Assembly (NCBI RefSeq): GCF_022846655.1
Contig: NZ_AP025667.1
Span: forward strand, 1,463,001 to 1,527,000
Direction of reading: 5' to 3'
Length of the DNA: 64,000 nucleotides
Source of the DNA: Streptomyces seoulensis
GTDB lineage: Bacteria > Actinomycetota > Actinomycetes > Streptomycetales > Streptomycetaceae
Shown: positions 1 through 64,000 of the stretch, piece after piece
How the letters are laid out: the number at the start of each line of letters is the position of its first letter
Numbering within the stretch: position 1 is the stretch's first letter
Notes under the pieces: generated by a model
The model's database searches: none
What the model was told of the DNA's origin: nothing
The model's input: the letters and a program-made list of their open reading frames with translations, nothing else
Position numbers and translations under genes: made by a program

Positions 1-577
1 GAGCACGTTCTCCGGCAAGGGCCTGCACAAGGCCGACACCACCGCGGACGCCTACGCCCACATCCAGGACGCGTTCGTCAACGGCAAGGTCGCCTCGATC
101 ATCCAGGGCCCCTGGGAGATCACGAACTTCTACAAGGGCTCGGCCTTCAAGGACAAGTCCAACCTCGGCATCGCCACCGTCCCGGCCGGCTCCGCGGGCA
201 AGGCGGGCGCCCCGACCGGCGGCCACAACCTCTCGGTCTACGCCGGCTCGGACAAGGCCCACCAGGACGCGGCGCTGAAGTTCGTGAACTTCATGACCTC
301 GGCCAAGTCCCAGGAGGCCATCGCGCTGAAGAACTCCACGCTGCCGACCCGCGGCGACGCCTACACCGCCAAGGTCAAGGGCGACCCGGGCATCGCCGGT
401 TACCAGGGCGTCCTCTCCGCCGCCCAGCCCCGCCCGGCGCTGCCGGAGTACAGCTCCCTGTGGGGTCCGCTGGACACCGAGCTGCCCAAGGTGGCCGGGG
501 GCAAGGAGCCGCTGGACAAGGGCCTGGGCAACGCCGAGCTGGCCATCGCCAAGCTGGTGCCCGACTTCAGCAAGTGA
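1..577 (+). CDS. malE: Maltose/maltodextrin ABC transporter substrate-binding protein (3' part)
   Basis: Only the C-terminal ~191 residues are present; the reading frame is open from base 2 and the start lies upstream of the window. The extracellular lipoprotein of this family captures maltose and maltodextrins and delivers them to MalFG. Visible features are typical of the C-lobe of a family 1 solute-binding protein: IIQGPWEI, GGHNLSVYAGS and a terminal segment with LPEYSSLWGPLD. It is directly followed by malF and malG, which supports the maltose assignment over other sugars. A strong hairpin separates it from malF. Confidence 0.93.
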   Translation, partial: STFSGKGLHKADTTADAYAHIQDAFVNGKVASIIQGPWEITNFYKGSAFKDKSNLGIATVPAGSAGKAGAPTGGHNLSVYAGSDKAHQDAALKFVNFMTSAKSQEAIALKNSTLPTRGDAYTAKVKGDPGIAGYQGVLSAAQPRPALPEYSSLWGPLDTELPKVAGGKEPLDKGLGNAELAIAKLVPDFSK

Positions 578-583
578 GCCCGT

Positions 584-633
584 GTGGCCGCCGGGTTCCC
601 CCGCCGTGGGGGATGGGGGAACCCGGCGGCCAC
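584..633 (+). promoter_or_regulatory. malE-malF intercistronic hairpin
   Basis: Bases 584-602 and 615-633 form a perfect 19-bp inverted repeat with a 12-nt loop, starting seven bases after the malE stop. No T-run follows, so a full terminator is unlikely. The position suggests partial termination or protection of the upstream malE mRNA, giving more binding protein than membrane components. That role is inferred by analogy with malE-malF intergenic structures in enterobacteria. Confidence 0.8.
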
Positions 634-679
634 CGGCCTACGACCAGTCCGCCCCCGAACTCGTAGAAGGTGTCGCACC

Positions 680-1684
680 ATGACAGTCGCCATCGACCGC
701 GCGACCGGCGAGCGCCGCGATGAGCGGCCGCCCCGCCCCGGTCTCGGGCAGCGCCTGAAGAACGGCTACCAGAGGTACTGGTACGCCTACGCGATGATCG
801 CGCCCGTGGTCGTCGTGCTCGGCGTCCTCGTGGGCTACCCGCTGGTGCGGGGTGTCTACCTCACCCTCACCGACGCCAACAGCCTCAACTCGGCGCGCAC
901 CATCGGCGTCAACCACATCGAGGCCACCTACAAGTTCATCGGGCTGGACAACTACCAGGACATCCTCTTCGGCCCCACGGCCTACGACCGCTTCTGGTCG
1001 CACTTCCTGTGGACCGTCTTCTGGACCGCCGCCTGCGTCACCCTGCACTACGTCATCGGCCTGGGCCTCGCGATGATGCTCGACCAGAAGCTGCGCGGCC
1101 GCACGGTCTACCGGCTGCTGCTCGTCCTGCCCTGGGCCGTGCCGACCTTCGTCACCGTCTTCTCCTGGCGCATCATGCTGGCCGACTCCGGCGTGCTCAA
1201 CCAGGTCCTCGGCGCCCTCCACCTGCCCCAGCCGGCCTGGCTGGAGGACACCTTCTGGCAGCGGTTCGCCGCCATCATGGTCAACACCTGGTGCGGTGTG
1301 CCGTTCATGATGCTCTCGCTGCTCGGCGGGCTCCAGTCCATCGACTCCTCGCTGTACGAGGCCGCCGAGATGGACGGCGCGAGCGCCTGGCAGCGCTTCC
1401 GGCACGTCACCCTGCCCGGTCTGCGCTCGGTCAGCTCCACCGTGGTCCTGCTCGGCGTGATCTGGACCTTCAACCAGTTCGCCATCATCTTCCTGCTGTT
1501 CGGCCCCACCGGCGCCCCGGACGCCCAGATCCTCGTCACCTGGGCCTACTTCCTCGGCTTCGGGCAGCAGCCGCGCGACTTCGCCCAGTCCGCCGCGTAC
1601 GGCGTACTGCTGCTGTCGATCCTGACCGTCTTCACCTCCTTCTACTTCCGCTGGCTGAAGCGCAATGACCAGCTCGCCGTCTGA
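680..1684 (+). CDS. malF: Maltose ABC transporter permease MalF
   Basis: Inner-membrane permease subunit (334 aa) of the maltodextrin importer, pairing with MalG. It has about six membrane segments and the cytoplasmic EAA loop (YEAAEMDGASAWQRF) that contacts the ATPase. The ATG at 680 is chosen because AGAAGG sits just upstream; an in-frame ATG at 584 lies inside the intercistronic hairpin and gives a proline/arginine-rich extension untypical of the family. No ATPase gene is present nearby. Streptomyces sugar importers commonly share the unlinked ATPase MsiK, so that partner is inferred. Confidence 0.93.
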   Translation: MTVAIDRATGERRDERPPRPGLGQRLKNGYQRYWYAYAMIAPVVVVLGVLVGYPLVRGVYLTLTDANSLNSARTIGVNHIEATYKFIGLDNYQDILFGPTAYDRFWSHFLWTVFWTAACVTLHYVIGLGLAMMLDQKLRGRTVYRLLLVLPWAVPTFVTVFSWRIMLADSGVLNQVLGALHLPQPAWLEDTFWQRFAAIMVNTWCGVPFMMLSLLGGLQSIDSSLYEAAEMDGASAWQRFRHVTLPGLRSVSSTVVLLGVIWTFNQFAIIFLLFGPTGAPDAQILVTWAYFLGFGQQPRDFAQSAAYGVLLLSILTVFTSFYFRWLKRNDQLAV

Positions 1685-1703
1685 CGCCGCAGGAGCCGCC
1701 GCC

Positions 1704-2624
1704 ATGAGCACCACGACACCCCCCGAGACAGCTCCGGGACGCCCGCTCACCGCCGAGGCCCCGGCCGCCCCCCGGCCCCGCGCGTCCCGCCGGCGCGGTG
1801 AGCTCGGCCCGCTGGGCACCGCCCTGCTCCACGGCGGCCTGGTCCTGGCCAGCCTGATCGCGCTGGTCCCGGTGGCCTGGCTGTTCTTCCTGTCCCTCGG
1901 GTCGGAGAAGGACGACTACCTGCACCCGGGCCGCATCTTCGGCCGGGCCGGCTTCGGCAACTACGCCTTCGTGCTCCAGCACACCGGCTTCTTCGACTGG
2001 TTCAAGTCGACGATGATCGTGGCGCTCGGCACCACCTTCATCGGTGTCTTCGTCGCCGCCACCACCGGCTACGCCGTCTCCCGGATGCGCTTCCCCGGCT
2101 ACAAGCCGCTGATGTGGGTCCTGCTGCTCACCCAGGCGTTCCCGATCGCCATCCTGATCGTGCCGATGTACGAGATCTTCGGCGAGCTGGGCCTGATCGA
2201 CACCTACTGGGCGCTGATCCTGATCAACTGCTCCACCGCCGTGCCGTACAGCGCGTGGCTGCTCAAGGGGTATTTCGACACCATCCCCTTCGAGATCGAC
2301 GAGGCGGGCCGGGTGGACGGGCTCACCCCGTTCGGCACCTTCTTCCGGCTGATCCTGCCGCTGGCCCGCCCGGGCCTGGCCGTCGCCGCGTTCTACAACT
2401 TCATCACGGCGGTCGGCGAGGTCGCCTTCGCCACGACCTTCATGCTGGACGACTCCAAGTACACCTTCGCGGTGGGCCTGCAGACCTTCGTCAGCGAGCA
2501 CGACGCGCAGTGGAACTACATGGCCGCCACCGCGGTGCTGATCGCGATACCCGTGTCCGTGTTCTTCTATCTCGTGCAGAAGAACCTCGTCACCGGCCTC
2601 ACCGCGGGCGGCACCAAGGGCTGA
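1704..2624 (+). CDS. malG: Maltose ABC transporter permease MalG
   Basis: Second permease subunit (306 aa) of the maltose importer. It has six hydrophobic segments and the EAA-loop motif EIDEAGRVDGLTPFGTFF. ATG 1704 is preferred because AGGAG (1691-1695) lies 8 nt upstream; an in-frame ATG at 1665 would overlap malF by 20 nt. The short cytoplasmic N-terminus is rich in Ala, Pro and Arg. It is co-transcribed with malE, malF and probably the downstream glucosidase (57-nt gap). Confidence 0.93.
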   Translation: MSTTTPPETAPGRPLTAEAPAAPRPRASRRRGELGPLGTALLHGGLVLASLIALVPVAWLFFLSLGSEKDDYLHPGRIFGRAGFGNYAFVLQHTGFFDWFKSTMIVALGTTFIGVFVAATTGYAVSRMRFPGYKPLMWVLLLTQAFPIAILIVPMYEIFGELGLIDTYWALILINCSTAVPYSAWLLKGYFDTIPFEIDEAGRVDGLTPFGTFFRLILPLARPGLAVAAFYNFITAVGEVAFATTFMLDDSKYTFAVGLQTFVSEHDAQWNYMAATAVLIAIPVSVFFYLVQKNLVTGLTAGGTKG

Positions 2625-2681
2625 CGCCCCGCCGCACCCACGTCTGACACGAACCGAACCTCGTCACGCACCAAGGACGCC

Positions 2682-4364
2682 ATGAGCCAGCAGCATCTCG
2701 CAGCCCCGGCCGACGAAACCGCCGTCGCCCCCGCCGCCCAGCACCGCGACTGGTGGCGCGGCGCGGTGATCTACCAGGTCTATCCGCGCAGCTTCGCCGA
2801 CTCCAACGGCGACGGCATGGGCGACCTGGAGGGCGTGCGCGCCAGACTGCCCTACCTGCGCGACCTCGGCGTGGACGCCGTCTGGCTCAGCCCGTTCTAC
2901 GCCTCCCCGCAGGCCGACGCCGGCTACGACGTGGCCGACTACCGTGCCGTCGACCCCATGTTCGGCAACCTGCTGGACGCCGACGCGCTCATCCGCGACG
3001 CCCATGAGCTGTCCCTGCGGATCATCGTGGACCTCGTGCCCAACCACTCCTCCGACCAGCACGAGTGGTTCAAGCGGGCGCTCGCCGAGGGCCCCGGCTC
3101 GCCGCTGCGCGAGCGCTACCACTTCCGCCCCGGCAAGGGGAAGAAGGGCGAACTCCCGCCCAACGACTGGGAGTCCATCTTCGGCGGCCCCGCCTGGACC
3201 CGGGTCACCGAGCCCGACGGCACGCCCGGCGAGTGGTACCTGCACCTCTTCGCGCCGGAGCAGCCCGACTTCAACTGGGAACACCCGGCCGTGGGCGACG
3301 AGTTCCGCTCGATCCTGCGGTTCTGGCTGGACATGGGGGTCGACGGCTTCCGCATCGACGTGGCCCACGGTCTGGTGAAGGCCGAGGGTCTGCCCGACCT
3401 CGGCGCCCACGACCAGCTCAAGCTGCTGGGCAACGACGTGATGCCGTTCTTCGACCAGGAGGGCGTCCACGAGGTCTACCGGCAGTGGCGGACCGTGCTG
3501 GACGAGTACGCGGGGGAGAGGATCTTCGTAGCGGAGGCGTGGACGCCGACCATCGAGCGCACCGCCAACTATGTCCGCCCCGACGAGCTGCACCAGGCGT
3601 TCAACTTCCAGTACCTCGGCACCGACTGGGACGCGGAGCAGTTGCGTGAGGTCATCGACCGCACGCTCGCCGCGATGCGCCCGGTCGACGCCCCGGCCAC
3701 CTGGGTGCTCTCCAACCACGACGTCACCCGGCACGCCACCCGCTTCGCCAACCCGCCCGGCCTCGGCACCCAGATCCGCACCGCCGGAGACCGCGCCCTC
3801 GGCCTGCGCCGGGCCCGCGCCGCCACCCTGCTGATGCTGGCGCTGCCCGGCTCCGCCTACCTCTACCAGGGCGAGGAACTGGGCCTGCCCGACGTGGTCG
3901 ACCTGCCCGACGAGGTGCGCCAGGACCCCGCCTACTTCCGGGGCGAGGGCCAGGACGGCTTCCGCGACGGCTGCCGGGTGCCGATCCCCTGGACCAGCGA
4001 GGGTTCGTCGTACGGCTTCGGGGTCGGGGGCAGTTGGCTGCCGCAGCCGGCGGGCTGGGGCGAGCTGAGCGTGGAGGCGCAGACCGGCGTGGCGGGTTCG
4101 ACGCTGGAGCTGTACCGGGCCGCGCTCGCCGCCCGGCGTGATCAGCCCTCGCTCGGCGCGGGCTCGGCCGTCGAGTGGCTGCCCGCCCCCGAGGGCGTCC
4201 TCGTCTTCCGGCGCGGGGAGGTCACCTGCGTCGCCAACACCACCGGCGAGCCGGTCACCGTCCCGGCTCACGGGCGGGTGCTGCTCGCCAGCGGGGAGAT
4301 CACCGAGAGCGCCGACGGGGCCGAGATCCCGGCCGACACCACGGTCTGGTGGACCACCGCCTGA
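2682..4364 (+). CDS. aglA: Cytoplasmic GH13 alpha-glucosidase of the maltose operon
   Basis: Intracellular glycoside hydrolase family 13 enzyme (560 aa, no signal peptide) that releases glucose from imported maltose and maltodextrins. The conserved GH13 regions are visible: DLVPNH (D117-H122), GFRID with nucleophile D226, FVAEAW with general acid E285, and SNHD with D347. YQVYPRSFADSNGDG near the N-terminus is typical of the oligo-1,6-glucosidase/alpha-glucosidase subfamily. AAGGA precedes ATG 2682. Its place after malG argues for a maltose role; trehalulose or isomaltose activity cannot be excluded from sequence. Confidence 0.92.
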   Translation: MSQQHLAAPADETAVAPAAQHRDWWRGAVIYQVYPRSFADSNGDGMGDLEGVRARLPYLRDLGVDAVWLSPFYASPQADAGYDVADYRAVDPMFGNLLDADALIRDAHELSLRIIVDLVPNHSSDQHEWFKRALAEGPGSPLRERYHFRPGKGKKGELPPNDWESIFGGPAWTRVTEPDGTPGEWYLHLFAPEQPDFNWEHPAVGDEFRSILRFWLDMGVDGFRIDVAHGLVKAEGLPDLGAHDQLKLLGNDVMPFFDQEGVHEVYRQWRTVLDEYAGERIFVAEAWTPTIERTANYVRPDELHQAFNFQYLGTDWDAEQLREVIDRTLAAMRPVDAPATWVLSNHDVTRHATRFANPPGLGTQIRTAGDRALGLRRARAATLLMLALPGSAYLYQGEELGLPDVVDLPDEVRQDPAYFRGEGQDGFRDGCRVPIPWTSEGSSYGFGVGGSWLPQPAGWGELSVEAQTGVAGSTLELYRAALAARRDQPSLGAGSAVEWLPAPEGVLVFRRGEVTCVANTTGEPVTVPAHGRVLLASGEITESADGAEIPADTTVWWTTA

Positions 4365-4369
4365 AAGTT

Positions 4370-4380
4370 CTTGCATCAAC
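4370..4380 (+). promoter_or_regulatory. Isolated MalR-like half-palindrome after the glucosidase gene
   Basis: CTTGCATCAAC resembles the CTTGC/GCAAG arms of the two stronger operators upstream of the amylase and pullulanase genes. It lies just past the glucosidase stop, about 60 nt before the amylase operator, so it could be an auxiliary binding site. Support is weak on its own. Confidence 0.3.
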
Positions 4381-4388
4381 TTCCCACG

Positions 4389-4415
4389 GCCCGCTGCCTT
4401 TTCAGGTGGCGGGCC
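4389..4415 (+). terminator. Terminator of the malEFG-glucosidase operon
   Basis: GGCCCGC (4389-4395) pairs with GCGGGCC (4409-4415), with further partial pairing inside, followed at once by TTTAA. It sits 25 nt after the glucosidase stop and before the amylase operator, so it probably separates the two transcription units. Confidence 0.7.
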
Positions 4416-4439
4416 TTTAACATCTGCGTCACCGCAAGT

Positions 4440-4459
4440 TTGCTGAAACATTTCAGCAA
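4440..4459 (+). promoter_or_regulatory. MalR/Reg1-type operator upstream of the alpha-amylase gene
   Basis: TTGCTGAAA (4440-4448) and TTTCAGCAA (4451-4459) form a perfect 9-bp inverted repeat around a 2-nt centre. It lies 61 nt upstream of the amylase ATG. LacI-family maltose repressors (MalR/Reg1) control Streptomyces amylase genes through TTGC/GCAA-containing repeats. The left arm begins with TTGCTG, which could double as a -35 element. Confidence 0.72.
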
Positions 4460-4520
4460 GCCGCTTCATGCGTTCGACGAACCAACGAACCAACGCCTTC
4501 AACGACGAAGGAACCCCCAC

Positions 4521-5900
4521 ATGGCACGCAGAACCCTCACCGTGGCGCTCGCCCTCGCGGCAGCGGTCACGGTTGGCATGTACCCGACTACTCCGGCCCA
4601 GGCCGCCCCGCCCGGCACCAAGGACGTCACCGCCGTCCTCTTCGAGTGGAACTTCGCCTCCGTGGCCCGCGAGTGCACCACCACCCTCGGCCCGGCCGGC
4701 TACGGCTACGTGCAGGTCTCCCCGCCCGCCGAGCACATACAGGGCTCGCAGTGGTGGACCTCCTACCAGCCCGTCTCGTACAAGATCGCCGGCCGGCTCG
4801 GCGACCGCACGGCCTTCAAGAGCATGGTCGACACGTGTCACTCGGCCGGGGTCAAGGTCGTCACCGACACCGTGATCAACCACATGGCGGCGGGCAGCGG
4901 CACCGGCACCGGCGGCTCGTCGTACACGAAGTACAACTACCCCGGCCTGTACTCGTCCCCCGACTTCGACGACTGCACCGCGCAGATCAGCAACTACCAG
5001 GACCGCTGGAACGTCCAGCACTGCGAACTGGTGGGCCTGGCCGACCTGGACACCGGCGAGGAGTACGTCCGCAAGGCCATCGCCGGGTACATGAACGACC
5101 TGCTCTCGCTGGGCGTCGACGGCTTCCGCGTCGACGCGGCCAAGCACATCGACAAGGCCGACCTGGCCAACATCAAGTCCCGGCTGACCAACCCGTCGGT
5201 GTACTGGAAGCAGGAGGCCATCTACGGCGCGGGCGAGGCCGTCCAGCCCACCGAGTACACGGGCACCGGCGACGTCCAGGAGTTCCGCTACGCCTACGAC
5301 CTCAAGCGGGTGTTCAACAGCGAGAACCTGGCCTACCTGAAGAACTACGGTGAGGGCTGGGGGTACATGAGCAGCTCGGTCGCCGGGGTCTTCGTCGACA
5401 ACCACGACACCGAGCGCAACGGCAGCACCCTCAACTACAAGGACGGCGCCAACTACACGCTGGCCAACGTCTTCATGCTGGCCTACCCGTACGGCACCCC
5501 GGACATCAACTCCGGCTACGAGTGGTCCGACGCGGACGCCGGCCCGCCCAACGGGGGCAAGGTCAACGCCTGCTGGCAGGACGGCTGGAAGTGCCAGCAC
5601 GCCTGGCCGGAGATCAGGTCCATGGTCGCCTTCCGCAACGCCACCCGCGGCCAGGCCGTCACCAACTGGTGGGACGACGGCAACGACGCCATCGCCTTCG
5701 GGCGCGGCAGCAAGGGCTTCGTGGCCATCAACCACGAGTCCTCGTCACTGTCCCGCACCTACCAGACCTCGCTCGCGGCGGGCACGTACTGCAACGTCCA
5801 GAACAACACCACGGTGTCGGTGAACTCCGGCGGCCAGTTCACCGCGACCCTCGGCGCCAACACCGCCCTCGCCCTGTACGCGGGCAAGTCGAGCTGCTGA
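4521..5900 (+). CDS. aml: Secreted alpha-amylase (GH13)
   Basis: Extracellular endo-acting alpha-amylase (459 aa) cleaving internal alpha-1,4 bonds of starch. A Sec signal peptide ends near AQA28. GH13 regions: DTVINH (D116-H121), GFRVDAAKH with nucleophile D205, QEAI with acid E232, and VDNHD with D296; the order and spacing are those of streptomycete and animal-like amylases. ATG 4521 has GAAGGA just upstream, and an in-frame upstream ATG at 4371 would place the signal peptide internally. No starch-binding domain follows the catalytic part. Its own operator and terminator indicate a monocistronic unit. Confidence 0.95.
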
Positions 5901-5922
5901 CGCTCCCCTCGAGGCACCTCCC

Positions 5923-5955
5923 GACGAACCGTCCGTCGTATACGGGCGGTTCGTC
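5923..5955 (+). terminator. Terminator of the alpha-amylase gene
   Basis: GACGAACCG (5923-5931) pairs with CGGTTCGTC (5947-5955), and the stem continues inward to 14 bp with one G-U pair. It begins 22 nt after the amylase stop codon. Confidence 0.75.
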
Positions 5956-5997
5956 CCTCGTTCAACGCTGAAATTTCTTTCTTCATGTTTCACAAGT

Positions 5998-6028
5998 CTT
6001 GCTGCAAGGCTTTCGGCGGCGGTACGGT
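5998..6028 (+). promoter_or_regulatory. Pullulanase promoter with MalR-like operator
   Basis: CTTGCTGCAAG (5998-6008) is a perfect 11-nt palindrome. TTGCTG (5999-6004) is followed after 18 nt by TACGGT (6023-6028), giving a plausible -35/-10 pair, so a repressor on the palindrome would cover the -35 region. The same TTGCTG core occurs in the amylase operator at 4440, suggesting joint control of both exoenzymes. The start codon lies at 6102. Confidence 0.65.
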
Positions 6029-6101
6029 CACGCCGCGTCCGGCAGCGAAGCCGTGCCTCTGGCCGGACTCGAACGAGCCGTGAGCGCAAGGAGTTTGTGC
6101 C

Positions 6102-11495
<5,394 letters not shown>

Positions 11496-11499
11496 CGGG

Positions 11500-12189
11500 T
11501 CACCCGGCCAGGGAGATCAGCCGGGTGGCGAGTTCCGCGAAGGGACCGTCACCCGGCTCGCCCTGCACGAAGCCCCGCACCACGGCGGCCATCTCCGGGT
11601 CGAAGGCGGCGCTGACGGCGGCCAGGGCGGCGAAGTCGTGCACGAGCTGGCGTTCCAGCTCCTCGCGCGGGACCCGGCGGCCGTCCAGCCAGATCAGCGC
11701 CGTCGACTCCACCAGCGAGATCCACGAGCGCACCACCAGCTCCAGCCGCGCGGGCGCCTCGGTGACCCCCAGGTGGGAGAGGATCTGCTCGTAGGCGGCC
11801 TGGCGCACGGAGTCGATGAGCGCGTTGGTGGCCGAGGAACCGACCGCCGGACCACCCCGCATCAGCGCGGAGAAACCCGGTCCGTGGTCGTCCACGAAGT
11901 CGAAGAAGCGGGCCATCACCCGCAGCAGCCGGGCGCCGAGCGGGCCCTCGTGCGGCTCCTCGAAGCGGCCCGCCAGATCCTCCGCCGCACGCGTCAACGC
12001 GGCCTCATACAGACTGAGTTTGCCGGGGAAGTAGTGGTAGACCAGCGGGCGTGAGATGCCCGCGGCCGACGCTATCTCGTCGATCGAGACCTCGTCGGGC
12101 GAGCGCCGGCTGAACAGGTCGAGCGCGACCTTGATCAACTGCTGCCGACGCTCCTCGACGCCCATCCTGCGGCGAACCCCGGTACTCAT
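11500..12189 (-). CDS. TetR-family transcriptional regulator
   Basis: 229-aa TetR-type repressor with an N-terminal HTH (EERRQQLIKVALDLFSRR, then ISRPLVYHYFPGKLSLYEAA) and a variable ligand domain. ATG 12189 is preferred; a GTG 30 nt upstream is in frame. It ends 4 nt from the pullulanase stop (convergent). The genes upstream on the same strand encode a flavin/[2Fe-2S] reductase and a putative di-iron protein, so it probably regulates that oxidation system rather than starch use. The effector is unknown. Confidence 0.88.
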   Translation of the reverse strand: MSTGVRRRMGVEERRQQLIKVALDLFSRRSPDEVSIDEIASAAGISRPLVYHYFPGKLSLYEAALTRAAEDLAGRFEEPHEGPLGARLLRVMARFFDFVDDHGPGFSALMRGGPAVGSSATNALIDSVRQAAYEQILSHLGVTEAPARLELVVRSWISLVESTALIWLDGRRVPREELERQLVHDFAALAAVSAAFDPEMAAVVRGFVQGEPGDGPFAELATRLISLAG

Positions 12190-12258
12190 GGGCTCAACCT
12201 TACCGACCGGAAACGACACTTGGACGATCCGCTTCCGCCCCGGTCGCGCTGCGCCGCC

Positions 12259-13320
12259 TCACATGTCCAGGACCAGGCGCTCACCCCGGGCGCGGGACAC
12301 GCAGATCAGCATCGAGTCGGCGCGCTCCCCGTCCGTCAGCAACTCGTCCCGGTGATCCACCTCGCCCTCCAGCACCCGCTGCTGACAGGTCCCGCAGAAT
12401 CCCTGCTCGCAGGAGTAGAGGGTGTCCGGCAGCTCCCGGCGTACCGCCGCCAGCACCGTCGAGTCCGGCGGCACGGTCAACGTCCGCCCGCTGCGCCGCA
12501 GTTCCACCTCGAACTCGGTGTCGTCCCCGGTCGCCGTACGCGGCGCGAACCGCTCCAGGTGCAGCGTGGCCCCCTCGGGCAGCACCCCCTCCACCGCCGC
12601 CATCAGCCCCTGCGGACCACAGCAGTACACGGCCGCGCCCTCGGGGAGCCCGGTCAGCAGCGCGGCCAGGTCGGGGCGCCCGTCCTCGTCCTCGGCCACC
12701 ACCGTGCACCCGTCCCCGACCAGCTCCGCTGCCTCCTTCAGAAACGGCATCGAGGCCCGCGTACGCCCGCAGTACAGCAGCCGCACGTCCGCGCCCTCGG
12801 GCAGGGCCCGCAGCATCGGCAGGACGGGGGTGATGCCGATACCTCCGGCCACGAACACGTACGCGGGCGCCCCCACCAGCGGGAAGCGGTTGCGCGGCCC
12901 GCGCACCTCCAGCTCCATCCCCTCGGTGAGCCGCTCGTGCACCTCGCGCGAACCGCCCCGCCCGTCCGTCACCAGCCGCGCCGCCACCTCGTACGACGAG
13001 GAGTCCGCCGGGTCCCCGCACAGCGAGTACTGCCGCACCAGCCCCGAGGGCAGCACCAGATCCAGATGCGCGCCCGGCTCCCAGGCGGGCAGGCCGGTGC
13101 CCTCCAGCCGGAGCCGCACCACCCCGTCCGCGATCCGCTCGTGGCCGGTCAGCCGCAGCCGCAGCGCCCGCGAGCGGGGACGCCCGGAGACCGGCGGGTC
13201 CAGCGCGGGCATCGGCCACAGCGGCGACCGGCGCACCCGGCTCCGCAGCGCCCGTCGGGTCAGCAGCCCGGCGCCCACGAGCAGCGCCGCGGTGACGGCC
13301 GACCTGGTCCGCCTAGGCAT
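12259..13320 (-). CDS. FAD/NAD(P)H reductase with C-terminal plant-type [2Fe-2S] ferredoxin (PDR/VanB type)
   Basis: 353-aa electron-transfer protein. An N-terminal hydrophobic stretch (~9-22) may anchor it to the membrane. Then come a flavin-binding domain (RQYSL, 96-100), a nucleotide-binding domain (GGIGITP, 159-165; CCGPQG) and a [2Fe-2S] domain with ligands C304, C309, C312 and C340. Such proteins pass electrons from NAD(P)H to an oxygenase partner. Its start overlaps the 3' end of the next gene upstream (13313-14215) by 8 nt, so the two are translationally coupled. The neighbour's di-iron ligand pattern makes it the likely electron acceptor. Confidence 0.9.
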   Translation of the reverse strand: MPRRTRSAVTAALLVGAGLLTRRALRSRVRRSPLWPMPALDPPVSGRPRSRALRLRLTGHERIADGVVRLRLEGTGLPAWEPGAHLDLVLPSGLVRQYSLCGDPADSSSYEVAARLVTDGRGGSREVHERLTEGMELEVRGPRNRFPLVGAPAYVFVAGGIGITPVLPMLRALPEGADVRLLYCGRTRASMPFLKEAAELVGDGCTVVAEDEDGRPDLAALLTGLPEGAAVYCCGPQGLMAAVEGVLPEGATLHLERFAPRTATGDDTEFEVELRRSGRTLTVPPDSTVLAAVRRELPDTLYSCEQGFCGTCQQRVLEGEVDHRDELLTDGERADSMLICVSRARGERLVLDM

Positions 13321-14215
13321 CGTGCTCCGCCTTCTCCGCGGCCAGCGCCGCCGGGGACGAGGCCAGGTAGGCGACCGCCTGCGCGGTCGAGCCCTCCTGG
13401 GACGGGTGGTAGGCCCGGCCGAGATAGCGCGGGATGGACTTGAGCAGGGCGCCCGTGGCGGGCAGCGTGCCCCGGCGGCCGCTCGTGTAGAACTCCCGGA
13501 ACGACGCCTTGCCGTCCACCAGCGTCGGGTCGTTCTCCATGAAGAACCGGGCCCCGCGCTGCCAGAGGAACATCAGCGCCGCGAACGCCACCGCCCAGGT
13601 CCGCACCCGGCGCCAGTAGTCGCCGTCCACGTGCATGAACAGGTCGAAGGCGACCGAGCGGTGCTCGACCTCCTCCGCGCCGTGCCAGCGCAGCAGGTCC
13701 AGCATGGTCGGATCGGCGCCCCGCCGGTCCAGCTCGTCCGCGTTGAGCACCCAGTCGCCGAGGAACGCCGTGTAGTGCTCGATCGCCGCGATCACCGCGA
13801 TCCGCTCCAGCAGCCACCAGCGGCGCGCCCGGCCAGGGGGCAGCGTGCGGTCCCCGAGCAGCTTCTCGAAGAACCAGTCGACCTGCGCGGTGTACGGCGT
13901 CGGGTCGAGCCCCTGCTCGCGCAGATGCGGCAGCACCTCGTCGTGGGCCTGGGAGTGCATCGCCTCCTGCCCGATGAACCCGATGACGTCCTCGCGCAGT
14001 CGCTCGTCCCGGATCAGCGGCAGCGCCTGCTTGTACACATGGACGAACCACCGCTCGCCGGCGGGCAGCAGCAGATGCAGCACATTGATGGTGTGCGTGG
14101 TGAAGGGGTCGCCCGGCACCCAGTGCAGCGGGGTGTCCTCCCAGGCGAAGGACACCTTGCGCGCCTTCAGCGGGATGCGCTCGGCCGCCACCGGCCGGGC
14201 CTGCTTGTTAGACAT
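13313..14215 (-). CDS. PF10118-type 'metal-dependent hydrolase' with AurF-like di-iron ligand pattern
   Basis: 300-aa predominantly helical protein of the family usually annotated as predicted metal-dependent hydrolase. The residues read as a four-helix di-iron site: E54; E84xxH87 (GQEAMHSQ); E146 (EHYTAF); H178 and E182xxH185 (WHGAEEVEHRS). Order and spacing parallel the seven ligands of AurF-type N-oxygenases, so an oxygenase is a better reading than a hydrolase. The overlapping reductase gene supports that. ATG 14215 is chosen as the start of family-like sequence; no good Shine-Dalgarno is visible. The substrate is unknown. Confidence 0.75.
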   Translation of the reverse strand: MSNKQARPVAAERIPLKARKVSFAWEDTPLHWVPGDPFTTHTINVLHLLLPAGERWFVHVYKQALPLIRDERLREDVIGFIGQEAMHSQAHDEVLPHLREQGLDPTPYTAQVDWFFEKLLGDRTLPPGRARRWWLLERIAVIAAIEHYTAFLGDWVLNADELDRRGADPTMLDLLRWHGAEEVEHRSVAFDLFMHVDGDYWRRVRTWAVAFAALMFLWQRGARFFMENDPTLVDGKASFREFYTSGRRGTLPATGALLKSIPRYLGRAYHPSQEGSTAQAVAYLASSPAALAAEKAEHDA

Positions 14216-14294
14216 GGCGTCAATGTACTGAGGGGTAAGCCGTCTGAGAACCCCTGTGCACCGCCTTGTTCGGCAAGCTGTCAGCAAGCGGCCG

Positions 14295-16217
14295 TCAGCG
14301 CAGTCCGCTGATCCTGCGCCCGCCCTCCAGCGTGCCCGCCAACTGGGCCTGGGCGCCCTGCTCGGCCTTGGCCACCAGCAACTGCCCCTGCCCGGAAGCG
14401 GTGACGCCGCCCGACGACCGGATCGAGGTCACGCCCCGGCTGCCCGCCGCCAGCAGGTACCAGTGGCCGCCGCTCGACTTCCACAGCACCCCGGCCAGCA
14501 CCTGCGGATCGCGCGGACCGCACGCCGTGGTGTCCGTCGCCTTGGCCACGACCGCCCCGGCCGGCCCGCCCGGCGTGCGGAACTGCGCCAGCGCGGCCGT
14601 GCCGTCGCCGCGCCAGGTCTCGGCCCGCGTGCACACCCATTCCCCGTCGCCGCTCGCGTCCGGCAGCGGCTGCTCGGCGAACGCCCAGGAGTTCACCGAG
14701 CGCACCCCGGCCGACCGCTGTGCCGCCAGCGAGCAGGCGAACGGCGCCCAGGCGCGCAGCCCCTCGGCCCCGGTCGCCTCGCCGGCCGAGCCCGGCCGGC
14801 CCGCGGTGAGGTGGGCGGGCACCAGCTCGCCCAGGTCGGTGGAGAGCTGGGTCCCGGAGCCGTCCGTGAGCTGGAGCACGTGCCACGAGGTGCAGTCGCC
14901 CGCCCGCAGCGCCGGACTGGCCAGCGGGGAGGTGACTCCGTCGGTGAGGGTGAGCGCGCCCGGCGCCGAGTCCGGCTTGGTCAGGTCCCGCTCGGCCGCC
15001 TTCTTCACCCAGGGCGCGGTCAGATAGCGGACGTTGCCGTCGGAACGGCCGAGCACCAGCGCGCTCGCCTCGGCGCCGGACGCGCCGTCCACGCGGGCGA
15101 AGTCGAGGGCCGCGCCCTCGGTGCCGTTCCTCGGCTCGGCGTAGCGGGCGATGCGCAGGCCGTCGTAGAGGATCACCACGCGGGCCGCGTCCACCTCGCC
15201 CGCGTACAGCAGTTGGGGCGGTCCGGCGGGGCCGCCGGTGAAGGTGCCGGGGGTCGCCGAGACGCGGACGGTGGCGCCGGGGCGGGCCCAGACCGCCAGG
15301 GCCCGGCGCAGCAGGCCGTCGTCGCCGGTGAGCGGGCCGCGCGCGGGCCAGACGGAGAAGTCGGTGCGCGCCGAGGTCTTCCACGCGGCCGGTGCCACCC
15401 GCTGCACCTGGCCGGGGTCGAGCGCGGCCATCGCGGCCGGGTTCTCGGCGTAGGCGGGCGCGGCGGCGCCGTCCGGGCCCCAGCCGCCGCCGGGCAGCGC
15501 GACCAGCGCGCAGGCCACCGCGAGCGCGGCGGCGGCGGCCAGTGCCGCCTTGGTGTGCTGGCGGCGCCGCATCAGATCGGTGGGGCGGGCCTGGAGCGAG
15601 CAGGCGTCGAACTCGGGGGAGGCGAGCAGCGCGTACTGCGCGGGCACGCCGTTCGCCTCGGCCAGCGCGGACTCGGTACGGGTGACCCCGGCGGCCTTGA
15701 GGGTCCTGCGTACGTCGTCGTCCGCCAGCCCCTCCAGGCCGCGCAGGACGTAGGCGGCGCGGGCCGGGCCCGACAAGGCCGACAGCCGCTGGTCCAGGGC
15801 GAGTTCGTCGGCGCCGCCGGAGCGCGGGAAGAGCCTGAGGCCCCACACCTGGGGGAGCGGGGCGGGGAGCTGGGACAGCTTGGGCAGCCCCTTGCGCGGC
15901 CCGGACGCCTCCAGCGCGGTCCGCAGCACCCGCAGCCGCACGAAGGCGTAGCCCGGGTCGCCGTCGCGGCCGGTCGACTGGGCCGGGATCAGCGCGCGCT
16001 GCTTGCGGCCGCGCGGCAGGGCGCGCTGGGCCAGGGCGTGTGCGGTCAGGACCCGGCGCCCCCGGCCGAGGGTGGGCGGAAGCACCAGATAGGCGAGCCG
16101 GACCAGCCGCGGGTAGTGCTCGACGAGCGCGGCCTCGGCCTGGCCGACGTCGACGGCCGGGTCCTGGGTCCGGGAGGAGGCGGGTGCGTGACGGTGGGCT
16201 ACATCCTGTGACTGCAC
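14295..16217 (-). CDS. Membrane-anchored protein with sigma-factor-like cytoplasmic N-terminus
   Basis: 640-aa protein of unknown function. The first ~200 residues resemble ECF sigma-70 regions: VEHYPRLVRLAYLVLPP is like region 2, and LSALSGPARAAYVLRGLEGL followed by a short helical repeat is like region 4. One transmembrane segment follows (~222-242) and then a ~400-aa extracytoplasmic part without a domain I recognise. GTG 16217 is the first start; its ribosome site is poor. The topology resembles membrane-tethered regulators, but the DNA-binding residues appear degenerate, so transcriptional activity is uncertain. No obvious operon partner. Confidence 0.7.
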   Translation of the reverse strand: MQSQDVAHRHAPASSRTQDPAVDVGQAEAALVEHYPRLVRLAYLVLPPTLGRGRRVLTAHALAQRALPRGRKQRALIPAQSTGRDGDPGYAFVRLRVLRTALEASGPRKGLPKLSQLPAPLPQVWGLRLFPRSGGADELALDQRLSALSGPARAAYVLRGLEGLADDDVRRTLKAAGVTRTESALAEANGVPAQYALLASPEFDACSLQARPTDLMRRRQHTKAALAAAAALAVACALVALPGGGWGPDGAAAPAYAENPAAMAALDPGQVQRVAPAAWKTSARTDFSVWPARGPLTGDDGLLRRALAVWARPGATVRVSATPGTFTGGPAGPPQLLYAGEVDAARVVILYDGLRIARYAEPRNGTEGAALDFARVDGASGAEASALVLGRSDGNVRYLTAPWVKKAAERDLTKPDSAPGALTLTDGVTSPLASPALRAGDCTSWHVLQLTDGSGTQLSTDLGELVPAHLTAGRPGSAGEATGAEGLRAWAPFACSLAAQRSAGVRSVNSWAFAEQPLPDASGDGEWVCTRAETWRGDGTAALAQFRTPGGPAGAVVAKATDTTACGPRDPQVLAGVLWKSSGGHWYLLAAGSRGVTSIRSSGGVTASGQGQLLVAKAEQGAQAQLAGTLEGGRRISGLR

Positions 16218-16286
16218 ATCCGGGAGAACGAGCGAGACGGCCGTAGGTCACCGCCGCACGGGTGACGTGCGACGGGTCCTACGGGC

Positions 16287-16793
16287 TCACACCGGATCGG
16301 TCAGCGCGCGGGCGTAGTTGGCCATCGACCGCTGATAGCGCGGGAGATGGGGCGCGAGCGCGCCAAGCACCAGGGCGAGCCCCTCGCGGTCCCGGCCCAG
16401 GCTGGACAGGCACAGCGCCAGACACGCGCGTACCGCGTCGTCCAACTCGTCCGAGTGTGCGTCGAGTTCGGGGGTGAGCAGCTCCACGCCCTGCGCCGCG
16501 TGCCCGGTGTTCCGCAGCGAGCTGGCCAGTTGGATCTTCGTCCGGCGGGCCTTGTACGGGTTCGCCTCGGCGAGGCCGCCGTCCAGTGCCGCGCGGTACA
16601 GCCCGACCGCGTCGGCCGAGTGGCCGGTGGAGTCGAAGGCGCAGGCCCGCTCGAACAGGGCGAGCGGGTCGCCCTCGGGCAACTCGGCGGCCAGCTTGTC
16701 GATCACGGCACGGAACCCGGCCGCGTCGTCCTCGGGCCAGGTGTCGAAGGCTGCCCAGGCGGCGGCCACGCGCTCTTCCCAGTCTCGGTCCAT
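16287..16793 (-). CDS. Tetratricopeptide-repeat protein of unknown function
   Basis: 168-aa soluble protein with TPR-like helices (LFERACAFDSTGHSADAVGLY and a second unit around LASSLRNTGHAAQGVELL). It closely resembles the common actinobacterial small TPR proteins annotated only as hypothetical. ATG 16793 is used because AGGG lies ~11 nt upstream and the extension from an earlier GTG/ATG is arginine-rich and non-conserved in look. It diverges from the lipoprotein gene at 16931. Confidence 0.75.
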   Translation of the reverse strand: MDRDWEERVAAAWAAFDTWPEDDAAGFRAVIDKLAAELPEGDPLALFERACAFDSTGHSADAVGLYRAALDGGLAEANPYKARRTKIQLASSLRNTGHAAQGVELLTPELDAHSDELDDAVRACLALCLSSLGRDREGLALVLGALAPHLPRYQRSMANYARALTDPV

Positions 16794-16930
16794 CGGGCCA
16801 CCCTGCCAGGCATCCGGCTTGCCGATCAAGGGATTTGAGCGCGGAGCGGTCCGCAGCCGTATCCGTTGGGCAGGGCCCCCTCGCGGGGGCTTTGTGCGGG
16901 ATGCTTGGCCCACCAGGACCGGAGGAACAG

Positions 16931-17341
16931 ATGAGGGTGACTAGCGCGGTGCTCGTGGGCGCCGTGATGCTGACGCTGGCGGGCTGCGGCGCGGGCGGGG
17001 AGGACAGCGCGGAGAAGGTGCCGCCCACCGCGACCGGCAGCCTGGAGAGCCTGGCCGCCGAGGTCAAGTGCCGCCCCGACATGCAGACCGACGCCGACGA
17101 GATCCGCCAGGCGCTGTGCAAGAACGCCGACGGCAAGTTCGTCCTCGCCACCTTCGCCACCGACCGGGGTCAGCGCGAGTGGATCAACGACGCGAAGGAC
17201 TACGGCGGTCACTACCTCGTCGGCCGCAAGTGGGTCGCCGTGGGCGACGACGGCGTGGTCGACGCGCTGCGCGGCACGCTCGGCGGCGATGTCGAGGTGG
17301 GCACGGACCACAGCGGCCACGGCGCGAAGCACAGTGGCTGA
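16931..17341 (+). CDS. Small secreted lipoprotein of unknown function
   Basis: 136-aa protein with a lipoprotein signal (hydrophobic core VLVGAVMLT, lipobox LAGC), then a ~115-aa globular part with two cysteines (CRPDM, ALCKN). ATG 16931 has a perfect GGAGGA 5 nt upstream. A strong hairpin terminator follows. The function is unknown; the location should be the outer face of the membrane. Confidence 0.85.
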   Translation: MRVTSAVLVGAVMLTLAGCGAGGEDSAEKVPPTATGSLESLAAEVKCRPDMQTDADEIRQALCKNADGKFVLATFATDRGQREWINDAKDYGGHYLVGRKWVAVGDDGVVDALRGTLGGDVEVGTDHSGHGAKHSG

Positions 17342-17369
17342 CGCCGACGACCGGACGGCACACACGGCG

Positions 17370-17404
17370 AAGGCCGGTGACGGGGGATTCCCGGCACCGG
17401 CCTT
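17370..17404 (+). terminator. Terminator after the lipoprotein gene
   Basis: AAGGCCGGTG (17370-17379) and CACCGGCCTT (17395-17404) form a perfect 10-bp stem followed by TCTGT. A second smaller stem, CCCCCG/CGGGGG (17415-17430), may serve the convergent gene. Confidence 0.8.
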
Positions 17405-17439
17405 CTGTCGTGATCCCCCGAGGACGGGGGTCTTCAGAG

Positions 17440-17491
17440 GATCACGAGCATGCGATCACGAGCCTGCGATCACGAGCCTGCGATCACGAGC
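17440..17491. repeat. 14-bp tandem repeat, ~3.7 copies, overlapping a stop codon
   Basis: GATCACGAGC begins at 17440, 17454, 17468 and 17482, separated by ATGC or CTGC, i.e. unit GATCACGAGCCTGC with period 14. The stop codon of the DUF1996 gene on the minus strand (17484-17486) lies in the last unit, so the array is the 3' UTR of that gene. Confidence 0.95.
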
Positions 17492-19067
17492 AGTTCTGGC
17501 CGCGGTTCACGCAGTTGGCGATCTTGTTGGCGAGACCGTTCTTCGTGATGGCGATGAAGTCGTCGTGGTCGGTGGAGGGCTTGTGGAGCTGCTCCGGGAA
17601 ACCGTCCACGGCGTAGGCGTTCTTCACCTGGCCGTTCTCGATGGTCGGCGGCGCGATGTCGTACACCAGCCGCATGGTGAGCTGCGGAATGGCCTTGAAG
17701 CCGTTCTGGCACGCGCCGTTGGCGTCGGCGAAGGCGACGTGGGTGCGGTGGTTGGCGCTGTCGGCGTTCTGGCCGTCCCAGCAGCTCTGGAAGGCGAAGG
17801 ACCGCACGACCTTGCTGCCCTGCGGGCAGATCGGGTACTGCTCGGTGAGCTGGACCTTGTTCTCGAACCCGGTGCAGCTCCAGTGCGCGTTGGCGTTGGC
17901 CAGACCGTTGGTGGTGGTCTTCGCGTCACCGGTGATGATCCGCAGGAACTGCGGCATCGCCACGACCTTGCCGGTGGGGCTGCCGACGTACTTGATCTGC
18001 GCCTGGACGGGCGTCAGGATCTTGCCGACGTTGCCCTCCTTGCCGCCGCCGTCGTTGTTCTGGTCGAAGTCCTGCGAACCGTCCTGGACGCGGACGACCG
18101 GCCAGTAGTACGACGACAGGTCGCTCTTGTTCTGGCAGCTCGAACCGCCCTGCAGGAACGTGTCGTTGCTGGCGAAGGCGTCGATCTTCTGGTTGCCGAC
18201 GTAGTCGTGCAGGTGGTGCGCGCCGTTCTTCACGCCGGGCGCCACGATCACGTTGTCGGTGTTGTGGTTCTTGTTGGTGTTCACCCCGCAGCGGGTGGTG
18301 AAGGTGCCCTTCGCGGCGTTGCGGGCGTTGCGCGGCTTCGCCTTCACGTTGGCCTGGGCCTTGGTGATGTCGACGAAGTCGGCCGCGACGGGGCCGTTGC
18401 CGGCCTGGCCGCCGACGGCGCCGCCCTGCTGGCCGCCACCCTGCTGCTGACCGCCGTTGTTCTGGCCGCCCTGCTGCTGGCCGCCACCCTGCTGCTGGCC
18501 ACCGTTGTTCTGGCCGCCCTGCTGCTGGCCCCCGCCCTGCTGCTGACCGCCGTTGTTCTGGCCGCCCTGCTGGCCGCCGGCGTTGGTCTGGTCGGCGGCG
18601 GTGCCGGTGCAGTTGGCCAGGGTGTCCAGGTCGCCCGGGGCGGTGCCGCCCACGCGGGTGATCTCCAGCTTGATCCGGTCCAGGATGTTCTGGCGGCGCT
18701 CCTTGAGCGGCTGGAGAATGCTGTTCTGCACGAAACTCGCGTCACGGGTCTGCGCGTCCCGCGTGGTCGCCAGGCGCTGGTACGCCTCGGTGATCTGGCG
18801 GTCCAGGTTGGACAGCTCACCGGCCACGTCGGTACGGGCCTTGTCCGGCACGTTGGTCAGCTTCTGACCGACGTCGGGGCACGAGATCGTGGCGACCTGC
18901 GCGGCGGCGGCCTTGGTGCGATTGCCTCCCCACGCGTCGTTCGACTCGTGAGCCGAGGCGTAGAAGTTCGCCCAGATCAGCCCGCCCCCGCCGAGCGCTA
19001 GGGCCGCCGATGCGGCGGTGACCTTGATGGCCAGCGGCGAGCGGCGTTTACGTGTGTTGCGTCCCAT
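17484..19067 (-). CDS. Secreted DUF1996 domain protein with Gln/Gly/Asn-rich linker
   Basis: 527-aa secreted or membrane-anchored protein. ATG 19067 follows GAGGAG. An N-terminal arginine-rich segment and one hydrophobic helix ([19 protein letters not shown]) form an uncleaved anchor or signal. A ~110-aa helical region follows, then a low-complexity linker of [12 protein letters not shown] repeats (DNA 18420-18590), then a DUF1996 domain (about 300 aa to the C-terminus) with [21 protein letters not shown] and a C-terminal [13 protein letters not shown]1996 occurs in secreted proteins of streptomycetes and fungi, often with carbohydrate- or wall-related partners; its activity is not established. 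Confidence 0.88.
18420..18590 (-). repeat. In-gene 48-bp repeats encoding a Q/G/N-rich linker
   Basis: About three tandem copies of a ~48-bp unit encode [16 protein letters not shown]. The copies are nearly identical at the DNA level, which favours length variation by slippage. The segment links the N-terminal helical part to the DUF1996 domain. Confidence 0.85.
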
Positions 19068-19186
19068 GGAACTCCTCTGACTTCCTTGCGGGGCAGCATC
19101 GAGGCGCCCGACAGGAGTGAAGCGGCGCCCTTCCATACGCACGCCGCACCAGAGGTGTTCACCCGTCTCACAAATATTTCCCAGGT

Positions 19187-20233
19187 CTACCCCGGCTCGA
19201 CAGATGAAATGCCTTCTGAACTGGGGGAGTTGAGATTTGCCCCAAGTGCCGCCGCTTCCTTGTCCGCGGGGACGCCGGGCGCCGTGCGGCCCGGCCGCTC
19301 GGGTACGCGGCCGCCGATGGAGGTCAGCCAGCGCCAGGTGTCGGCGACCGTCTCGTCCACCGGCCGGCACGTCAGTCCGGTGGCCAGCGCCCGCGACACG
19401 TCCCCCCGGTGCACACAGGACAGTTCGCCGTCCGGCGGCGCCCACACCGGCAGCTCGGTCCACGGCTCGATCCCGGCCGCGAGGATCGCCTCCGGGTCGG
19501 TCCAGCACAGCTCGGCGGTCGAGCCGGTCGCCTCCCGGCACCGTTCGAGCAGCTCGCCCATGGTGGCGTGGCCGGGCGGGCCCGCCAGGTCGTACGGCCC
19601 GCTCAGCCCCTTGTCCAGCGCGCCCAGCAGCCAGTCGGCCAGGTCGCGGGCGTCGATGTACTGCACCGGCATCTCGCGCGGCCCCGGAGCCAGCACCTCG
19701 CCGCCCCGCGCGATCCGGGTCAGCCAGTAGGGGAGGCGGCCGACGTTCTCGTAGGGGCCGAGGATCAGTCCGGCGCGGACCAGCAGGGTGCGGTCGACGC
19801 CGAAGCCCTCCAGGGCGGCCAGCTCGCCGCCCCGCTTGTTCGCCGCGTAGTCGGTGGCCTCCGCGTCGGCGGCGCCCTCCACGACGGGGCCGTCCTCGGC
19901 GAGGCCGCCCAGGGTGGGCCAGGGCCAGGTGTAGACGGAGCGGGTGGATATGTACGCGTACCGCTCCGCGCGGTCCTTCAGCAGCCGGGACGTCTCCAGC
20001 ACGGTCTTCGGCGCGCCCGTCCAGGTGTCCACCACGGCGTCCCAGCGGGTGTCGTCGGCGGCGAGCGCGGCCAGGCCGTCGGGGGAGGTGCGGTCACCGT
20101 GCAGCGACCGTACGTCCGGAGGGGGTTGGCGGTTGCCCCGGTTGAAGGCGGTCACCTCCCAGCCACGCTCCAGCGCGGCCTCCACCACGGCCCTGCCCAC
20201 GAACTCGGTTCCGCCCAGCACGAGAAGTTTCAT
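19187..20233 (-). CDS. NAD-dependent epimerase/reductase (atypical SDR)
   Basis: 348-aa protein with a Rossmann fold at its N-terminus ([20 protein letters not shown]) and an SDR-like active-site region (YISTRSVY, then YAANKRGGE). It belongs to the atypical SDR group of reductases related to isoflavone reductase and dTDP-sugar epimerases. ATG 20233 is chosen because the nucleotide-binding motif starts there; upstream in-frame sequence is low-complexity. Substrate unknown. It is downstream of the winged-helix gene on the same strand (61-nt gap). Confidence 0.85.
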
Positions 20234-20294
20234 GCCGGGGATCGTGCCCTGAGCGGACGCCGGTCGCACACGCGTCCGCTCACAGCGGATCGGC

Positions 20295-20897
20295 TCAACC
20301 GGCGGTCGGGGGAGTGTACTTGTAGCCGACCCGGCGCACCGTCTGGATGGCGTGCCGGTGCTGGGCGCCCAGCTTGCGGCGCAGCCGGGCGATGTGGACG
20401 TCGACGGTACGGCCGTCGCCGACATGGCCGTATCCCCACACCGTGGTGACCAGTTGGTCGCGGGTGTGCACCCGGTGCGGGTGGGCCACCAGGTGCGCGA
20501 GCAGTTCGAACTCCAGGTAGGTCAGGTCGAGTTCGCGGCCGTCGACATGGGCGATGCGGCGTTGGGCGTCGATCTTCACCACCGGCTCCGGGGTGCGCTC
20601 GGCCGGGGCGGGGACCGCCACCGGGGCGAACGGGGGCCGCTGGTCGGCGGGGACCAGGACCAGGTAGCCGACCATCGGGGGCCGGCCGGGCAGGTCGGGC
20701 AGGGTGTGCGGCGGGGCGGGCAGCCAGGTGGCGCCGGGCGGCAGCAGGTCCGCCACGGTCGCCGCGACGGCGGAGGAGGGCAGGTGCCACTCCTCGTCCC
20801 GGTCGACGGCGCGCAGCCGGTGCCGGGGGCCGGCGGCCGGAGTGGCGGAGCGCTCGGTGAGGGTCGTGGCGGTGGACTGAGGACGGTGGGTCGCCAT
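20295..20897 (-). CDS. OmpR-type winged-helix DNA-binding protein without a receiver domain
   Basis: 200-aa protein. The C-terminal ~100 residues are an OmpR/PhoB winged helix (DLTYLEFELLAHLVAHPHRV, then TRDQLVTTVWGYGHVGDGRTVDV with the final KYTPP wing). The N-terminal ~100 residues are proline-rich with no phosphorylatable receiver motif, so it is an orphan regulator that is probably not controlled by a histidine kinase. Its position beside glnII invites a nitrogen link, but the sequence does not match GlnR. Targets are unknown. Confidence 0.85.
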   Translation of the reverse strand: MATHRPQSTATTLTERSATPAAGPRHRLRAVDRDEEWHLPSSAVAATVADLLPPGATWLPAPPHTLPDLPGRPPMVGYLVLVPADQRPPFAPVAVPAPAERTPEPVVKIDAQRRIAHVDGRELDLTYLEFELLAHLVAHPHRVHTRDQLVTTVWGYGHVGDGRTVDVHIARLRRKLGAQHRHAIQTVRRVGYKYTPPTAG

Positions 20898-21284
20898 GAG
20901 AGGTCAGCTCTTTCGCGCGAGGAGTGTCGTCGGGCGAGGCGGCGACCGCGACTCGTGGTCGGGCGCGCGCCGAAAGGACGTTCGTCGTTCCGCGCTGGCC
21001 GGAGGCCGGGTCTTCCGCGAGGCCGGTGGTGTACGGCGCTCAGGGAGCCACGATGCTCAGAGGGCTCGCGCGTTCGTCGCGCGGCAACACACTCGGTCGA
21101 AGTCGTCATGCTGACGGGAAGGCCAGAACGGCTCCAGGTCATCACGACCTGTAGCTACGCAGTTCCGGAAGCCGACCATGGGCCCATTGAAGCAGACATG
21201 GGTGCCGGGCAGGAGCCGTCTCTCACCCTTTGGACGCCTCCTTGACGCCTTCTTGGCCGAAAGCCGCTGTCGGGCCGGGGTACG
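20898..21284. other. Intergenic region between the winged-helix gene and glnII
   Basis: About 390 nt with no convincing coding potential on either strand: short frames here lack ribosome sites and typical codon bias. It must contain the promoter of the winged-helix gene (minus strand). GGTCATCACGACC (21137-21149) is a weak dyad. Nothing else is recognised. Confidence 0.6.
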
Positions 21285-21323
21285 CCGAAGGGGCGCCCGC
21301 CGACTCGGCGGGCGCCCCTTCGG
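21285..21323 (-). terminator. glnII terminator
   Basis: Bases 21285-21301 and 21307-21323 form a perfect 17-bp stem with a 5-nt loop, 12 nt after the glnII stop codon. It is a strong intrinsic terminator, although GC-rich and without a clear T-run, as is usual in this genus. Confidence 0.9.
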
Positions 21324-21334
21324 CGGATGCGGGA

Positions 21335-22366
21335 TCAGACCTGGCCGGCCTTCTCCAGCGCGGCGCAGCAGGTGTCGACCAGAAGGCGCGTCACCACGTA
21401 GGGGTCGACGTTGGCGTTGGGGCGGCGGTCCTCGATGTAGCCCTTGCCGTCGCTCTCGACCTGCCACGGGATGCGGACCGAGGCACCGCGGTCGGAGACG
21501 CCGTAGGTGTACTCGTTCCACGGGGCGGTCTCGTGCAGGCCGGTCAGGCGGTCGTCGATGCCGGCGCCGTAGTTCTTGACGTGATCCAGCGGCTTGGAGC
21601 CCTCACCGAGCGACTCGCACGCGGTGATGATCGCGTCGTAACCCTCGCGCATCGCCTTGGTGGAGAAGTTGGTGTGCGCGCCCGCGCCGTTCCAGTCGCC
21701 CTTGACCGGCTTGGGGTCGAGGGTCGCGGAGACGCCGAAGTCCTCGGCGGTGCGGTACAGCAGCCAGCGGGCCACCCAGAGCTGGTCGGAGACCTCCAGC
21801 GGGGCGAGCGGGCCGACCTGGAACTCCCACTGGCCGGGCATGACCTCGGCGTTGATGCCGGAGATGCCGAGACCGGCCTTGAGGCAGTTGTCCAGGTGGG
21901 CCTCGACGACGTCACGGCCGAAGATCTCGTCGGCGCCGACACCGCAGTAGTAGCCGCCCTGGGGGGCCGGGAAGCCGTTCTCGGGGAAGCCGAGCGGACG
22001 GGTGCCGTCGAAGAAGGTGTACTCCTGCTCGATGCCGAAGATCGGCTCCTGGGCGCCGAAGCGCTCCTCGGTCTCGGCGAGCGCGGCACGGGTGTTGGAC
22101 ACGTGCGGCGTCATGTCGATGTCGAGGACCTCGCACAGCACCAGGATGTCGTCGCCGCCGCGGATCGGGTCCGGGCAGGTGAAGACCGGCTTGAGCACGC
22201 GGTCGGAGGCGTGGCCCTCGGCCTGGTTGGTGGAGGAGCCGTCGAAGCCCCAGATCGGCAGCGCGTCGAGACCGGCCGGGACACCCGTGATGATCTTCGT
22301 CTTGGAACGGAGCTTGGCCGTCGGCTGGGTGCCGTCGATCCAGATGTACTCGGCCTTGAAGGTCAC
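21335..22366 (-). CDS. glnII: Glutamine synthetase type II
   Basis: 343-aa eukaryote-like glutamine synthetase (ATP + glutamate + ammonium to glutamine), cytoplasmic. Recognised by the N-terminal YIWIDGTQPTAKLRSKTKI, WGFDGSSTNQA, GIEQEYTFFD and GDWNGAGAHTNFSTK; length equals the family norm. GTG 22366 has AAGGA 9 nt upstream; upstream sequence is out of family. GSII lacks the adenylylation control of GSI. A GlnR-type operator lies ~100 nt upstream, so expression should rise in nitrogen limitation alongside glnA. Confidence 0.96.
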   Translation of the reverse strand: MTFKAEYIWIDGTQPTAKLRSKTKIITGVPAGLDALPIWGFDGSSTNQAEGHASDRVLKPVFTCPDPIRGGDDILVLCEVLDIDMTPHVSNTRAALAETEERFGAQEPIFGIEQEYTFFDGTRPLGFPENGFPAPQGGYYCGVGADEIFGRDVVEAHLDNCLKAGLGISGINAEVMPGQWEFQVGPLAPLEVSDQLWVARWLLYRTAEDFGVSATLDPKPVKGDWNGAGAHTNFSTKAMREGYDAIITACESLGEGSKPLDHVKNYGAGIDDRLTGLHETAPWNEYTYGVSDRGASVRIPWQVESDGKGYIEDRRPNANVDPYVVTRLLVDTCCAALEKAGQV

Positions 22367-22465
22367 GGGGACACATCCTTCGGGGTGGTTCGGGCGCACA
22401 CGAGGTGCCGCGACGCCGCGGCATCGGACGCCGCGTCGATACGTCCGGCAGCGTGCCAAGAGGCG

Positions 22466-22503
22466 ATTTCCCGATCATTGCCCGAATGTGAACCCCGTGT
22501 TAC
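22466..22503 (-). promoter_or_regulatory. GlnR operator of glnII
   Basis: On the minus strand GTAAC-n6-TTCAC-n6-GCAAT-n6-GAAAT repeats with an 11-bp period. This matches the GlnR consensus gTnAc-n6-GaAAc-n6-gTnAc-n6-GaAAc, strong at the first and last elements and weak in the middle two. It lies about 100 nt upstream of the glnII start. Confidence 0.72.
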
Positions 22504-22547
22504 CTGGAGGTTCTGTGGTGCGGCTCACGGTGCCCGCGCATGACGAA

Positions 22548-22619
22548 GGCGGGGTCCGGAGGCGCCGCCTGTTCCTCCTGCGCGGCGTGCGCGCAAGGCG
22601 GCGATTCCTGGACCCCGCC
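22548..22619 (-). other. Long imperfect hairpin between glnII and the upstream secreted-protein gene
   Basis: GGCGGGGTCC (22548-22557) pairs with GGACCCCGCC (22610-22619), and inside it CGCCGCCT (22563-22570) pairs with AGGCGGCG (22596-22603). The two-tier stem of 72 nt lies past the terminator at 22650-22682, on the glnII side. It could be a backup terminator or a structured leader. Confidence 0.6.
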
Positions 22620-22649
22620 CGTCGGTGCGGGTCCGGGAGGCCGGGGAGC

Positions 22650-22682
22650 GGCCCGGAGCCGACGCAGGCGTCGGTCCGGGCC
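22650..22682 (-). terminator. Terminator of the RlpA-like secreted protein gene
   Basis: GGCCCGGA (22650-22657) pairs with TCCGGGCC (22675-22682), and inside it CCGACGC (22659-22665) pairs with GCGTCGG (22668-22674), leaving one bulged base. It begins 36 nt after the stop at 22718. Confidence 0.82.
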
Positions 22683-22717
22683 GTCGTCTCACCGGTTTCC
22701 GTTCACCTCGTGGCGCC

Positions 22718-23419
22718 TCACCCCACCTTCTCGATCACGGCGCGGCGGATCAGGAACTTGCCCGGCTCCCGGACCTGCTCGAAGGCCGCGTTGTTGAGAA
22801 GGGCACAACTGCCGGACACCGAGGCGACCTTGACGGTCGTGGACTTGTTGTTGTCCAGGTTGGTGACCTTCAGCGTGGTCCCGATCGGGAACTGGTTGCT
22901 GGACGCGGCCGGGGCACCGCCCTCGCCGGAGAGCGTGACGGTGGAGCCGTTGCAGACCTGCTGGCCGGAGGCCGCGGCGCCACCGCCGTTGCCCTGCGCG
23001 GGCGGGGCGCTCTGCTGACCGCCGGCCTGCTGACCGCCACCGGCCTGCTGGCCCGCGCCCTGCTGGCCGCCGGGCGCCGCCTGGGAGTCCTGAGCCGACT
23101 CCCCAACGGTGCAGCCCGCAGCCTTCTGCTGGACCTTGATCTGCTCGATGACCGCCTCACGGTTGGCGATCCGGGCCGAGGACTGCGCGTCCGGGTTCGC
23201 CTTCTGGCCCTCGATGAACTTCTGGTTGTTGCCGAGGGCCGTGGCGAACCCCTGGCACGCGGTCGAGTCCGCCGCGGACGACAGGGTCTTGGCGTCCTGC
23301 GGGCTCTGCGCGGCGTTCGACGTGGCCGCGAGCGCGAAGGCCCCACCGCCCGCCACCGCGGCGGCGCTGACGAGCAGCGCGATCTTCTTCTTGGTGCCGA
23401 GACTTCTACTGCGCGACAT
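22718..23419 (-). CDS. Secreted protein with Q/G/A-rich linker and RlpA-like C-terminus
   Basis: 233-aa secreted protein; ATG 23419 follows GGAGG by 6 nt. Signal sequence KKKIALLVSAAAVAGGGAF with cleavage near SNAA. A helical region (~35-105) follows, then a linker of QQAGGG repeats (~112-150), then ~80 residues ending in an apparent double-psi beta-barrel pattern: FPIGTTLKVTNLDNNKS and PGKFLIRRAVIEKVG. RlpA-type barrels bind or cleave denuded glycan strands, but the catalytic Asp/His are not evident, so it may be a non-enzymatic wall binder. Architecture parallels the DUF1996 protein at 17484. Confidence 0.8.
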   Translation of the reverse strand: MSRSRSLGTKKKIALLVSAAAVAGGGAFALAATSNAAQSPQDAKTLSSAADSTACQGFATALGNNQKFIEGQKANPDAQSSARIANREAVIEQIKVQQKAAGCTVGESAQDSQAAPGGQQGAGQQAGGGQQAGGQQSAPPAQGNGGGAAASGQQVCNGSTVTLSGEGGAPAASSNQFPIGTTLKVTNLDNNKSTTVKVASVSGSCALLNNAAFEQVREPGKFLIRRAVIEKVG

Positions 23420-23514
23420 CGGCGCCTCCAGGGGTAGGGGAGCGTACGCCGCTATGTACGGGGGGCCCGGCCGTCGTGTCTCAACGGTTACACGCGTCGA
23501 GTAAGTGACCTACG

Positions 23515-23892
23515 TCATACGGCAGTTGGTCCACCCCGCCCCAGCGCGTCCCGTACCGCCTCCGCCGACCGCGCCACCAGCGCCGTCCCGTCCTCGGCGG
23601 TGATGATCGGCCGCTGGATCAGTACGGGATGCTCGACGAGCGCGGAGATCCACCTCTCCCGCGCCTCCGGGTCCCGCTCCCACTCCCTCAGTCCCAGTTC
23701 CCCGGCGACGCCCTCGCCGGTCCGGGTGATGTCCCACGGCTCCAGCCCGAGCCGCCCGAGCAGCTCCCGGATCTCGGCCGCGCTCGGCACGTCCTCCAGG
23801 TACCGGCGCACGGTGTACCCGGCTCCCTCGGCGTCCAGCGTGTCGAGCGCGCTGCGGCACTTGGAACAGGCGGGGTTGATCCAGATCTCCAT
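23515..23892 (-). CDS. ArsC/Spx-like thioredoxin-fold protein
   Basis: 125-aa cytoplasmic protein of the arsenate reductase ArsC family. The N-terminal INPACSKCRSALDTL holds the conserved cysteine of the family (NPxCSKCR), and HPVLIQRPII carries the conserved arginine after the hydrophobic loop. The signature fits either a glutaredoxin-coupled arsenate reductase or an ArsC-like protein of unknown role; no ars operon is nearby. The ATG has no clear ribosome site and may be leaderless. Confidence 0.85.
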   Translation of the reverse strand: MEIWINPACSKCRSALDTLDAEGAGYTVRRYLEDVPSAAEIRELLGRLGLEPWDITRTGEGVAGELGLREWERDPEARERWISALVEHPVLIQRPIITAEDGTALVARSAEAVRDALGRGGPTAV

Positions 23893-24105
23893 GGGGGTAC
23901 GGTACGCGCCGCTCGGGTTGTTCGAATTTCCGGCACCCCTCGCGTCACTCAGGTGACAGCACGCCAATTGCCGTTCCCAACTGGGAGTTTCATGCTTCTG
24001 CGCGCCCTCCCCGTTGTCAGTGCCCGGCGGTAGACTGAGGGCAGTGTTCGAGAGTGTTCGCCGGGGTTCCCGGGTGGGTGCTCCGCTCGCCACAGGAGGT
24101 TGTCC

Positions 24106-24411
24106 GTGCCCGCTGCCGCTCTGAGGAACAAGCCGTCGCCCACCCAGTCCACCGCCAGGCGATCCGTGCCGCTCGACTCGCCCTACACGCCCGCGGCGAA
24201 GCGCCCGCTGCCGGCCGGGCGTCCGCGTGAGTGGTACGTCTCGCACAACCGGCGCCTGAAGGCCATGCGCCTCGCCATAGCCCTGCTCGACTCGGGCGTC
24301 TACCTCCCGGCCCAGGCCCGCGACGAGGCGATCCGCGACACGGCGGACAAGCTGGGCGTCCACCCGCCGTCCGCCACCACCTGCCGCATGGTCCGCGCCC
24401 TGCTGCACTGA
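24106..24411 (+). CDS. Conserved small basic protein of unknown function
   Basis: 101-aa protein; GTG 24106 lies 6 nt after a perfect AGGAGG (a TTG two codons earlier abuts that site too closely). The proline-rich N-terminus contains LDSPYTPAAKRPLPAGRPREWY, followed by two helices (RLKAMRLAIALLDSGVYLP and EAIRDTADKLGVHPPS). The layout resembles a small HTH-like protein, but I cannot assign a function. It diverges from the ArsC-like gene. Confidence 0.78.
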   Translation: MPAAALRNKPSPTQSTARRSVPLDSPYTPAAKRPLPAGRPREWYVSHNRRLKAMRLAIALLDSGVYLPAQARDEAIRDTADKLGVHPPSATTCRMVRALLH

Positions 24412-24453
24412 GTCCCACGGCCGGGCGCCTCCCGAAGGCGCCCGGCACCGGGC

Positions 24454-25185
24454 TCACTCCGTCAGCAGCTCGGCCACCAACCTCCGTGCGTCCTCGGGGT
24501 GGTCACGGAACCACAGCCCCAACTTGTGCTCCGCGTCCGGCAGATCGAAGCGCGAGTACCGCGCCCGCGCGCACAGCGCCTCCTCGACCGCCTCTGTCAC
24601 CTGCGCCGGGATCACCGTGTCCGTGCCCGGCACCACCAGGACCGCCCGGCCGTCGAAGGCGCTCAGGGCCGGCAGGGCGGGGGAGTCGCGCCAACTGTCC
24701 GGCGTGCGGAGGATCTCCGTGAAGCGGCCCGTGCCGTCGCCGAACGGCACGTCCCATGCCGCCGCGGCGAAGACCCCCGGTGCGGCCAGGCCCACGGAGG
24801 CCACTCGGCGCCCGTAATGACGCACCAGGTCCGCCACGGTCTGGCCGCTCATGCTGAAGCCGACCAGGACGAGCGGGCCGTCCCCCGCGTGGGCGTCGAT
24901 CACCGCCACCGCCTGCTCGAAGCGGCGGCGCAGGCTCAGTTCGGGCAGCGTGCCGGTGCTCCGGCCGTGCCCGGAGAAGTCGAAGGCCAGGGCGTGGCGG
25001 TCCTGCTCGGCGAAGGCCGACAGCAGAGGCAGCAGCCGGTCCTTGCTGCCCGTGCCGGCGCCGTGCAGCAGTACGGCCGTGGCCCGTGCGGCAGGCGGGC
25101 CGGCGCGGACCGCGCTCAGCCGCTCGCCGTCGCAGTCGATGGTGAACTCATCTGGCGGACAAGGTGGTTGAGTCATGCGCGCCAT
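24454..25185 (-). CDS. Alpha/beta hydrolase
   Basis: 243-aa cytoplasmic hydrolase. LLHGAGTGSKD forms the oxyanion loop, GFSMSG the nucleophile elbow (Ser), VPGTDTVIP the acid, and DAEHKLG the histidine, giving a full Ser-Asp-His triad. No substrate can be deduced. The start may be the ATG at 25185 or the one three codons later (25176). It diverges from the small gene at 25268. Confidence 0.87.
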   Translation of the reverse strand: MARMTQPPCPPDEFTIDCDGERLSAVRAGPPAARATAVLLHGAGTGSKDRLLPLLSAFAEQDRHALAFDFSGHGRSTGTLPELSLRRRFEQAVAVIDAHAGDGPLVLVGFSMSGQTVADLVRHYGRRVASVGLAAPGVFAAAAWDVPFGDGTGRFTEILRTPDSWRDSPALPALSAFDGRAVLVVPGTDTVIPAQVTEAVEEALCARARYSRFDLPDAEHKLGLWFRDHPEDARRLVAELLTE

Positions 25186-25267
25186 TCACCCACAGTCACC
25201 GGAACCCGAAAAGAAGATGCACTCACAGTAGCGGGGGCGCTACGTTGAGATGCCAGGAGGTTCCGTC

Positions 25268-25537
25268 ATGAGCGTTCTCATCGTCGCCGCCACCCTCACC
25301 CTGGCCGTCCTCGGCATCGGCAACCACCTCTGGTGGCTCGCCGCCGTCGCGCTGCTGTGCCTGTACCTCAGGGGCGGGCGCGGCTCGCCACCACCACCCC
25401 CGCCGCCCGGCGCCCCGCCCCCGGACTCGTACCGCGCCTACCGCGACCGCCGCGACCGGCAGGCCAGGTGGGAGCGGCGCTACCGCCGCGAGCGCCCCCA
25501 CGAGGCCCGTCGGCAGCAGCGCGAGAAGAGCGGCTGA
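25268..25537 (+). CDS. Small membrane protein with proline-rich, charged tail
   Basis: 89-aa protein: two closely spaced hydrophobic stretches (SVLIVAATLTLAVLGIG and LWWLAAVALLCLYL), a run of prolines, then a very basic C-terminal tail (YRDRRDRQARWERRYRRER). ATG 25268 follows AGGAGG by 7 nt. Function unknown; the basic tail should lie on the cytoplasmic side. Confidence 0.75.
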   Translation: MSVLIVAATLTLAVLGIGNHLWWLAAVALLCLYLRGGRGSPPPPPPPGAPPPDSYRAYRDRRDRQARWERRYRRERPHEARRQQREKSG

Positions 25538-25546
25538 GGACCTCTC

Positions 25547-26143
25547 TCAGCCGGTCATCCCCGGCGCGTCCCACAGCGGGAACCACCGGGACGTGTCCTT
25601 CTCGATCCGCAGGTCACCCTCCAGCGCGGAGGCCACCTGAAGCTCCAGGGCGTTGTCCCGGCGCTGGTGGCCGGGGCGCGTGCACAGGGGGTAGAAGGTG
25701 CCGCGCTTGTAGAGGTAGACCAGGGCCAGCCGACGGTCGTCGTTCTGGTCCGCCCGCTCGAACGCCGCGAGGGAACAGAGCAGTTGGGGGCCGAAGCCAT
25801 CGGCCTCCAGCGAGCTGTTCACCGCGTGGAGGTCGTTCACCAGCTCCGGGAGCTGGTCGGGGGTGCGGTGGGAGCTGAGCCAGGAGTAGCCGTAGTCGTC
25901 CTGGGTCAGCTCCACCGGGGGGCCGCTGCGTTCCGCGTCGGCGTCCAGCAGGTCCCGCACCTCCCGGTGCGTCTGCTCGAACGCCGCCCCCTCCACCGTG
26001 GCGAAGCACACCGCACCGGCGCCGGTCGGGGTGAACCCGGCCGCCGCCTGGAGGGTGATCGCCGCCGAGGGCAGCGCGAAGAGCTGATCGAGATCGGGCG
26101 TCACCGGCTTCGTACGCCCCAGCAGGATGTCCAGCAGACCCAA
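25547..26143 (-). CDS. pspAB: PspA-associated protein PspAB
   Basis: 198-aa cytoplasmic protein beginning MGLLDILLGRTKPVTPDLDQLF, the family signature. PspAB genes occur beside HtpX or PspA genes of the actinobacterial envelope stress response; here it directly follows htpX in the same frame. The start is a TTG (26143-26141) one codon after the htpX TGA, so translation probably depends on termination of htpX. The role is inferred only from the family. Confidence 0.88.
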   Translation of the reverse strand: MGLLDILLGRTKPVTPDLDQLFALPSAAITLQAAAGFTPTGAGAVCFATVEGAAFEQTHREVRDLLDADAERSGPPVELTQDDYGYSWLSSHRTPDQLPELVNDLHAVNSSLEADGFGPQLLCSLAAFERADQNDDRRLALVYLYKRGTFYPLCTRPGHQRRDNALELQVASALEGDLRIEKDTSRWFPLWDAPGMTG

Positions 26144-26146
26144 TGA

Positions 26147-27067
26147 TCAGCCCGTCTTCTCGGGGGTCGCGGCCTCGCCCAGCTCCGCGGAGATCCGGCC
26201 CAGTTGCGTGAGCCGCTGCTCCAGGGACGGGTGCGTGGAGAAGAAGCGCTCGATGCCGGGCTCCTTGCCGGTGGCCGGGGTGAAGTAGAACGCGTTGAAC
26301 GCCTGCGCCGTACGCAGGTCCTTGGTGGGAATCCGGGCGATCTCCCCGGACACCTTGGTCAGCGCCGACGCCAGTGCCGAGGGGCGGCCGGTCAGGTGCG
26401 CGGCCGCACGGTCGGCGGCCAGCTCGCGGTAGCGGGACAGCGCCCGGATCAGCAGGAAGCTGATCGCGTACACGGCCGCCGAGACACCGATCACCGCGGC
26501 GAAGATCGCGGCGGTGTTCTGGTCGCGCCGGCCGCCGCCGAACACCTGCGAGTAGAAGGCGAACCGGACGATCAGCCCCGCGATCACACCCAGGAACGAC
26601 GCGATCGTGATCACGGCGACATCCTTGTGCGCCACGTGCGACAGCTCGTGCGCGAGCACGCCCTCCAGCTCGGCCGGCTCCAGCCGCCGCAGCAGGCCGG
26701 TGGTCACACAGACCACGGCGTGATCGGGGTTCCGGCCGGTGGCGAACGCGTTCGGCATGTCCATCTCGGACACGGCGATCACCGGTTTGGGCATGTCCGC
26801 GATCGCGCACAGCCGGTCCACCACGGCGTGCAGCTCCGGATACCGCTCCCGCTCCACGACATGCCCGCGCATGGCGAACATGGCGATCTTGTCGGAGAAC
26901 CAGAACTGCGCCACGAACATCACGGCCACCACCACGGCGACCAGCACCCACGACTTCAGCAGCACGATCAGCGCGGCGATGAACGCCACGTACAGCAGCC
27001 CGAGCAGGAACATCGTGACCGTCATCCGCACGGTCAGCCGACGATCACTGCGAAAACGGCTCCGCAT
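26147..27067 (-). CDS. htpX: Zinc metalloprotease HtpX
   Basis: 306-aa membrane protease (M48) that degrades misfolded membrane proteins. Two N-terminal membrane helices (~16-36 and ~40-56); active site HELSH at 140-144 (zinc ligands H140 and H144, catalytic E141); further helices; and ELAADRAAA supplying the third zinc ligand. Length and layout match HtpX. Co-directional with pspAB; together they form an envelope quality-control unit. Confidence 0.95.
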   Translation of the reverse strand: MRSRFRSDRRLTVRMTVTMFLLGLLYVAFIAALIVLLKSWVLVAVVVAVMFVAQFWFSDKIAMFAMRGHVVERERYPELHAVVDRLCAIADMPKPVIAVSEMDMPNAFATGRNPDHAVVCVTTGLLRRLEPAELEGVLAHELSHVAHKDVAVITIASFLGVIAGLIVRFAFYSQVFGGGRRDQNTAAIFAAVIGVSAAVYAISFLLIRALSRYRELAADRAAAHLTGRPSALASALTKVSGEIARIPTKDLRTAQAFNAFYFTPATGKEPGIERFFSTHPSLEQRLTQLGRISAELGEAATPEKTG

Positions 27068-27163
27068 CTTGCATCACCCCGCACTCGACCTCTCCCCCCG
27101 CTTCCAGTGTGCACCCGTGCCCGCCCATGACAGTGGCCGAGGGCGGCAAAGGGTTCCCCCGCT

Positions 27164-28432
27164 TCACCGGCGTTCCACCCCGGCCCGGTCGAGCAGCGCC
27201 GCGACCTCCGGGCCTCGCCACGCGCGGGGCTCCCGGCGCCGCACCTGCCGGACGGCGTGCTCGGCCCTCGCCCGCAGCCGCACGTCCGCGTCGTCGAGCA
27301 GCGGTACGGCCGCCCGGAGCCGTGCGAGGTCACCGTGCGCGTCGAGCAGCCGCCACGCCGACACCCGCTCCCAGCGGGGCCGCCCCGCGTCCAGCCGGCC
27401 CAGCAGCCACTCCTCCGGCAGCTCGCGGGCCGACGGCAGCAGGGCGAGCGTGGCCTCGCCGACCACGCCGGGCGCCGGATCGTCCAGCAGGGGCCGCAGC
27501 CGTCGTACGTCCGTCACGTCGAGCGTCCGCAGCCCGGCCAGCGCCCGCGCCCGCACGCCCGGCGCCGGATGCTCCAGCAGCGCCCACAGCAGTGGCGCGT
27601 CCGCTCGTCCCCCGCACTCCGCGAGCCCGATCGGGGCGCCGGGCGGCGGGGCCGGGTCGGCACAGCGTGCCCGGTACCAGGGCAGCGGGTCGATCCCGTG
27701 CTGCCGTACGACGTACCGCGCGCAGGCCCGCACCAGGGCCGAGCGGTCGGCCAGGAAGTCCACGGCCCGCTCCGGCACGCCGATCCGCCGCAGCGCGGTC
27801 ACCCCGGCCGACCTGGCCTGCGGATTCCGGGCGCCGAGCAGGATGTCCAGCGCCTCCGCCCGGGGGCCCTGGCTCAGCGCCGCCTGCGCGCACCGGCCCT
27901 GGACGACCGCGTCGTCGTCCTCGGCGGCGGCACGGGCCAGCTCGACGGGGGAGAGGGTGCCCTCCTCGACGGCCATGCGGTACGCGAACCGGCGTACCCT
28001 CCGGTCGCCGGACACCAGCAGCGGGGCCAGCCGCTCGCGGGGCGCGCGGCGCAGCACGTCGTCCAGCAGCCCGAGGGCGTGGTCACCCTGGTGCCGGTCG
28101 CCGACGCGCAGGATCATGGGGGCCAGGGACACGGCCGTCTCGGCGTCGAGTACCTCGGCGAGCACCTCTCGGGCCCGGTCCCGCACCGGCTCGGCCCAGT
28201 CGGCGCAGCGTACGACCACCAGCGGGAACGACGCCGGACGCCCGGCGGCCTCGCCCAGCGCCCGGTGCCGGACCCGGCCGTCGCGGTGGCAGAGGGCGCG
28301 TGCGAACCGCTCGTCGTCCAGGGGCTCGCCGGACGCGAAGGCGCTGAGGAGCGTACGGCGGTCGTCCGGTGGCGGGCAGGACCTCTCCCGGTGGTCCAGC
28401 TCCAGCCAGGCCGCCGGGTCCCCGCCGTTAAT
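27164..28432 (-). CDS. HEAT-repeat protein; N-terminus probably initiates at ATT
   Basis: About 422 aa of alpha-helical HEAT-like repeats (e.g. LARAAAEDDDAVVQGRCAQA, VRARALAGLRTLD, VRLRARAEHAVRQV), suited to protein-protein contact; function unknown. The first ATG/GTG/TTG in frame is a GTG at 28219, but coding-like sequence with repeat character (DDERFARALCHRDGRVRHR) continues upstream to 28432 with no stop. There ATT (28432-28430) overlaps the TAA of the upstream gene, a coupled-start geometry. ATT as start is inferred; a sequencing error or a CTG start are alternatives. Confidence 0.65.
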   Translation of the reverse strand: MNGGDPAAWLELDHRERSCPPPDDRRTLLSAFASGEPLDDERFARALCHRDGRVRHRALGEAAGRPASFPLVVVRCADWAEPVRDRAREVLAEVLDAETAVSLAPMILRVGDRHQGDHALGLLDDVLRRAPRERLAPLLVSGDRRVRRFAYRMAVEEGTLSPVELARAAAEDDDAVVQGRCAQAALSQGPRAEALDILLGARNPQARSAGVTALRRIGVPERAVDFLADRSALVRACARYVVRQHGIDPLPWYRARCADPAPPPGAPIGLAECGGRADAPLLWALLEHPAPGVRARALAGLRTLDVTDVRRLRPLLDDPAPGVVGEATLALLPSARELPEEWLLGRLDAGRPRWERVSAWRLLDAHGDLARLRAAVPLLDDADVRLRARAEHAVRQVRRREPRAWRGPEVAALLDRAGVERR

Positions 28433-28685
28433 AGGGCGACCGCATCTGCGCGTAGCCCAGCAGCACGATCAGCGCGGCCACGCACCCGAGCACCACGGCC
28501 GTCGACACCCACGAGCCCCTGCGGGAGCCCGTCGGTGTGGGGTCGGCCCGGAAGGGGGCCGGGTCCGGGGGGTTCTCCTTCCAGCGGGCCGCGAGCATCC
28601 GGGCCCGCGCGGACGGCTCCTTGTGCTCGGCGTCCGCGGCCCACCGGAGATCGAACTCCCGCTGCCAGTCGTCGTGTTCCGCCAT
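28428..28685 (-). CDS. Small single-pass membrane protein
   Basis: 85-aa protein: hydrophilic N-terminus (AEHDDWQREFDLRWAADAEH), proline-rich middle, C-terminal membrane helix (VSTAVVLGCVAALIVLLGYA) and a short tail. This tail-anchor-like layout places the charged part in the cytoplasm. ATG 28685 follows GAGAGAGGT. Its TAA overlaps the proposed ATT start of the HEAT-repeat gene, indicating an operon. Confidence 0.75.
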   Translation of the reverse strand: MAEHDDWQREFDLRWAADAEHKEPSARARMLAARWKENPPDPAPFRADPTPTGSRRGSWVSTAVVLGCVAALIVLLGYAQMRSPY

Positions 28686-28943
28686 CCCCGTGCTACCTCT
28701 CTCGTCCGGCACCGTCGGGAGAGGCTGATCTTCTCCCATGAGGGTAAGAAGCCCGGGCGGCGCGAAAGGTTGCACCGGTCCGGTGCGGTCCGCCTCCGGA
28801 TGCCGAGCGGGCGAAGGTCACCTAGCATCTTCAGGAGTGCCGCAGTGCGGGATGCGCTCCAGTCTTGCGTGATCCCGGCTACTTCGAGGCGGCAGCCCAC
28901 CGACCGCGCCGGACTTCCCACTCCGAGTGCGCGGCCATCCGAA

Positions 28944-28966
28944 GCGTGCGATCGCGGATCGCACGC
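28944..28966 (+). promoter_or_regulatory. Leader inverted repeat before the Gly/Tyr-rich peptide gene
   Basis: GCGTGCGATC (28944-28953) and GATCGCACGC (28957-28966) form a perfect 10-bp inverted repeat with a 3-nt loop, ending 22 nt before the ATG and next to the GGAAGGAAGG ribosome site. It could be an operator or a leader hairpin limiting translation. The rest of the 28686-28988 intergenic region shows nothing else recognisable. Confidence 0.75.
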
Positions 28967-28988
28967 GGGGTGGAAGGAAGGTACGTCC

Positions 28989-29243
28989 ATGAACGCACAC
29001 CGCGCGAAGCGCCTCATGGCGGCATCCGCCGCCGGACTTCTCCTGGCAGCAGGCGGAGCCATCGCCACCGCCGGCACCGCCTCGGCCAACACGGCCACCC
29101 AAGTGCAGACCAATCGCGGCTGCGGCTGGTGGGGCAACTGCGGCTACGGCTACGGCCCTGGCTACGGCTTCAACCACGGCTATGGCCCCGGCTACGGCTA
29201 CAACAACGGCAGCAGCGTCGTGGTGATCGTCGTTCCTGGATGA
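28989..29243 (+). CDS. Small secreted Gly/Tyr-rich protein
   Basis: 84-aa precursor with a signal peptide (KRLMAASAAGLLLAAGGAIATAG, cleavage near ASAN) and a mature part of ~50 residues. The mature part has NRGCGWWGNCGYGYG, two GY(G/N)-rich repeats, and a hydrophobic end SSVVVIVVPG. Two cysteines could form one disulfide. Such composition suggests a surface or self-assembling peptide. It is not a chaplin, as no chaplin domain is present. Function unknown. Confidence 0.75.
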   Translation: MNAHRAKRLMAASAAGLLLAAGGAIATAGTASANTATQVQTNRGCGWWGNCGYGYGPGYGFNHGYGPGYGYNNGSSVVVIVVPG

Positions 29244-29299
29244 TCACGACAGTGTGACGACAGTGGGCCGCCACCCCGCCCGGGTGGCGGCCCTCCTCG

Positions 29300-30403
29300 T
29301 CAGCCGGCGCCGCTCACCGGCAGCTCCACCGTGATGCGGAGCCCGCCCGAGGGGCGCGGGGTGAGGGTCAGGGTGCCGTCGTGGGCATGGGCGATGGTCC
29401 GGACGATCGCCAGCCCGAGTCCGGCGCCCGCGTGGTCGCTGTGGACACGCTCGGTGCCACGCCGGAACGGCTCGGTGAGGGTCGCCGCCAGCTCAGGGGT
29501 GAGGTGCTCTCCGGTGTTCTCGACGGTGAGCGCGACCGCGTCGGCGAGGACGGCCGTACCGACCCATACATGGCCCTGACCGGGCAGGTTGTGGACGATC
29601 GCGTTGTGTACGAGGTTCATCGTGAGCTGGAGCAGCAGCGCCTCGGAGCCGGTCGTGGGCGTGATCCCGCCCGAGGTCTCGATGCCGATGCCGTGCTTCT
29701 CGGCGAGCGGGAGCAGGGTCTCCGTGGCCTCCTCCGCCAGCAGGGACAGATCGACGTCCTCCCGCGCGAAGGCCCGCTGTTCGGCGCGGCTGACCAGGAG
29801 CAGTGCCTCGGTGAGATCGATCGCGCGGGCGTTGACGGCGTGGAGCCGGTCGAGGAGTTCGCCGGTGTCACGCCGCGGATCGGTGCGGGCCACGTCGAGC
29901 AGGGCCTTGGAGATCGCCAGCGGGGTGCGCAGTTCGTGCGAGGCGTTGGCCGCGAATCTCCGCTGCTCGGCGACGTGGGCGTCGAGTCGCGCCAGCATCG
30001 TGTCGAAGGCGTCGGCCAGCTCGCGGAACTCGTCCCGGCGGCCGGGCAGCCGGACGCGGTGGGAGAGGGAGCCGTTCGCGGCCCTACGCGTCGCCTCCGT
30101 CACCCGGGTCAGGGGAGCGAGCATGCGGCCCGCGAGGAACCACCCTCCCACCAGCCCGAACAGCAGCAGGAACGCCATGACCCCGGCCGCGCGCGGAGCG
30201 AAGACGCGCAGCAGGTTGGACCGGACCGGGAAGACGTCGTACGTGGTCGGCGTCCCCGAGGGCACGATGAGCGCCCGCTCGGGCACGTACCGCAGCAGGA
30301 ACAGCCACACCGCGGCGAGCAGCAGGGCCCCCGCGACCATGAGGAATCCGGCGTAGCTGAGGGTGAGCCGGAGGCGGACGCTCGGCCCGGGTGCCCTATC
30401 CAC
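29300..30403 (-). CDS. Sensor histidine kinase
   Basis: 367-aa membrane kinase. Two membrane helices (~14-38, ~74-92) enclose a short ~35-aa extracytoplasmic loop. Then come HAMP (~93-145), the H-box ASHELRTPL with H156, N-box LVHNAIVHNL, and G1/G2 motifs (VENTGEH; GLGLAIVRTI). GTG 30403 overlaps the stop of the upstream response regulator by 8 nt, so the pair is co-translated. The short sensor loop suggests sensing within or near the membrane. Signal unknown. Confidence 0.93.
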   Translation of the reverse strand: MDRAPGPSVRLRLTLSYAGFLMVAGALLLAAVWLFLLRYVPERALIVPSGTPTTYDVFPVRSNLLRVFAPRAAGVMAFLLLFGLVGGWFLAGRMLAPLTRVTEATRRAANGSLSHRVRLPGRRDEFRELADAFDTMLARLDAHVAEQRRFAANASHELRTPLAISKALLDVARTDPRRDTGELLDRLHAVNARAIDLTEALLLVSRAEQRAFAREDVDLSLLAEEATETLLPLAEKHGIGIETSGGITPTTGSEALLLQLTMNLVHNAIVHNLPGQGHVWVGTAVLADAVALTVENTGEHLTPELAATLTEPFRRGTERVHSDHAGAGLGLAIVRTIAHAHDGTLTLTPRPSGGLRITVELPVSGAG

Positions 30404-31070
30404 GCTCGCCCCCGGTGCCGATGCGGTACCCGACCCCCGGCACGGTGGCGATGAGCCAGGGTTCGCCGAGCCGCTTGCGCAGGGCCGAGACGGTGATGCG
30501 CACCGCGTTGGTGAACGGGTCCGCGTTCGCGTCCCACGCCCGCTCCAGCAGTTCCTCCGCGCCGACGACCCCGCCCTCGGCGGCGACGAGGACCTCGAGC
30601 ACCGCGAACTGCTTCCGGGTGAGCGCGACATGACGCCCGTCCCGCTGGACCTCCCTGCGGAACGGGTCCAGCCGAAGCCCCGCGATCTCCCGTACGGGCG
30701 GCCGGTGATGGGCCCGCCTGCGGTCCAGCGCCCTGAGCCTGAGCACGAGTTCCCTGAGGTCGAAGGGCTTGGTGAGATAGTCGTCGGCGCCGAGCCCGAA
30801 CCCGGACGCCTTGTCGTCCAGCCGGTCGGCCGCGGTGAGCATGAGGATCGGCATACCGCTGCCGGACGCCACGATCCGCCGCGCGACCTCGTCACCGGAC
30901 GGTCCGGGGATGTCCCGGTCGAGCACGGCGATGTCGTACGCGTTGATCCCCAGCATTTCCAGCGCGGTGTCCCCGTCTCCCGCGATGTCCGCCGCGATCG
31001 CTTCCAGGCGCAGCCCGTCGCGGACGGCCTCCGCCAGATAGGGCTCGTCCTCGACGATCAGCACACGCAT
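30396..31070 (-). CDS. OmpR-family response regulator
   Basis: 224-aa regulator. Receiver domain with acidic patch EDEP, phosphoacceptor D51 (VLDRDIPG) and K101 (LTKPFD); C-terminal OmpR winged helix (LTRKQFAVLEVLV, TNAVRITVSALRKRLG). ATG 31070 marks the start of the receiver; longer in-frame upstream sequence is not family-like. Partner of the kinase at 29300. The divergent EEP-family gene at 31159 is a candidate target. Confidence 0.93.
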   Translation of the reverse strand: MRVLIVEDEPYLAEAVRDGLRLEAIAADIAGDGDTALEMLGINAYDIAVLDRDIPGPSGDEVARRIVASGSGMPILMLTAADRLDDKASGFGLGADDYLTKPFDLRELVLRLRALDRRRAHHRPPVREIAGLRLDPFRREVQRDGRHVALTRKQFAVLEVLVAAEGGVVGAEELLERAWDANADPFTNAVRITVSALRKRLGEPWLIATVPGVGYRIGTGGERG

Positions 31071-31158
31071 GCCGTCGAGGCTACGAGGCCGTACGTATCG
31101 TCCGCGTATCGGAAACCGCATACGCCGCGGCAACACCGCTCCGCCTTGGCTGGGCCGC

Positions 31159-32187
31159 ATGACGCGAAACCCACGTGCCTGGCGTACGGGCCTCCACCGG
31201 GCGCTCCTCGCCTGCTCCCGCCCGGAGCCCTGGAAGCGCGGCCCGGTGCTCACGGCGCTGGCGCTGCTGCTCGGCCTGCTCCCGCTGCTGCACGCGACGA
31301 TCCCGGACTTCGCGGGCCTGGGGAGCCTGGTGGAGAGCATCCTGCCGTGGCTGGGCGTATTCATCCCCGCACTGCTGGCCGCGGCGTGCTGGCGCCGCTC
31401 CCTCTCCGCCGCGACCGCGCTCCTGCTACCGGCCATCGCGTGGACGACCCTCTTCGGCGGCCTCCTCCACGACAAGTCCCACGCGGGCGGCGACCTCACG
31501 GTGGCCGCCCACAACGTCGGCGCCGCCAACCCCGACCCGGCCGGCACCGCCCACACCCTGGCCGCCTCCGGCGCCGACCTGCTGGCCCTGGAGGAACTGA
31601 CCCCGCAGGCAGCCCCGCTGTACGAGAAGGCGCTGGCCAAGACCTACCCCCACCACGCGATCCGCGGCACAGTCGGCCTCTGGAGCAAGCTCCCCCTCTC
31701 GGGAACCCGCACGATCGACATCATGAACTACGGCCCGCTGGCCGCCACGAGGCCGACCGCCGCCACCCTCCCCGAGAACCGGGCCCTCCACACCACGGTC
31801 ACCACCCCCGACGGCCCCCTGGCGGTCTACGTGGCCCACCTCGGCTCCGTCCGCCTCATGCCCCGCCACGGCTTCTGGACCGCCAGCCGGAACATCGGCG
31901 CCGCCGCCCTGACCAAGGCGATCACCACCGAGCGCAACCCCCACGTCCTCCTCCTGGCCGACCTGAACGGCACCTGGGACGACCGAGCCTTCACCGACCT
32001 CCGCGCCCGCCTCCACTCCACCCAGACCACCTCCGGCAACGGCTTCGGCTTCACCTGGCCGACAGCCTTCCCGATGGCCCGCATCGACCAGATCCTGTAC
32101 CGGGGCCTGACCGCCGACCGCTCCTGGACCCTCCCCGAAACGGGCAGCGACCACTTGCCGGTGGCGGCCACACTGACCTGGCCATAG
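31159..32187 (+). CDS. Membrane-bound endonuclease/exonuclease/phosphatase (EEP) family protein
   Basis: 342-aa protein with about three N-terminal membrane helices and a C-terminal EEP domain (VAAHNVGAANPDP, LEELTP, LADLNGTWDD, GSDHLPV), the last motif holding the catalytic His. Such actinobacterial proteins are presumed to act on phosphodiesters outside the membrane. ATG 31159 is used; an ATG at 31069 in frame gives a very basic extension. The gene is divergent from the response regulator, with 88 nt between. Confidence 0.83.
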   Translation: MTRNPRAWRTGLHRALLACSRPEPWKRGPVLTALALLLGLLPLLHATIPDFAGLGSLVESILPWLGVFIPALLAAACWRRSLSAATALLLPAIAWTTLFGGLLHDKSHAGGDLTVAAHNVGAANPDPAGTAHTLAASGADLLALEELTPQAAPLYEKALAKTYPHHAIRGTVGLWSKLPLSGTRTIDIMNYGPLAATRPTAATLPENRALHTTVTTPDGPLAVYVAHLGSVRLMPRHGFWTASRNIGAAALTKAITTERNPHVLLLADLNGTWDDRAFTDLRARLHSTQTTSGNGFGFTWPTAFPMARIDQILYRGLTADRSWTLPETGSDHLPVAATLTWP

Positions 32188-32210
32188 GGCTTCAGGGCTT
32201 CAGGGCCTCA
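32187..32210. repeat. 8-bp tandem repeat starting at a stop codon
   Basis: GGGCTTCA (32187-32194), GGGCTTCA (32195-32202) and GGGCCTCA (32203-32210) follow directly from the G of the TAG stop of the EEP gene. It is a short perfect/near-perfect array in the 3' UTR. Confidence 0.85.
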
Positions 32211-32229
32211 GGGACGTCGGCACGGCGAA

Positions 32230-32257
32230 GGCCGCCACCCCGGCTGGGATGGCGGCC
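32230..32257 (-). terminator. glnA terminator
   Basis: GGCCGCCA (32230-32237) and TGGCGGCC (32250-32257) form an 8-bp perfect stem with inner partial pairing. It lies 22 nt after the glnA stop and between convergent genes, so it may act both ways. Confidence 0.75.
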
Positions 32258-32278
32258 CTCTGCGTCAAGCGGCGACGA

Positions 32279-33688
32279 TCACACGTCGTAGTACAGCTCG
32301 AACTCGTGCGGGTGCGGGCGGAGCTGCAGCGGCGCGATCTCGTTGGTGCGCTTGTAGTCGATCCACGTCTCGATGAGGTCCGGGGTGAAGACGTCGCCCT
32401 GGAGGAGGAAGTCGTGGTCGGCCTCGAGGCGGTCGAGGACGGCCGGGAGGGAGGTCGGGACCTGGGCGACGCCCGCGTGCTCCTCGGGGGCCAGCTCGTA
32501 GAGGTCCTTGTCGATCGGCTCGGCCGGCTCGATCTTGTTCTTGATGCCGTCGATGCCCGCGAGCAGCAGGGCGGAGAAGGCGAGGTACGGGTTGCCGGAG
32601 GAGTCGGGCGCGCGGAACTCGACGCGCTTGGCCTTCGGGTTGGAGCCCGTGATCGGGATACGCATCGCCGCGGAGCGGTTGCGCTGCGAGTACACCAGGT
32701 TGATCGGCGCCTCGAAGCCCGGCACCAGGCGGTGGTAGGAGTTCACCGTCGGGTTGGTGAAGGCCAGCAGCGACGGGGCGTGCTTGAGGATGCCGCCGAT
32801 GTAGTAGCGGGCCATGTCCGACAGGCCCGCGTAACCGGCCTCGTCGTAGAAGAGCGGCGCTCCGCCCGACCACAGCGACTGGTGGACGTGCATGCCCGAG
32901 CCGTTGTCGCCGAAGATCGGCTTCGGCATGAAGGTGGCCGTCTTGCCGTTGCGCCAGGCGACGTTCTTCACGATGTACTTGAAGAGCTGGAGGTCGTCCG
33001 CGGCGGCGAGGAGCGTGTTGAACTTGTAGTTGATCTCGGCCTGGCCGGCCGTGCCCACCTCGTGGTGCTGGCGCTCGACCTGGAGGCCGTTCTTCTCCAG
33101 CTCCAGGGAGATCTCGGCGCGCAGGTCGGCGAAGTGGTCGACCGGCGGGACCGGGAAGTAGCCGCCCTTGTAGCGGACCTTGTAACCCCGGTTGTCCTCG
33201 ACGGCGCCGGTGTTCCAGGCGCCCGCCTCGGAGTCGATGTGGTAGAACGCCTCGTTCTCGGCGGTCTTGAAGCGCACGCTGTCGAACACGTAGAACTCGG
33301 CCTCGGGGCCGAAGAACGCGGTGTCGGCGATGCCGGTGGAGGCGAGGTACGCCTCGGCCTTCTTGGCCACGTTGCGCGGGTCACGGGAGTACTGCTCGCC
33401 CGTGATCGGGTCGTGGATGAAGAAGTTGATGTTCAGCGTCTTGTCGCGGCGGAACGGGTCCACGCGGGCCGTCGACAGGTCGGCGCGCAGCGCCATGTCG
33501 GACTCGTGGATGGCCTGGAAGCCGCGGATCGACGAGCCGTCGAAGGCCAGCTCCTCGTCCGGGTCGAACGCCTGGACCGGCACGGTGAAGTGCTGCATGA
33601 CGCCCGGCAGGTCGCAGAACCTGACGTCGACGAACTTGACGTCCTCGTCCGCGATGAACTTCTTGGCCTCGTCGGCGTTCTGGAACAT
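32279..33688 (-). CDS. glnA: Glutamine synthetase type I (GSI-beta)
   Basis: 469-aa dodecameric glutamine synthetase. Signatures are [46 protein letters not shown] and PNTK-like loops. DLYELAPEE carries Y397, the site of adenylylation by GlnE in this class. ATG 33688 follows AGGAGGAGCT; length is exactly standard. A strong GlnR box lies ~100 nt upstream. It works with the biosynthetically equivalent but unrelated glnII at 21335. Confidence 0.97.
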
Positions 33689-33785
33689 CCAGCTCCTCCT
33701 ACTCCCGACCGTTCCCGCCGGGGTGGTAGATCGTTCGTGCGGCCAGTGCGGTGGCACACGCTGGTCTCGACCCTAGGGACGGGTG

Positions 33786-33823
33786 ATTTCTCGGGCGTGA
33801 CTCGTTTGTTTCGCAGAAGTTAA
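33786..33823 (-). promoter_or_regulatory. GlnR operator of glnA
   Basis: Minus strand TTAAC-n6-GAAAC-n6-GTCAC-n6-GAAAT with an exact 11-bp period, a close match to the GlnR consensus of two a/b site pairs. It sits ~100 nt upstream of the glnA start. GlnR is the nitrogen regulator of Streptomyces; it is not encoded in this window. Confidence 0.88.
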
Positions 33824-33898
33824 CCGGCCACCCCTCAACCGTAGCCCCGACACACCCCTGCGCACACCGCCCGAATCCGGGCGCAGTACCGTGGTCGG

Positions 33899-34366
33899 GT
33901 GGACAACAGGGAAGTGATGGGGTCGTGGCTCTCCGGGCCGCGCGCGGCCATGGAGGAAGCGGGAGCCGACTTCGGCTACCGGGGTGAGCAGCTCGGGCTG
34001 CCGGAGACCGGGCCGGACTCGATCGCCCGTCCGGGGCGCCGGCTCGGCGCCCTCGCCGTGGACTGGGGGCTGTGCGTGCTGATCGCATACGGCCTGATCA
34101 CCCACGGCAACAGCCCGGCCACCAGCAACTGGGCCCTGCTCGTCTTCTTCGCCATGAGCGCCCTCACCGTGGGCACCCTCGGCTCCACGCCGGGCAAGCG
34201 GCTGCTCGGCCTGCGCGTCGTCGCCCTGGAGACCGGCACCGTCAACCCGCTGCGCGCCCTGCTGCGCACCTTCCTGCTGTGCCTGGCGATCCCGGCCCTG
34301 GTCTGGGACCGCGACGGCCGGGGCCTGCACGACCGGCTCGCCAAGACCGTCGAGGTCCGGATCTAG
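33899..34366 (+). CDS. RDD family membrane protein
   Basis: 155-aa protein of the RDD family. Motifs PGRRLGALAVDWGLC, GKRLLGLRVVAL and WDRDGRGLHDRLAKTVEV are family hallmarks, with three membrane segments. GTG 33899 may be leaderless, as no ribosome site precedes it; an ATG at 33917 is preceded by GGGAAG. Divergent from glnA. RDD proteins are of unclear, possibly transport-related, function. The stop is the first base set of a tandem repeat. Confidence 0.85.
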   Translation: MDNREVMGSWLSGPRAAMEEAGADFGYRGEQLGLPETGPDSIARPGRRLGALAVDWGLCVLIAYGLITHGNSPATSNWALLVFFAMSALTVGTLGSTPGKRLLGLRVVALETGTVNPLRALLRTFLLCLAIPALVWDRDGRGLHDRLAKTVEVRI

Positions 34367-34421
34367 CGGCACAGGGCATACGAAGCGGCACAGGGCATAC
34401 GAAGCGGCACAGGACGTACGA
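34365..34421. repeat. 19-bp tandem repeat, three copies, overlapping a stop codon
   Basis: Three copies of AGCGGCACAGGGCATACGA at 34365-34383, 34384-34402 and 34403-34421, the third with two substitutions (GACG for GCAT in part). The first copy begins inside the TAG stop of the RDD gene, and the last runs straight into the bidirectional terminator. Confidence 0.95.
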
Positions 34422-34460
34422 AGGGGCGCCCGGAGTGAAGTCACTCCGGGCGCCCCTTCG
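34419..34460. terminator. Bidirectional terminator between convergent RDD and DUF4191 genes
   Basis: Bases 34419-34438 and 34441-34460 form a perfect 20-bp inverted repeat separated by 2 nt, one of the strongest hairpins in the window. It lies between two converging genes and should stop both transcripts. Confidence 0.92.
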
Positions 34461-34473
34461 CATGTCATCGGAA

Positions 34474-35175
34474 CTAGCGGGACTTGCCGCCGCCCTTCGG
34501 CATCCGCATGCCCTTGGGCATCGGTCCCTTGGGGAGCGGCATGTTGCTCATCAGGTCACCCAGCGCGCGCAGGCGGTCGTTGGTGACGGTCACCTGGGGG
34601 CCGGTCAGCACCCGGGGGTACTTCAGCATGGTCGTGCGCAGCTTCTTCAGCGGCACCTGGCCCTCGCCGTCACCGACGATCACGTCGTGCACCGGCACGT
34701 CCGCGACGATGCGGTTCATCTTCTTCTTCTCGGCCGCCAGCAGGCTCTTCACCCGGTTCGGGTTGCCCTCGGCCACCAGCACGATGCCGGCCTTGCCGAC
34801 CGCGCGGTGCACCACGTCCTGGCTGCGGTTCATCGCCACCGCCGGGGTGGTGCTCCAGCCCCGGCCGATGTTGTCCAGTACCGCGGCGGCAGCGCCCGGC
34901 TGGCCCTCCATCTGCCCGAACGCGGCCCGCTCCGCCCGGCGGCCGAACACGATCGCCGTCGCCAGCAGACCGAGCAGGACGCCCAGGATGCCGCCGTAGA
35001 CGGGGTGCCCGATCAGGAAGCCGATCACGAGGAGGACGGCGAAAATGCCGAGCCCGACAGCCGCGAGTACAAGACCGATCGTCTTGTCGGCCTTGCGGGT
35101 CATCTTGTACGTGAGGGCGATCTGCTTCAGTCGCCCTGCGCTCGCGGCGTCCGCCGCGGTTTCCTTCCTCGCCAT
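34474..35175 (-). CDS. DUF4191 membrane protein
   Basis: 233-aa protein. The N-terminal MARKETAADAASAGRLKQIA leads to a basic segment and two adjacent membrane helices (LVLAAVGLGIFAVLLVIG and YGGILGVLLGLLATAIV). A soluble ~130-aa domain with WSTTPAVAMNRSQDVVHR and a basic tail (KGPMPKGMRMPKGGGKSR) follows. DUF4191 is conserved in actinobacteria next to lipA, exactly the context here. Function unknown. Confidence 0.88.
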   Translation of the reverse strand: MARKETAADAASAGRLKQIALTYKMTRKADKTIGLVLAAVGLGIFAVLLVIGFLIGHPVYGGILGVLLGLLATAIVFGRRAERAAFGQMEGQPGAAAAVLDNIGRGWSTTPAVAMNRSQDVVHRAVGKAGIVLVAEGNPNRVKSLLAAEKKKMNRIVADVPVHDVIVGDGEGQVPLKKLRTTMLKYPRVLTGPQVTVTNDRLRALGDLMSNMPLPKGPMPKGMRMPKGGGKSR

Positions 35176-35248
35176 GCCCACGAGTCTACGTGGCCGCCGG
35201 AGCGCTCTCGACGGCGGTGCCCGCGCGGGGGCGGCGGGGTGGTGCGGG

Positions 35249-35446
35249 TCAGGGGCGGGTGGCGGCGCGGTCGAGGAACTGCTGGGCCTCGACCCGGTCC
35301 TTGGCGCGGCGGCGGTCCTCCAGGACGGAGGTCCAGGCGTTGCGGCGGGCGGTGCGCTGACCGCCCTGCAGCAGCAGCGTCTCGACCGCGCGCAGGGCGA
35401 CGGCAAAGGACGGGATGGCGGTGGCGCGGACGGGTGCGGCCTGCAT
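35249..35446 (-). CDS. Small hypothetical protein
   Basis: 65-aa protein, MQAAPVRATAIPS followed by an amphipathic helix FAVALRAVETLLLQ and a basic C-terminal half. ATG 35446 is chosen because GGGGGACC is upstream; a longer start adds an unlikely histidine-rich piece. Located between lipA and the DUF4191 gene. Function unknown. Confidence 0.55.
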   Translation of the reverse strand: MQAAPVRATAIPSFAVALRAVETLLLQGGQRTARRNAWTSVLEDRRRAKDRVEAQQFLDRAATRP

Positions 35447-35675
35447 GATCGAGGTCCCCCCTCGGTGCGGGTGGTGTACGTGGCGTGATATCAGGGTCAC
35501 TGATTGGTGTTACCAGTGCGTGACCGACCGGTCAAACGGTGGTGAAGCCCTGGCGTGGAACCCGTACACGCCGACGCGGCCCCGGAACCGCCCTCATCAG
35601 CGAGGACGGACGGGACCGCGTCGACTCGGCCATTACTGGCCAGTAGGAACTTGTGCGTGATTTCACACGACTTGC

Positions 35676-36641
35676 TCACACCGCCTGGGCGGCGATGTAC
35701 GTACCACGCTTCTCGATCGCCATCTGGTAGAGCCGCCCGGCGCGGTAGGAGGAACGGACCAGCGGGCCCGACATCACGCCGGAGAAGCCGATCTGCTCGG
35801 CCTCGTCCTTCAGCTCCACGAACTCCTGCGGCTTGACCCAGCGCTCCACCGGGTGGTGGCGCACCGAGGGGCGCAGGTACTGGGTGATGGTGACCAGCTC
35901 GCAGCCCGCGTCGTGGAGCTGCTTGAGCGCCTCCACGACCTCCTCGCGGGTCTCGCCCATGCCGAGGATCAGGTTGGACTTGGTGACCAGGCCGAAGTCG
36001 CGGGCCTCGCTGATGACCTTCAGCGAGCGCTCGTAGCGGAAGCCGGGGCGGATGCGCTTGAAGATGCGGGGGACCGTCTCCACGTTGTGCGCGAAGACCT
36101 CGGGGCGGGACTCGAAGACCTCGGCGAGCTGCTCGGGGACCGCGTTGAAGTCCGGGGCCAGCAGCTCGACCTTGGTGCGGCCGGTCTCGCGGCCCGCCGT
36201 CTGCGCGTGGATCTGGCGCACGGTCTCGGCGTACAGCCAGGCGCCGCCGTCCTCGAGGTCGTCGCGGGCGACGCCGGTGATCGTGGCGTAGTTCAGGTCC
36301 ATGGTGACCACGGACTCGCCCACCCGGCGGGGCTCGTCGCGGTCCAGCGCCTCGGGCTTGCCCGTGTCGATCTGGCAGAAGTCACAGCGCCGGGTGCACT
36401 GGTCGCCACCGATGAGGAAGGTCGCCTCGCGGTCCTCCCAGCACTCGTAGATGTTGGGGCAGCCGGCCTCCTGGCACACGGTGTGCAGGCCCTCGCTCTT
36501 CACGAGGTTCTGCATCTTTGTGTACTCGGGGCCCATTTTCGCCCGCGTCTTGATCCACTCGGGCTTGCGCTCGATGGGGGTCTGGCTGTTACGGACCTCC
36601 AGGCGCAGCATCTTGCGTCCGTCGGGTGCGACTGCGGACAC
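35676..36641 (-). CDS. lipA: Lipoyl synthase
   Basis: 321-aa radical SAM enzyme that inserts two sulfurs into protein-bound octanoate. Two iron-sulfur motifs are present: [12 protein letters not shown] for the auxiliary cluster and CTRRCDFC (CX3CX2C) for the radical SAM cluster, with the RSSYRAG tail. GTG 36641 follows AGGGAG; the upstream in-frame extension is not conserved in character. It matches lipB directly upstream on the same strand. Products modify E2 at 48865. Confidence 0.96.
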
Positions 36642-36746
36642 GACCGGCTCCCTGTAGCTTCGATTCTTCGGCGTAACCAGAGTACGCCCGTGTTCATTGG
36701 GCCTTGCGGGTGAGGAAAACCTCGCGGACGCAGGCCGCATTCCCGG

Positions 36747-37541
36747 TCAGACCGCGGCGGTCTTCTCGATCACCCTCGGCTTGAGGTCCGCGCTCTCCAT
36801 GACGTCCCGCAGATGGCGCTCGACCACCGGCACGACCTCCTCGATCGTGACGTCCCGGCCCAGCTCGTTCGCCAGGGAGGCGACCCCCGCGTCGCGGATG
36901 CCGCACGGGATGATGCGGTCGAACCAGCGGTTGTCCGGGTTCACGTTGAGGGCGAAGCCGTGCATCGTGACGCCCTTGGCGACGCGGATGCCGATCGCGG
37001 CGATCTTGCGGTCCTCGCGGCGCTGGCCCGCGTTGGAGGGCGCGTACTCCGGGCCGTTCAGCCGGGGGTCGAACTCCTCGTCGGCGATCCGGGGATCGAA
37101 GTCGAGGGAGAGGCCGCCCAGGCGCTGCTCGACCGGGTCGCCCAGCACCCAGACGCCGCTGCGGCCCTCGATGCGGGTGGTCTCGACCCCGTACTCCGCG
37201 CAGGCGCGGATCAGGGCCTCCTCCAGGCGGCGGACGTGCGCGATGACGTCCACCGGGCGGGGGAGCTTCTGGATGGGGTAGCCCACGAGCTGGCCCGGAC
37301 CGTGCCAGGTGATCTTGCCGCCCCGGTCCACGTCGATCACGGGGGTGCCGTCCAGCGGGCGCTCGCTCGCCTCGGTGCGGCGGCCGGCGGTGTACACCGG
37401 GGGGTGCTCCAGCAGCAGGACGGTGTCGGAGACCTCGTCGGCGAACCGGGCGGCGTGCACCCGGCGCTGCTCGTCCCACGCCTCCTGGTAGTCGACGGCG
37501 TCCGCGCCGAACCCCATGTGGACGAACCGCAGCTCACTCAC
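36747..37541 (-). CDS. lipB: Octanoyl-[ACP]:protein octanoyltransferase
   Basis: 264-aa enzyme that transfers octanoyl from ACP to lipoyl domains. Motifs are [22 protein letters not shown] (start of the family core), [18 protein letters not shown] and [30 protein letters not shown] 37541 follows AGGGAGG. It lies upstream of lipA with a 105-nt gap, probably co-transcribed. Confidence 0.96.
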
Positions 37542-37792
37542 GGCAAGCGCCTCCCTCTGCCGGGCACCCCTCGTCGGGTCTGTCAGGCGCGTACGGCGCC
37601 CACGCCACTGTACGTCCGGCCGGGTGACGTCAGCCCCGCGGGTAATCCTCACACGATCGGATGAATGCCTGGGGATCTATGCGACGAGTTGTTCACTCTC
37701 CGCTACATTCGCGCCGTTCGTGAGGCCAAAAGGGCTGTTCACAGCCCGTCCCGGCACCTCAGTGGCCTGTCAGGCAGGAGACCGCACCGCAC

Positions 37793-39238
37793 ATGACGGA
37801 CCGACCCGCGCAGCGCACCCCCAACCGCCAGCTCGCCGCGCTCATCGCAGAGGCGGGGTTCTCCAACGCGGGTCTGGCCCGTCGCGTCGATCAGCTCGGC
37901 CTGGAACACGGGCTGGACCTCAGATACGACAAGACCTCGGTCACCCGCTGGCTGCGCGGACAGCAGCCGCGCGGGACCACTCCCGCCCTGATCGCCGAGG
38001 TGTTCACCCGCCGCCTCGGCCGCAGGCTCACCGCCCAGGATCTGGGTCTCGACGCGTGTGCGCCGGTGTACGCCGGGCTGGAGTTCGCGGGCACGCCCGA
38101 GGAGGCCGTGGACATCGTCAGCGGGCTGTGGCGCAAGGACTCCGGCAGCCATGCCGAGCTGCGCAAGATCGCGTTCACGCCCGCGGGACTGGTCGTGCCC
38201 AGCCGGGACTGGCTGATCGGCAAGGCCGACGACCGGGTGGCCCGCGAGCCGGCCGTCCGGGTACCGGCCCAGGCCCGGCCGGTGGAGGCCGGGCCCCTGC
38301 GTGCCCCGGGCACCGGTGCCGAGCGGCCGCCCGGCCACCGGGTGACCGGCGGGGACCTCGCCGCGCTGCGCTCGGTGGGGGAGCTGTTCCGGGCCCTGGA
38401 CGACCAGTACGGCGGTGGCCACGCCCGGCAGGCCCTCGTGCGCTACCTGGAGCACGAGTGCGAGCCGATGCTGCGCGGGAGCTACTCCGAGCAGACCGGC
38501 CGCAGGCTGTTCGGTGCCGCCGCCGACCTGACCCGCCTCGCGGGCTGGACCTCGTACGACATCGCCGCGCACGGGCTCGCCCAGCGGTACTTCGTGCAGG
38601 CCCTGCGGCTCGCCCAGGCCGCCGGGGACCGCGCGTACGGCTCCTACGTGCTGGTCACCATGAGCCGTCAGGCCGTCTACCTCGGGCACGGGCGGGAGGC
38701 CGTCCAGTTGGCGCGGGTCGCCCAGCAGGGGATCGGCACCGGCGCTCCGCCGGTGGTGCAGGCCCTGCTGCACGCCGCGGAGGCGCGGGCGCACGCCGTC
38801 CTCGGTGAGGCGCGGGCGTGCACCGGCGCGCTCGTACGCGCCGAGCGCGCCCTGGAGACGGCCCGGCCCGGTGACGACGTGCCGCACTGGGCGCGCTTCT
38901 TCGACGAGGCCCAGCTCGCCGACGAGCTCGGCCACTGCCACCGGGACCTGCACCAGTTCCGGGCGGCCGCCCAGCACGCGGAGCGTTCGCTGCGGCTGCG
39001 CTCCGCCGCGCACGCCCGCAGCCGCCTGTTCTCCCGCGTGGTCCTGGCCACCGCCCGTCTGGGCCTCGGCGACCTCGACCAGGCGTGCGCCCTGGCGGCC
39101 GAGGCCGCTGCCCAGGCCGCCGACATGCGCTCGGTCCGGGCCGTGGAGTACATCCGCGACTTCGAACGCCGCCTGGAGCCCTACCGCGACGCCCCTCCGG
39201 CCCGTGGGTACCGGGAGCGGGTGGCGGCGCTGGGCTAG
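37793..39238 (+). CDS. Large HTH regulator of the Streptomyces NsdA-like type
   Basis: 481-aa cytoplasmic protein. N-terminal HTH (NRQLAALIAEAGFSNAGLARRV, then KTSVTRWLRGQQPRGT) followed by a mostly alpha-helical C-terminal region with TPR-like repeats (~240-470). The overall layout resembles NsdA and other Streptomyces regulators of antibiotic production and sporulation; target genes cannot be inferred. CAGGAG lies 12 nt upstream of the ATG. It diverges from lipB. Confidence 0.8.
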   Translation: MTDRPAQRTPNRQLAALIAEAGFSNAGLARRVDQLGLEHGLDLRYDKTSVTRWLRGQQPRGTTPALIAEVFTRRLGRRLTAQDLGLDACAPVYAGLEFAGTPEEAVDIVSGLWRKDSGSHAELRKIAFTPAGLVVPSRDWLIGKADDRVAREPAVRVPAQARPVEAGPLRAPGTGAERPPGHRVTGGDLAALRSVGELFRALDDQYGGGHARQALVRYLEHECEPMLRGSYSEQTGRRLFGAAADLTRLAGWTSYDIAAHGLAQRYFVQALRLAQAAGDRAYGSYVLVTMSRQAVYLGHGREAVQLARVAQQGIGTGAPPVVQALLHAAEARAHAVLGEARACTGALVRAERALETARPGDDVPHWARFFDEAQLADELGHCHRDLHQFRAAAQHAERSLRLRSAAHARSRLFSRVVLATARLGLGDLDQACALAAEAAAQAADMRSVRAVEYIRDFERRLEPYRDAPPARGYRERVAALG

Positions 39239-39306
39239 GCGGTGCGGGGCCCTCCCGGCGGGCGTGAGGGCCCCGCAGCGGTGCTCGGCGTGGGCCGGGC
39301 CCCGCG

Positions 39307-40671
39307 CTACGCCGCTCGCGGCATCGTCGACGGTGGGTCCGCCTGGTGCATCGAGGTGGTGGCGCCCAGGTCGGTGAGGATGGCCGTGGAGGCCCGGGTG
39401 GCCGAGTGCAGGGCGCCCTGGACGGTGCCGGTGTCGCGGTGGTCGCCGCAGACGTAGAGGCCGGCCAGGAGGCGTACGGGACGGTGGGGGTCGTACGGGG
39501 GGCGCATCGCGGGGACCGCGTCCGGGGTGTGGTGGACGGCCAGGGTTTCCCAGCGGTTCGTGGGGGTGCCGTACAGGCGGGCCAGGTGGGTGCGGACGGC
39601 GGTGTCCACGTCCTCGGGCGGGGTGCCCAGCACGGTCGAGGAGATCAGCGCGCGGCCGGCCGGGGCCCGGCTCGGGTCGACCTCGCTGAGCACCGCCGTG
39701 TGCGCGACCGGGCCGCCCCGGTCGGCGTCCAGCAGCAGCGAGGTGCCCGTGGACAGCGCCGGGCCGGGGTCGTCGGTGGTGTGGTGGACCACGGTCACCG
39801 GGTGGAAGTCCGGGACGCGCAGGCCCGGCAGCAGCTCGGCCGCCGCCCGCGCGTCCGTGGCCAGCAGTACCGCGCGGCAGCGCAGTACGCCGTGCTCGGC
39901 CGTGGTCACCGACGTGGTGGAGACCGAGGTGACCCGCACCCCGGTGCGCACCGTGCCCGGCGGCAGGGCGCGCGCCAGCAGCTCGGGCAGCGCCTCCGCG
40001 CCGCCCTCGGGCACGCCCAGCCGTCCTCCGGCGAACGCCCGCAGGGCGAGGTCGGCGCTCCGGCTGGAGGTGGTCAGCTCCGGGTCGCACAGCAGCGCGG
40101 CCAGCAGCGGGCGCAGGAACCCCTCCACGGTGCGGGCGGGTATCCCGCGGGCCGCCAGGGCGTCCGCTGCGGCCTCCTCCGGGCGGGCCAGCAGCCGTTC
40201 CACCGGCGTGGCCGCGATCCGGGCCAGCGCGGCGCCCAGCCGGGCCTGGTCCCACGCCCCGCCCACCGGTGTCCCGGTGCGGCCGGGGGCGGCGACCGGG
40301 CCCCTGGGGGCGCTCGCCAGGGCGCGCACCGCATGAAGTGCGCCCCTTGCGCCTCCTGCGGGTGCCGGTGCGCCCGCGCGGTGCGTGCGGCCGTCCCGGT
40401 GCAGCAGCACGCCGGGGGCGAAACGCCGTAGCGCGAGCGGTGCCAGCCCGGGTGTGGTGCGCAACTCGGGGCCGGGTGCGGACAGGGGCCGTCCGATGCG
40501 GTCGAGGCGGAAGCCGTCGACCTTCTCGGTCGACATGCGGCCGCCGACCCCGGGGGCGGCCTCCAGTACTGCGGTCGTCACTCCTGCGCTGGTGAGCCGA
40601 TGGGCCGCCGCGAGTCCGGCGACCCCGGCTCCCACGACGACGACGTCCACCTGGTACGTGGGCTCAAGCAC
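39307..40671 (-). CDS. FAD-dependent amine oxidase/phytoene desaturase-like oxidoreductase
   Basis: 454-aa flavoprotein. N-terminal Rossmann motif VVVGAGVAGLAAAHRL with LEAAPGVGGRM (FAD binding); C-terminal GLYVCGDHRDTGTVQGA completes the FAD site. The family includes protoporphyrinogen oxidase-like and carotenoid desaturase-like enzymes; substrate not deducible. GTG 40671 follows AGGAGG. Co-directional with the epimerase gene upstream. Confidence 0.87.
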   Translation of the reverse strand: MLEPTYQVDVVVVGAGVAGLAAAHRLTSAGVTTAVLEAAPGVGGRMSTEKVDGFRLDRIGRPLSAPGPELRTTPGLAPLALRRFAPGVLLHRDGRTHRAGAPAPAGGARGALHAVRALASAPRGPVAAPGRTGTPVGGAWDQARLGAALARIAATPVERLLARPEEAAADALAARGIPARTVEGFLRPLLAALLCDPELTTSSRSADLALRAFAGGRLGVPEGGAEALPELLARALPPGTVRTGVRVTSVSTTSVTTAEHGVLRCRAVLLATDARAAAELLPGLRVPDFHPVTVVHHTTDDPGPALSTGTSLLLDADRGGPVAHTAVLSEVDPSRAPAGRALISSTVLGTPPEDVDTAVRTHLARLYGTPTNRWETLAVHHTPDAVPAMRPPYDPHRPVRLLAGLYVCGDHRDTGTVQGALHSATRASTAILTDLGATTSMHQADPPSTMPRAA

Positions 40672-40864
40672 GAGGCCCTCCTGTGGTTGCGCGGCCGGTG
40701 GAGACGTGATGCCCCCAACTGGCCCGCCGGATACGCGAGTTCGGGTCGAGATTAGGACCCTTGTCAGTCAAGGACAGTCGCGCATCGACAGGGCACGGTC
40801 GCATGGAGGTCGCATACGTTCATATCCGCTCGCTGCCCGCCGCGGCCCGGTCTACTCCACCGCG

Positions 40865-41761
40865 CTACTCCGCCGCCCGGATCGTGTCCTCGATGCCGGG
40901 GAACGCGAACTGGAAACCGGACTCCGACAGCCGCTCGGGCACCACCCGCTGACTGCCCAGCACATCCCCGGCCATCTCGCCCAGCACCGTGCGCAGGACC
41001 GCCGCCGGCACCGGGAACGGCGTCGGCCGGTGCAGCACCCGCCCCATCGCCTCGGTGATCTCCTGGTTGGTCAGCGGGTGGGGCGCGGTCAGGTTGAAGG
41101 GGCCGGAGAGGTCGTCGCGGTCGAGGAGATGCCGGATCGCGGCCACCTCGTCGTGCAGCGCGATGTACGACCAGTACTGCCGCCCGTCCCCGAGCCGTCC
41201 CCCGAGCCCCGCCTTGAACAGCGGGAACATCCGCGCCCACGCCCCGCCCCCGGACGCCACCACCAGCCCGGTGCGCACGAACACCGTCCGTACGCCCGCC
41301 TCCCGCACCGGGGCCGCAGCCGCCTCCCACTCCTCGCACACCGAGGGCAGGAAACCCTCGCCGGGCGGAGCGTCCTCGTCCACGATCCGGTCGCCGGTTT
41401 CGCCGTAGAAGCCGATCGCGCTGCCGTTCACGAAGACCCTCGGCGGCTCCGGCAGCGAGGCGGCCGCCTCCGCGAGCGCCGTCGTGCCCAGCACCCGGCT
41501 GTCCCGGATCACCCGCTTGTACTCGGGCGTCCAGCGCTTGTCGCCGATCCCGGCCCCCGCGAGGTTGACCACCGCGTCGCAGCCGGACAGCCCGGCCGCG
41601 TCCACGTACTGCTCCTCGGGGTCCCAGCGCACCTCGTCCGGGCCCTGCGGCTCCCGCCTGACCAGCCGCACCACCTGGTGCCCGTCGTCGGTGAGGGACC
41701 GCACCAGGGCGCTGCCGATGAGACCGGACGCACCGGCCACCGCGATTCGGGAAGATTCCAT
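40865..41761 (-). CDS. TIGR01777 family NAD-dependent epimerase (YfcH-like)
   Basis: 298-aa SDR-type protein. IAVAGASGLIGSALVRSL binds the nucleotide; DAVVNLAGAGIGDKRW, RVFVNGSAIGFYGETGD and the C-terminal helical part (GSQRVVPERLSESGFQF) match the TIGR01777 family. The family's reaction is uncertain. Located between the FAD enzyme and the MarP-like protease on the same strand. Confidence 0.9.
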   Translation of the reverse strand: MESSRIAVAGASGLIGSALVRSLTDDGHQVVRLVRREPQGPDEVRWDPEEQYVDAAGLSGCDAVVNLAGAGIGDKRWTPEYKRVIRDSRVLGTTALAEAAASLPEPPRVFVNGSAIGFYGETGDRIVDEDAPPGEGFLPSVCEEWEAAAAPVREAGVRTVFVRTGLVVASGGGAWARMFPLFKAGLGGRLGDGRQYWSYIALHDEVAAIRHLLDRDDLSGPFNLTAPHPLTNQEITEAMGRVLHRPTPFPVPAAVLRTVLGEMAGDVLGSQRVVPERLSESGFQFAFPGIEDTIRAAE

Positions 41762-41821
41762 GATCCCAGCATGCCCCGCATGCCCTGGATCAGGGCGGCA
41801 CGCCTTGATCCGAACGGCCGC

Positions 41822-43015
41822 CTAACCCGTGATCAGCTCACCCGTGTCCACCGGCACCGTCGCCGATTCCGCCCGCCGCGCGTCGGCCGATACCTCCGCC
41901 GCCGTCAGCACGTACCCCGTCTCCGAGCTGGAGGTGGACCGGGCGAAGACCACGCCGAAGACCCGGCCGTCCGTGGTCAGCAGCGGGCCGCCCGAGTTGC
42001 CGGGCCGCACGGTGGAGCGGATGGAGTAGATCTCGCGGGTGACCGTGCGGTCGCTGTAGATGTTCTGGCCGGTCGCGCGCACCCGGTTCGCCACCGTCGC
42101 CGCCTGGAGGTTCAGGCTCCCGTCCTGCGGATAGCCCGCCACCACCGCCGACTCACCGCGCCGCGCGGAGCTGTCGAACGGCAGGACCGGGGCCCGCAGA
42201 CCCGGTACGTACAGCACCGCCACGTCCCGGCTCGAGTCGAACAGCACCACCCGCGCCTGGTACGCCGGACCGACACCGCCGATCCGCACCGTCGGGTTGT
42301 CGATGCCGGCCACCACGTGCGCGTTCGTCATCACCCGGCGCGGCGCGTACACGAACCCGCTGCCCTCGCGGCCCTCGGTGCCCGCCGACCCCTCGATCTT
42401 CACCGTGCTGCGCCGGGCCGCCTCCGTGGCCGCCGGGGTCACGCTGTCCCCGGAGGGTTCGGCGACCTGTGCCGTCGACTCGTTCTCGAACGGGTTGAAC
42501 ACCTGCGGGAAGCCCGCCTCCGTCAGCGCGGAGGTGGCCCGTGAGAACCAGGCCGGGGTGGTCTCCGGCATCGTCCGCTGCACCGCGCCCAGCAGCGCGG
42601 AGTTGCGGATCGCATGGGTCACCGTCTGCGAGGGCGCCGCGCCCAGCACGCTCGCCGCGACCCACGCCACGAGCAGCACGGCGACGGCATTGGCCGCGGC
42701 GCCCCCGATGCCGTCCGCCACCCGGACGGGGCTGCGGCCCGTCTGGTCCATCCGCATCCGCAGCCGCACCGCCAGCCGGCCCGCCAGCTCGTGCCCGATC
42801 ATGCCCGGCACCAGCACCGTCAGCACCGCGACCACCGTCGCCGCCGCCGAACCGCGCGTCACCAGCCCCGTCACCCACGGCAGCGCCCACACGCCGACCG
42901 CCGCGCCGCCCACGAATCCGGCCAGCGAGACACAGCCGGCCACCAGACCGCGCCGGTAACCGGAAGCCGCGTAGAGCAGGATCACCAGCACGAGCAGCAC
43001 GTCGAGCAGGTCCAC
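41822..43015 (-). CDS. MarP-like membrane serine protease (CvpA-trypsin fusion)
   Basis: 397-aa protein: four N-terminal membrane helices (CvpA-like, ~4-125), linker, then an extracytoplasmic trypsin-like domain with catalytic H233 (TNAHVVAG), D264 (SSRDVAVLYV) and S341 (RPGNSGGPL). This is the architecture of mycobacterial MarP, which processes a peptidoglycan hydrolase during acid stress. GTG 43015 is used (AAAGGCGG upstream). The PGRP-like amidase at 43263 is divergently adjacent and could be a substrate. Confidence 0.9.
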   Translation of the reverse strand: MDLLDVLLVLVILLYAASGYRRGLVAGCVSLAGFVGGAAVGVWALPWVTGLVTRGSAAATVVAVLTVLVPGMIGHELAGRLAVRLRMRMDQTGRSPVRVADGIGGAAANAVAVLLVAWVAASVLGAAPSQTVTHAIRNSALLGAVQRTMPETTPAWFSRATSALTEAGFPQVFNPFENESTAQVAEPSGDSVTPAATEAARRSTVKIEGSAGTEGREGSGFVYAPRRVMTNAHVVAGIDNPTVRIGGVGPAYQARVVLFDSSRDVAVLYVPGLRAPVLPFDSSARRGESAVVAGYPQDGSLNLQAATVANRVRATGQNIYSDRTVTREIYSIRSTVRPGNSGGPLLTTDGRVFGVVFARSTSSSETGYVLTAAEVSADARRAESATVPVDTGELITG

Positions 43016-43262
43016 GGAGCCGCCTTTCTCTCGGAAACCCCCACAGGGTGTCCCGTCGGTCACGCCGGGTTCGCGCCTGATCGACGGGACACCCCTTTAG
43101 TACGGGCGGGGCGGGCCCGCTGATCAGCCGCCCGTCCGGCCACCCTCGGCGAACGGTCCTCGTATGTATGTACCCACAGAAACGCCCCGGACCGGGACGA
43201 TGGTTCCACCGGGTGGCACACCACACATCGCGGACCCGCCACCCCGGCCCGACAGTGGGATC

Positions 43263-44048
43263 ATGAAGTGGTCACCGGCGTGGACACGCCACCGGCGTAC
43301 CGCGCGCCTGTCCGGCGTCCTGCCCGCACTGACCGCCGTCGTCGCCCTGCTGCTGTTCGCCCGGGGCAGCGAGCGCGCCGTCACGGCCCAGCCCGCGCAC
43401 CCGGCCCCGAGCACGGCTCCCGTGGCCCACCGCGCGCCCCGCCCGGCCATCCTGCCCCGCTCCGCCTGGCTGGACGGCGTCACCCTGCGCCGGCAGCCGC
43501 CGCCGCGCTACGACGACAGGGTCGTCGCCGTCTTCATCCACCACACCGACTCGCCCAACGACTACGACTGTGCCGACTCCCCGCGCGTCATCCGCGCGCT
43601 GTACTCCGGCCAGACCGGCGGCAGGCACTGGGACGACATCGGCTACAACTTCCTGGTCGACCGCTGCGGCACCATCTACGAGGGCCGCGCCGGGGGCATG
43701 GACCGGGCGGTCACCGGAGCCCACACCCAGGGCTTCAACCACCGCTCGGCGGGCATCGCCGCGCTCGGCACCTTCACCGCCGGAGCCTCGGTCCCGCGGG
43801 CCATGACGGACGCCATCGCCGCGCTCGCCGCCTGGAAGCTCGGCCCCTCCGACACCGACCCCCGCGCCCGCGTCCGCCTGACCTCCACCAGCGGCCTCAG
43901 CCGCTACGAGTCGGGCACCACCGCCACCTTCCCCACCGTGGCCGGCCACAACGACGCCTACCGCACCACCTGCCCCGGAGCGGCCCTCACCGCCACCCTG
44001 CCCACCATCCGGGCCAAGGCGGCCCGCCTCCAGGGCCGCACGCGCTAG
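43263..44048 (+). CDS. Secreted peptidoglycan-recognition protein / N-acetylmuramoyl-L-alanine amidase
   Basis: 261-aa amidase_2-type protein. A membrane signal segment (SGVLPALTAVVALLLF) exports it. The domain carries RSAWLDGV, AVFIHHTDSPNDY, YNFLVDRCGTIYEGR and VAGHNDAYRTTCPG; the two His and the Cys are the zinc-ligand positions. ATG 43263 is favoured; an in-frame ATG at 43164 would add a non-hydrophobic extension before the signal. It may cleave or sense cell-wall stem peptides. Confidence 0.85.
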   Translation: MKWSPAWTRHRRTARLSGVLPALTAVVALLLFARGSERAVTAQPAHPAPSTAPVAHRAPRPAILPRSAWLDGVTLRRQPPPRYDDRVVAVFIHHTDSPNDYDCADSPRVIRALYSGQTGGRHWDDIGYNFLVDRCGTIYEGRAGGMDRAVTGAHTQGFNHRSAGIAALGTFTAGASVPRAMTDAIAALAAWKLGPSDTDPRARVRLTSTSGLSRYESGTTATFPTVAGHNDAYRTTCPGAALTATLPTIRAKAARLQGRTR

Positions 44049-44302
44049 GGCCTGTCTTCCGGACCTTGCCGCGGTCGCGCAGAAGGCGCCGTAGGTCCGA
44101 GTCGGCCTGATCCGGAAGAAAGGCCCTGGTCCGCCACCAGCGCCCACGCCTCGATCTCCACGCGGAACTCCGGCCGCACCAGCCCGGCGACCCGCACGAG
44201 CGAGCAGGCGGGCGGCCGTTCCGGGTCCTGGAGCTCGTCCCGGACCCTGCGGAAGGCGGCGAGGTCGTCCAGGTCTGTCAGGAAGCCGGTCAGCTTGACC
44301 AC
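44045..44302 (-). pseudogene. RidA family protein, truncated
   Basis: Only the C-terminal ~57 residues of a RidA (YjgF/YER057c) protein remain, from VVKLTGFLTDLDDLAAFRRV to VRPEFRVEIEAWALVA (about 44305 down to 44133). The N-terminal half, normally ~65 residues, is missing: an in-frame stop occurs at ~44340. The C-terminal stop was replaced by read-through into an inverted-repeat element (44048-44126), whose arms code for the odd tail. Complete RidA proteins detoxify imine intermediates; this remnant should be inactive. Confidence 0.8.
44048..44126. mobile_element. MITE-like element or repeat with 16-bp imperfect terminal inverted repeats
   Basis: GGGCCTGTCTTCCGGA (44048-44063) and TCCGGAAGAAAGGCCC (44111-44126) are inverted repeats matching at 15 of 16 positions; the enclosed 47 nt have no coding sense. 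It sits exactly at the stop of the PGRP gene and at the broken end of the RidA gene. No clear target duplication is visible, so it could alternatively be a bidirectional terminator. Confidence 0.55.
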
Positions 44303-44371
44303 GTGCCGCAGCTCCCCCCTCGACGAAGAGCCCCATGATCACGGGGCCCGCCGGGCCGGGTCAACGTCCGC

Positions 44372-44890
44372 TCACGGCCTGAAGCGCTCCCACAGGGTGG
44401 GGTACCGCTCCGCCAGGGTGCCGTCGTTCTCGAAGTCGACCGGGGTGCCCGCGGGCTCGCCGGGGGCGGGGGCGATGCCCAGGTCGGGGGCGACCATGCC
44501 GGTCAGGCGCTCGTACGCCTCGTCCGCGGCGTAGCCCAGTTCCTCGCCGTCGCCGTCGATCTCCTCGTCGAACTCGTCCAGCAGCTCGGCCAGGGAGTCG
44601 GGGTCGTGCAGGGCGCCCTCGAAGACCTCGCGGCCCTGGCCGATCAGCCAGCAGCGGAAGTAGTCGAAGGCGTCGTCGCTCGCCCCGTCCAGCAGCAGCC
44701 AGGCCGCGCCCCACAGGTCCCAGCGGTAGGCCCGGTTGTAGCGGGCCTCGAAGTGACGGGCGAAGTCCAGCACCATGTCCGGGTCGAACTGGAGCAGCCG
44801 GTCCACCAGCAGGTCGGCCTGCTCCTCGGGATCGCCCTCGGCGGCCTCGCGGGTGGCGTCGATCAGCTCCCAGAACTCCGTCTCGTCCAT
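44372..44890 (-). CDS. DUF4240 protein
   Basis: 172-aa acidic cytoplasmic protein beginning DETEFWELIDATREAAEGDPEEQ and containing WGAAWLLLDGASDDAFDYFRC, hallmarks of DUF4240, with FENDGTLAERYPTLWERF at the end. ATG 44890 is used; a GTG immediately upstream is possible. Function unknown; homologues often occur near toxin-immunity or unrelated genes. Confidence 0.85.
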   Translation of the reverse strand: MDETEFWELIDATREAAEGDPEEQADLLVDRLLQFDPDMVLDFARHFEARYNRAYRWDLWGAAWLLLDGASDDAFDYFRCWLIGQGREVFEGALHDPDSLAELLDEFDEEIDGDGEELGYAADEAYERLTGMVAPDLGIAPAPGEPAGTPVDFENDGTLAERYPTLWERFRP

Positions 44891-44951
44891 CACGGGACCA
44901 GCATCGGGCCTCCACCTCCACCCCGCACGCGGAACGGCACGGGAAAAGGAA

Positions 44952-44982
44952 GAAGGGGCACGGCAGCACGCCGTACCCCTTC
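44952..44982 (-). terminator. aceE terminator
   Basis: GAAGGGGCACGGC (44952-44964) pairs with GCCGTACCCCTTC (44970-44982), 12 of 13 positions paired, loop 5 nt, 16 nt after the aceE stop. Confidence 0.85.
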
Positions 44983-44998
44983 ACCGGACCTCAGGAGG

Positions 44999-47710
44999 TC
45001 ACAGACCGTACTTCTCGCGGGCTTCCTTGACCGCCGTCACCTGCACCTCGCCGCGCTTGGCGAGCTGGGCGAGGGCCGCGACCACGATCGACTCGGCGTC
45101 GACACCGAAGTGGCGGCGGGCCGCCGCGCGGGTGTCGGAGAGGCCGAAGCCGTCCGCGCCGAGCGAGGACCAGTCCTGCTCCACCCACTGCGCGATCTGG
45201 TCCGGGACCTGGCGCATGTAGTCGGAGACCGCCAGCACCGGACCCTCGGCGCCCTGGAGCGCCTGGCGGACGAACGGCACCCGCTCCTCGCCGCGCAGCA
45301 GCGCCGCGTCGGCGTCCATGGCGTCCCGGCGCAGCTCGGACCAGGAGGTCGCGGACCACACGTCGGCGGCCACACCCCACTCCTCGGCCAGCATCCGCTG
45401 CGCCGTGAGCGCCCAGTGGATCGCGGTGCCCGAGCCCATGAGCTGGATGCGCGGGGCGTTGGCCGGGACGGTGACGCCCGCGGACTCGGCCGTGTTGAAC
45501 CGGTACAGGCCCTTGACGATGCCCTCGTCGATGCCGGTGGCGGCGGGCTTGGCCGGCTGCGGCAGCGGCTCGTTGTAGACCGTCAGGTAGTAGAAGACGT
45601 CCCTGTCCTCGCCCGGCTCGGCCTCGCCGTACATCCGGCGCAGACCCTCCTTGACGATGACGGCGACCTCGTAGGCGAACGCCGGGTCGTACGTCAGCGC
45701 GGCCGGGTTGGTCGCGGCGATCACCGGGGAGTGACCGTCGGCGTGCTGCAGACCCTCACCGGTGAGGGTGGTGCGGCCGGCCGTCGCGCCGACGAGGAAG
45801 CCGCGGCCGAGCTGGTCGCCGAGCTGCCACATCTGGTCGGCCGTGCGCTGCCAGCCGAACATCGAGTAGAAGATGTAGAACGGGATCATCGCTTCGCCGT
45901 GCGTCGAGTACGCGGTGGACGCGGCGATGAAGTCGGCCATCGAACCGGCCTCGGTGATCCCCTCGTTGAGGATCTGGCCGTTCTTGGCCTCCTTGTAGTA
46001 CATCAACTGGTCGCGGTCGACCGGCTCGTACGTCTGGCCCTTGGGCGAGTAGATGCCGAGCGAGGGGAACAGCGACTCCATGCCGAAGGTGCGCGCCTCG
46101 TCGGGGACGATCGGCACCCAGCGCTTGCCGGTCTCCTTGTCGCGGACCAGGTCCTTGACCAGGCGGACGAACGCCATGGTGGTCGCCACGTTCTGCGAGC
46201 CGGAGCCCTTGTCGAACGAGGTGAACGCCTTCTCCGCCGGGGCGGGCAGCGGCGCGAGGGGGTGCACCCGGCGGGCCGGGGCCGGACCGCCGAGGGCCGC
46301 GCGGCGCTCCTGGAGGTAGCGGACCTCGGGGGAGTCGGCGCCGGGGTGGCCGTAGGGCACCTGGCCGTCGACGAACGCGCTGTCGGAGATGGGCAGCTCC
46401 AGCAGGTCCCGCATCGCCTTGAACTCGTCCACCGAGAGCTTCTTCATCTGGTGGTTGGCGTTCTTGGAGGCGAAGCCCGAGCCGAGGGTGTGGCCCTTGA
46501 CCGTCTGGGCCAGGATCACGGTCGGCGCGCCCTTGTGCTCGACGGCCGCCTTGTACGCGGCGAAGACCTTGCGGGCCTCGTGGCCGCCGCGCGACAGGTG
46601 GAAGCACTCGAGGATCTTGTCGTCGCTCAGCAGCTTCGCCATCTCCACCAGCGCCGGGTCGGCGCCGAAGAAGTCCTGGCGGATGTAGGCCGCGTCACGC
46701 GTCTGGTACGTCTGGATCTGGGCGTCCGGCACCTGGCGCAGACGGCGGACCAGCGCGCCGGTGGTGTCGAGCTGGAACAGCTCGTCCCAGGCGGTGCCCC
46801 ACAGCGTCTTGACCACGTTCCAGCCGGCGCCGCGGAACTGGGCCTCCAGCTCCTGCACGATCTTGAAGTTGGCGCGGACCGGGCCGTCCAGGCGCTGCAG
46901 GTTGCAGTTGATGACGAAGGTGAGGTTGTCCAGCTCCTCACGCGCGGCCAGCGCGAGGGCCGCCGTCGACTCCGGCTCGTCCATCTCGCCGTCACCGAGG
47001 AACGCCCACACGTGGGACGCGGAGATGTCCTTGATGCCGCGGTTGGTCAGGTAGCGGTTGAACCGCGCCTGGTAGATCGCGGAGAGCGGGCCGAGGCCCA
47101 TCGACACCGTCGGGAACTCCCACAGCCAGGGCAGCCGGCGCGGGTGCGGGTACGACGGGAGGCCGTTGCCGCCCGCCTCCTGGCGGAAGTTGTCGAGGTG
47201 CGCCTCGTTCAGGCGGCCGTCGAGGAAGGCGCGGGCGTAGATGCCGGGGGAGGCGTGGCCCTGGATGTAGAGCTGGTCGCCCGAGCCCTCGGCGTCCGGG
47301 GACTCCTTGCCCTTGAAGAAGTGGTTGAAGCCGGTCTCGTACAGCCACGCGGCCGAGGCGAAGGTGGCGATGTGGCCGCCGACGCCGTGCTTGCTGCCGC
47401 GCGTGACCATCGCGGCCGCGTTCCAGCGGTTCCACGCGGTGATCCGGGACTCCATCGCCTCGTCACCGGGCACGCCCGGCTCGGCGGCGGTGGGGATGGA
47501 GTTGACGTAGTCCGTCTCCAGGAGCTTCGGCAGCGCGACACCGCCCGCCTCGGCACGCTCCAGCGTGCGCCGCATCAGGTACGCGGCGCGGTGCGGGCCC
47601 GCTTCCCTGGCGACGGCGTCCAGGGAGGCGCGCCACTCGGCGGTCTCCTCGGGGTCGCGGTCCGGGAGCTGGTCGAGCGCGCTCGGCTGGATGGCGTTGG
47701 GGTCGGTCAT
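44999..47710 (-). CDS. aceE: Pyruvate dehydrogenase E1 component (homodimeric type)
   Basis: 903-aa thiamine diphosphate enzyme that decarboxylates pyruvate and reductively acetylates the lipoyl domain of E2. Signatures: GGHIATFASAAWLYE, HVWAFLGDGEMDEPES (ThDP motif GDGX~25N), KGHTLGSGFASKNANHQMK and transketolase-like C-terminal part. ATG 47710 has GGAAGGCGG upstream. Promoter and palindrome upstream suggest regulation. E2 and E3 genes follow at 48865-52174, though with a GntR gene between. Confidence 0.97.
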   Translation of the reverse strand: MTDPNAIQPSALDQLPDRDPEETAEWRASLDAVAREAGPHRAAYLMRRTLERAEAGGVALPKLLETDYVNSIPTAAEPGVPGDEAMESRITAWNRWNAAAMVTRGSKHGVGGHIATFASAAWLYETGFNHFFKGKESPDAEGSGDQLYIQGHASPGIYARAFLDGRLNEAHLDNFRQEAGGNGLPSYPHPRRLPWLWEFPTVSMGLGPLSAIYQARFNRYLTNRGIKDISASHVWAFLGDGEMDEPESTAALALAAREELDNLTFVINCNLQRLDGPVRANFKIVQELEAQFRGAGWNVVKTLWGTAWDELFQLDTTGALVRRLRQVPDAQIQTYQTRDAAYIRQDFFGADPALVEMAKLLSDDKILECFHLSRGGHEARKVFAAYKAAVEHKGAPTVILAQTVKGHTLGSGFASKNANHQMKKLSVDEFKAMRDLLELPISDSAFVDGQVPYGHPGADSPEVRYLQERRAALGGPAPARRVHPLAPLPAPAEKAFTSFDKGSGSQNVATTMAFVRLVKDLVRDKETGKRWVPIVPDEARTFGMESLFPSLGIYSPKGQTYEPVDRDQLMYYKEAKNGQILNEGITEAGSMADFIAASTAYSTHGEAMIPFYIFYSMFGWQRTADQMWQLGDQLGRGFLVGATAGRTTLTGEGLQHADGHSPVIAATNPAALTYDPAFAYEVAVIVKEGLRRMYGEAEPGEDRDVFYYLTVYNEPLPQPAKPAATGIDEGIVKGLYRFNTAESAGVTVPANAPRIQLMGSGTAIHWALTAQRMLAEEWGVAADVWSATSWSELRRDAMDADAALLRGEERVPFVRQALQGAEGPVLAVSDYMRQVPDQIAQWVEQDWSSLGADGFGLSDTRAAARRHFGVDAESIVVAALAQLAKRGEVQVTAVKEAREKYGL

Positions 47711-47816
47711 CTCGCCGCCTTCCTCAGTCGAAGGGGGATCCCTCATGGGTGAGGGTTCGGGGGTGCCCTTGGTCTTTGGCAGGACAGGGCGAGGACTCGG
47801 TAGAAGTCCGTCGGTG

Positions 47817-47846
47817 ACTGTAACTCCCTGATCGATGATCGATCAA
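47817..47846 (-). promoter_or_regulatory. aceE promoter with palindromic operator
   Basis: TGATCGATGATCGATCA (47829-47845) is a palindrome with 8-bp arms around a central G. On the minus strand TTGATC (47846-47841) and TACAGT (47822-47817) form a -35/-10 pair with an 18-nt spacer, so the palindrome overlaps the -35 box. The GntR regulator encoded immediately upstream is the obvious candidate to bind it, an inference. Confidence 0.6.
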
Positions 47847-47947
47847 AGGTTTGGGGGTGAAAACCCCGTCTTCACGCGAAAGTAGGCACCCGGTGTCTTT
47901 CGTTCGGGCACGGGGTGCCGTGTTTTCCCAGGTGAGCGGGGTGCCGC

Positions 47948-48571
47948 TCAGGGGCGGGGCGCGCAGCCCAGGACGTGTGCCTTCACCAGCTCCGCGATGC
48001 GGGGGTCGCGCCGCTGGAACGCCTGTACGAGTTCCTCGTGCTCCTCGGCGTACGACTGCTGGACCGTGCCCAGCCAGCGGATCGACAGGGCCGTGAACAC
48101 CTCGATGCCCAGGCCCTCCCAGGTGTGCAGCAGCACCGAGTTGCCCGCGGCCCGCACGAGTTCGCGGTGGAAGCCGACGGTGTGGCGGACCTGGCCGGTG
48201 CCGTCGGCGGCCCTGTCCGCCTCGTAGAGGGCCGCTACGTGGGGCTCCAGGGCCGAGCAGTCCTCCGCGAGGCTCCCGGCCGCCAGTTCGGCAGCGATGG
48301 CCTCCAGCCCGGCCCGGACGGGATAGCTCTCCTCCAGGTCGGCCGCGGTCAGGTTGCGTACGCGTACGCCCTTGTTGGGGGCCGACTCGATGAGGCGGAG
48401 GGATTCCAGTTCGCGGAGGGCCTCGCGCACGGGGGTCTGACTGACCTCCAGCTCGGTGGCGATCCTGCGTTCCACGATGCGCTCGCCCGGTTGCCAGCGG
48501 CCGCTGACGATGCCCTCCACGATGTGCTCGCGGATCTGTTCGCGCAGCGAGTGGATTACGGGCGCGGTCAT
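47948..48571 (-). CDS. GntR-family transcriptional regulator (FCD subfamily)
   Basis: 207-aa FadR/FCD-type regulator. N-terminal winged helix (EQIREHIVEGIVSGRWQPGER, then VSQTPVREALRELESLRLIE) and an FCD ligand domain with metal/ligand His residues (FHRELVRAAGN, HEELVQAF). AGGAG precedes the ATG. Located between aceE and the E2 gene; it may sense a carboxylate such as pyruvate or lactate and control aceE, as PdhR does elsewhere, though this is not shown. Confidence 0.9.
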   Translation of the reverse strand: MTAPVIHSLREQIREHIVEGIVSGRWQPGERIVERRIATELEVSQTPVREALRELESLRLIESAPNKGVRVRNLTAADLEESYPVRAGLEAIAAELAAGSLAEDCSALEPHVAALYEADRAADGTGQVRHTVGFHRELVRAAGNSVLLHTWEGLGIEVFTALSIRWLGTVQQSYAEEHEELVQAFQRRDPRIAELVKAHVLGCAPRP

Positions 48572-48815
48572 GGGGGCTCCTCTTCAAGGGGCGTGGCTCT
48601 ATGACCATACGGGGGCCCCGCGGGCGCCGTGCGGCGCATCGGGGGGCTTTTGCCCAGGTGAGACGAGTTGCACAGGGTGTTTTCGATCGGTCTCGCCGTG
48701 GGGGTGTCGGTTTGGGGTGTGTGCGGGTGCGTCGTGGCTGGTCGCGCAGTTCCCCGCGCCCCCGGGGAGAGGCAGTTGCCCTGCGCCGACAAGGCGAGCA
48801 TCCCCCGGCAAGCGC

Positions 48816-48847
48816 GAAGCCCCCCTGTCCTTCGACAGGGGGGCTTC
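48816..48847 (-). terminator. Terminator of the lpdA-E2 operon
   Basis: GAAGCCCCCCTGTC (48816-48829) and GACAGGGGGGCTTC (48834-48847) form a perfect 14-bp stem with a 4-nt loop, 17 nt after the E2 stop. The remainder of 48602-48864 has no gene. Confidence 0.92.
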
Positions 48848-48864
48848 TTCACAGGCCGTGGGAG

Positions 48865-50724
48865 TTACAGGCCGAGCTCTACCTCGAACTCGCCCGCTTC
48901 CAGGATCTGCTTGACCGTCGTCAGGTAGCGGGCCGCGTCGGCGCCGTCGACCAGACGGTGGTCGTAGGAGAGGGTCAGGTAGGTCATGTCGCGGACGGCG
49001 ATGACCGTGCCCTCCTCCGTCTCCAGGACGGCCGGGCGCTTCACCGTGGCGCCGATGCCGAGGATGGCGACCTGGTTCGGCGGCACGATGATCGTGTCGA
49101 ACAGGGCGCCGCGCGAACCGGTGTTGGAGATGGTGAAGGTCGCGCCGGACAGCTCGTCCGGGGTGATCTTGTTGGCCCGGACCTTGCCGGCCAGCTCCGC
49201 CGTCGCCTTGGAGATGCCCGCGATGTTGAGGTCGCCGGCGTGCTTGATGACCGGGGTCATCAGGCCCTTCTCCGAGTCCACCGCGATACCGACGTTCTCG
49301 GTGTCGAAGTAGGTGATCGTGCCCTCGGCCTCGTTGATGCGGGCGTTGATGACCGGGTGGGCCTTCAGCGCCTGCGCGGCGGCCTTGACGAAGAACGGCA
49401 TCGGGGAGAGCTTGACGCCCTCACGGGCGGCGAAGGAGTCCTTCGCCTTGCCGCGCAGCTTCATCAGACGGGTGACGTCGACCTCGACGACCGAGGAGAG
49501 CTGGGCCTGCTCGGTCAGCGCCTTGACCATGTTGTCGCCGATGACCTTGCGGATGCGGGTCATCTTGACGGTCTGGCCACGCAGCGGGGAGACCTCCAGC
49601 GCCGGAGCCTTCTTCGCGGCGGCCGGGGCGGCCGCGGCGGCCGGAGCCGGAGCGGCGGCGGCCTTCGCGGCCTCGGCGGCGGCGATGACGTCCTGCTTGC
49701 GGATACGGCCACCGACACCGGTGCCCTTGACGGCGGCCAGGTCGACACCGTTCTCGGCGGCGAGCTTGCGCACCAGCGGGGTCACGTAGGCGCCCTCGTC
49801 GGTCGCCTGGGCGGCGGTCGGCGCGCTCGGCGCGGTCGCCGGGGCGGCCGGAGCCGGAGCCGGGGCGGGGGCCGGAGCGGGAGCGGACGGGACCGGCTCG
49901 GGAGCCGGGGTGGTCTGCTGCTGCGGGGCCGGAGCCGTCGGGGCCTGCGGGGCCGGAGCGGCGGGGGCCTCCGGAGCCGGGGCCGGGGCGGCCGGGGCCG
50001 GAGCGGCCGGGGCCTCGGCGGCGGGAGCCGGGGCCGGAGCGGCCGGAGCCGGAGCGGCGGCCGGGGCGGCACCCGCGACACCGATGACGGCGAGCTTGGC
50101 GCCGACCTCGGCGGTCTCGTCCTCGCCGACCACGATCTCCAGCAGGGTGCCCGAGACGGGCGCCGGGATCTCGGTGTCGACCTTGTCCGTGGAGACCTCG
50201 AGCAGCGGCTCGTCGGCCTCGACGGAGTCGCCCACCGACTTCAGCCAGCGGGTGACGGTGCCCTCGGTGACCGACTCGCCGAGCGCGGGCAGGACCACGT
50301 CCGTGCCCTCGGCGGAACCGCCGCCGGACGTCGCCTCGGCGGTCGGAGCCGGGGCGGGGGCCGCCTGCTCGGTGGACGGGGCGGACTGCGGGGCCTCGGC
50401 GGCCGGGGCCGGAGCCTCGGCCACGGGGGCCTCGGCGGCGGGCGCTTCGGCGGCGGCCGGGGCCGGGGCCTCGGCGGGGGCGCCGGAGCCGTCGTCGATC
50501 AGTGCCAGCTCGGCGCCGACCTCGACGGTCTCGTCCTCGGCGACCTTGATGGAAGCCAGTACGCCGGCGACGGGCGAGGGGATCTCGGTGTCGACCTTGT
50601 CGGTCGACACCTCGAGCAGCGGCTCGTCGGCCTCGACGCGCTCGCCCTCGGCCTTCAGCCAGCGGGTGACAGTGCCCTCGGTGACGCTCTCACCGAGCGC
50701 CGGAAGGGTTACGGAAACCGCCAT
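48865..50724 (-). CDS. sucB: Dihydrolipoyl acyltransferase (E2) with two lipoyl domains
   Basis: 619-aa E2 core of a 2-oxoacid dehydrogenase complex. Two nearly identical lipoyl domains (lysines K43 and K181 in STDKVDTEI) are joined by long Ala/Pro-rich linkers. They are followed by a peripheral-subunit-binding domain ([15 protein letters not shown], ~312-350) and a catalytic domain with [14 protein letters not shown]. Usually annotated as SucB; its neighbours aceE, lpdA, lipA and lipB suggest it serves pyruvate dehydrogenase as E2p. ATG is 50724. Downstream of lpdA with a 61-nt gap. Confidence 0.92.
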
Positions 50725-50785
50725 GGTTTCTGTTGCTCCTTAGGAATTGCGGAAGTCTGTGTCGTCGCGCCCGGGGGCCGAAGGC

Positions 50786-52174
50786 TCAGTCGTGGGCGTG
50801 CAGCGGCTTTCCGGCCAGCGCCAGGTGCGCCTCGCCGAGCGCCTCGTTCTGCGTCGGGTGGGCGTGGATGAGCTGGGCCACCTCGGCGGGCAGCGCCTCC
50901 CAGTTGTAGATGAGCTGGGCCTCGCCGACCTGCTCACCCATGCGGTCGCCGACCATGTGGACGCCGACCACGGCACCGTCCTTGACCTGGACGAGCTTGA
51001 TCTCGCCCGCGGTCTTGAGGATCTTGCTCTTGCCGTTGCCCGCGAGGCTGTACTTCAGGGCGACGACCTTGTCCGCGCCGTAGATCTCCTTGGCCTTGGC
51101 CTCGGTGATGCCGACGGAGGCGACCTCCGGGTGGCAGTACGTCACGCGGGGGACACCGTCGTAGTCGATCGGGACGGCCTTGAGACCGGCCAGCCGCTCG
51201 GCGACCAGGATGCCCTCGGCGAAGCCGACGTGGGCGAGCTGGAGGGTCGGGACGAGGTCACCGACGGCCGAGATGGTCGGCACGTTGGTGCGCATGTACT
51301 CGTCGACCAGGACGTAGCCCCGGTCCATGGCGACACCCTGCTCCTCGTAGCCGAGGTTCTGGGAGACCGGGCCACGGCCGACGGCGACGAGGAGGACCTC
51401 GGCCTCGAACTCCTTGCCGTCGGCGAGGGTGACCTTGACGCCGTCCTGGGTGTACTCGGCCTTCTCGAAGAAGGTGCCCAGGTTGAACTTGATGCCGCGC
51501 TTGCGGAAGGCGCGCTCCAGCAGCTTGGAGGAGTTCTCGTCCTCGACCGGCACCAGGTGCTTCAGGCCCTCGATGACGGTGACGTCGGCCCCGAAGGACT
51601 TCCACGCCGACGCGAACTCGACGCCGATGACACCGCCGCCGAGGATGATCGCGGACTTCGGCACGCGGTCCAGGACGAGGGCGTGGTCGGAGGAGATGAT
51701 CCGGTCGCCGTCGATCTCCAGGCCCGGCAGCGACTTCGGCACGGAGCCGGTCGCCAGCAGGACGTGACGGCCCTCGACACGCTGGCCGGCCACGTCGACC
51801 GACGTCGGGGAGGACAGGCGGCCCTCGCCCTCGATGTACGTCACCTTGCGGGAGGCGATCAGACCCTGGAGGCCCTTGTACAGGCCCGAGATCACGTCGT
51901 CCTTGTACTTCTGGACGGCCGGGACGTCGATGCCCTCGAAGGTCGCCTTGACGCCGAACTGCTCGCTCTCGCGGGCCTGGTCGGCGATCTCGCCCGCGTG
52001 CAGCAGGGCCTTGGTGGGGATGCACCCCTTGTGCAGGCAGGTGCCGCCGACCTTGTCCTTCTCGATCAGGGCGACGCTCAGGCCGAGCTGCGCTCCGCGC
52101 AGGGCCGCGGCGTAACCACCGCTGCCACCGCCGAGGATCACTAGGTCGAAAACGGTGCTGGCGTCGTTCGCCAC
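50786..52174 (-). CDS. lpdA: Dihydrolipoyl dehydrogenase (E3)
   Basis: 462-aa flavoprotein that reoxidises dihydrolipoyl groups of E2 with NAD+. FAD motif DLVILGGGSGGYAAA, redox-active disulfide C46/C51 in GGTCLHKGCIP, NAD-binding IILGGGVIGVEFA, and active-site HAHPTQNEAL. GTG 52174 follows GGAGG by 6 nt; an in-frame ATG at 52192 is less well placed. First gene of the lpdA-E2 unit. Confidence 0.96.
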   Translation of the reverse strand: MANDASTVFDLVILGGGSGGYAAALRGAQLGLSVALIEKDKVGGTCLHKGCIPTKALLHAGEIADQARESEQFGVKATFEGIDVPAVQKYKDDVISGLYKGLQGLIASRKVTYIEGEGRLSSPTSVDVAGQRVEGRHVLLATGSVPKSLPGLEIDGDRIISSDHALVLDRVPKSAIILGGGVIGVEFASAWKSFGADVTVIEGLKHLVPVEDENSSKLLERAFRKRGIKFNLGTFFEKAEYTQDGVKVTLADGKEFEAEVLLVAVGRGPVSQNLGYEEQGVAMDRGYVLVDEYMRTNVPTISAVGDLVPTLQLAHVGFAEGILVAERLAGLKAVPIDYDGVPRVTYCHPEVASVGITEAKAKEIYGADKVVALKYSLAGNGKSKILKTAGEIKLVQVKDGAVVGVHMVGDRMGEQVGEAQLIYNWEALPAEVAQLIHAHPTQNEALGEAHLALAGKPLHAHD

Positions 52175-52352
52175 GTCACGTCCTCCATGCATGTGCGCCT
52201 ACGCCGGTCTCCGATGACCGGCAGGCGGCTGGTGTCCGGCCGCTCAATGCTTCGGCCCTGTGGTGGGGCCCTGTCCTGCCGGGCTCCATCTTTGCACCTG
52301 TCGGGGGTGCGGAGGACGCCGGGCCGGGGTGTGAGACGCCCCACGTCCGCGC

Positions 52353-52387
52353 GAAGGGGCGCGGACCGGGCAGGTCCGCGCCCCTTC
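52353..52387 (-). terminator. pepA terminator
   Basis: GAAGGGGCGCGGACC (52353-52367) and GGTCCGCGCCCCTTC (52373-52387) form a perfect 15-bp stem with a 5-nt loop, 17 nt after the pepA stop. Confidence 0.93.
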
Positions 52388-52403
52388 TCAGCACCGCGCG
52401 AGG

Positions 52404-53930
52404 TCAGCCGAGGTCGCCGTCGGCGGCCTGCTCGGCCAGCCGCACCAGGGTGCGCACGGCCGTGCCCGTACCGCCCTTGGGCGTGTATCCGAAGGCGCCG
52501 CCCTCGTTGTAGGCCGGGCCCGCGATGTCCAGGTGGGCCCAGGTGATGCCCTCGCCGACGAACTCGCGCAGGAACAGGCCGGCGACCAGGCCGCCGCCCA
52601 TCCGCTCGCCCATGTTGGCGATGTCCGCGACGGGGGAGTCCATGCCCTTGCGCAGGTGCTCGGGGAGCGGCATCTGCCACGCGGGCTCGCCGACCTCCTC
52701 GGCCGCCTCGTGCACGGCGGTGCGGAACGCGTCGTCGTTGGCCATGACGCCGAAGGTCCGGCTGCCCAGGGCCAGCACCATCGCGCCGGTCAGGGTGGCC
52801 ACGTCCACGATCGCGTCCGGCTCCTCGGCCGAGGCGGCCCACAGCGCGTCGGCCAGGACCAGGCGGCCCTCGGCGTCGGTGTTGAGCACCTCGACGGTCT
52901 TGCCGCTGTACATGTTCAGTACGTCACCGGGGCGGGTGGCGGAGCCGGAGGGCATGTTCTCGGCGAGCGCCAGCCAGCCGGTCACGTTGACCTCGAGGCC
53001 GAGCCGGGCGGCCGCGACGACGGCGGCGAACACGGCGGCGGCACCGGCCATGTCGCACTTCATCGTCTCGTTGTGCCCGGCGGGCTTGAGCGAGATGCCG
53101 CCCGAGTCGTAGGTGATTCCCTTGCCGACGTAGGCGAGGTGCTTGTCGGCCTCCGGGTGCGTGTACGCCAGCTTCACCAGACGCGGGGTGGACGCCGAGC
53201 CGCCGCCGACGCCGAGGATGCCGCCGTAGCCGCCGTCCTTCAGGGCCTGCTCGTCCAGCACCTCGATGGTGAGGCCGTGCTCGTCGGCCGCGGCCTGCGC
53301 GATGGCGGCGAACGCCTCGGGGTCCAGGTCGTTCGGCGGGGTGTTGACGAGGTCGCGGGCGCGGTTCAGCTCCTCGCCGACGGCCACCGCGCGGTCCAGG
53401 GCGGCCTGGGCACCGGCATCGCCGTCCTCCCCGCCGAGCAGCACGGCCTCGGCGAGCGGGGCGCCGTCGTTCTTCGCCTTCTCGTCCTTCGGGCTCTCCT
53501 TGTACGCGTCGAAGGCGTACGCGCCGAGCAGCACGCCCTCGGCGATCGCGCCGAGGGCGCCGGGGCCGTCGACGGGGAGCGCGAACGTGGCCTTCCCGGT
53601 GCCGGTGAGGGCGCGGGCGGCCACACCGGCGGCCCGGCGCAGCGCCTCGGCGTCGTACCCGGCGTCGGCCTCGGGCTCGGCGCCCAGGCCCACGGCCACC
53701 ACGAGCGGGGTGCCGAGACCGGCGGGGGCGGGCACCTTGGTCAGCTCGCCCTCGGCGCCCGAGGCACCGAGGGTCTTGAGGACGCCGGCCAGCCCGCCGT
53801 CGTACGCCTGGTCCACGGCCTCGGCCCCGGGCGCCACGACGGGGCCCGTGCCGGCCTTGGCGACACCGATCACGATCGCGTCGGCCCGCGGGCCCGGCGC
53901 CGCGGCCGGCTTGAGAGTCAGAGCAGTCAC
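52404..53930 (-). CDS. pepA: Leucyl aminopeptidase (M17)
   Basis: 508-aa cytoplasmic peptidase releasing N-terminal residues from peptides, dizinc. Hallmarks: KGITYDSGGISLKP, NTDAEGRLVLADAL, GSRTFGVMAND and the N-terminal divergent domain. GTG 53930 starts the family core; the ribosome site is weak. Upstream (53931-54226) nothing is seen except the likely promoter; its 296 nt hold no gene and no riboswitch-like signature that I can recognise. Confidence 0.94.
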   Translation of the reverse strand: MTALTLKPAAAPGPRADAIVIGVAKAGTGPVVAPGAEAVDQAYDGGLAGVLKTLGASGAEGELTKVPAPAGLGTPLVVAVGLGAEPEADAGYDAEALRRAAGVAARALTGTGKATFALPVDGPGALGAIAEGVLLGAYAFDAYKESPKDEKAKNDGAPLAEAVLLGGEDGDAGAQAALDRAVAVGEELNRARDLVNTPPNDLDPEAFAAIAQAAADEHGLTIEVLDEQALKDGGYGGILGVGGGSASTPRLVKLAYTHPEADKHLAYVGKGITYDSGGISLKPAGHNETMKCDMAGAAAVFAAVVAAARLGLEVNVTGWLALAENMPSGSATRPGDVLNMYSGKTVEVLNTDAEGRLVLADALWAASAEEPDAIVDVATLTGAMVLALGSRTFGVMANDDAFRTAVHEAAEEVGEPAWQMPLPEHLRKGMDSPVADIANMGERMGGGLVAGLFLREFVGEGITWAHLDIAGPAYNEGGAFGYTPKGGTGTAVRTLVRLAEQAADGDLG

Positions 53931-54226
53931 GGTGGTGAAATCTCGCTTCCGATGTGAAGTTTGCCAATGCCGTTGCGATGCTCGGTCGTCCGCGCGGGGC
54001 GACCGCCGCAAGGGGTTGGTCGACGCGGGTCCGGCAGCCGGTCGAAGGCCCCTTGCCGGGGGCAGATGGCGGCCGGGTCCCGCACCCTGTCGGCGAACAC
54101 CCGCCACGAGACTACGCGCGTACGTGCGTTCGCTCATTGCCGAGGACCACCCCGGCCGCCCGCACTTCCGGCCGTCGTGTAAGGCGAGCGGGACAACTCG
54201 CCTCAGGTGCGGAACAGTTGCCGCTC

Positions 54227-55030
54227 TCAGCCGCCCAGTGGACCCGGTCCGCCGAGGCACAGTACGAGCAGGGCCGCCGTGGCCGCGGTCTCCGCGAGGG
54301 CGCCGAAGACGTCCCCGGTGACCCCGCCGAAGCGGCCGGCGCAGCGGCGCAGCAGGAGTTCGGCCGGGACCAGGCAGAGCGGGACGGCCGCCGCCGCGCG
54401 CACCGCCTCCCACGGGCCGAGCAGCGCCCCGCCCGCTCCGGCCGCGAGCGTCACCGCCGCCGCGACCGCCAGCGCGCCCGGCACCGGCACCACCCCGGCC
54501 ACCGCCGCCCCGAGCCCCTCCGGGCGGGCGGCCGGAACGCCGGTGCGCGCGGCCAGCGTGAGCGCCAGCCGGGCGGCGACCGCCGAGACCACCGCCCCGA
54601 GCGCGCCCCGCGCCCAGGAGTCGCCGTACAGCCCGGCGAGCGCGGCGACCTGGCCCAGCAGCGTCAGCACGAGGGTGAGCACGCCGAACGGCCCGATGTC
54701 GGACCGCTTCATGACGGCGAGGGCCTCCTCGGCGGGCTTGCCGCTGCCCAGCCCGTCGGCGGTGTCCGCGAGCCCGTCCAGGTGCAGCCCCCGCGTGAGC
54801 GCGGCCGGTACGGCCACCGAGCCGACGGCGGCGAGCAGCGGGCCCGCGCCCAGCAGCAGGAGCGACAGCCCGAGCCCGGCCGCCGCGACACCCACGGCCA
54901 GTCCGGCCAGCGGTGCGCACAGCATGCCCCCGCGTGCGGCCACCCGGTCCCAGCGGTGCACGCGGACGGGGATCACGGTGAGGGTGCCGAAGGCGAAGCG
55001 GGGTCCGTCGAGCGGGGAGGTCTCGGGCAT
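54227..55030 (-). CDS. cobS: Adenosylcobinamide-GDP ribazoletransferase (cobalamin synthase)
   Basis: 267-aa membrane enzyme that joins adenosylcobinamide-GDP to alpha-ribazole (or its phosphate) to finish cobalamin. Signature ALTRGLHLDGLADTADGLGSG (DGLADTxDG) and about 6-7 membrane helices. Length fits. Together with cobT at 58362 and cobU at 60497 it completes the nucleotide-loop assembly. Confidence 0.94.
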   Translation of the reverse strand: MPETSPLDGPRFAFGTLTVIPVRVHRWDRVAARGGMLCAPLAGLAVGVAAAGLGLSLLLLGAGPLLAAVGSVAVPAALTRGLHLDGLADTADGLGSGKPAEEALAVMKRSDIGPFGVLTLVLTLLGQVAALAGLYGDSWARGALGAVVSAVAARLALTLAARTGVPAARPEGLGAAVAGVVPVPGALAVAAAVTLAAGAGGALLGPWEAVRAAAAVPLCLVPAELLLRRCAGRFGGVTGDVFGALAETAATAALLVLCLGGPGPLGG

Positions 55031-55091
55031 CGGCGCAGGCTACCGGGGCTGTCGCCGGGCTCGGGCGGGGGGCCGGGGATAAAGTGCGCAC

Positions 55092-55856
55092 ATGGGGCAC
55101 TGGTGGGAGCGGAACATCCTGGAACCGGGCAAGCTTCCGCTGCTGCTCGCCCTCAGCGCCTTCGTGCTCACCTTCGTGGTCACCCGGGTCATCACCCGGC
55201 TGATCCGCGCCGGGAAGGGGCCGTTCGGCAACGTCCAGGCGGGCGGGGTGCACATCCATCACGTGGTGCCCGGTGTGGTGCTCACCGTCGTCGGCGGTTT
55301 CGGCGCCGTCGCCAGCGACCGGCACGGGGCCGGCGGCGCGATCGCCGCCGTGGTCTTCGGGATCGGCGCGGGTCTGGTGCTGGACGAGTTCGCGCTGATC
55401 CTGCATCTGGACGACGTGTACTGGAGCGCGGAGGGCCGCAAGAGCGTCGAGGTCGTGGTGATCACCGCCGCGCTGGTCGGGCTGCTGCTCGGGGGGTTCT
55501 CCCCGTTCGGCGTCAACGACCTCTCGCACGACGAACTCCAGGACCGGGGCGGGGTCATCGCGTTCGTCGCGGCCAACTTCCTCGTCTCCCTGGTCGCGTT
55601 GAGCAAGGGCAAGACCCGTACCGCCGTGTTCGGCGCGATCGTGCCGCTGGTGGCCCTCGCGGGCGCCCTCCGGCTGGCCCGGCCGGCCTCGGCGTGGGCG
55701 CGTCGCTTCTACGGTCGGCGGCCCCGCGCCCGTGCCCGGTCCCTGCTGCGGGCCTACCGTCACGACCGGCGCTGGGCGAAGCCCCGCCGCGCGGTTCAGG
55801 ACTGGATCGGCGGCAAGCCCGACCCGTCCCCGGCGCGGCTGCCCAGGGGGAGCTGA
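55092..55856 (+). CDS. Multi-pass membrane protein of unknown function
   Basis: 254-aa protein. First helix LPLLLALSAFVLTFVVTRV, then HIHHVVPGVVLTVVGG, GIGAGLVLDEFALILHLDDVYW and further helices, ending with a basic cytoplasmic tail (FYGRRPRARARSLLRAYRHDRRW). HIHH and DEFALILHLDDVYW are reminiscent of a metal site in the membrane, but I cannot name a family. Its 3' end overlaps the convergent rhomboid-like gene by 61 nt. Confidence 0.8.
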   Translation: MGHWWERNILEPGKLPLLLALSAFVLTFVVTRVITRLIRAGKGPFGNVQAGGVHIHHVVPGVVLTVVGGFGAVASDRHGAGGAIAAVVFGIGAGLVLDEFALILHLDDVYWSAEGRKSVEVVVITAALVGLLLGGFSPFGVNDLSHDELQDRGGVIAFVAANFLVSLVALSKGKTRTAVFGAIVPLVALAGALRLARPASAWARRFYGRRPRARARSLLRAYRHDRRWAKPRRAVQDWIGGKPDPSPARLPRGS

Positions 55857-56491
55857 GGCCGCGCCGGGGCGGCCAGGCACAGGGTGCCCACGGCCAGCAG
55901 TGCGGCCAGGTGTTCCTTGCCGGCCAGGTTGTCCTTGAGCAGCACCTCGGCCACCATCGCGGCCGGCACCGCCACCGCCGTCACATGGGCGTGGTGCCGT
56001 ACCGCGAGGTACACCGCGAGCCCCACCACGGCCGCCGAGGGGCCGGTGTCCACCACCCACGCGTCCGAGGCGGGCAGTCCGAGCGGGGCGTGCGGGCCGA
56101 GCGCGATCCCGGCGCGCGCGTACAGCGTCCCGGCGAGCGTGGCGACGTAGGCGATGAGCAGGGTGCGGCGGCGGCCGAGGCACAGCTCGGCGATGCCGAA
56201 CACGCACAGCACCTGGGCCAGCGCGCCCCACACCGGCAGGTCCAGCGCGGGCACGAACAGGGAGAGCGGGGTGCGCAGCAGGGCCGCCCACAGCGGGTCG
56301 GCGGCCCTGACGGAGCCCGCCGACTGCACCAGGCGGAAGCCCCAGGGCTGGTTCTGCGCGAACTGCAGGAGCGCGGTCAGGAACACCGCGCCGAGCGTCA
56401 GCGGGGCCGCGCGCAGCGGACCGCGGGTGCGCAGCGCCGCCCGTACGGCCGCGTACAGCGGCCCCCACTCGGCGCGTGCCCACGCTCTCAC
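55796..56491 (-). CDS. Rhomboid-like integral membrane protein
   Basis: 231-aa protein with about six membrane helices. GTG 56491 overlaps the TGA of the upstream MprF-like gene (GTGA), so the pair is translationally coupled. The region around ASDAWVVDTGPSAAVVGLAVYL and VRHHAHVTAVAV resembles rhomboid-like (non-protease) membrane proteins; no serine-histidine protease dyad is evident. Function unknown; coupling suggests a role with the lipid-modifying enzyme. Confidence 0.75.
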   Translation of the reverse strand: MRAWARAEWGPLYAAVRAALRTRGPLRAAPLTLGAVFLTALLQFAQNQPWGFRLVQSAGSVRAADPLWAALLRTPLSLFVPALDLPVWGALAQVLCVFGIAELCLGRRRTLLIAYVATLAGTLYARAGIALGPHAPLGLPASDAWVVDTGPSAAVVGLAVYLAVRHHAHVTAVAVPAAMVAEVLLKDNLAGKEHLAALLAVGTLCLAAPARPQLPLGSRAGDGSGLPPIQS

Positions 56492-58296
56492 CGGTGGGTC
56501 TCCAACTGTCTGCGGTGCAGCCACTTCGGCAGGCCCGGCGCTTCGAGGAAGCCCTCGGCGCGGGCGGCGGCCAGGGCGATACGCGGCAGGTCGGCGCTCT
56601 TCTCGAAGAGCAGGAAGCGCGGCTCCCAGATGGGCCGGTACTTTGCGTTGGCCCGGTACAGCGACTCGATCTGCCACCAGCGGGAGAAGAAGCTGAGCAG
56701 CGAGCGCCACAGCCGCAGCACCGGCCCGGCGCCCAGGCGGGAACCGCGCTCGAACACCGAGCGGAACACCGCGAAGTTCAGCGAGACCTGGGTGACGCCG
56801 AGTTCCTGGGACCGGCGCAGGAGGTCGATCACCATGAACTCCATCAGCCCGTTGTCGCTCTCCCGGTCACGGCGCATCAGGTCCAGCGAGAGGCCGCCGG
56901 GGCCCCAGGGCACGAACGACAGCAGGGCGCGCAGCCGCCCCTCGGCGTCGGTGCACTCCAGCATCACGCACCGGCCGTCCCCGGGGTCGGCGAGCCGCCC
57001 CAGGGCCATGCTGAAGCCCCGCTCGGTGGCGCCGTCGCGCCAGTCGTCGGCCCGCTCGACGAGGTGGGCCATCTCGGCCGCCGGGATGTCCTCGTGCCGC
57101 CGCATCCGCACCCGGTACCCGGCCCGCCGCACCCGGTTGTACGCCTGGCGCACGGTGCGCATCGCGCGGCCCTCCAGGGTGAACTCGCCGACCTCCACGA
57201 GGGCTTCGTCGCCGAGTTCGAGGGCGTCCAGGCCGTGCCGGGCGTAGACGGTGCCTGCCTCCTCGCCCGCCCCCATCACGGCCGGGATCCAGCCGTGCGC
57301 CCGCGCCTCGGCCAGCCAGGGGGTGATGGCGCCGGGCCATGCCTCGGGGTCGCCCAGAGGGTCGCCGGAGGCCAGGCTGACCCCGCCCACCACCCGGTAG
57401 GCGACGGCCGCCTTGCCGGTCGGCGACCACAGCACGCTCTTCTCCCGGCGCAGTGCGAAGTAGCCGAGGGAGTCGCGTTCGCCGTGCCTGTCCAGCAGTT
57501 CGCGCAGCCGCTTCTCGTCGTCCTCGGTGAGCGGGTCGACGGCGCGACGGGAGCGGAACGCGGCGTACAGGGCGGCGAGGAGGAGGCCCGTGCTGAGCAC
57601 GTTGATGCTCACGTCGGCCCAGTTGGGCGGGTCGATGCCGGGGAAGCCGGACTCCTCGATGCCCACGGACACCAACCGCAGCGTGCCGTACCGCCAGCGC
57701 TCCAGGAACGTCGAACGCGCCGCGTCCGGCGCCTGGTTGGTGGCCGTCACCAGCAGCGCGGCGAGCAGCGAGGCCACCGCCGTGCCGCCGACGGCGACGG
57801 TCGCGGCGAGCCGGGGGTTGGCGCGGTCGCCCTTGGCGTAGAACTCGCGGCGGCCGGTGAGCAGGACGGCGACGAAGGCGGCCGTGAGGGCGAGGGAGAT
57901 CCAGTTCTGCGGGTACCGGCGGATCTCCGGGAAGGCCATGGCGAAGGCGAACAGGGCCAGGAAGGCGCCGCTGAGCGCCAGGTTGAGGATCCACGCGGCC
58001 CGCTTGCGCCGCCGCATGGTGATGGCCAGGAACGCGGTGAAGACACCCGAGGCGAAGCCGGCCGTCAGCAGGTACGGCGTGAACAGGTTCTCCTGGTTGT
58101 GCCGGCGCACGTCCTGGCCCAGCGAGACCCACACCGCGCTGAGGAAGTTGACGAACGCGACGGCCCGCAGATACCAGACCGCGCCGGCGGCGGCCCGGCG
58201 GGACGACATCCCGCCCGGCCGCCGGTCCGGCCCGGTCCGCCGGTCCGGTTCCGTCCGCTGGTCCACGGCAACCACGGCAACTCGGGCATCTCCCAT
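56488..58296 (-). CDS. MprF/LysX-like phosphatidylglycerol aminoacyltransferase
   Basis: 602-aa membrane protein: about six N-terminal helices (~40-265), then a large C-terminal DUF2156 domain (~290-590) with HGWIPAVMGAGEEAG, YNRVRRAGYRVRMRR, GFSMALGRLADPGDGRC and SLNFAVFRSVFERGS. This is the aminoacyl-PG synthase architecture that transfers an amino acid from tRNA to phosphatidylglycerol and alters surface charge; a lysine donor is assumed from family naming, not shown. The N-terminal cytoplasmic extension is arginine-rich. Confidence 0.85.
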   Translation of the reverse strand: MGDARVAVVAVDQRTEPDRRTGPDRRPGGMSSRRAAAGAVWYLRAVAFVNFLSAVWVSLGQDVRRHNQENLFTPYLLTAGFASGVFTAFLAITMRRRKRAAWILNLALSGAFLALFAFAMAFPEIRRYPQNWISLALTAAFVAVLLTGRREFYAKGDRANPRLAATVAVGGTAVASLLAALLVTATNQAPDAARSTFLERWRYGTLRLVSVGIEESGFPGIDPPNWADVSINVLSTGLLLAALYAAFRSRRAVDPLTEDDEKRLRELLDRHGERDSLGYFALRREKSVLWSPTGKAAVAYRVVGGVSLASGDPLGDPEAWPGAITPWLAEARAHGWIPAVMGAGEEAGTVYARHGLDALELGDEALVEVGEFTLEGRAMRTVRQAYNRVRRAGYRVRMRRHEDIPAAEMAHLVERADDWRDGATERGFSMALGRLADPGDGRCVMLECTDAEGRLRALLSFVPWGPGGLSLDLMRRDRESDNGLMEFMVIDLLRRSQELGVTQVSLNFAVFRSVFERGSRLGAGPVLRLWRSLLSFFSRWWQIESLYRANAKYRPIWEPRFLLFEKSADLPRIALAAARAEGFLEAPGLPKWLHRRQLETHR

Positions 58297-58361
58297 GAGC
58301 GGGGATCATATGTCCGCATATGCCGCGAATCGCGCTCATCGGCGCCGTGGGCCGCGCCCGG

Positions 58362-59474
58362 CTAGGCGCTCTCGGTCACGTCCTCCGGCTTCCCCGGCTC
58401 GGGCTTCTCCGGCTCGGGCTTCTCCGGCTCCGGCCGCTCCGGCAGCTCGGCGGCCAGCGCGGCGGCCGACCGGACCAGGGGGAGCGCCAGCAGGGCGCCC
58501 GCGCCCTCGCCGACCCGCACGCCCTGGGCCAGCAGCGGCTCCAGGGCCATCCGGTCCAGCGCCTTCGCCTGTCCCGGCTCGCCGCTGTCGTGGCCCGCGA
58601 GCCACCAGTCCGGCGCCCGGAACGCCACCCGCTGGCCCACCAGCGCGCAGGCGGCGGACACCACGCCGTCCAGGATCACCGGGAGCTTGCGCACCGCGCA
58701 CTGGAGCAGGAACCCGGTCATCGCGGTCAGGTCCGCGCCGCCCACCGTCGCCAGCAGTTCGAGCTGGTCGCCGAGGACCGGGCGCGCGCGCCGCAGCGCG
58801 TCCCGCACCGCCGCGCACTTGCGCATCCACGCCAGGTCGTCGATGGCCTCGCCGCCCCGGCCGGTCACCACCGAGGCGTCCGTCCCGCACAGTGCGGCCA
58901 CCAGCACCGCGGCCGCCGTCGTACCGCCCACGCTCACGTCGCCGAGCACCACGAGGTCGGTGCCGGAGTCGGCCTCCTCGTCGGCGACGGCCATCCCGGC
59001 CCGGAACGCCGTCTCGGCCTCCTCGGCGGTCAGGGCGTCCTCGATGTCGATCCGGCCGCTGCCGCGCCGCACCCGGTACCGCGAGACCTCCGCCGGGAAT
59101 GCGTCCGGCGCGCAGTCCAGCGCCAGGTCCACCACCCGTACCGGCACGTCCAGCCGGCGGGCCAGCACCGCGGCCGGGCTCGCGCCCTCCAGCACCGCCC
59201 GCACCAGGCCGGCCGCGCCGCCTTCCGGCCGCTTGGAGACGCCGAGCGTGGCGATGCCGTGGTCACCGGCGAAGAGGACCATCTTCGGCCGCTCGACCGG
59301 CCGCAGGGGCACCGCGCCCTGCGCGGCCGCCAGCCACTCGCCCAGCTCGTCCAGCTTGCCCAGCGCGCCGGGCGGCACGGCCAGGCGCTCCCGCCGCGCC
59401 TCGGCGTCCCCGCGCACACCGCCGTCCGGGCGCTCGATCAGATCGGTGAAGTCGTCGAGTTGAAGCCTGTCCAT
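58362..59474 (-). CDS. cobT: Nicotinate-nucleotide-dimethylbenzimidazole phosphoribosyltransferase
   Basis: 370-aa enzyme forming alpha-ribazole phosphate from DMB and nicotinate mononucleotide. Signatures: LDEL(GEWLAAA)QG region, VLFAGDHGIATLGVS, VVLGDVSVGGTTAAA and QGVRVGEGAGALLALPL with the catalytic Glu. The C-terminus is an unusual Pro/Glu/Lys repeat (PEPEKPEPEKPEPGKPED). ATG 59474 is assumed; no good ribosome site is visible. Functions with cobS and cobU. Confidence 0.92.
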   Translation of the reverse strand: MDRLQLDDFTDLIERPDGGVRGDAEARRERLAVPPGALGKLDELGEWLAAAQGAVPLRPVERPKMVLFAGDHGIATLGVSKRPEGGAAGLVRAVLEGASPAAVLARRLDVPVRVVDLALDCAPDAFPAEVSRYRVRRGSGRIDIEDALTAEEAETAFRAGMAVADEEADSGTDLVVLGDVSVGGTTAAAVLVAALCGTDASVVTGRGGEAIDDLAWMRKCAAVRDALRRARPVLGDQLELLATVGGADLTAMTGFLLQCAVRKLPVILDGVVSAACALVGQRVAFRAPDWWLAGHDSGEPGQAKALDRMALEPLLAQGVRVGEGAGALLALPLVRSAAALAAELPERPEPEKPEPEKPEPGKPEDVTESA

Positions 59475-59606
59475 TCGCGGAACAGTACCGCCCGCGCGTG
59501 AGGCGCCCCGCGCCACACCGCCACCACACCCGGCCGACGTCGTTGCACCCAAGATCGGCATCCCATACGTTCCGGTTTACCGCGAAATGCCGTACAGGGA
59601 GCCGCC

Positions 59607-60479
59607 ATGCCGCCCTCGCCCTCCGCCCCGCAGGTCAGCGACCGGTTCCCCGGCCCGCGCCGCGAGGACTGTCCCTGGTGCGGCTCCGCCCGCCTGCGCA
59701 CCCGGCTCAGAGCCCCCGGCCGGCAGCGGACCGGCGCCGTCGCCCTCGACCGGTGCGGCGACTGCGCCCACGCCTTCCAGAACCCTCGGTCCGCCGATGA
59801 CGCCGCCCGCCCGCTGCCGGGCCGTCGCCACCGGGCCGCCGCCCGCGCCCTCGCCGGACTCCCCGACCCGGAGAGCTGGCTCGACGTCGGCACCGGGCAC
59901 GGTCACTTCCCCGAGGCCGCCAAGGAGTTCTTCCCGTACACCAGCTTCGACGGGCTCGACCCCTCCGCGCGTGTCGAGCGGGCGCTCGACGAGGGCCGCG
60001 TCGAGGAGGCCCACCGGGGGCTGCTGACCACGCCCGGCATCACCGAGCGGCTGCGCGCCCGCTACGACGTGGTCAGCATGTTCCACCACCTGGCGCACGT
60101 CCCCGACCCCCGCGCCGAACTGCACGCCGCGCTGGCCGTGCTCCGCCCCGGCGGCCACCTCGTGATCGAGGCCGCCGACCCGGACTGCGCCTACGCCGCC
60201 CTCCTCGGCCCCCGCTGGCTCCCGCACAGCCACCTCCACCTGCTCCCGCTGCCCAACCTGGAGGCCGAACTCCGCGCCCTGGACTGCGCGATCACCACCA
60301 CGGCCCGCACCCACCAGCCCCAGGACCTCACCACGGCGTTCACCCTCCCCGCGCCCCTGCGGGTCCCCCTGGCGGCGGCCACGGCCCTGGACCACCTCCT
60401 CGCCCCCCTCACCCGCCACACCCGCTTCGCCAGCACCTACCGGGTGGTGGCCCGCGCACCGGGACGGTCACCCAGCTAG
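59607..60479 (+). CDS. SAM-dependent methyltransferase with N-terminal zinc ribbon
   Basis: 290-aa protein. C4-type zinc ribbon near the N-terminus (CPWCGSARLRTRL, then CGDCAHAFQNPRS), SAM-binding WLDVGTGHGHFPEAA and post-motif FDGLDPS, followed by VVSMFHHLAHVPDPRAEL and the family end. Methyl acceptor unknown; such methyltransferases often modify sugars or natural products. It is on the opposite strand to the cob genes that flank it. Stop TAG is shared with the GCTAGGGCCTGTC motif seen at 44044. Confidence 0.85.
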   Translation: MPPSPSAPQVSDRFPGPRREDCPWCGSARLRTRLRAPGRQRTGAVALDRCGDCAHAFQNPRSADDAARPLPGRRHRAAARALAGLPDPESWLDVGTGHGHFPEAAKEFFPYTSFDGLDPSARVERALDEGRVEEAHRGLLTTPGITERLRARYDVVSMFHHLAHVPDPRAELHAALAVLRPGGHLVIEAADPDCAYAALLGPRWLPHSHLHLLPLPNLEAELRALDCAITTTARTHQPQDLTTAFTLPAPLRVPLAAATALDHLLAPLTRHTRFASTYRVVARAPGRSPS

Positions 60480-60496
60480 GGCCTGTCGCGGAGGGC

Positions 60497-61696
60497 CTAG
60501 CCGCGCAGCACCAGCGCCTGGCCCGCCACCACCAGGACGACCTGCTCGCACTCGGAGGCGAACGCCGTGTTCAGGCGGCCCAGTTCGTCGCGGTAGCGGC
60601 GGCCGGAGGCGGTGGCGGGGACGATGCCGGAACCGACCTCGTTGGAGACCGCCACCACCGTGCGGGGCGTCTCGCGCACCGCCCGCGTCAGTTCCCGGAC
60701 CCGCTCGCGCAGCGCCTTCTGGCCGCCGTCCGCCCACTGGGCGTCGTCCCAGGCGCCGACCGCGTCCATGACGTCGGTCAGCCAGAGCGAGAGGCAGTCG
60801 ATCAGCAGGGGCGGCCCGTCCTCGGCCAGCAGCGGGACCAGGTCCGTGGTCTCCGCCGTCTGCCAGGAGCCCGGCCGCCGCTCGCGGTGCGCGGCCACCC
60901 GGTCCGCCCACTCGCGGTCCCCGGCGCGGGTGCCGCCGGTCGCCGCGTACACCACGTCCGGGAAGGACTCCAGGCGCCGTTCGGCCTCCACCGACTTGCC
61001 CGAGCGCGCCCCGCCCAGCACCAGCGTCCGGCGCGGCACGTCCGGCACCTCGTCGTACGCTCCCACCGCCAGCGTCACCCCGTCCGGTACCGTCCGCGCC
61101 CCTGCCGCCGCCAGCCGCCGGGGCAACTCCGTGGCCTGCGGCACGTCGTGGTCCAGGTGGACGGCGACGACGTCCGTGGCCGGACCCACCCCGCCGGCCG
61201 CCCGCAGCCGGGCCAGCGCGTCCGGGCGCCCCACGATGTCGGCCAGGACCATGTGGTACGGCTCCGCCGACCGCTCCAGTCCCGCCGGAGACCCGCCCGG
61301 CGGCAGATACAGCAGCCGGAGCCCGCTCGGCCCGGTCACCTCGTACCCGGTGCCGCCCGCGTCCATCGCCAGTGCCCGCACCCGATGCCCCGTCAGCAGC
61401 GTCAGCTCGCGGCCGTCCGGCACCCGGACCGGCTGCGGCAGCCCGGCCGGCACCTCAAGGGCGGGCCCGTCGTGCGGGTGGGACAGCAGCACCTGGCGCA
61501 CCCCGCCCAGCGAATGCCCGGCCCGCGCCGCCGCGAACGCCGCGCCGGGGGTCAGGTCCAGCAGCAGGACCCCGTCCACCAGCAGCGCGGTGGCCGCCCG
61601 CGCGTCCGGGCCGAGCGCGTTCGCGCACACGGCACAGGGGCAGGCGGGGCGGGGCAGCCCCGAGGGGGCACCGGTGCCGAGCAGAGTGACATCCAC
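60497..61696 (-). CDS. cobU: Bifunctional CobU fused to an N-terminal metallo-beta-lactamase-fold domain
   Basis: 399-aa protein. Residues ~1-220 form an MBL-like domain (VTLLGTGAPSGLPR, SHPHDGP at 72-78, AVHLDHDV) with the zinc-binding motif partly degenerate. Residues ~223-399 form CobU, adenosylcobinamide kinase/guanylyltransferase (P-loop LGGARSGKS, 228-235; DCLSLWLTD; SNEVGSGIVP). This acts before cobS. GTG 61696 is used; a GTG 15 nt upstream is possible. Convergent with the methyltransferase gene, with a 17-nt gap. Confidence 0.9.
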   Translation of the reverse strand: MDVTLLGTGAPSGLPRPACPCAVCANALGPDARAATALLVDGVLLLDLTPGAAFAAARAGHSLGGVRQVLLSHPHDGPALEVPAGLPQPVRVPDGRELTLLTGHRVRALAMDAGGTGYEVTGPSGLRLLYLPPGGSPAGLERSAEPYHMVLADIVGRPDALARLRAAGGVGPATDVVAVHLDHDVPQATELPRRLAAAGARTVPDGVTLAVGAYDEVPDVPRRTLVLGGARSGKSVEAERRLESFPDVVYAATGGTRAGDREWADRVAAHRERRPGSWQTAETTDLVPLLAEDGPPLLIDCLSLWLTDVMDAVGAWDDAQWADGGQKALRERVRELTRAVRETPRTVVAVSNEVGSGIVPATASGRRYRDELGRLNTAFASECEQVVLVVAGQALVLRG

Positions 61697-61829
61697 GGAA
61701 CCGATTTTCACCTCTCCCGGCGGCCCCCGCGCACCGGGCCGCCTGAGCGGACGATGATCCACGATGTCCTGTGGGCGGCCCCGGTGACCGCATACGCTGC
61801 CCGCAGAAGTCGGATCGAAGGAGGCGCGC

Positions 61830-62042
61830 ATGACAGCTTGGACGTGGCGGTTCGAGAAGGCCGACGGGACGGAGGTCCCGCCCGCGGTGGAGCCCGAGGA
61901 GTTCACCACGCAGGGCGACGCCGAGTCCTGGGTCGGCGAGAACTGGAAGGCGCTGCTGGAGGGCGGCGCCGAGCAGGTGCGGCTCTTCGAGGAGGGCACC
62001 GAGATCTACGGGCCGATGAGCCTGAACGCCCAGGAGCAGTAG
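61830..62042 (+). CDS. Small conserved acidic protein
   Basis: 70-aa protein, MTAWTWRFEKADGTEVPP through DAESWVGENWKALL to VRLFEEGTEIYGPMSL; acidic, no membrane segment. AAGGAGG lies directly upstream of the ATG. Conserved-looking but functionally unknown. It diverges from cobU and precedes the convergent HtrA gene. Confidence 0.8.
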   Translation: MTAWTWRFEKADGTEVPPAVEPEEFTTQGDAESWVGENWKALLEGGAEQVRLFEEGTEIYGPMSLNAQEQ

Positions 62043-62094
62043 CGCCGAAGGCCCCGCGGGGGCGGGGTTCTCCCGCTCCCGTCGGCAGGCCCCG

Positions 62095-63165
62095 TCACTG
62101 CTCCCCGAGCGTCACCTGTGCGGTGTGCGCGGTGCCCGAGCGCTGGTAGGTGACCGCAGTCCGCGCGCCCGGCTCCTCCTCCGCCAGCGCCTCGGCGAGT
62201 TCCGTGCCGGAGCCGGTCGGGGTGTCACCCAGCCGGGTGATCACATCGCCCGCCCGGAGCCCCGCCTTCGCCGCCGGACCACCCGCCTGCACCGTGACCA
62301 CCGCCGCCCCGGCGGGCCGGTAGCCGTCGTCCACGACCGTACGGACCGTCACGCCCAGCGCGGCCCGGCCCGAGTCGGTGACCTTGCCGCTGCTGATGAT
62401 CTGCCCGGCGACCGTGCGCACCGTCGACGCGGGGATGGCGAAGCCGATGCCGGGCGCCGCCCCGCCCTCCATGCCTGGGTCGGACGCGCCCAGCGTCGGG
62501 ATGCCGATCACCCGGCCGTCGAGGTTCACCAGCGCGCCCCCGCTGTTGCCCGGATTGATCGCGGCCGAGGTCTGCACCATGTTGGTGAGCGTGGCGCCCG
62601 TACCGTCGCTGTCCCCGGGCTCGCTGACGGTCCGTCCGGTGGCCGAGACGATGCCCTGGGTCACGCTGGACGAGAGGCCGAGCGGTGAGCCCATGGCCAG
62701 CACGATCTGGCCGACCTCCACCTCGTCGGAGCCCCCGAACACCGCCGGGCGCAGCCCCGCCGGTACCCGGTCCAGCTTGATCACCGCGAGGTCCTGCTCG
62801 GGGTAGGAGTAGACGAGGCTCGCCGACAGCGGTTCCTCGCTGCTGGCCGTGGTCACCTTGAAGGTCTTCTCCGTGCCGACCACGTGCGCGTTGGTGACGA
62901 TGTGGCCCCTGTCGTCGTACACCACGCCGGAGCCCAGGGCCTGTCCCGCCTGGAGCTGCACGACCGAGGGCAGCACGTCCTTGATGACCATCTGGTACCG
63001 GTCCTGGAGGTCGTCCGCCACCATCGGCAGCGCCGCCTGCGCGGTCGGACCGCCCTTGCGGGCCGGTGACACCGGGTTCGAGCAGCCGGCGAGGAGGACG
63101 GCGGCGCACAGCGGCACGGCGACCGCGGCACTCCGGAGCCCGGCCCGGATACGGGAAGCGTCCAT
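62095..63165 (-). CDS. HtrA-like S1C serine protease, lipoprotein, with PDZ domain
   Basis: 356-aa extracytoplasmic protease for protein quality control. ATG 63165 follows GGGAG. Lipobox LLAGC with C28 anchors it. Trypsin-like domain with H94 (TNAHVVG), D125 (EQDLAVIKL) and S208 (NPGNSGGAL), then one PDZ domain (~255-345; AALGVTVRTV, AGLRAGDVITRLGDTP). Substrates unknown. Confidence 0.92.
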   Translation of the reverse strand: MDASRIRAGLRSAAVAVPLCAAVLLAGCSNPVSPARKGGPTAQAALPMVADDLQDRYQMVIKDVLPSVVQLQAGQALGSGVVYDDRGHIVTNAHVVGTEKTFKVTTASSEEPLSASLVYSYPEQDLAVIKLDRVPAGLRPAVFGGSDEVEVGQIVLAMGSPLGLSSSVTQGIVSATGRTVSEPGDSDGTGATLTNMVQTSAAINPGNSGGALVNLDGRVIGIPTLGASDPGMEGGAAPGIGFAIPASTVRTVAGQIISSGKVTDSGRAALGVTVRTVVDDGYRPAGAAVVTVQAGGPAAKAGLRAGDVITRLGDTPTGSGTELAEALAEEEPGARTAVTYQRSGTAHTAQVTLGEQ

Positions 63166-63223
63166 GCCCGAGTCTCCCCACGGGCCGAGGACCCCGGCCC
63201 GCCGGATACGCCCGAACGAGGCC

Positions 63224-64000
63224 TCAGCCCCGCACACCGCACAGGTGCAGCAGCTCCGCGACCCCCCGGTACGGGTCCGTGCGGCCCGCACGCTCCTCGA
63301 CCGCGAGCAGGGTCTCCAGGTCGGCCTCACAGGCGGGGGCAGCCGGGGTGCGCCCGGCGAAGACGCGTACGCCGTACCAGGCGTGCAGCGGGGCGGCGAT
63401 GCCGTGCAGGGTGGCGGTCAGGGCGGCCAGCCGGTCGGCGCGGCCCTCCGGGCCGGGAGGCACCGGGGCGTCGCCGTCCGCCTCGGTGCGGGAGCGGGGG
63501 AGCAGGGCGGCGCTGTCCAGCGCGGCCAGCGCACCGGCCCAGTCGCCGGTGAGGCCCGGCCCCATGGCGAGGGCGTCGCCGTTGCGCACCAGCAGGGACA
63601 GCAGGCCCCCGGGCGCGAGCATCCGGGCCAGCCCGGCCACCAGCGGGTCGGGCTCCTCGACGTACATCAGCACGCCGTGGCACAGCACCACGTCGAAGCT
63701 GCCCGGCAGGAAGTGCACACCGGTGTCCCGCCCGTCGCCCTGCACCAGCCGGACGCGCTCGCGGATGCCCTCCGGCTCCTCGGCCAGCGTCCCGCGGGCG
63801 GCGGCGACCAGCTCGGGGTCGCGTTCGACCCCGGTCACCTGGTGGCCCAGCCGGGCGAGCCGCAGCGCCTGCGCGCCCCGGCCCATCCCGACGTCCAGCA
63901 CGCGCAGCCGACGCCCGACGGGGAAGACGCGGGCGAGCTGCTCGTCCAGTTGCCAGGTCACCAGCCGCTGCCGGATCAGCTCGCCCGGCGCATCCGGCCG
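63224..64000 (-). CDS. Class I SAM-dependent methyltransferase (5' end beyond the window)
   Basis: At least 259 residues on the minus strand; the frame stays open through 64000 (PGELIRQRLVTWQLDEQLA), so the start is outside. The SAM-binding motif VLDVGMGRGAQALRLARL is followed by GVERDPELV, VQGDGRD and DVVLCHGVLMYVEEPD. Family resembles the SmtA/YecO-type methyltransferases conserved in Streptomyces. Acceptor unknown. Confidence 0.88.
   Translation of the reverse strand, partial: RPDAPGELIRQRLVTWQLDEQLARVFPVGRRLRVLDVGMGRGAQALRLARLGHQVTGVERDPELVAAARGTLAEEPEGIRERVRLVQGDGRDTGVHFLPGSFDVVLCHGVLMYVEEPDPLVAGLARMLAPGGLLSLLVRNGDALAMGPGLTGDWAGALAALDSAALLPRSRTEADGDAPVPPGPEGRADRLAALTATLHGIAAPLHAWYGVRVFAGRTPAAPACEADLETLLAVEERAGRTDPYRGVAELLHLCGVRG

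Follow-up and report, generated by a model that had tools for sequence, protein, structure and literature searches.

Genes and start region of the locus

Three genes on the minus strand make up the locus. The first (13313..14215, with its ATG at 14215) is labelled as a metal-dependent hydrolase and encodes a 300-aa protein of the family PF10118, which, judged by its reading frame, Pfam match, AlphaFold2 model and structural matches, is a predicted ferritin-like di-iron oxygenase. Its reading frame overlaps by 8 nt (13313-13320) with that of a PDR/VanB-type reductase (12259..13320, 353 aa), assigned from Pfam, PDB relatives and gene order. After a gap of 39 nt follows a TetR-family regulator gene (11500..12219, 239 aa) with the Pfam domains TetR_N and TetR_C_46 and a close solved relative, 2QIB (E 9.3e-120). 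A first-pass annotation of the window, i.e., the whole stretch of 64,000 nucleotides analysed here, had described the 8-nt overlap and the TetR gene behind it, and the coordinates agree. The reductase gene is the immediate neighbour of the PF10118 gene in all 80 Streptomyces loci, and a TetR gene is present in 78 of them. SCO2223 is a presumed S. coelicolor counterpart of the PF10118 gene; its literature links were expression-table mentions only.

The imperfect palindrome CCTCAGTACATTGACG (14218..14233, minus strand; positions -18 to -3 relative to the PF10118 start codon) is a putative TetR operator, with the Streptomyces consensus CGTCAGTACATTGACG. It encloses a -10-like hexamer, TACATT (14222..14227, minus strand), which ends 6 nt before the ATG and is conserved in 70-72 of 73 upstream stretches per position. 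These stretches comprise the window and 72 of the 80 Streptomyces loci, the other eight being left out, as no start was located in them by script. The palindrome core is missing in four of the 73, and for two of these (L033, L041) the start picked by the script looks wrong. By eye, no Shine-Dalgarno sequence was seen before the PF10118 ATG, and the transcript may therefore be leaderless. A sigma-70 consensus scan of the upstream stretch returned no pair, and the palindrome stretch, taken as a single strand, forms no strong hairpin. Because a conserved palindrome stands immediately ahead of the ATG, inducible control is plausible: TetR would repress the operon by binding the palindrome, which would overlap a leaderless promoter, until the substrate or a product releases it. 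A wider TetR regulon was considered and dropped, as a limit of one mismatch gave two palindrome matches in the same genome, one here and the other within a gene; with up to two mismatches there were 13, versus seven for a reversed-pattern control.

Conserved residues and predicted fold

In the Pfam scan, the protein matched PF10118 (Metal_hydrol) with an E-value of 2.3e-79 and 267 bits, against a gathering score of 33.2, and at E<=1 no second family, PF11583 included, was among the matches listed. The family is large: of 8000 candidates that were scored, 4602 matched significantly, so that it comprises thousands of genes. All seven residues proposed as iron ligands in the first-pass annotation (E54, E84xxH87, E146, H178 and E182xxH185) are found at the positions claimed. 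Their codons, all on the minus strand, lie at 14054..14056 (E54, helix 1), 13955..13969 (Q83-E84-x-x-H87, helix 2, with Q83 as a candidate second-sphere residue), 13778..13780 (E146, helix 3) and 13661..13684 (H178-x-x-E181-E182-x-E184-H185, helix 4). The seven candidates, together with Q83 and E181, are identical in 91/91 relatives, several of which share only about 20% identity. The seven are likewise identical in sets of 12/12, 48/48 and 84/84 sequences, which overlap with each other and with the 91. As a control, the pattern E..H-(40-110)-H...E..H was found in 87 of 87 PF10118 genes and in none of the 704 other script-called genes of the same fetched loci. The seven-residue set in PF10118 is not due to chance.

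AlphaFold2 modelled the window protein with a pLDDT of 94.4 and a far relative with one of 90.9; both models predict a four-helix, ferritin-like dimetal bundle, and with helix positions taken from the predicted model, the candidates E, ExxH, E and ExxH fall on helices 1-4 in 91/91 sequences. In the hairpin of helices 1 and 2, E54 lies at the height of E84, and E146 is level with H178 and E182; the argument for one common site is one of levels in the hairpins of the model only. The 50 structural matches listed for each model are dimetal proteins only (R2, R2lox, MMOH and CmlI, for the far relative also AurF), with R2 of ribonucleotide reductase and R2lox among the best. Heme-oxygenase-like or hydrolase chains do not appear among the 50 matches listed for either model, which is no proof of their absence. 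The fold is therefore predicted to be that of di-iron oxygenases, as the first-pass annotation had led us to expect. Sequence searches of the PDB gave no match at E<=10 with the single PF10118 protein, and with two PF10118 profiles three weak matches each (lysozyme, a designed protein, and Mce3R or BesC, the latter at E 0.51), which were discarded as noise.

Redox partner, genomic neighbours and possible reaction

The reductase combines a flavin domain (residues ~57-146, sub-threshold in Pfam), an NAD domain (~156-244) and a C-terminal [2Fe-2S] domain (274-344), in the order that defines the phthalate dioxygenase reductase class. Among solved structures, it is most closely related to P450 chains carrying a fused reductase (6kbh, 6laa) and to phthalate dioxygenase reductase itself (2PIA, E 1.3e-51); its best NCBIfam match, PaaE, stays far under the cut-off (82 of 420.8 bits). 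As the phthalate dioxygenase reductase class carries FMN, the flavin is probably FMN. Of the motifs previously assigned to this protein, NAD and [2Fe-2S] thus hold, whereas FAD is probably wrong. The idea that the reductase carries a membrane anchor was also abandoned: the hydropathy cut-off was passed by 23 of 68 script-found Streptomyces N-termini.

The reductase, described earlier as the partner that an oxygenase would need, is co-inherited with the PF10118 protein. Leaving aside the main Streptomyces locus, we compared 48 close relatives of at least 38% identity: a reductase of this type lies near the PF10118 gene in 35 of them, and a ferredoxin with a ferredoxin reductase in eight more; near the PF10118 genes of 35 distant relatives, no PDR-type reductase was found. 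Epoxide-hydrolase-like neighbours with conserved catalytic residues occur in 25 of the 48 close relatives, and one further neighbour has an unrelated epoxide-hydrolase fold. Four small proteins encoded upstream of PF10118 genes were examined as limonene-type epoxide hydrolases and rejected, all four being without a Pfam match. With electron-donor and repressor genes beside PF10118, and often epoxide-opening enzymes in relatives, the chemistry is probably an oxidation.

We propose, with a probability of roughly 0.8, that the PF10118 protein and the reductase form a two-component di-iron monooxygenase, a reading drawn from sequence features, conservation, predicted fold and gene coupling. The term 'self-sufficient', used in the first-pass annotation, has to give way to 'two-component'. 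The four-helix bundle would bind two metals (both iron, or Fe/Mn) through E54, E84, H87, E146, H178, E182 and H185, and the reductase would pass electrons from NAD(P)H via its flavin and [2Fe-2S] cluster to this site, which could then activate O2 and oxygenate a hydrophobic substrate. Alkene epoxidation appears the most likely reaction, at somewhat below even odds, because epoxide-hydrolase-like enzymes are encoded beside the PF10118 gene in so many relatives.

The same enzyme might instead hydroxylate C-H bonds of (or desaturate) some lipid or terpenoid, with other substrates for the epoxide-hydrolase-like neighbours in relatives, which we consider a less likely but substantial possibility. 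Fold and partners fit it equally, a hydroxylase (MMOH) is among the structural matches, and the window operon contains no epoxide hydrolase gene. Some PF10118 members adjoin genes for an SDR, a Zn-alcohol dehydrogenase, an acyl-CoA dehydrogenase or an esterase, as would be expected if an alcohol were made. The recurrent epoxide-hydrolase-like genes of the close relatives, with their intact catalytic residues, and the additional unrelated fold argue against it. As our headline figure refers to the monooxygenase with its reductase and only the lower estimate to epoxidation, hydroxylation overlaps with the preferred explanation.

Returning to epoxidation, PF10118 could, in a wider and tentative reading, represent a large class, hitherto unrecognised, of di-iron alkene epoxidases with a single chain, in which one active site is combined with swappable donors (a PDR-type reductase, or ferredoxin and ferredoxin reductase) and swappable, unrelated epoxide hydrolases (an EphD-type fusion, a free alpha/beta hydrolase or the limonene-epoxide-hydrolase type). 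In its boldest extension, one such enzyme would make lipid epoxides in those actinobacteria that produce mycolates and in which epoxylipids are opened by EphD. Our searches of open-licence literature turned up no paper recognised as assigning PF10118 to di-iron oxygenases, and at least one screen counts a group of PF10118 proteins as candidate proteases (PMC8960859). If PF10118 proteins are di-iron oxygenases, they would offer small, two-component catalysts for oxygen insertion from a new source, and a concrete candidate for the oxidation that precedes epoxide hydrolases in many actinobacteria.

Comparison with known dimetal systems

Instead of a monooxygenase, the PF10118 protein might be an R2lox-like dimetal protein of the oxidase or radical type, or a halogenase of the CylC/NocO kind. 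This is unlikely, even though R2 and R2lox rank among the best structural matches and QExxH is a halogenase motif. The CylC/NocO dimetal halogenases are reported to have a nine-residue active-site set and a Gln before the first ExxH, where AurF has Asp135 (PMC12101540). Compared by motif description, they share QExxH and HxxxExxH with PF10118, but have HxxDExxH where PF10118 has HxxEExEH, with Glu at the place of Asp in 91/91 sequences. The adjacent, dedicated NAD(P)H reductase moreover suits multi-turnover oxygenation, and no carrier-protein gene was found among the 38 selected neighbours scanned.

An N-oxygenase like AurF or CmlI seems still less probable. The likeness in ligand order (E, ExxH, E, HxxxExxH) and predicted fold stands. 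As a sequence pattern, the three His and four carboxylates with H-x3-E-x2-H agree with AurF, the helix-4 spacing H-x2-E-E-x2-H equals AurF H223-x2-D226-E227-x2-H230, and both proteins have a His four residues past the ExxH His (H91 in PF10118). Membership in the AurF family, by contrast, is not borne out: besides the missing PF11583 match, PF10118 has the invariant Gln83 in place of the second-sphere Asp135 and conserved E184 and W177, and it adjoins a PDR-type reductase and, in relatives, redox and epoxide-type genes; of the 38 neighbours scanned, none was evidently part of an amine pathway. Profile-profile comparison (hhalign) of PF10118 with PF11583 gave a probability of 5% (E 0.0077), 3.6% in another run, and nothing in global mode. 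The weak alignment places the Q83-E84xxH87 region in register with the PF11583 ExxH motif, and un-masked, E54, E84xxH87 and H178/E182/H185 fall on AurF-family motifs, but E146 does not. As E146 is missed, and as AurF itself was matched only weakly (E 0.32) by the profile built from 16 actinomycete PF11583 proteins, this sequence link is suggestive only.

A metal-dependent hydrolase is highly improbable: the Pfam and NCBI names are all that speaks for this label, which had been doubted before and is very probably wrong. Against it stand the predicted di-iron oxygenase fold, the ExxH pairs of ferritin-like type and the conserved partners for electron transfer, for which a hydrolase has no need.

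Among the seven-helix, heme-oxygenase-like dimetal oxygenases (SznF, BesC, UndA), SznF resembles PF10118 in its 3H/4C ligand set (PMC13108848), whereas the PF10118 models match ferritin-like bundles among the matches listed. EphD, a mycobacterial epoxide hydrolase-SDR fusion whose N-terminal domain is described as the epoxide hydrolase (PMC7998700), has the same domain order as the EphD-like neighbours of ~580-595 aa in relatives and is absent from the window operon; the same genome does encode an EphD-like protein. Soluble methane monooxygenase (sMMO), phenylacetyl-CoA epoxidase and isoprene monooxygenase likewise combine a di-iron bundle with a flavin/[2Fe-2S] reductase. In contrast to these multi-subunit epoxidases and hydroxylases, the window operon encodes a single hydroxylase chain, with no coupling-protein or beta-subunit gene, and a reductase of the order flavin-NAD-[2Fe-2S].

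A predicted di-iron oxygenase beside its reductase

The PF10118 gene (13313-14215, 300 aa, Pfam E 2.3e-79) is followed on the minus strand by genes for a reductase (12259-13320, 353 aa) and a TetR regulator (11500-12219, 239 aa; Pfam TetR_N and TetR_C_46). The coordinates agree with the first-pass annotation in the 8-nt overlap of the PF10118 and reductase genes and in the adjoining TetR gene, and the seven residues it had proposed as iron ligands (E54, E84, H87, E146, H178, E182 and H185) are all in place. The reductase carries Fer2 and NAD domains above the Pfam cut-off and a flavin domain just below it, and its solved relatives are P450 proteins whose chain includes a fused reductase, together with phthalate dioxygenase reductase, a class that uses FMN. 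The TetR protein has a close relative of solved structure, 2QIB. Upstream of the PF10118 gene lies a gene for a 640-aa protein (14295-16217, minus strand), which has counterparts in 72 of the 80 Streptomyces loci but gave no match above noise in the Pfam scan.

Ligands that vary among close homologues would, on the terms of the first-pass annotation, have refuted the di-iron oxygenase, but the seven candidates are unvaried in all PF10118 sequences at hand, in overlapping sets of 12, 48, 84 and 91. Q83 and E181 are likewise invariant in all 91, which include plasmid-collection copies from Burkholderia, Pseudoalteromonas, Acinetobacter, Pseudomonas and Nostoc; E184, F80 and W177 are identical in 84/84 and H91 in 83/84. 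The pattern E..H-(40-110)-H...E..H occurs in 87/87 PF10118 genes and in 0/704 of the remaining genes predicted in the retrieved loci. Two chromosome-sized Acinetobacter baumannii records of the plasmid collection (H8, H9) hold nine PF10118-like places each.

We predict a di-iron oxygenase with its reductase, at a probability of roughly 0.8, and the family's 'hydrolase' label is very probably wrong. As in di-iron oxygenases and PDR-class reductases generally, NAD(P)H would reduce the reductase flavin, electrons would pass through the [2Fe-2S] cluster to the diferric site, the diferrous site would bind O2, and a peroxo or high-valent species would oxygenate the substrate.

Electron-transfer partners and the control region

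PF10118 is present in 124 of 199 Streptomyces genomes. The reductase gene comes next on the same strand in 80/80 Streptomyces loci, and TetR was found in 78, in L083 2 kb further on; it is missing from L055 and from L080, a locus cut short. When the 25 Streptomyces genomes common to both searches were compared by hand, 15 had a reductase of at least 61% identity, each about 125 nt or less from a same-strand PF10118 match; of the other ten, six lack PF10118 and four have one other copy.

The wider set, a selection from a longer match list, comprised 83 PF10118 genes in 80 loci, of which 79 come from other genera and one is a second Streptomyces copy (L139). For 35 of the 48 genes with at least 38% identity to the window protein, a PDR-type reductase is encoded on the same strand at a distance of no more than 2.6 kb; none of the 35 more distant genes has one there. 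Eight of the 13 close genes without it adjoin a 62-aa ferredoxin and a Pyr_redox/Reductase_C ferredoxin reductase (assigned by Pfam for three reductases and one ferredoxin, otherwise by similarity); the remaining five have no such pair either. In the tree, 53 close rows form one supported clade, with PDR donors in 38, the ferredoxin pair in eight (one clade), an FMO-type neighbour and no such donor in two, and none in five. Neighbours of the 35 distant genes are FMO-like (8), SDR (3) and Zn-ADH (3), with an acyl-CoA dehydrogenase and an esterase as single cases. In one actinobacterial locus (L137, 4793-16422), three PF10118 genes, plus one short additional match, lie among FMO-like and SDR genes.

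Upstream stretches were compared for the window and a further 72 Streptomyces loci (73 in all). The last 22 bases ahead of the ATG show strong conservation (TACCCGTCAGTACATTGACGCC-ATG), and the region further up is variable; 17 of the 22 positions match in at least 67 stretches, the weakest being -17 (50/73). These bases include an imperfect 16-bp palindrome (-18 to -3); its inner 14 bases are found a single time, allowing up to one mismatch, in 76/80 Streptomyces loci. TACATT stands 6 nt ahead of the ATG, where the -10 box of a leaderless transcript is expected, and no ribosome-binding site was seen before the ATG. We infer a leaderless promoter overlaid by a putative TetR operator. Control by TetR is probably local, since the only further match in the genome, at up to one mismatch, lies inside a gene. 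The palindrome was not found ahead of PF10118 in 13 other loci.

Epoxide-hydrolase-like neighbours and the candidate reaction

An alpha/beta-hydrolase, free or as an EphD-like hydrolase-SDR fusion, is encoded beside 25 of the 48 close PF10118 genes, in 20 together with the PDR reductase. Of 29 aligned proteins, 28 keep the HGxPD motif, the HDWG motif that carries the Asp nucleophile, a His-Trp pair and two conserved Tyr, with the roles usual for such hydrolases; the 28 are the 25 neighbours, the Dietzia and Burkholderia proteins and the own-genome copy. The remaining protein (L227), a neighbour of a distant family member, was matched only elsewhere in the query. Gene order is M24, fusion SDR, PF10118, PDR/VanB, TetR on Dietzia plasmid pDK313-58, and the fusion immediately precedes PF10118 in Burkholderia arboris. 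An M24-type peptidase-fold gene heads the row of fusion, PF10118, reductase and TetR in two lineages (L240, 30-896; L125, 7709-8614). On a Rhodococcus fascians plasmid, TetR, PF10118 and PDR/VanB are directly followed by a limonene-1,2-epoxide-hydrolase domain gene (L246, 7012-7830; PF07858 E 7.6e-15). The N-terminal domain of EphD is reported to cleave 9,10-epoxystearate, and epoxymycolates are modified by EphD (PMC7998700).

Two unrelated epoxide-hydrolase folds beside one oxygenase-reductase pair, the limonene type in a single case, make epoxidation our first-choice reaction, if a tentative one that falls somewhat short of even odds. The window operon contains neither fold. Elsewhere in the genome, far from the operon, there is one EphD-like fusion (L239, G000:C1:149850-151610), 78% identical to that beside the second Streptomyces PF10118 copy and without a PF10118 neighbour; it is perhaps the remnant of a lost pair.

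Comparison with AurF and the dimetal halogenases

The first-pass annotation was right in kind in seeing an oxygenase behind the 'hydrolase' label, and the AurF likeness it proposed stands as a seven-ligand pattern, but not as family membership: neither the Pfam scan nor profile comparison supported placing the protein in PF11583. Two PF11583 proteins are encoded elsewhere in the genome (G000:C1:5479098-5479922 and 2947177-2947986). PF10118 seems to form a branch of its own among the ferritin-like di-iron oxygenases.

AurF, numbered by counting from the printed sequence range, has D135-E136-x-x-H139, with H143 four residues past H139, and H223-x2-D226-E227-x2-H230; PMC12101540 also names D135, H139, E196, D226 and H230. 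The PF10118 counterparts are Q83-E84-x-x-H87 (H91) and H178-x2-E181-E182-x2-H185, which keep AurF's seven-ligand pattern but place Gln where AurF has D135. In the dimetal halogenases CylC/NocO, as that paper describes them, the motifs QExxH and HxxDExxH hold seven of nine active-site residues, Gln replaces AurF D135, and alanine at any of the nine abolishes chlorination (PMC12101540). As judged from these published motifs, the Gln is common to PF10118 and the halogenases, and PF10118 thus appears to join the halogenases' Gln to the seven-ligand pattern of AurF.
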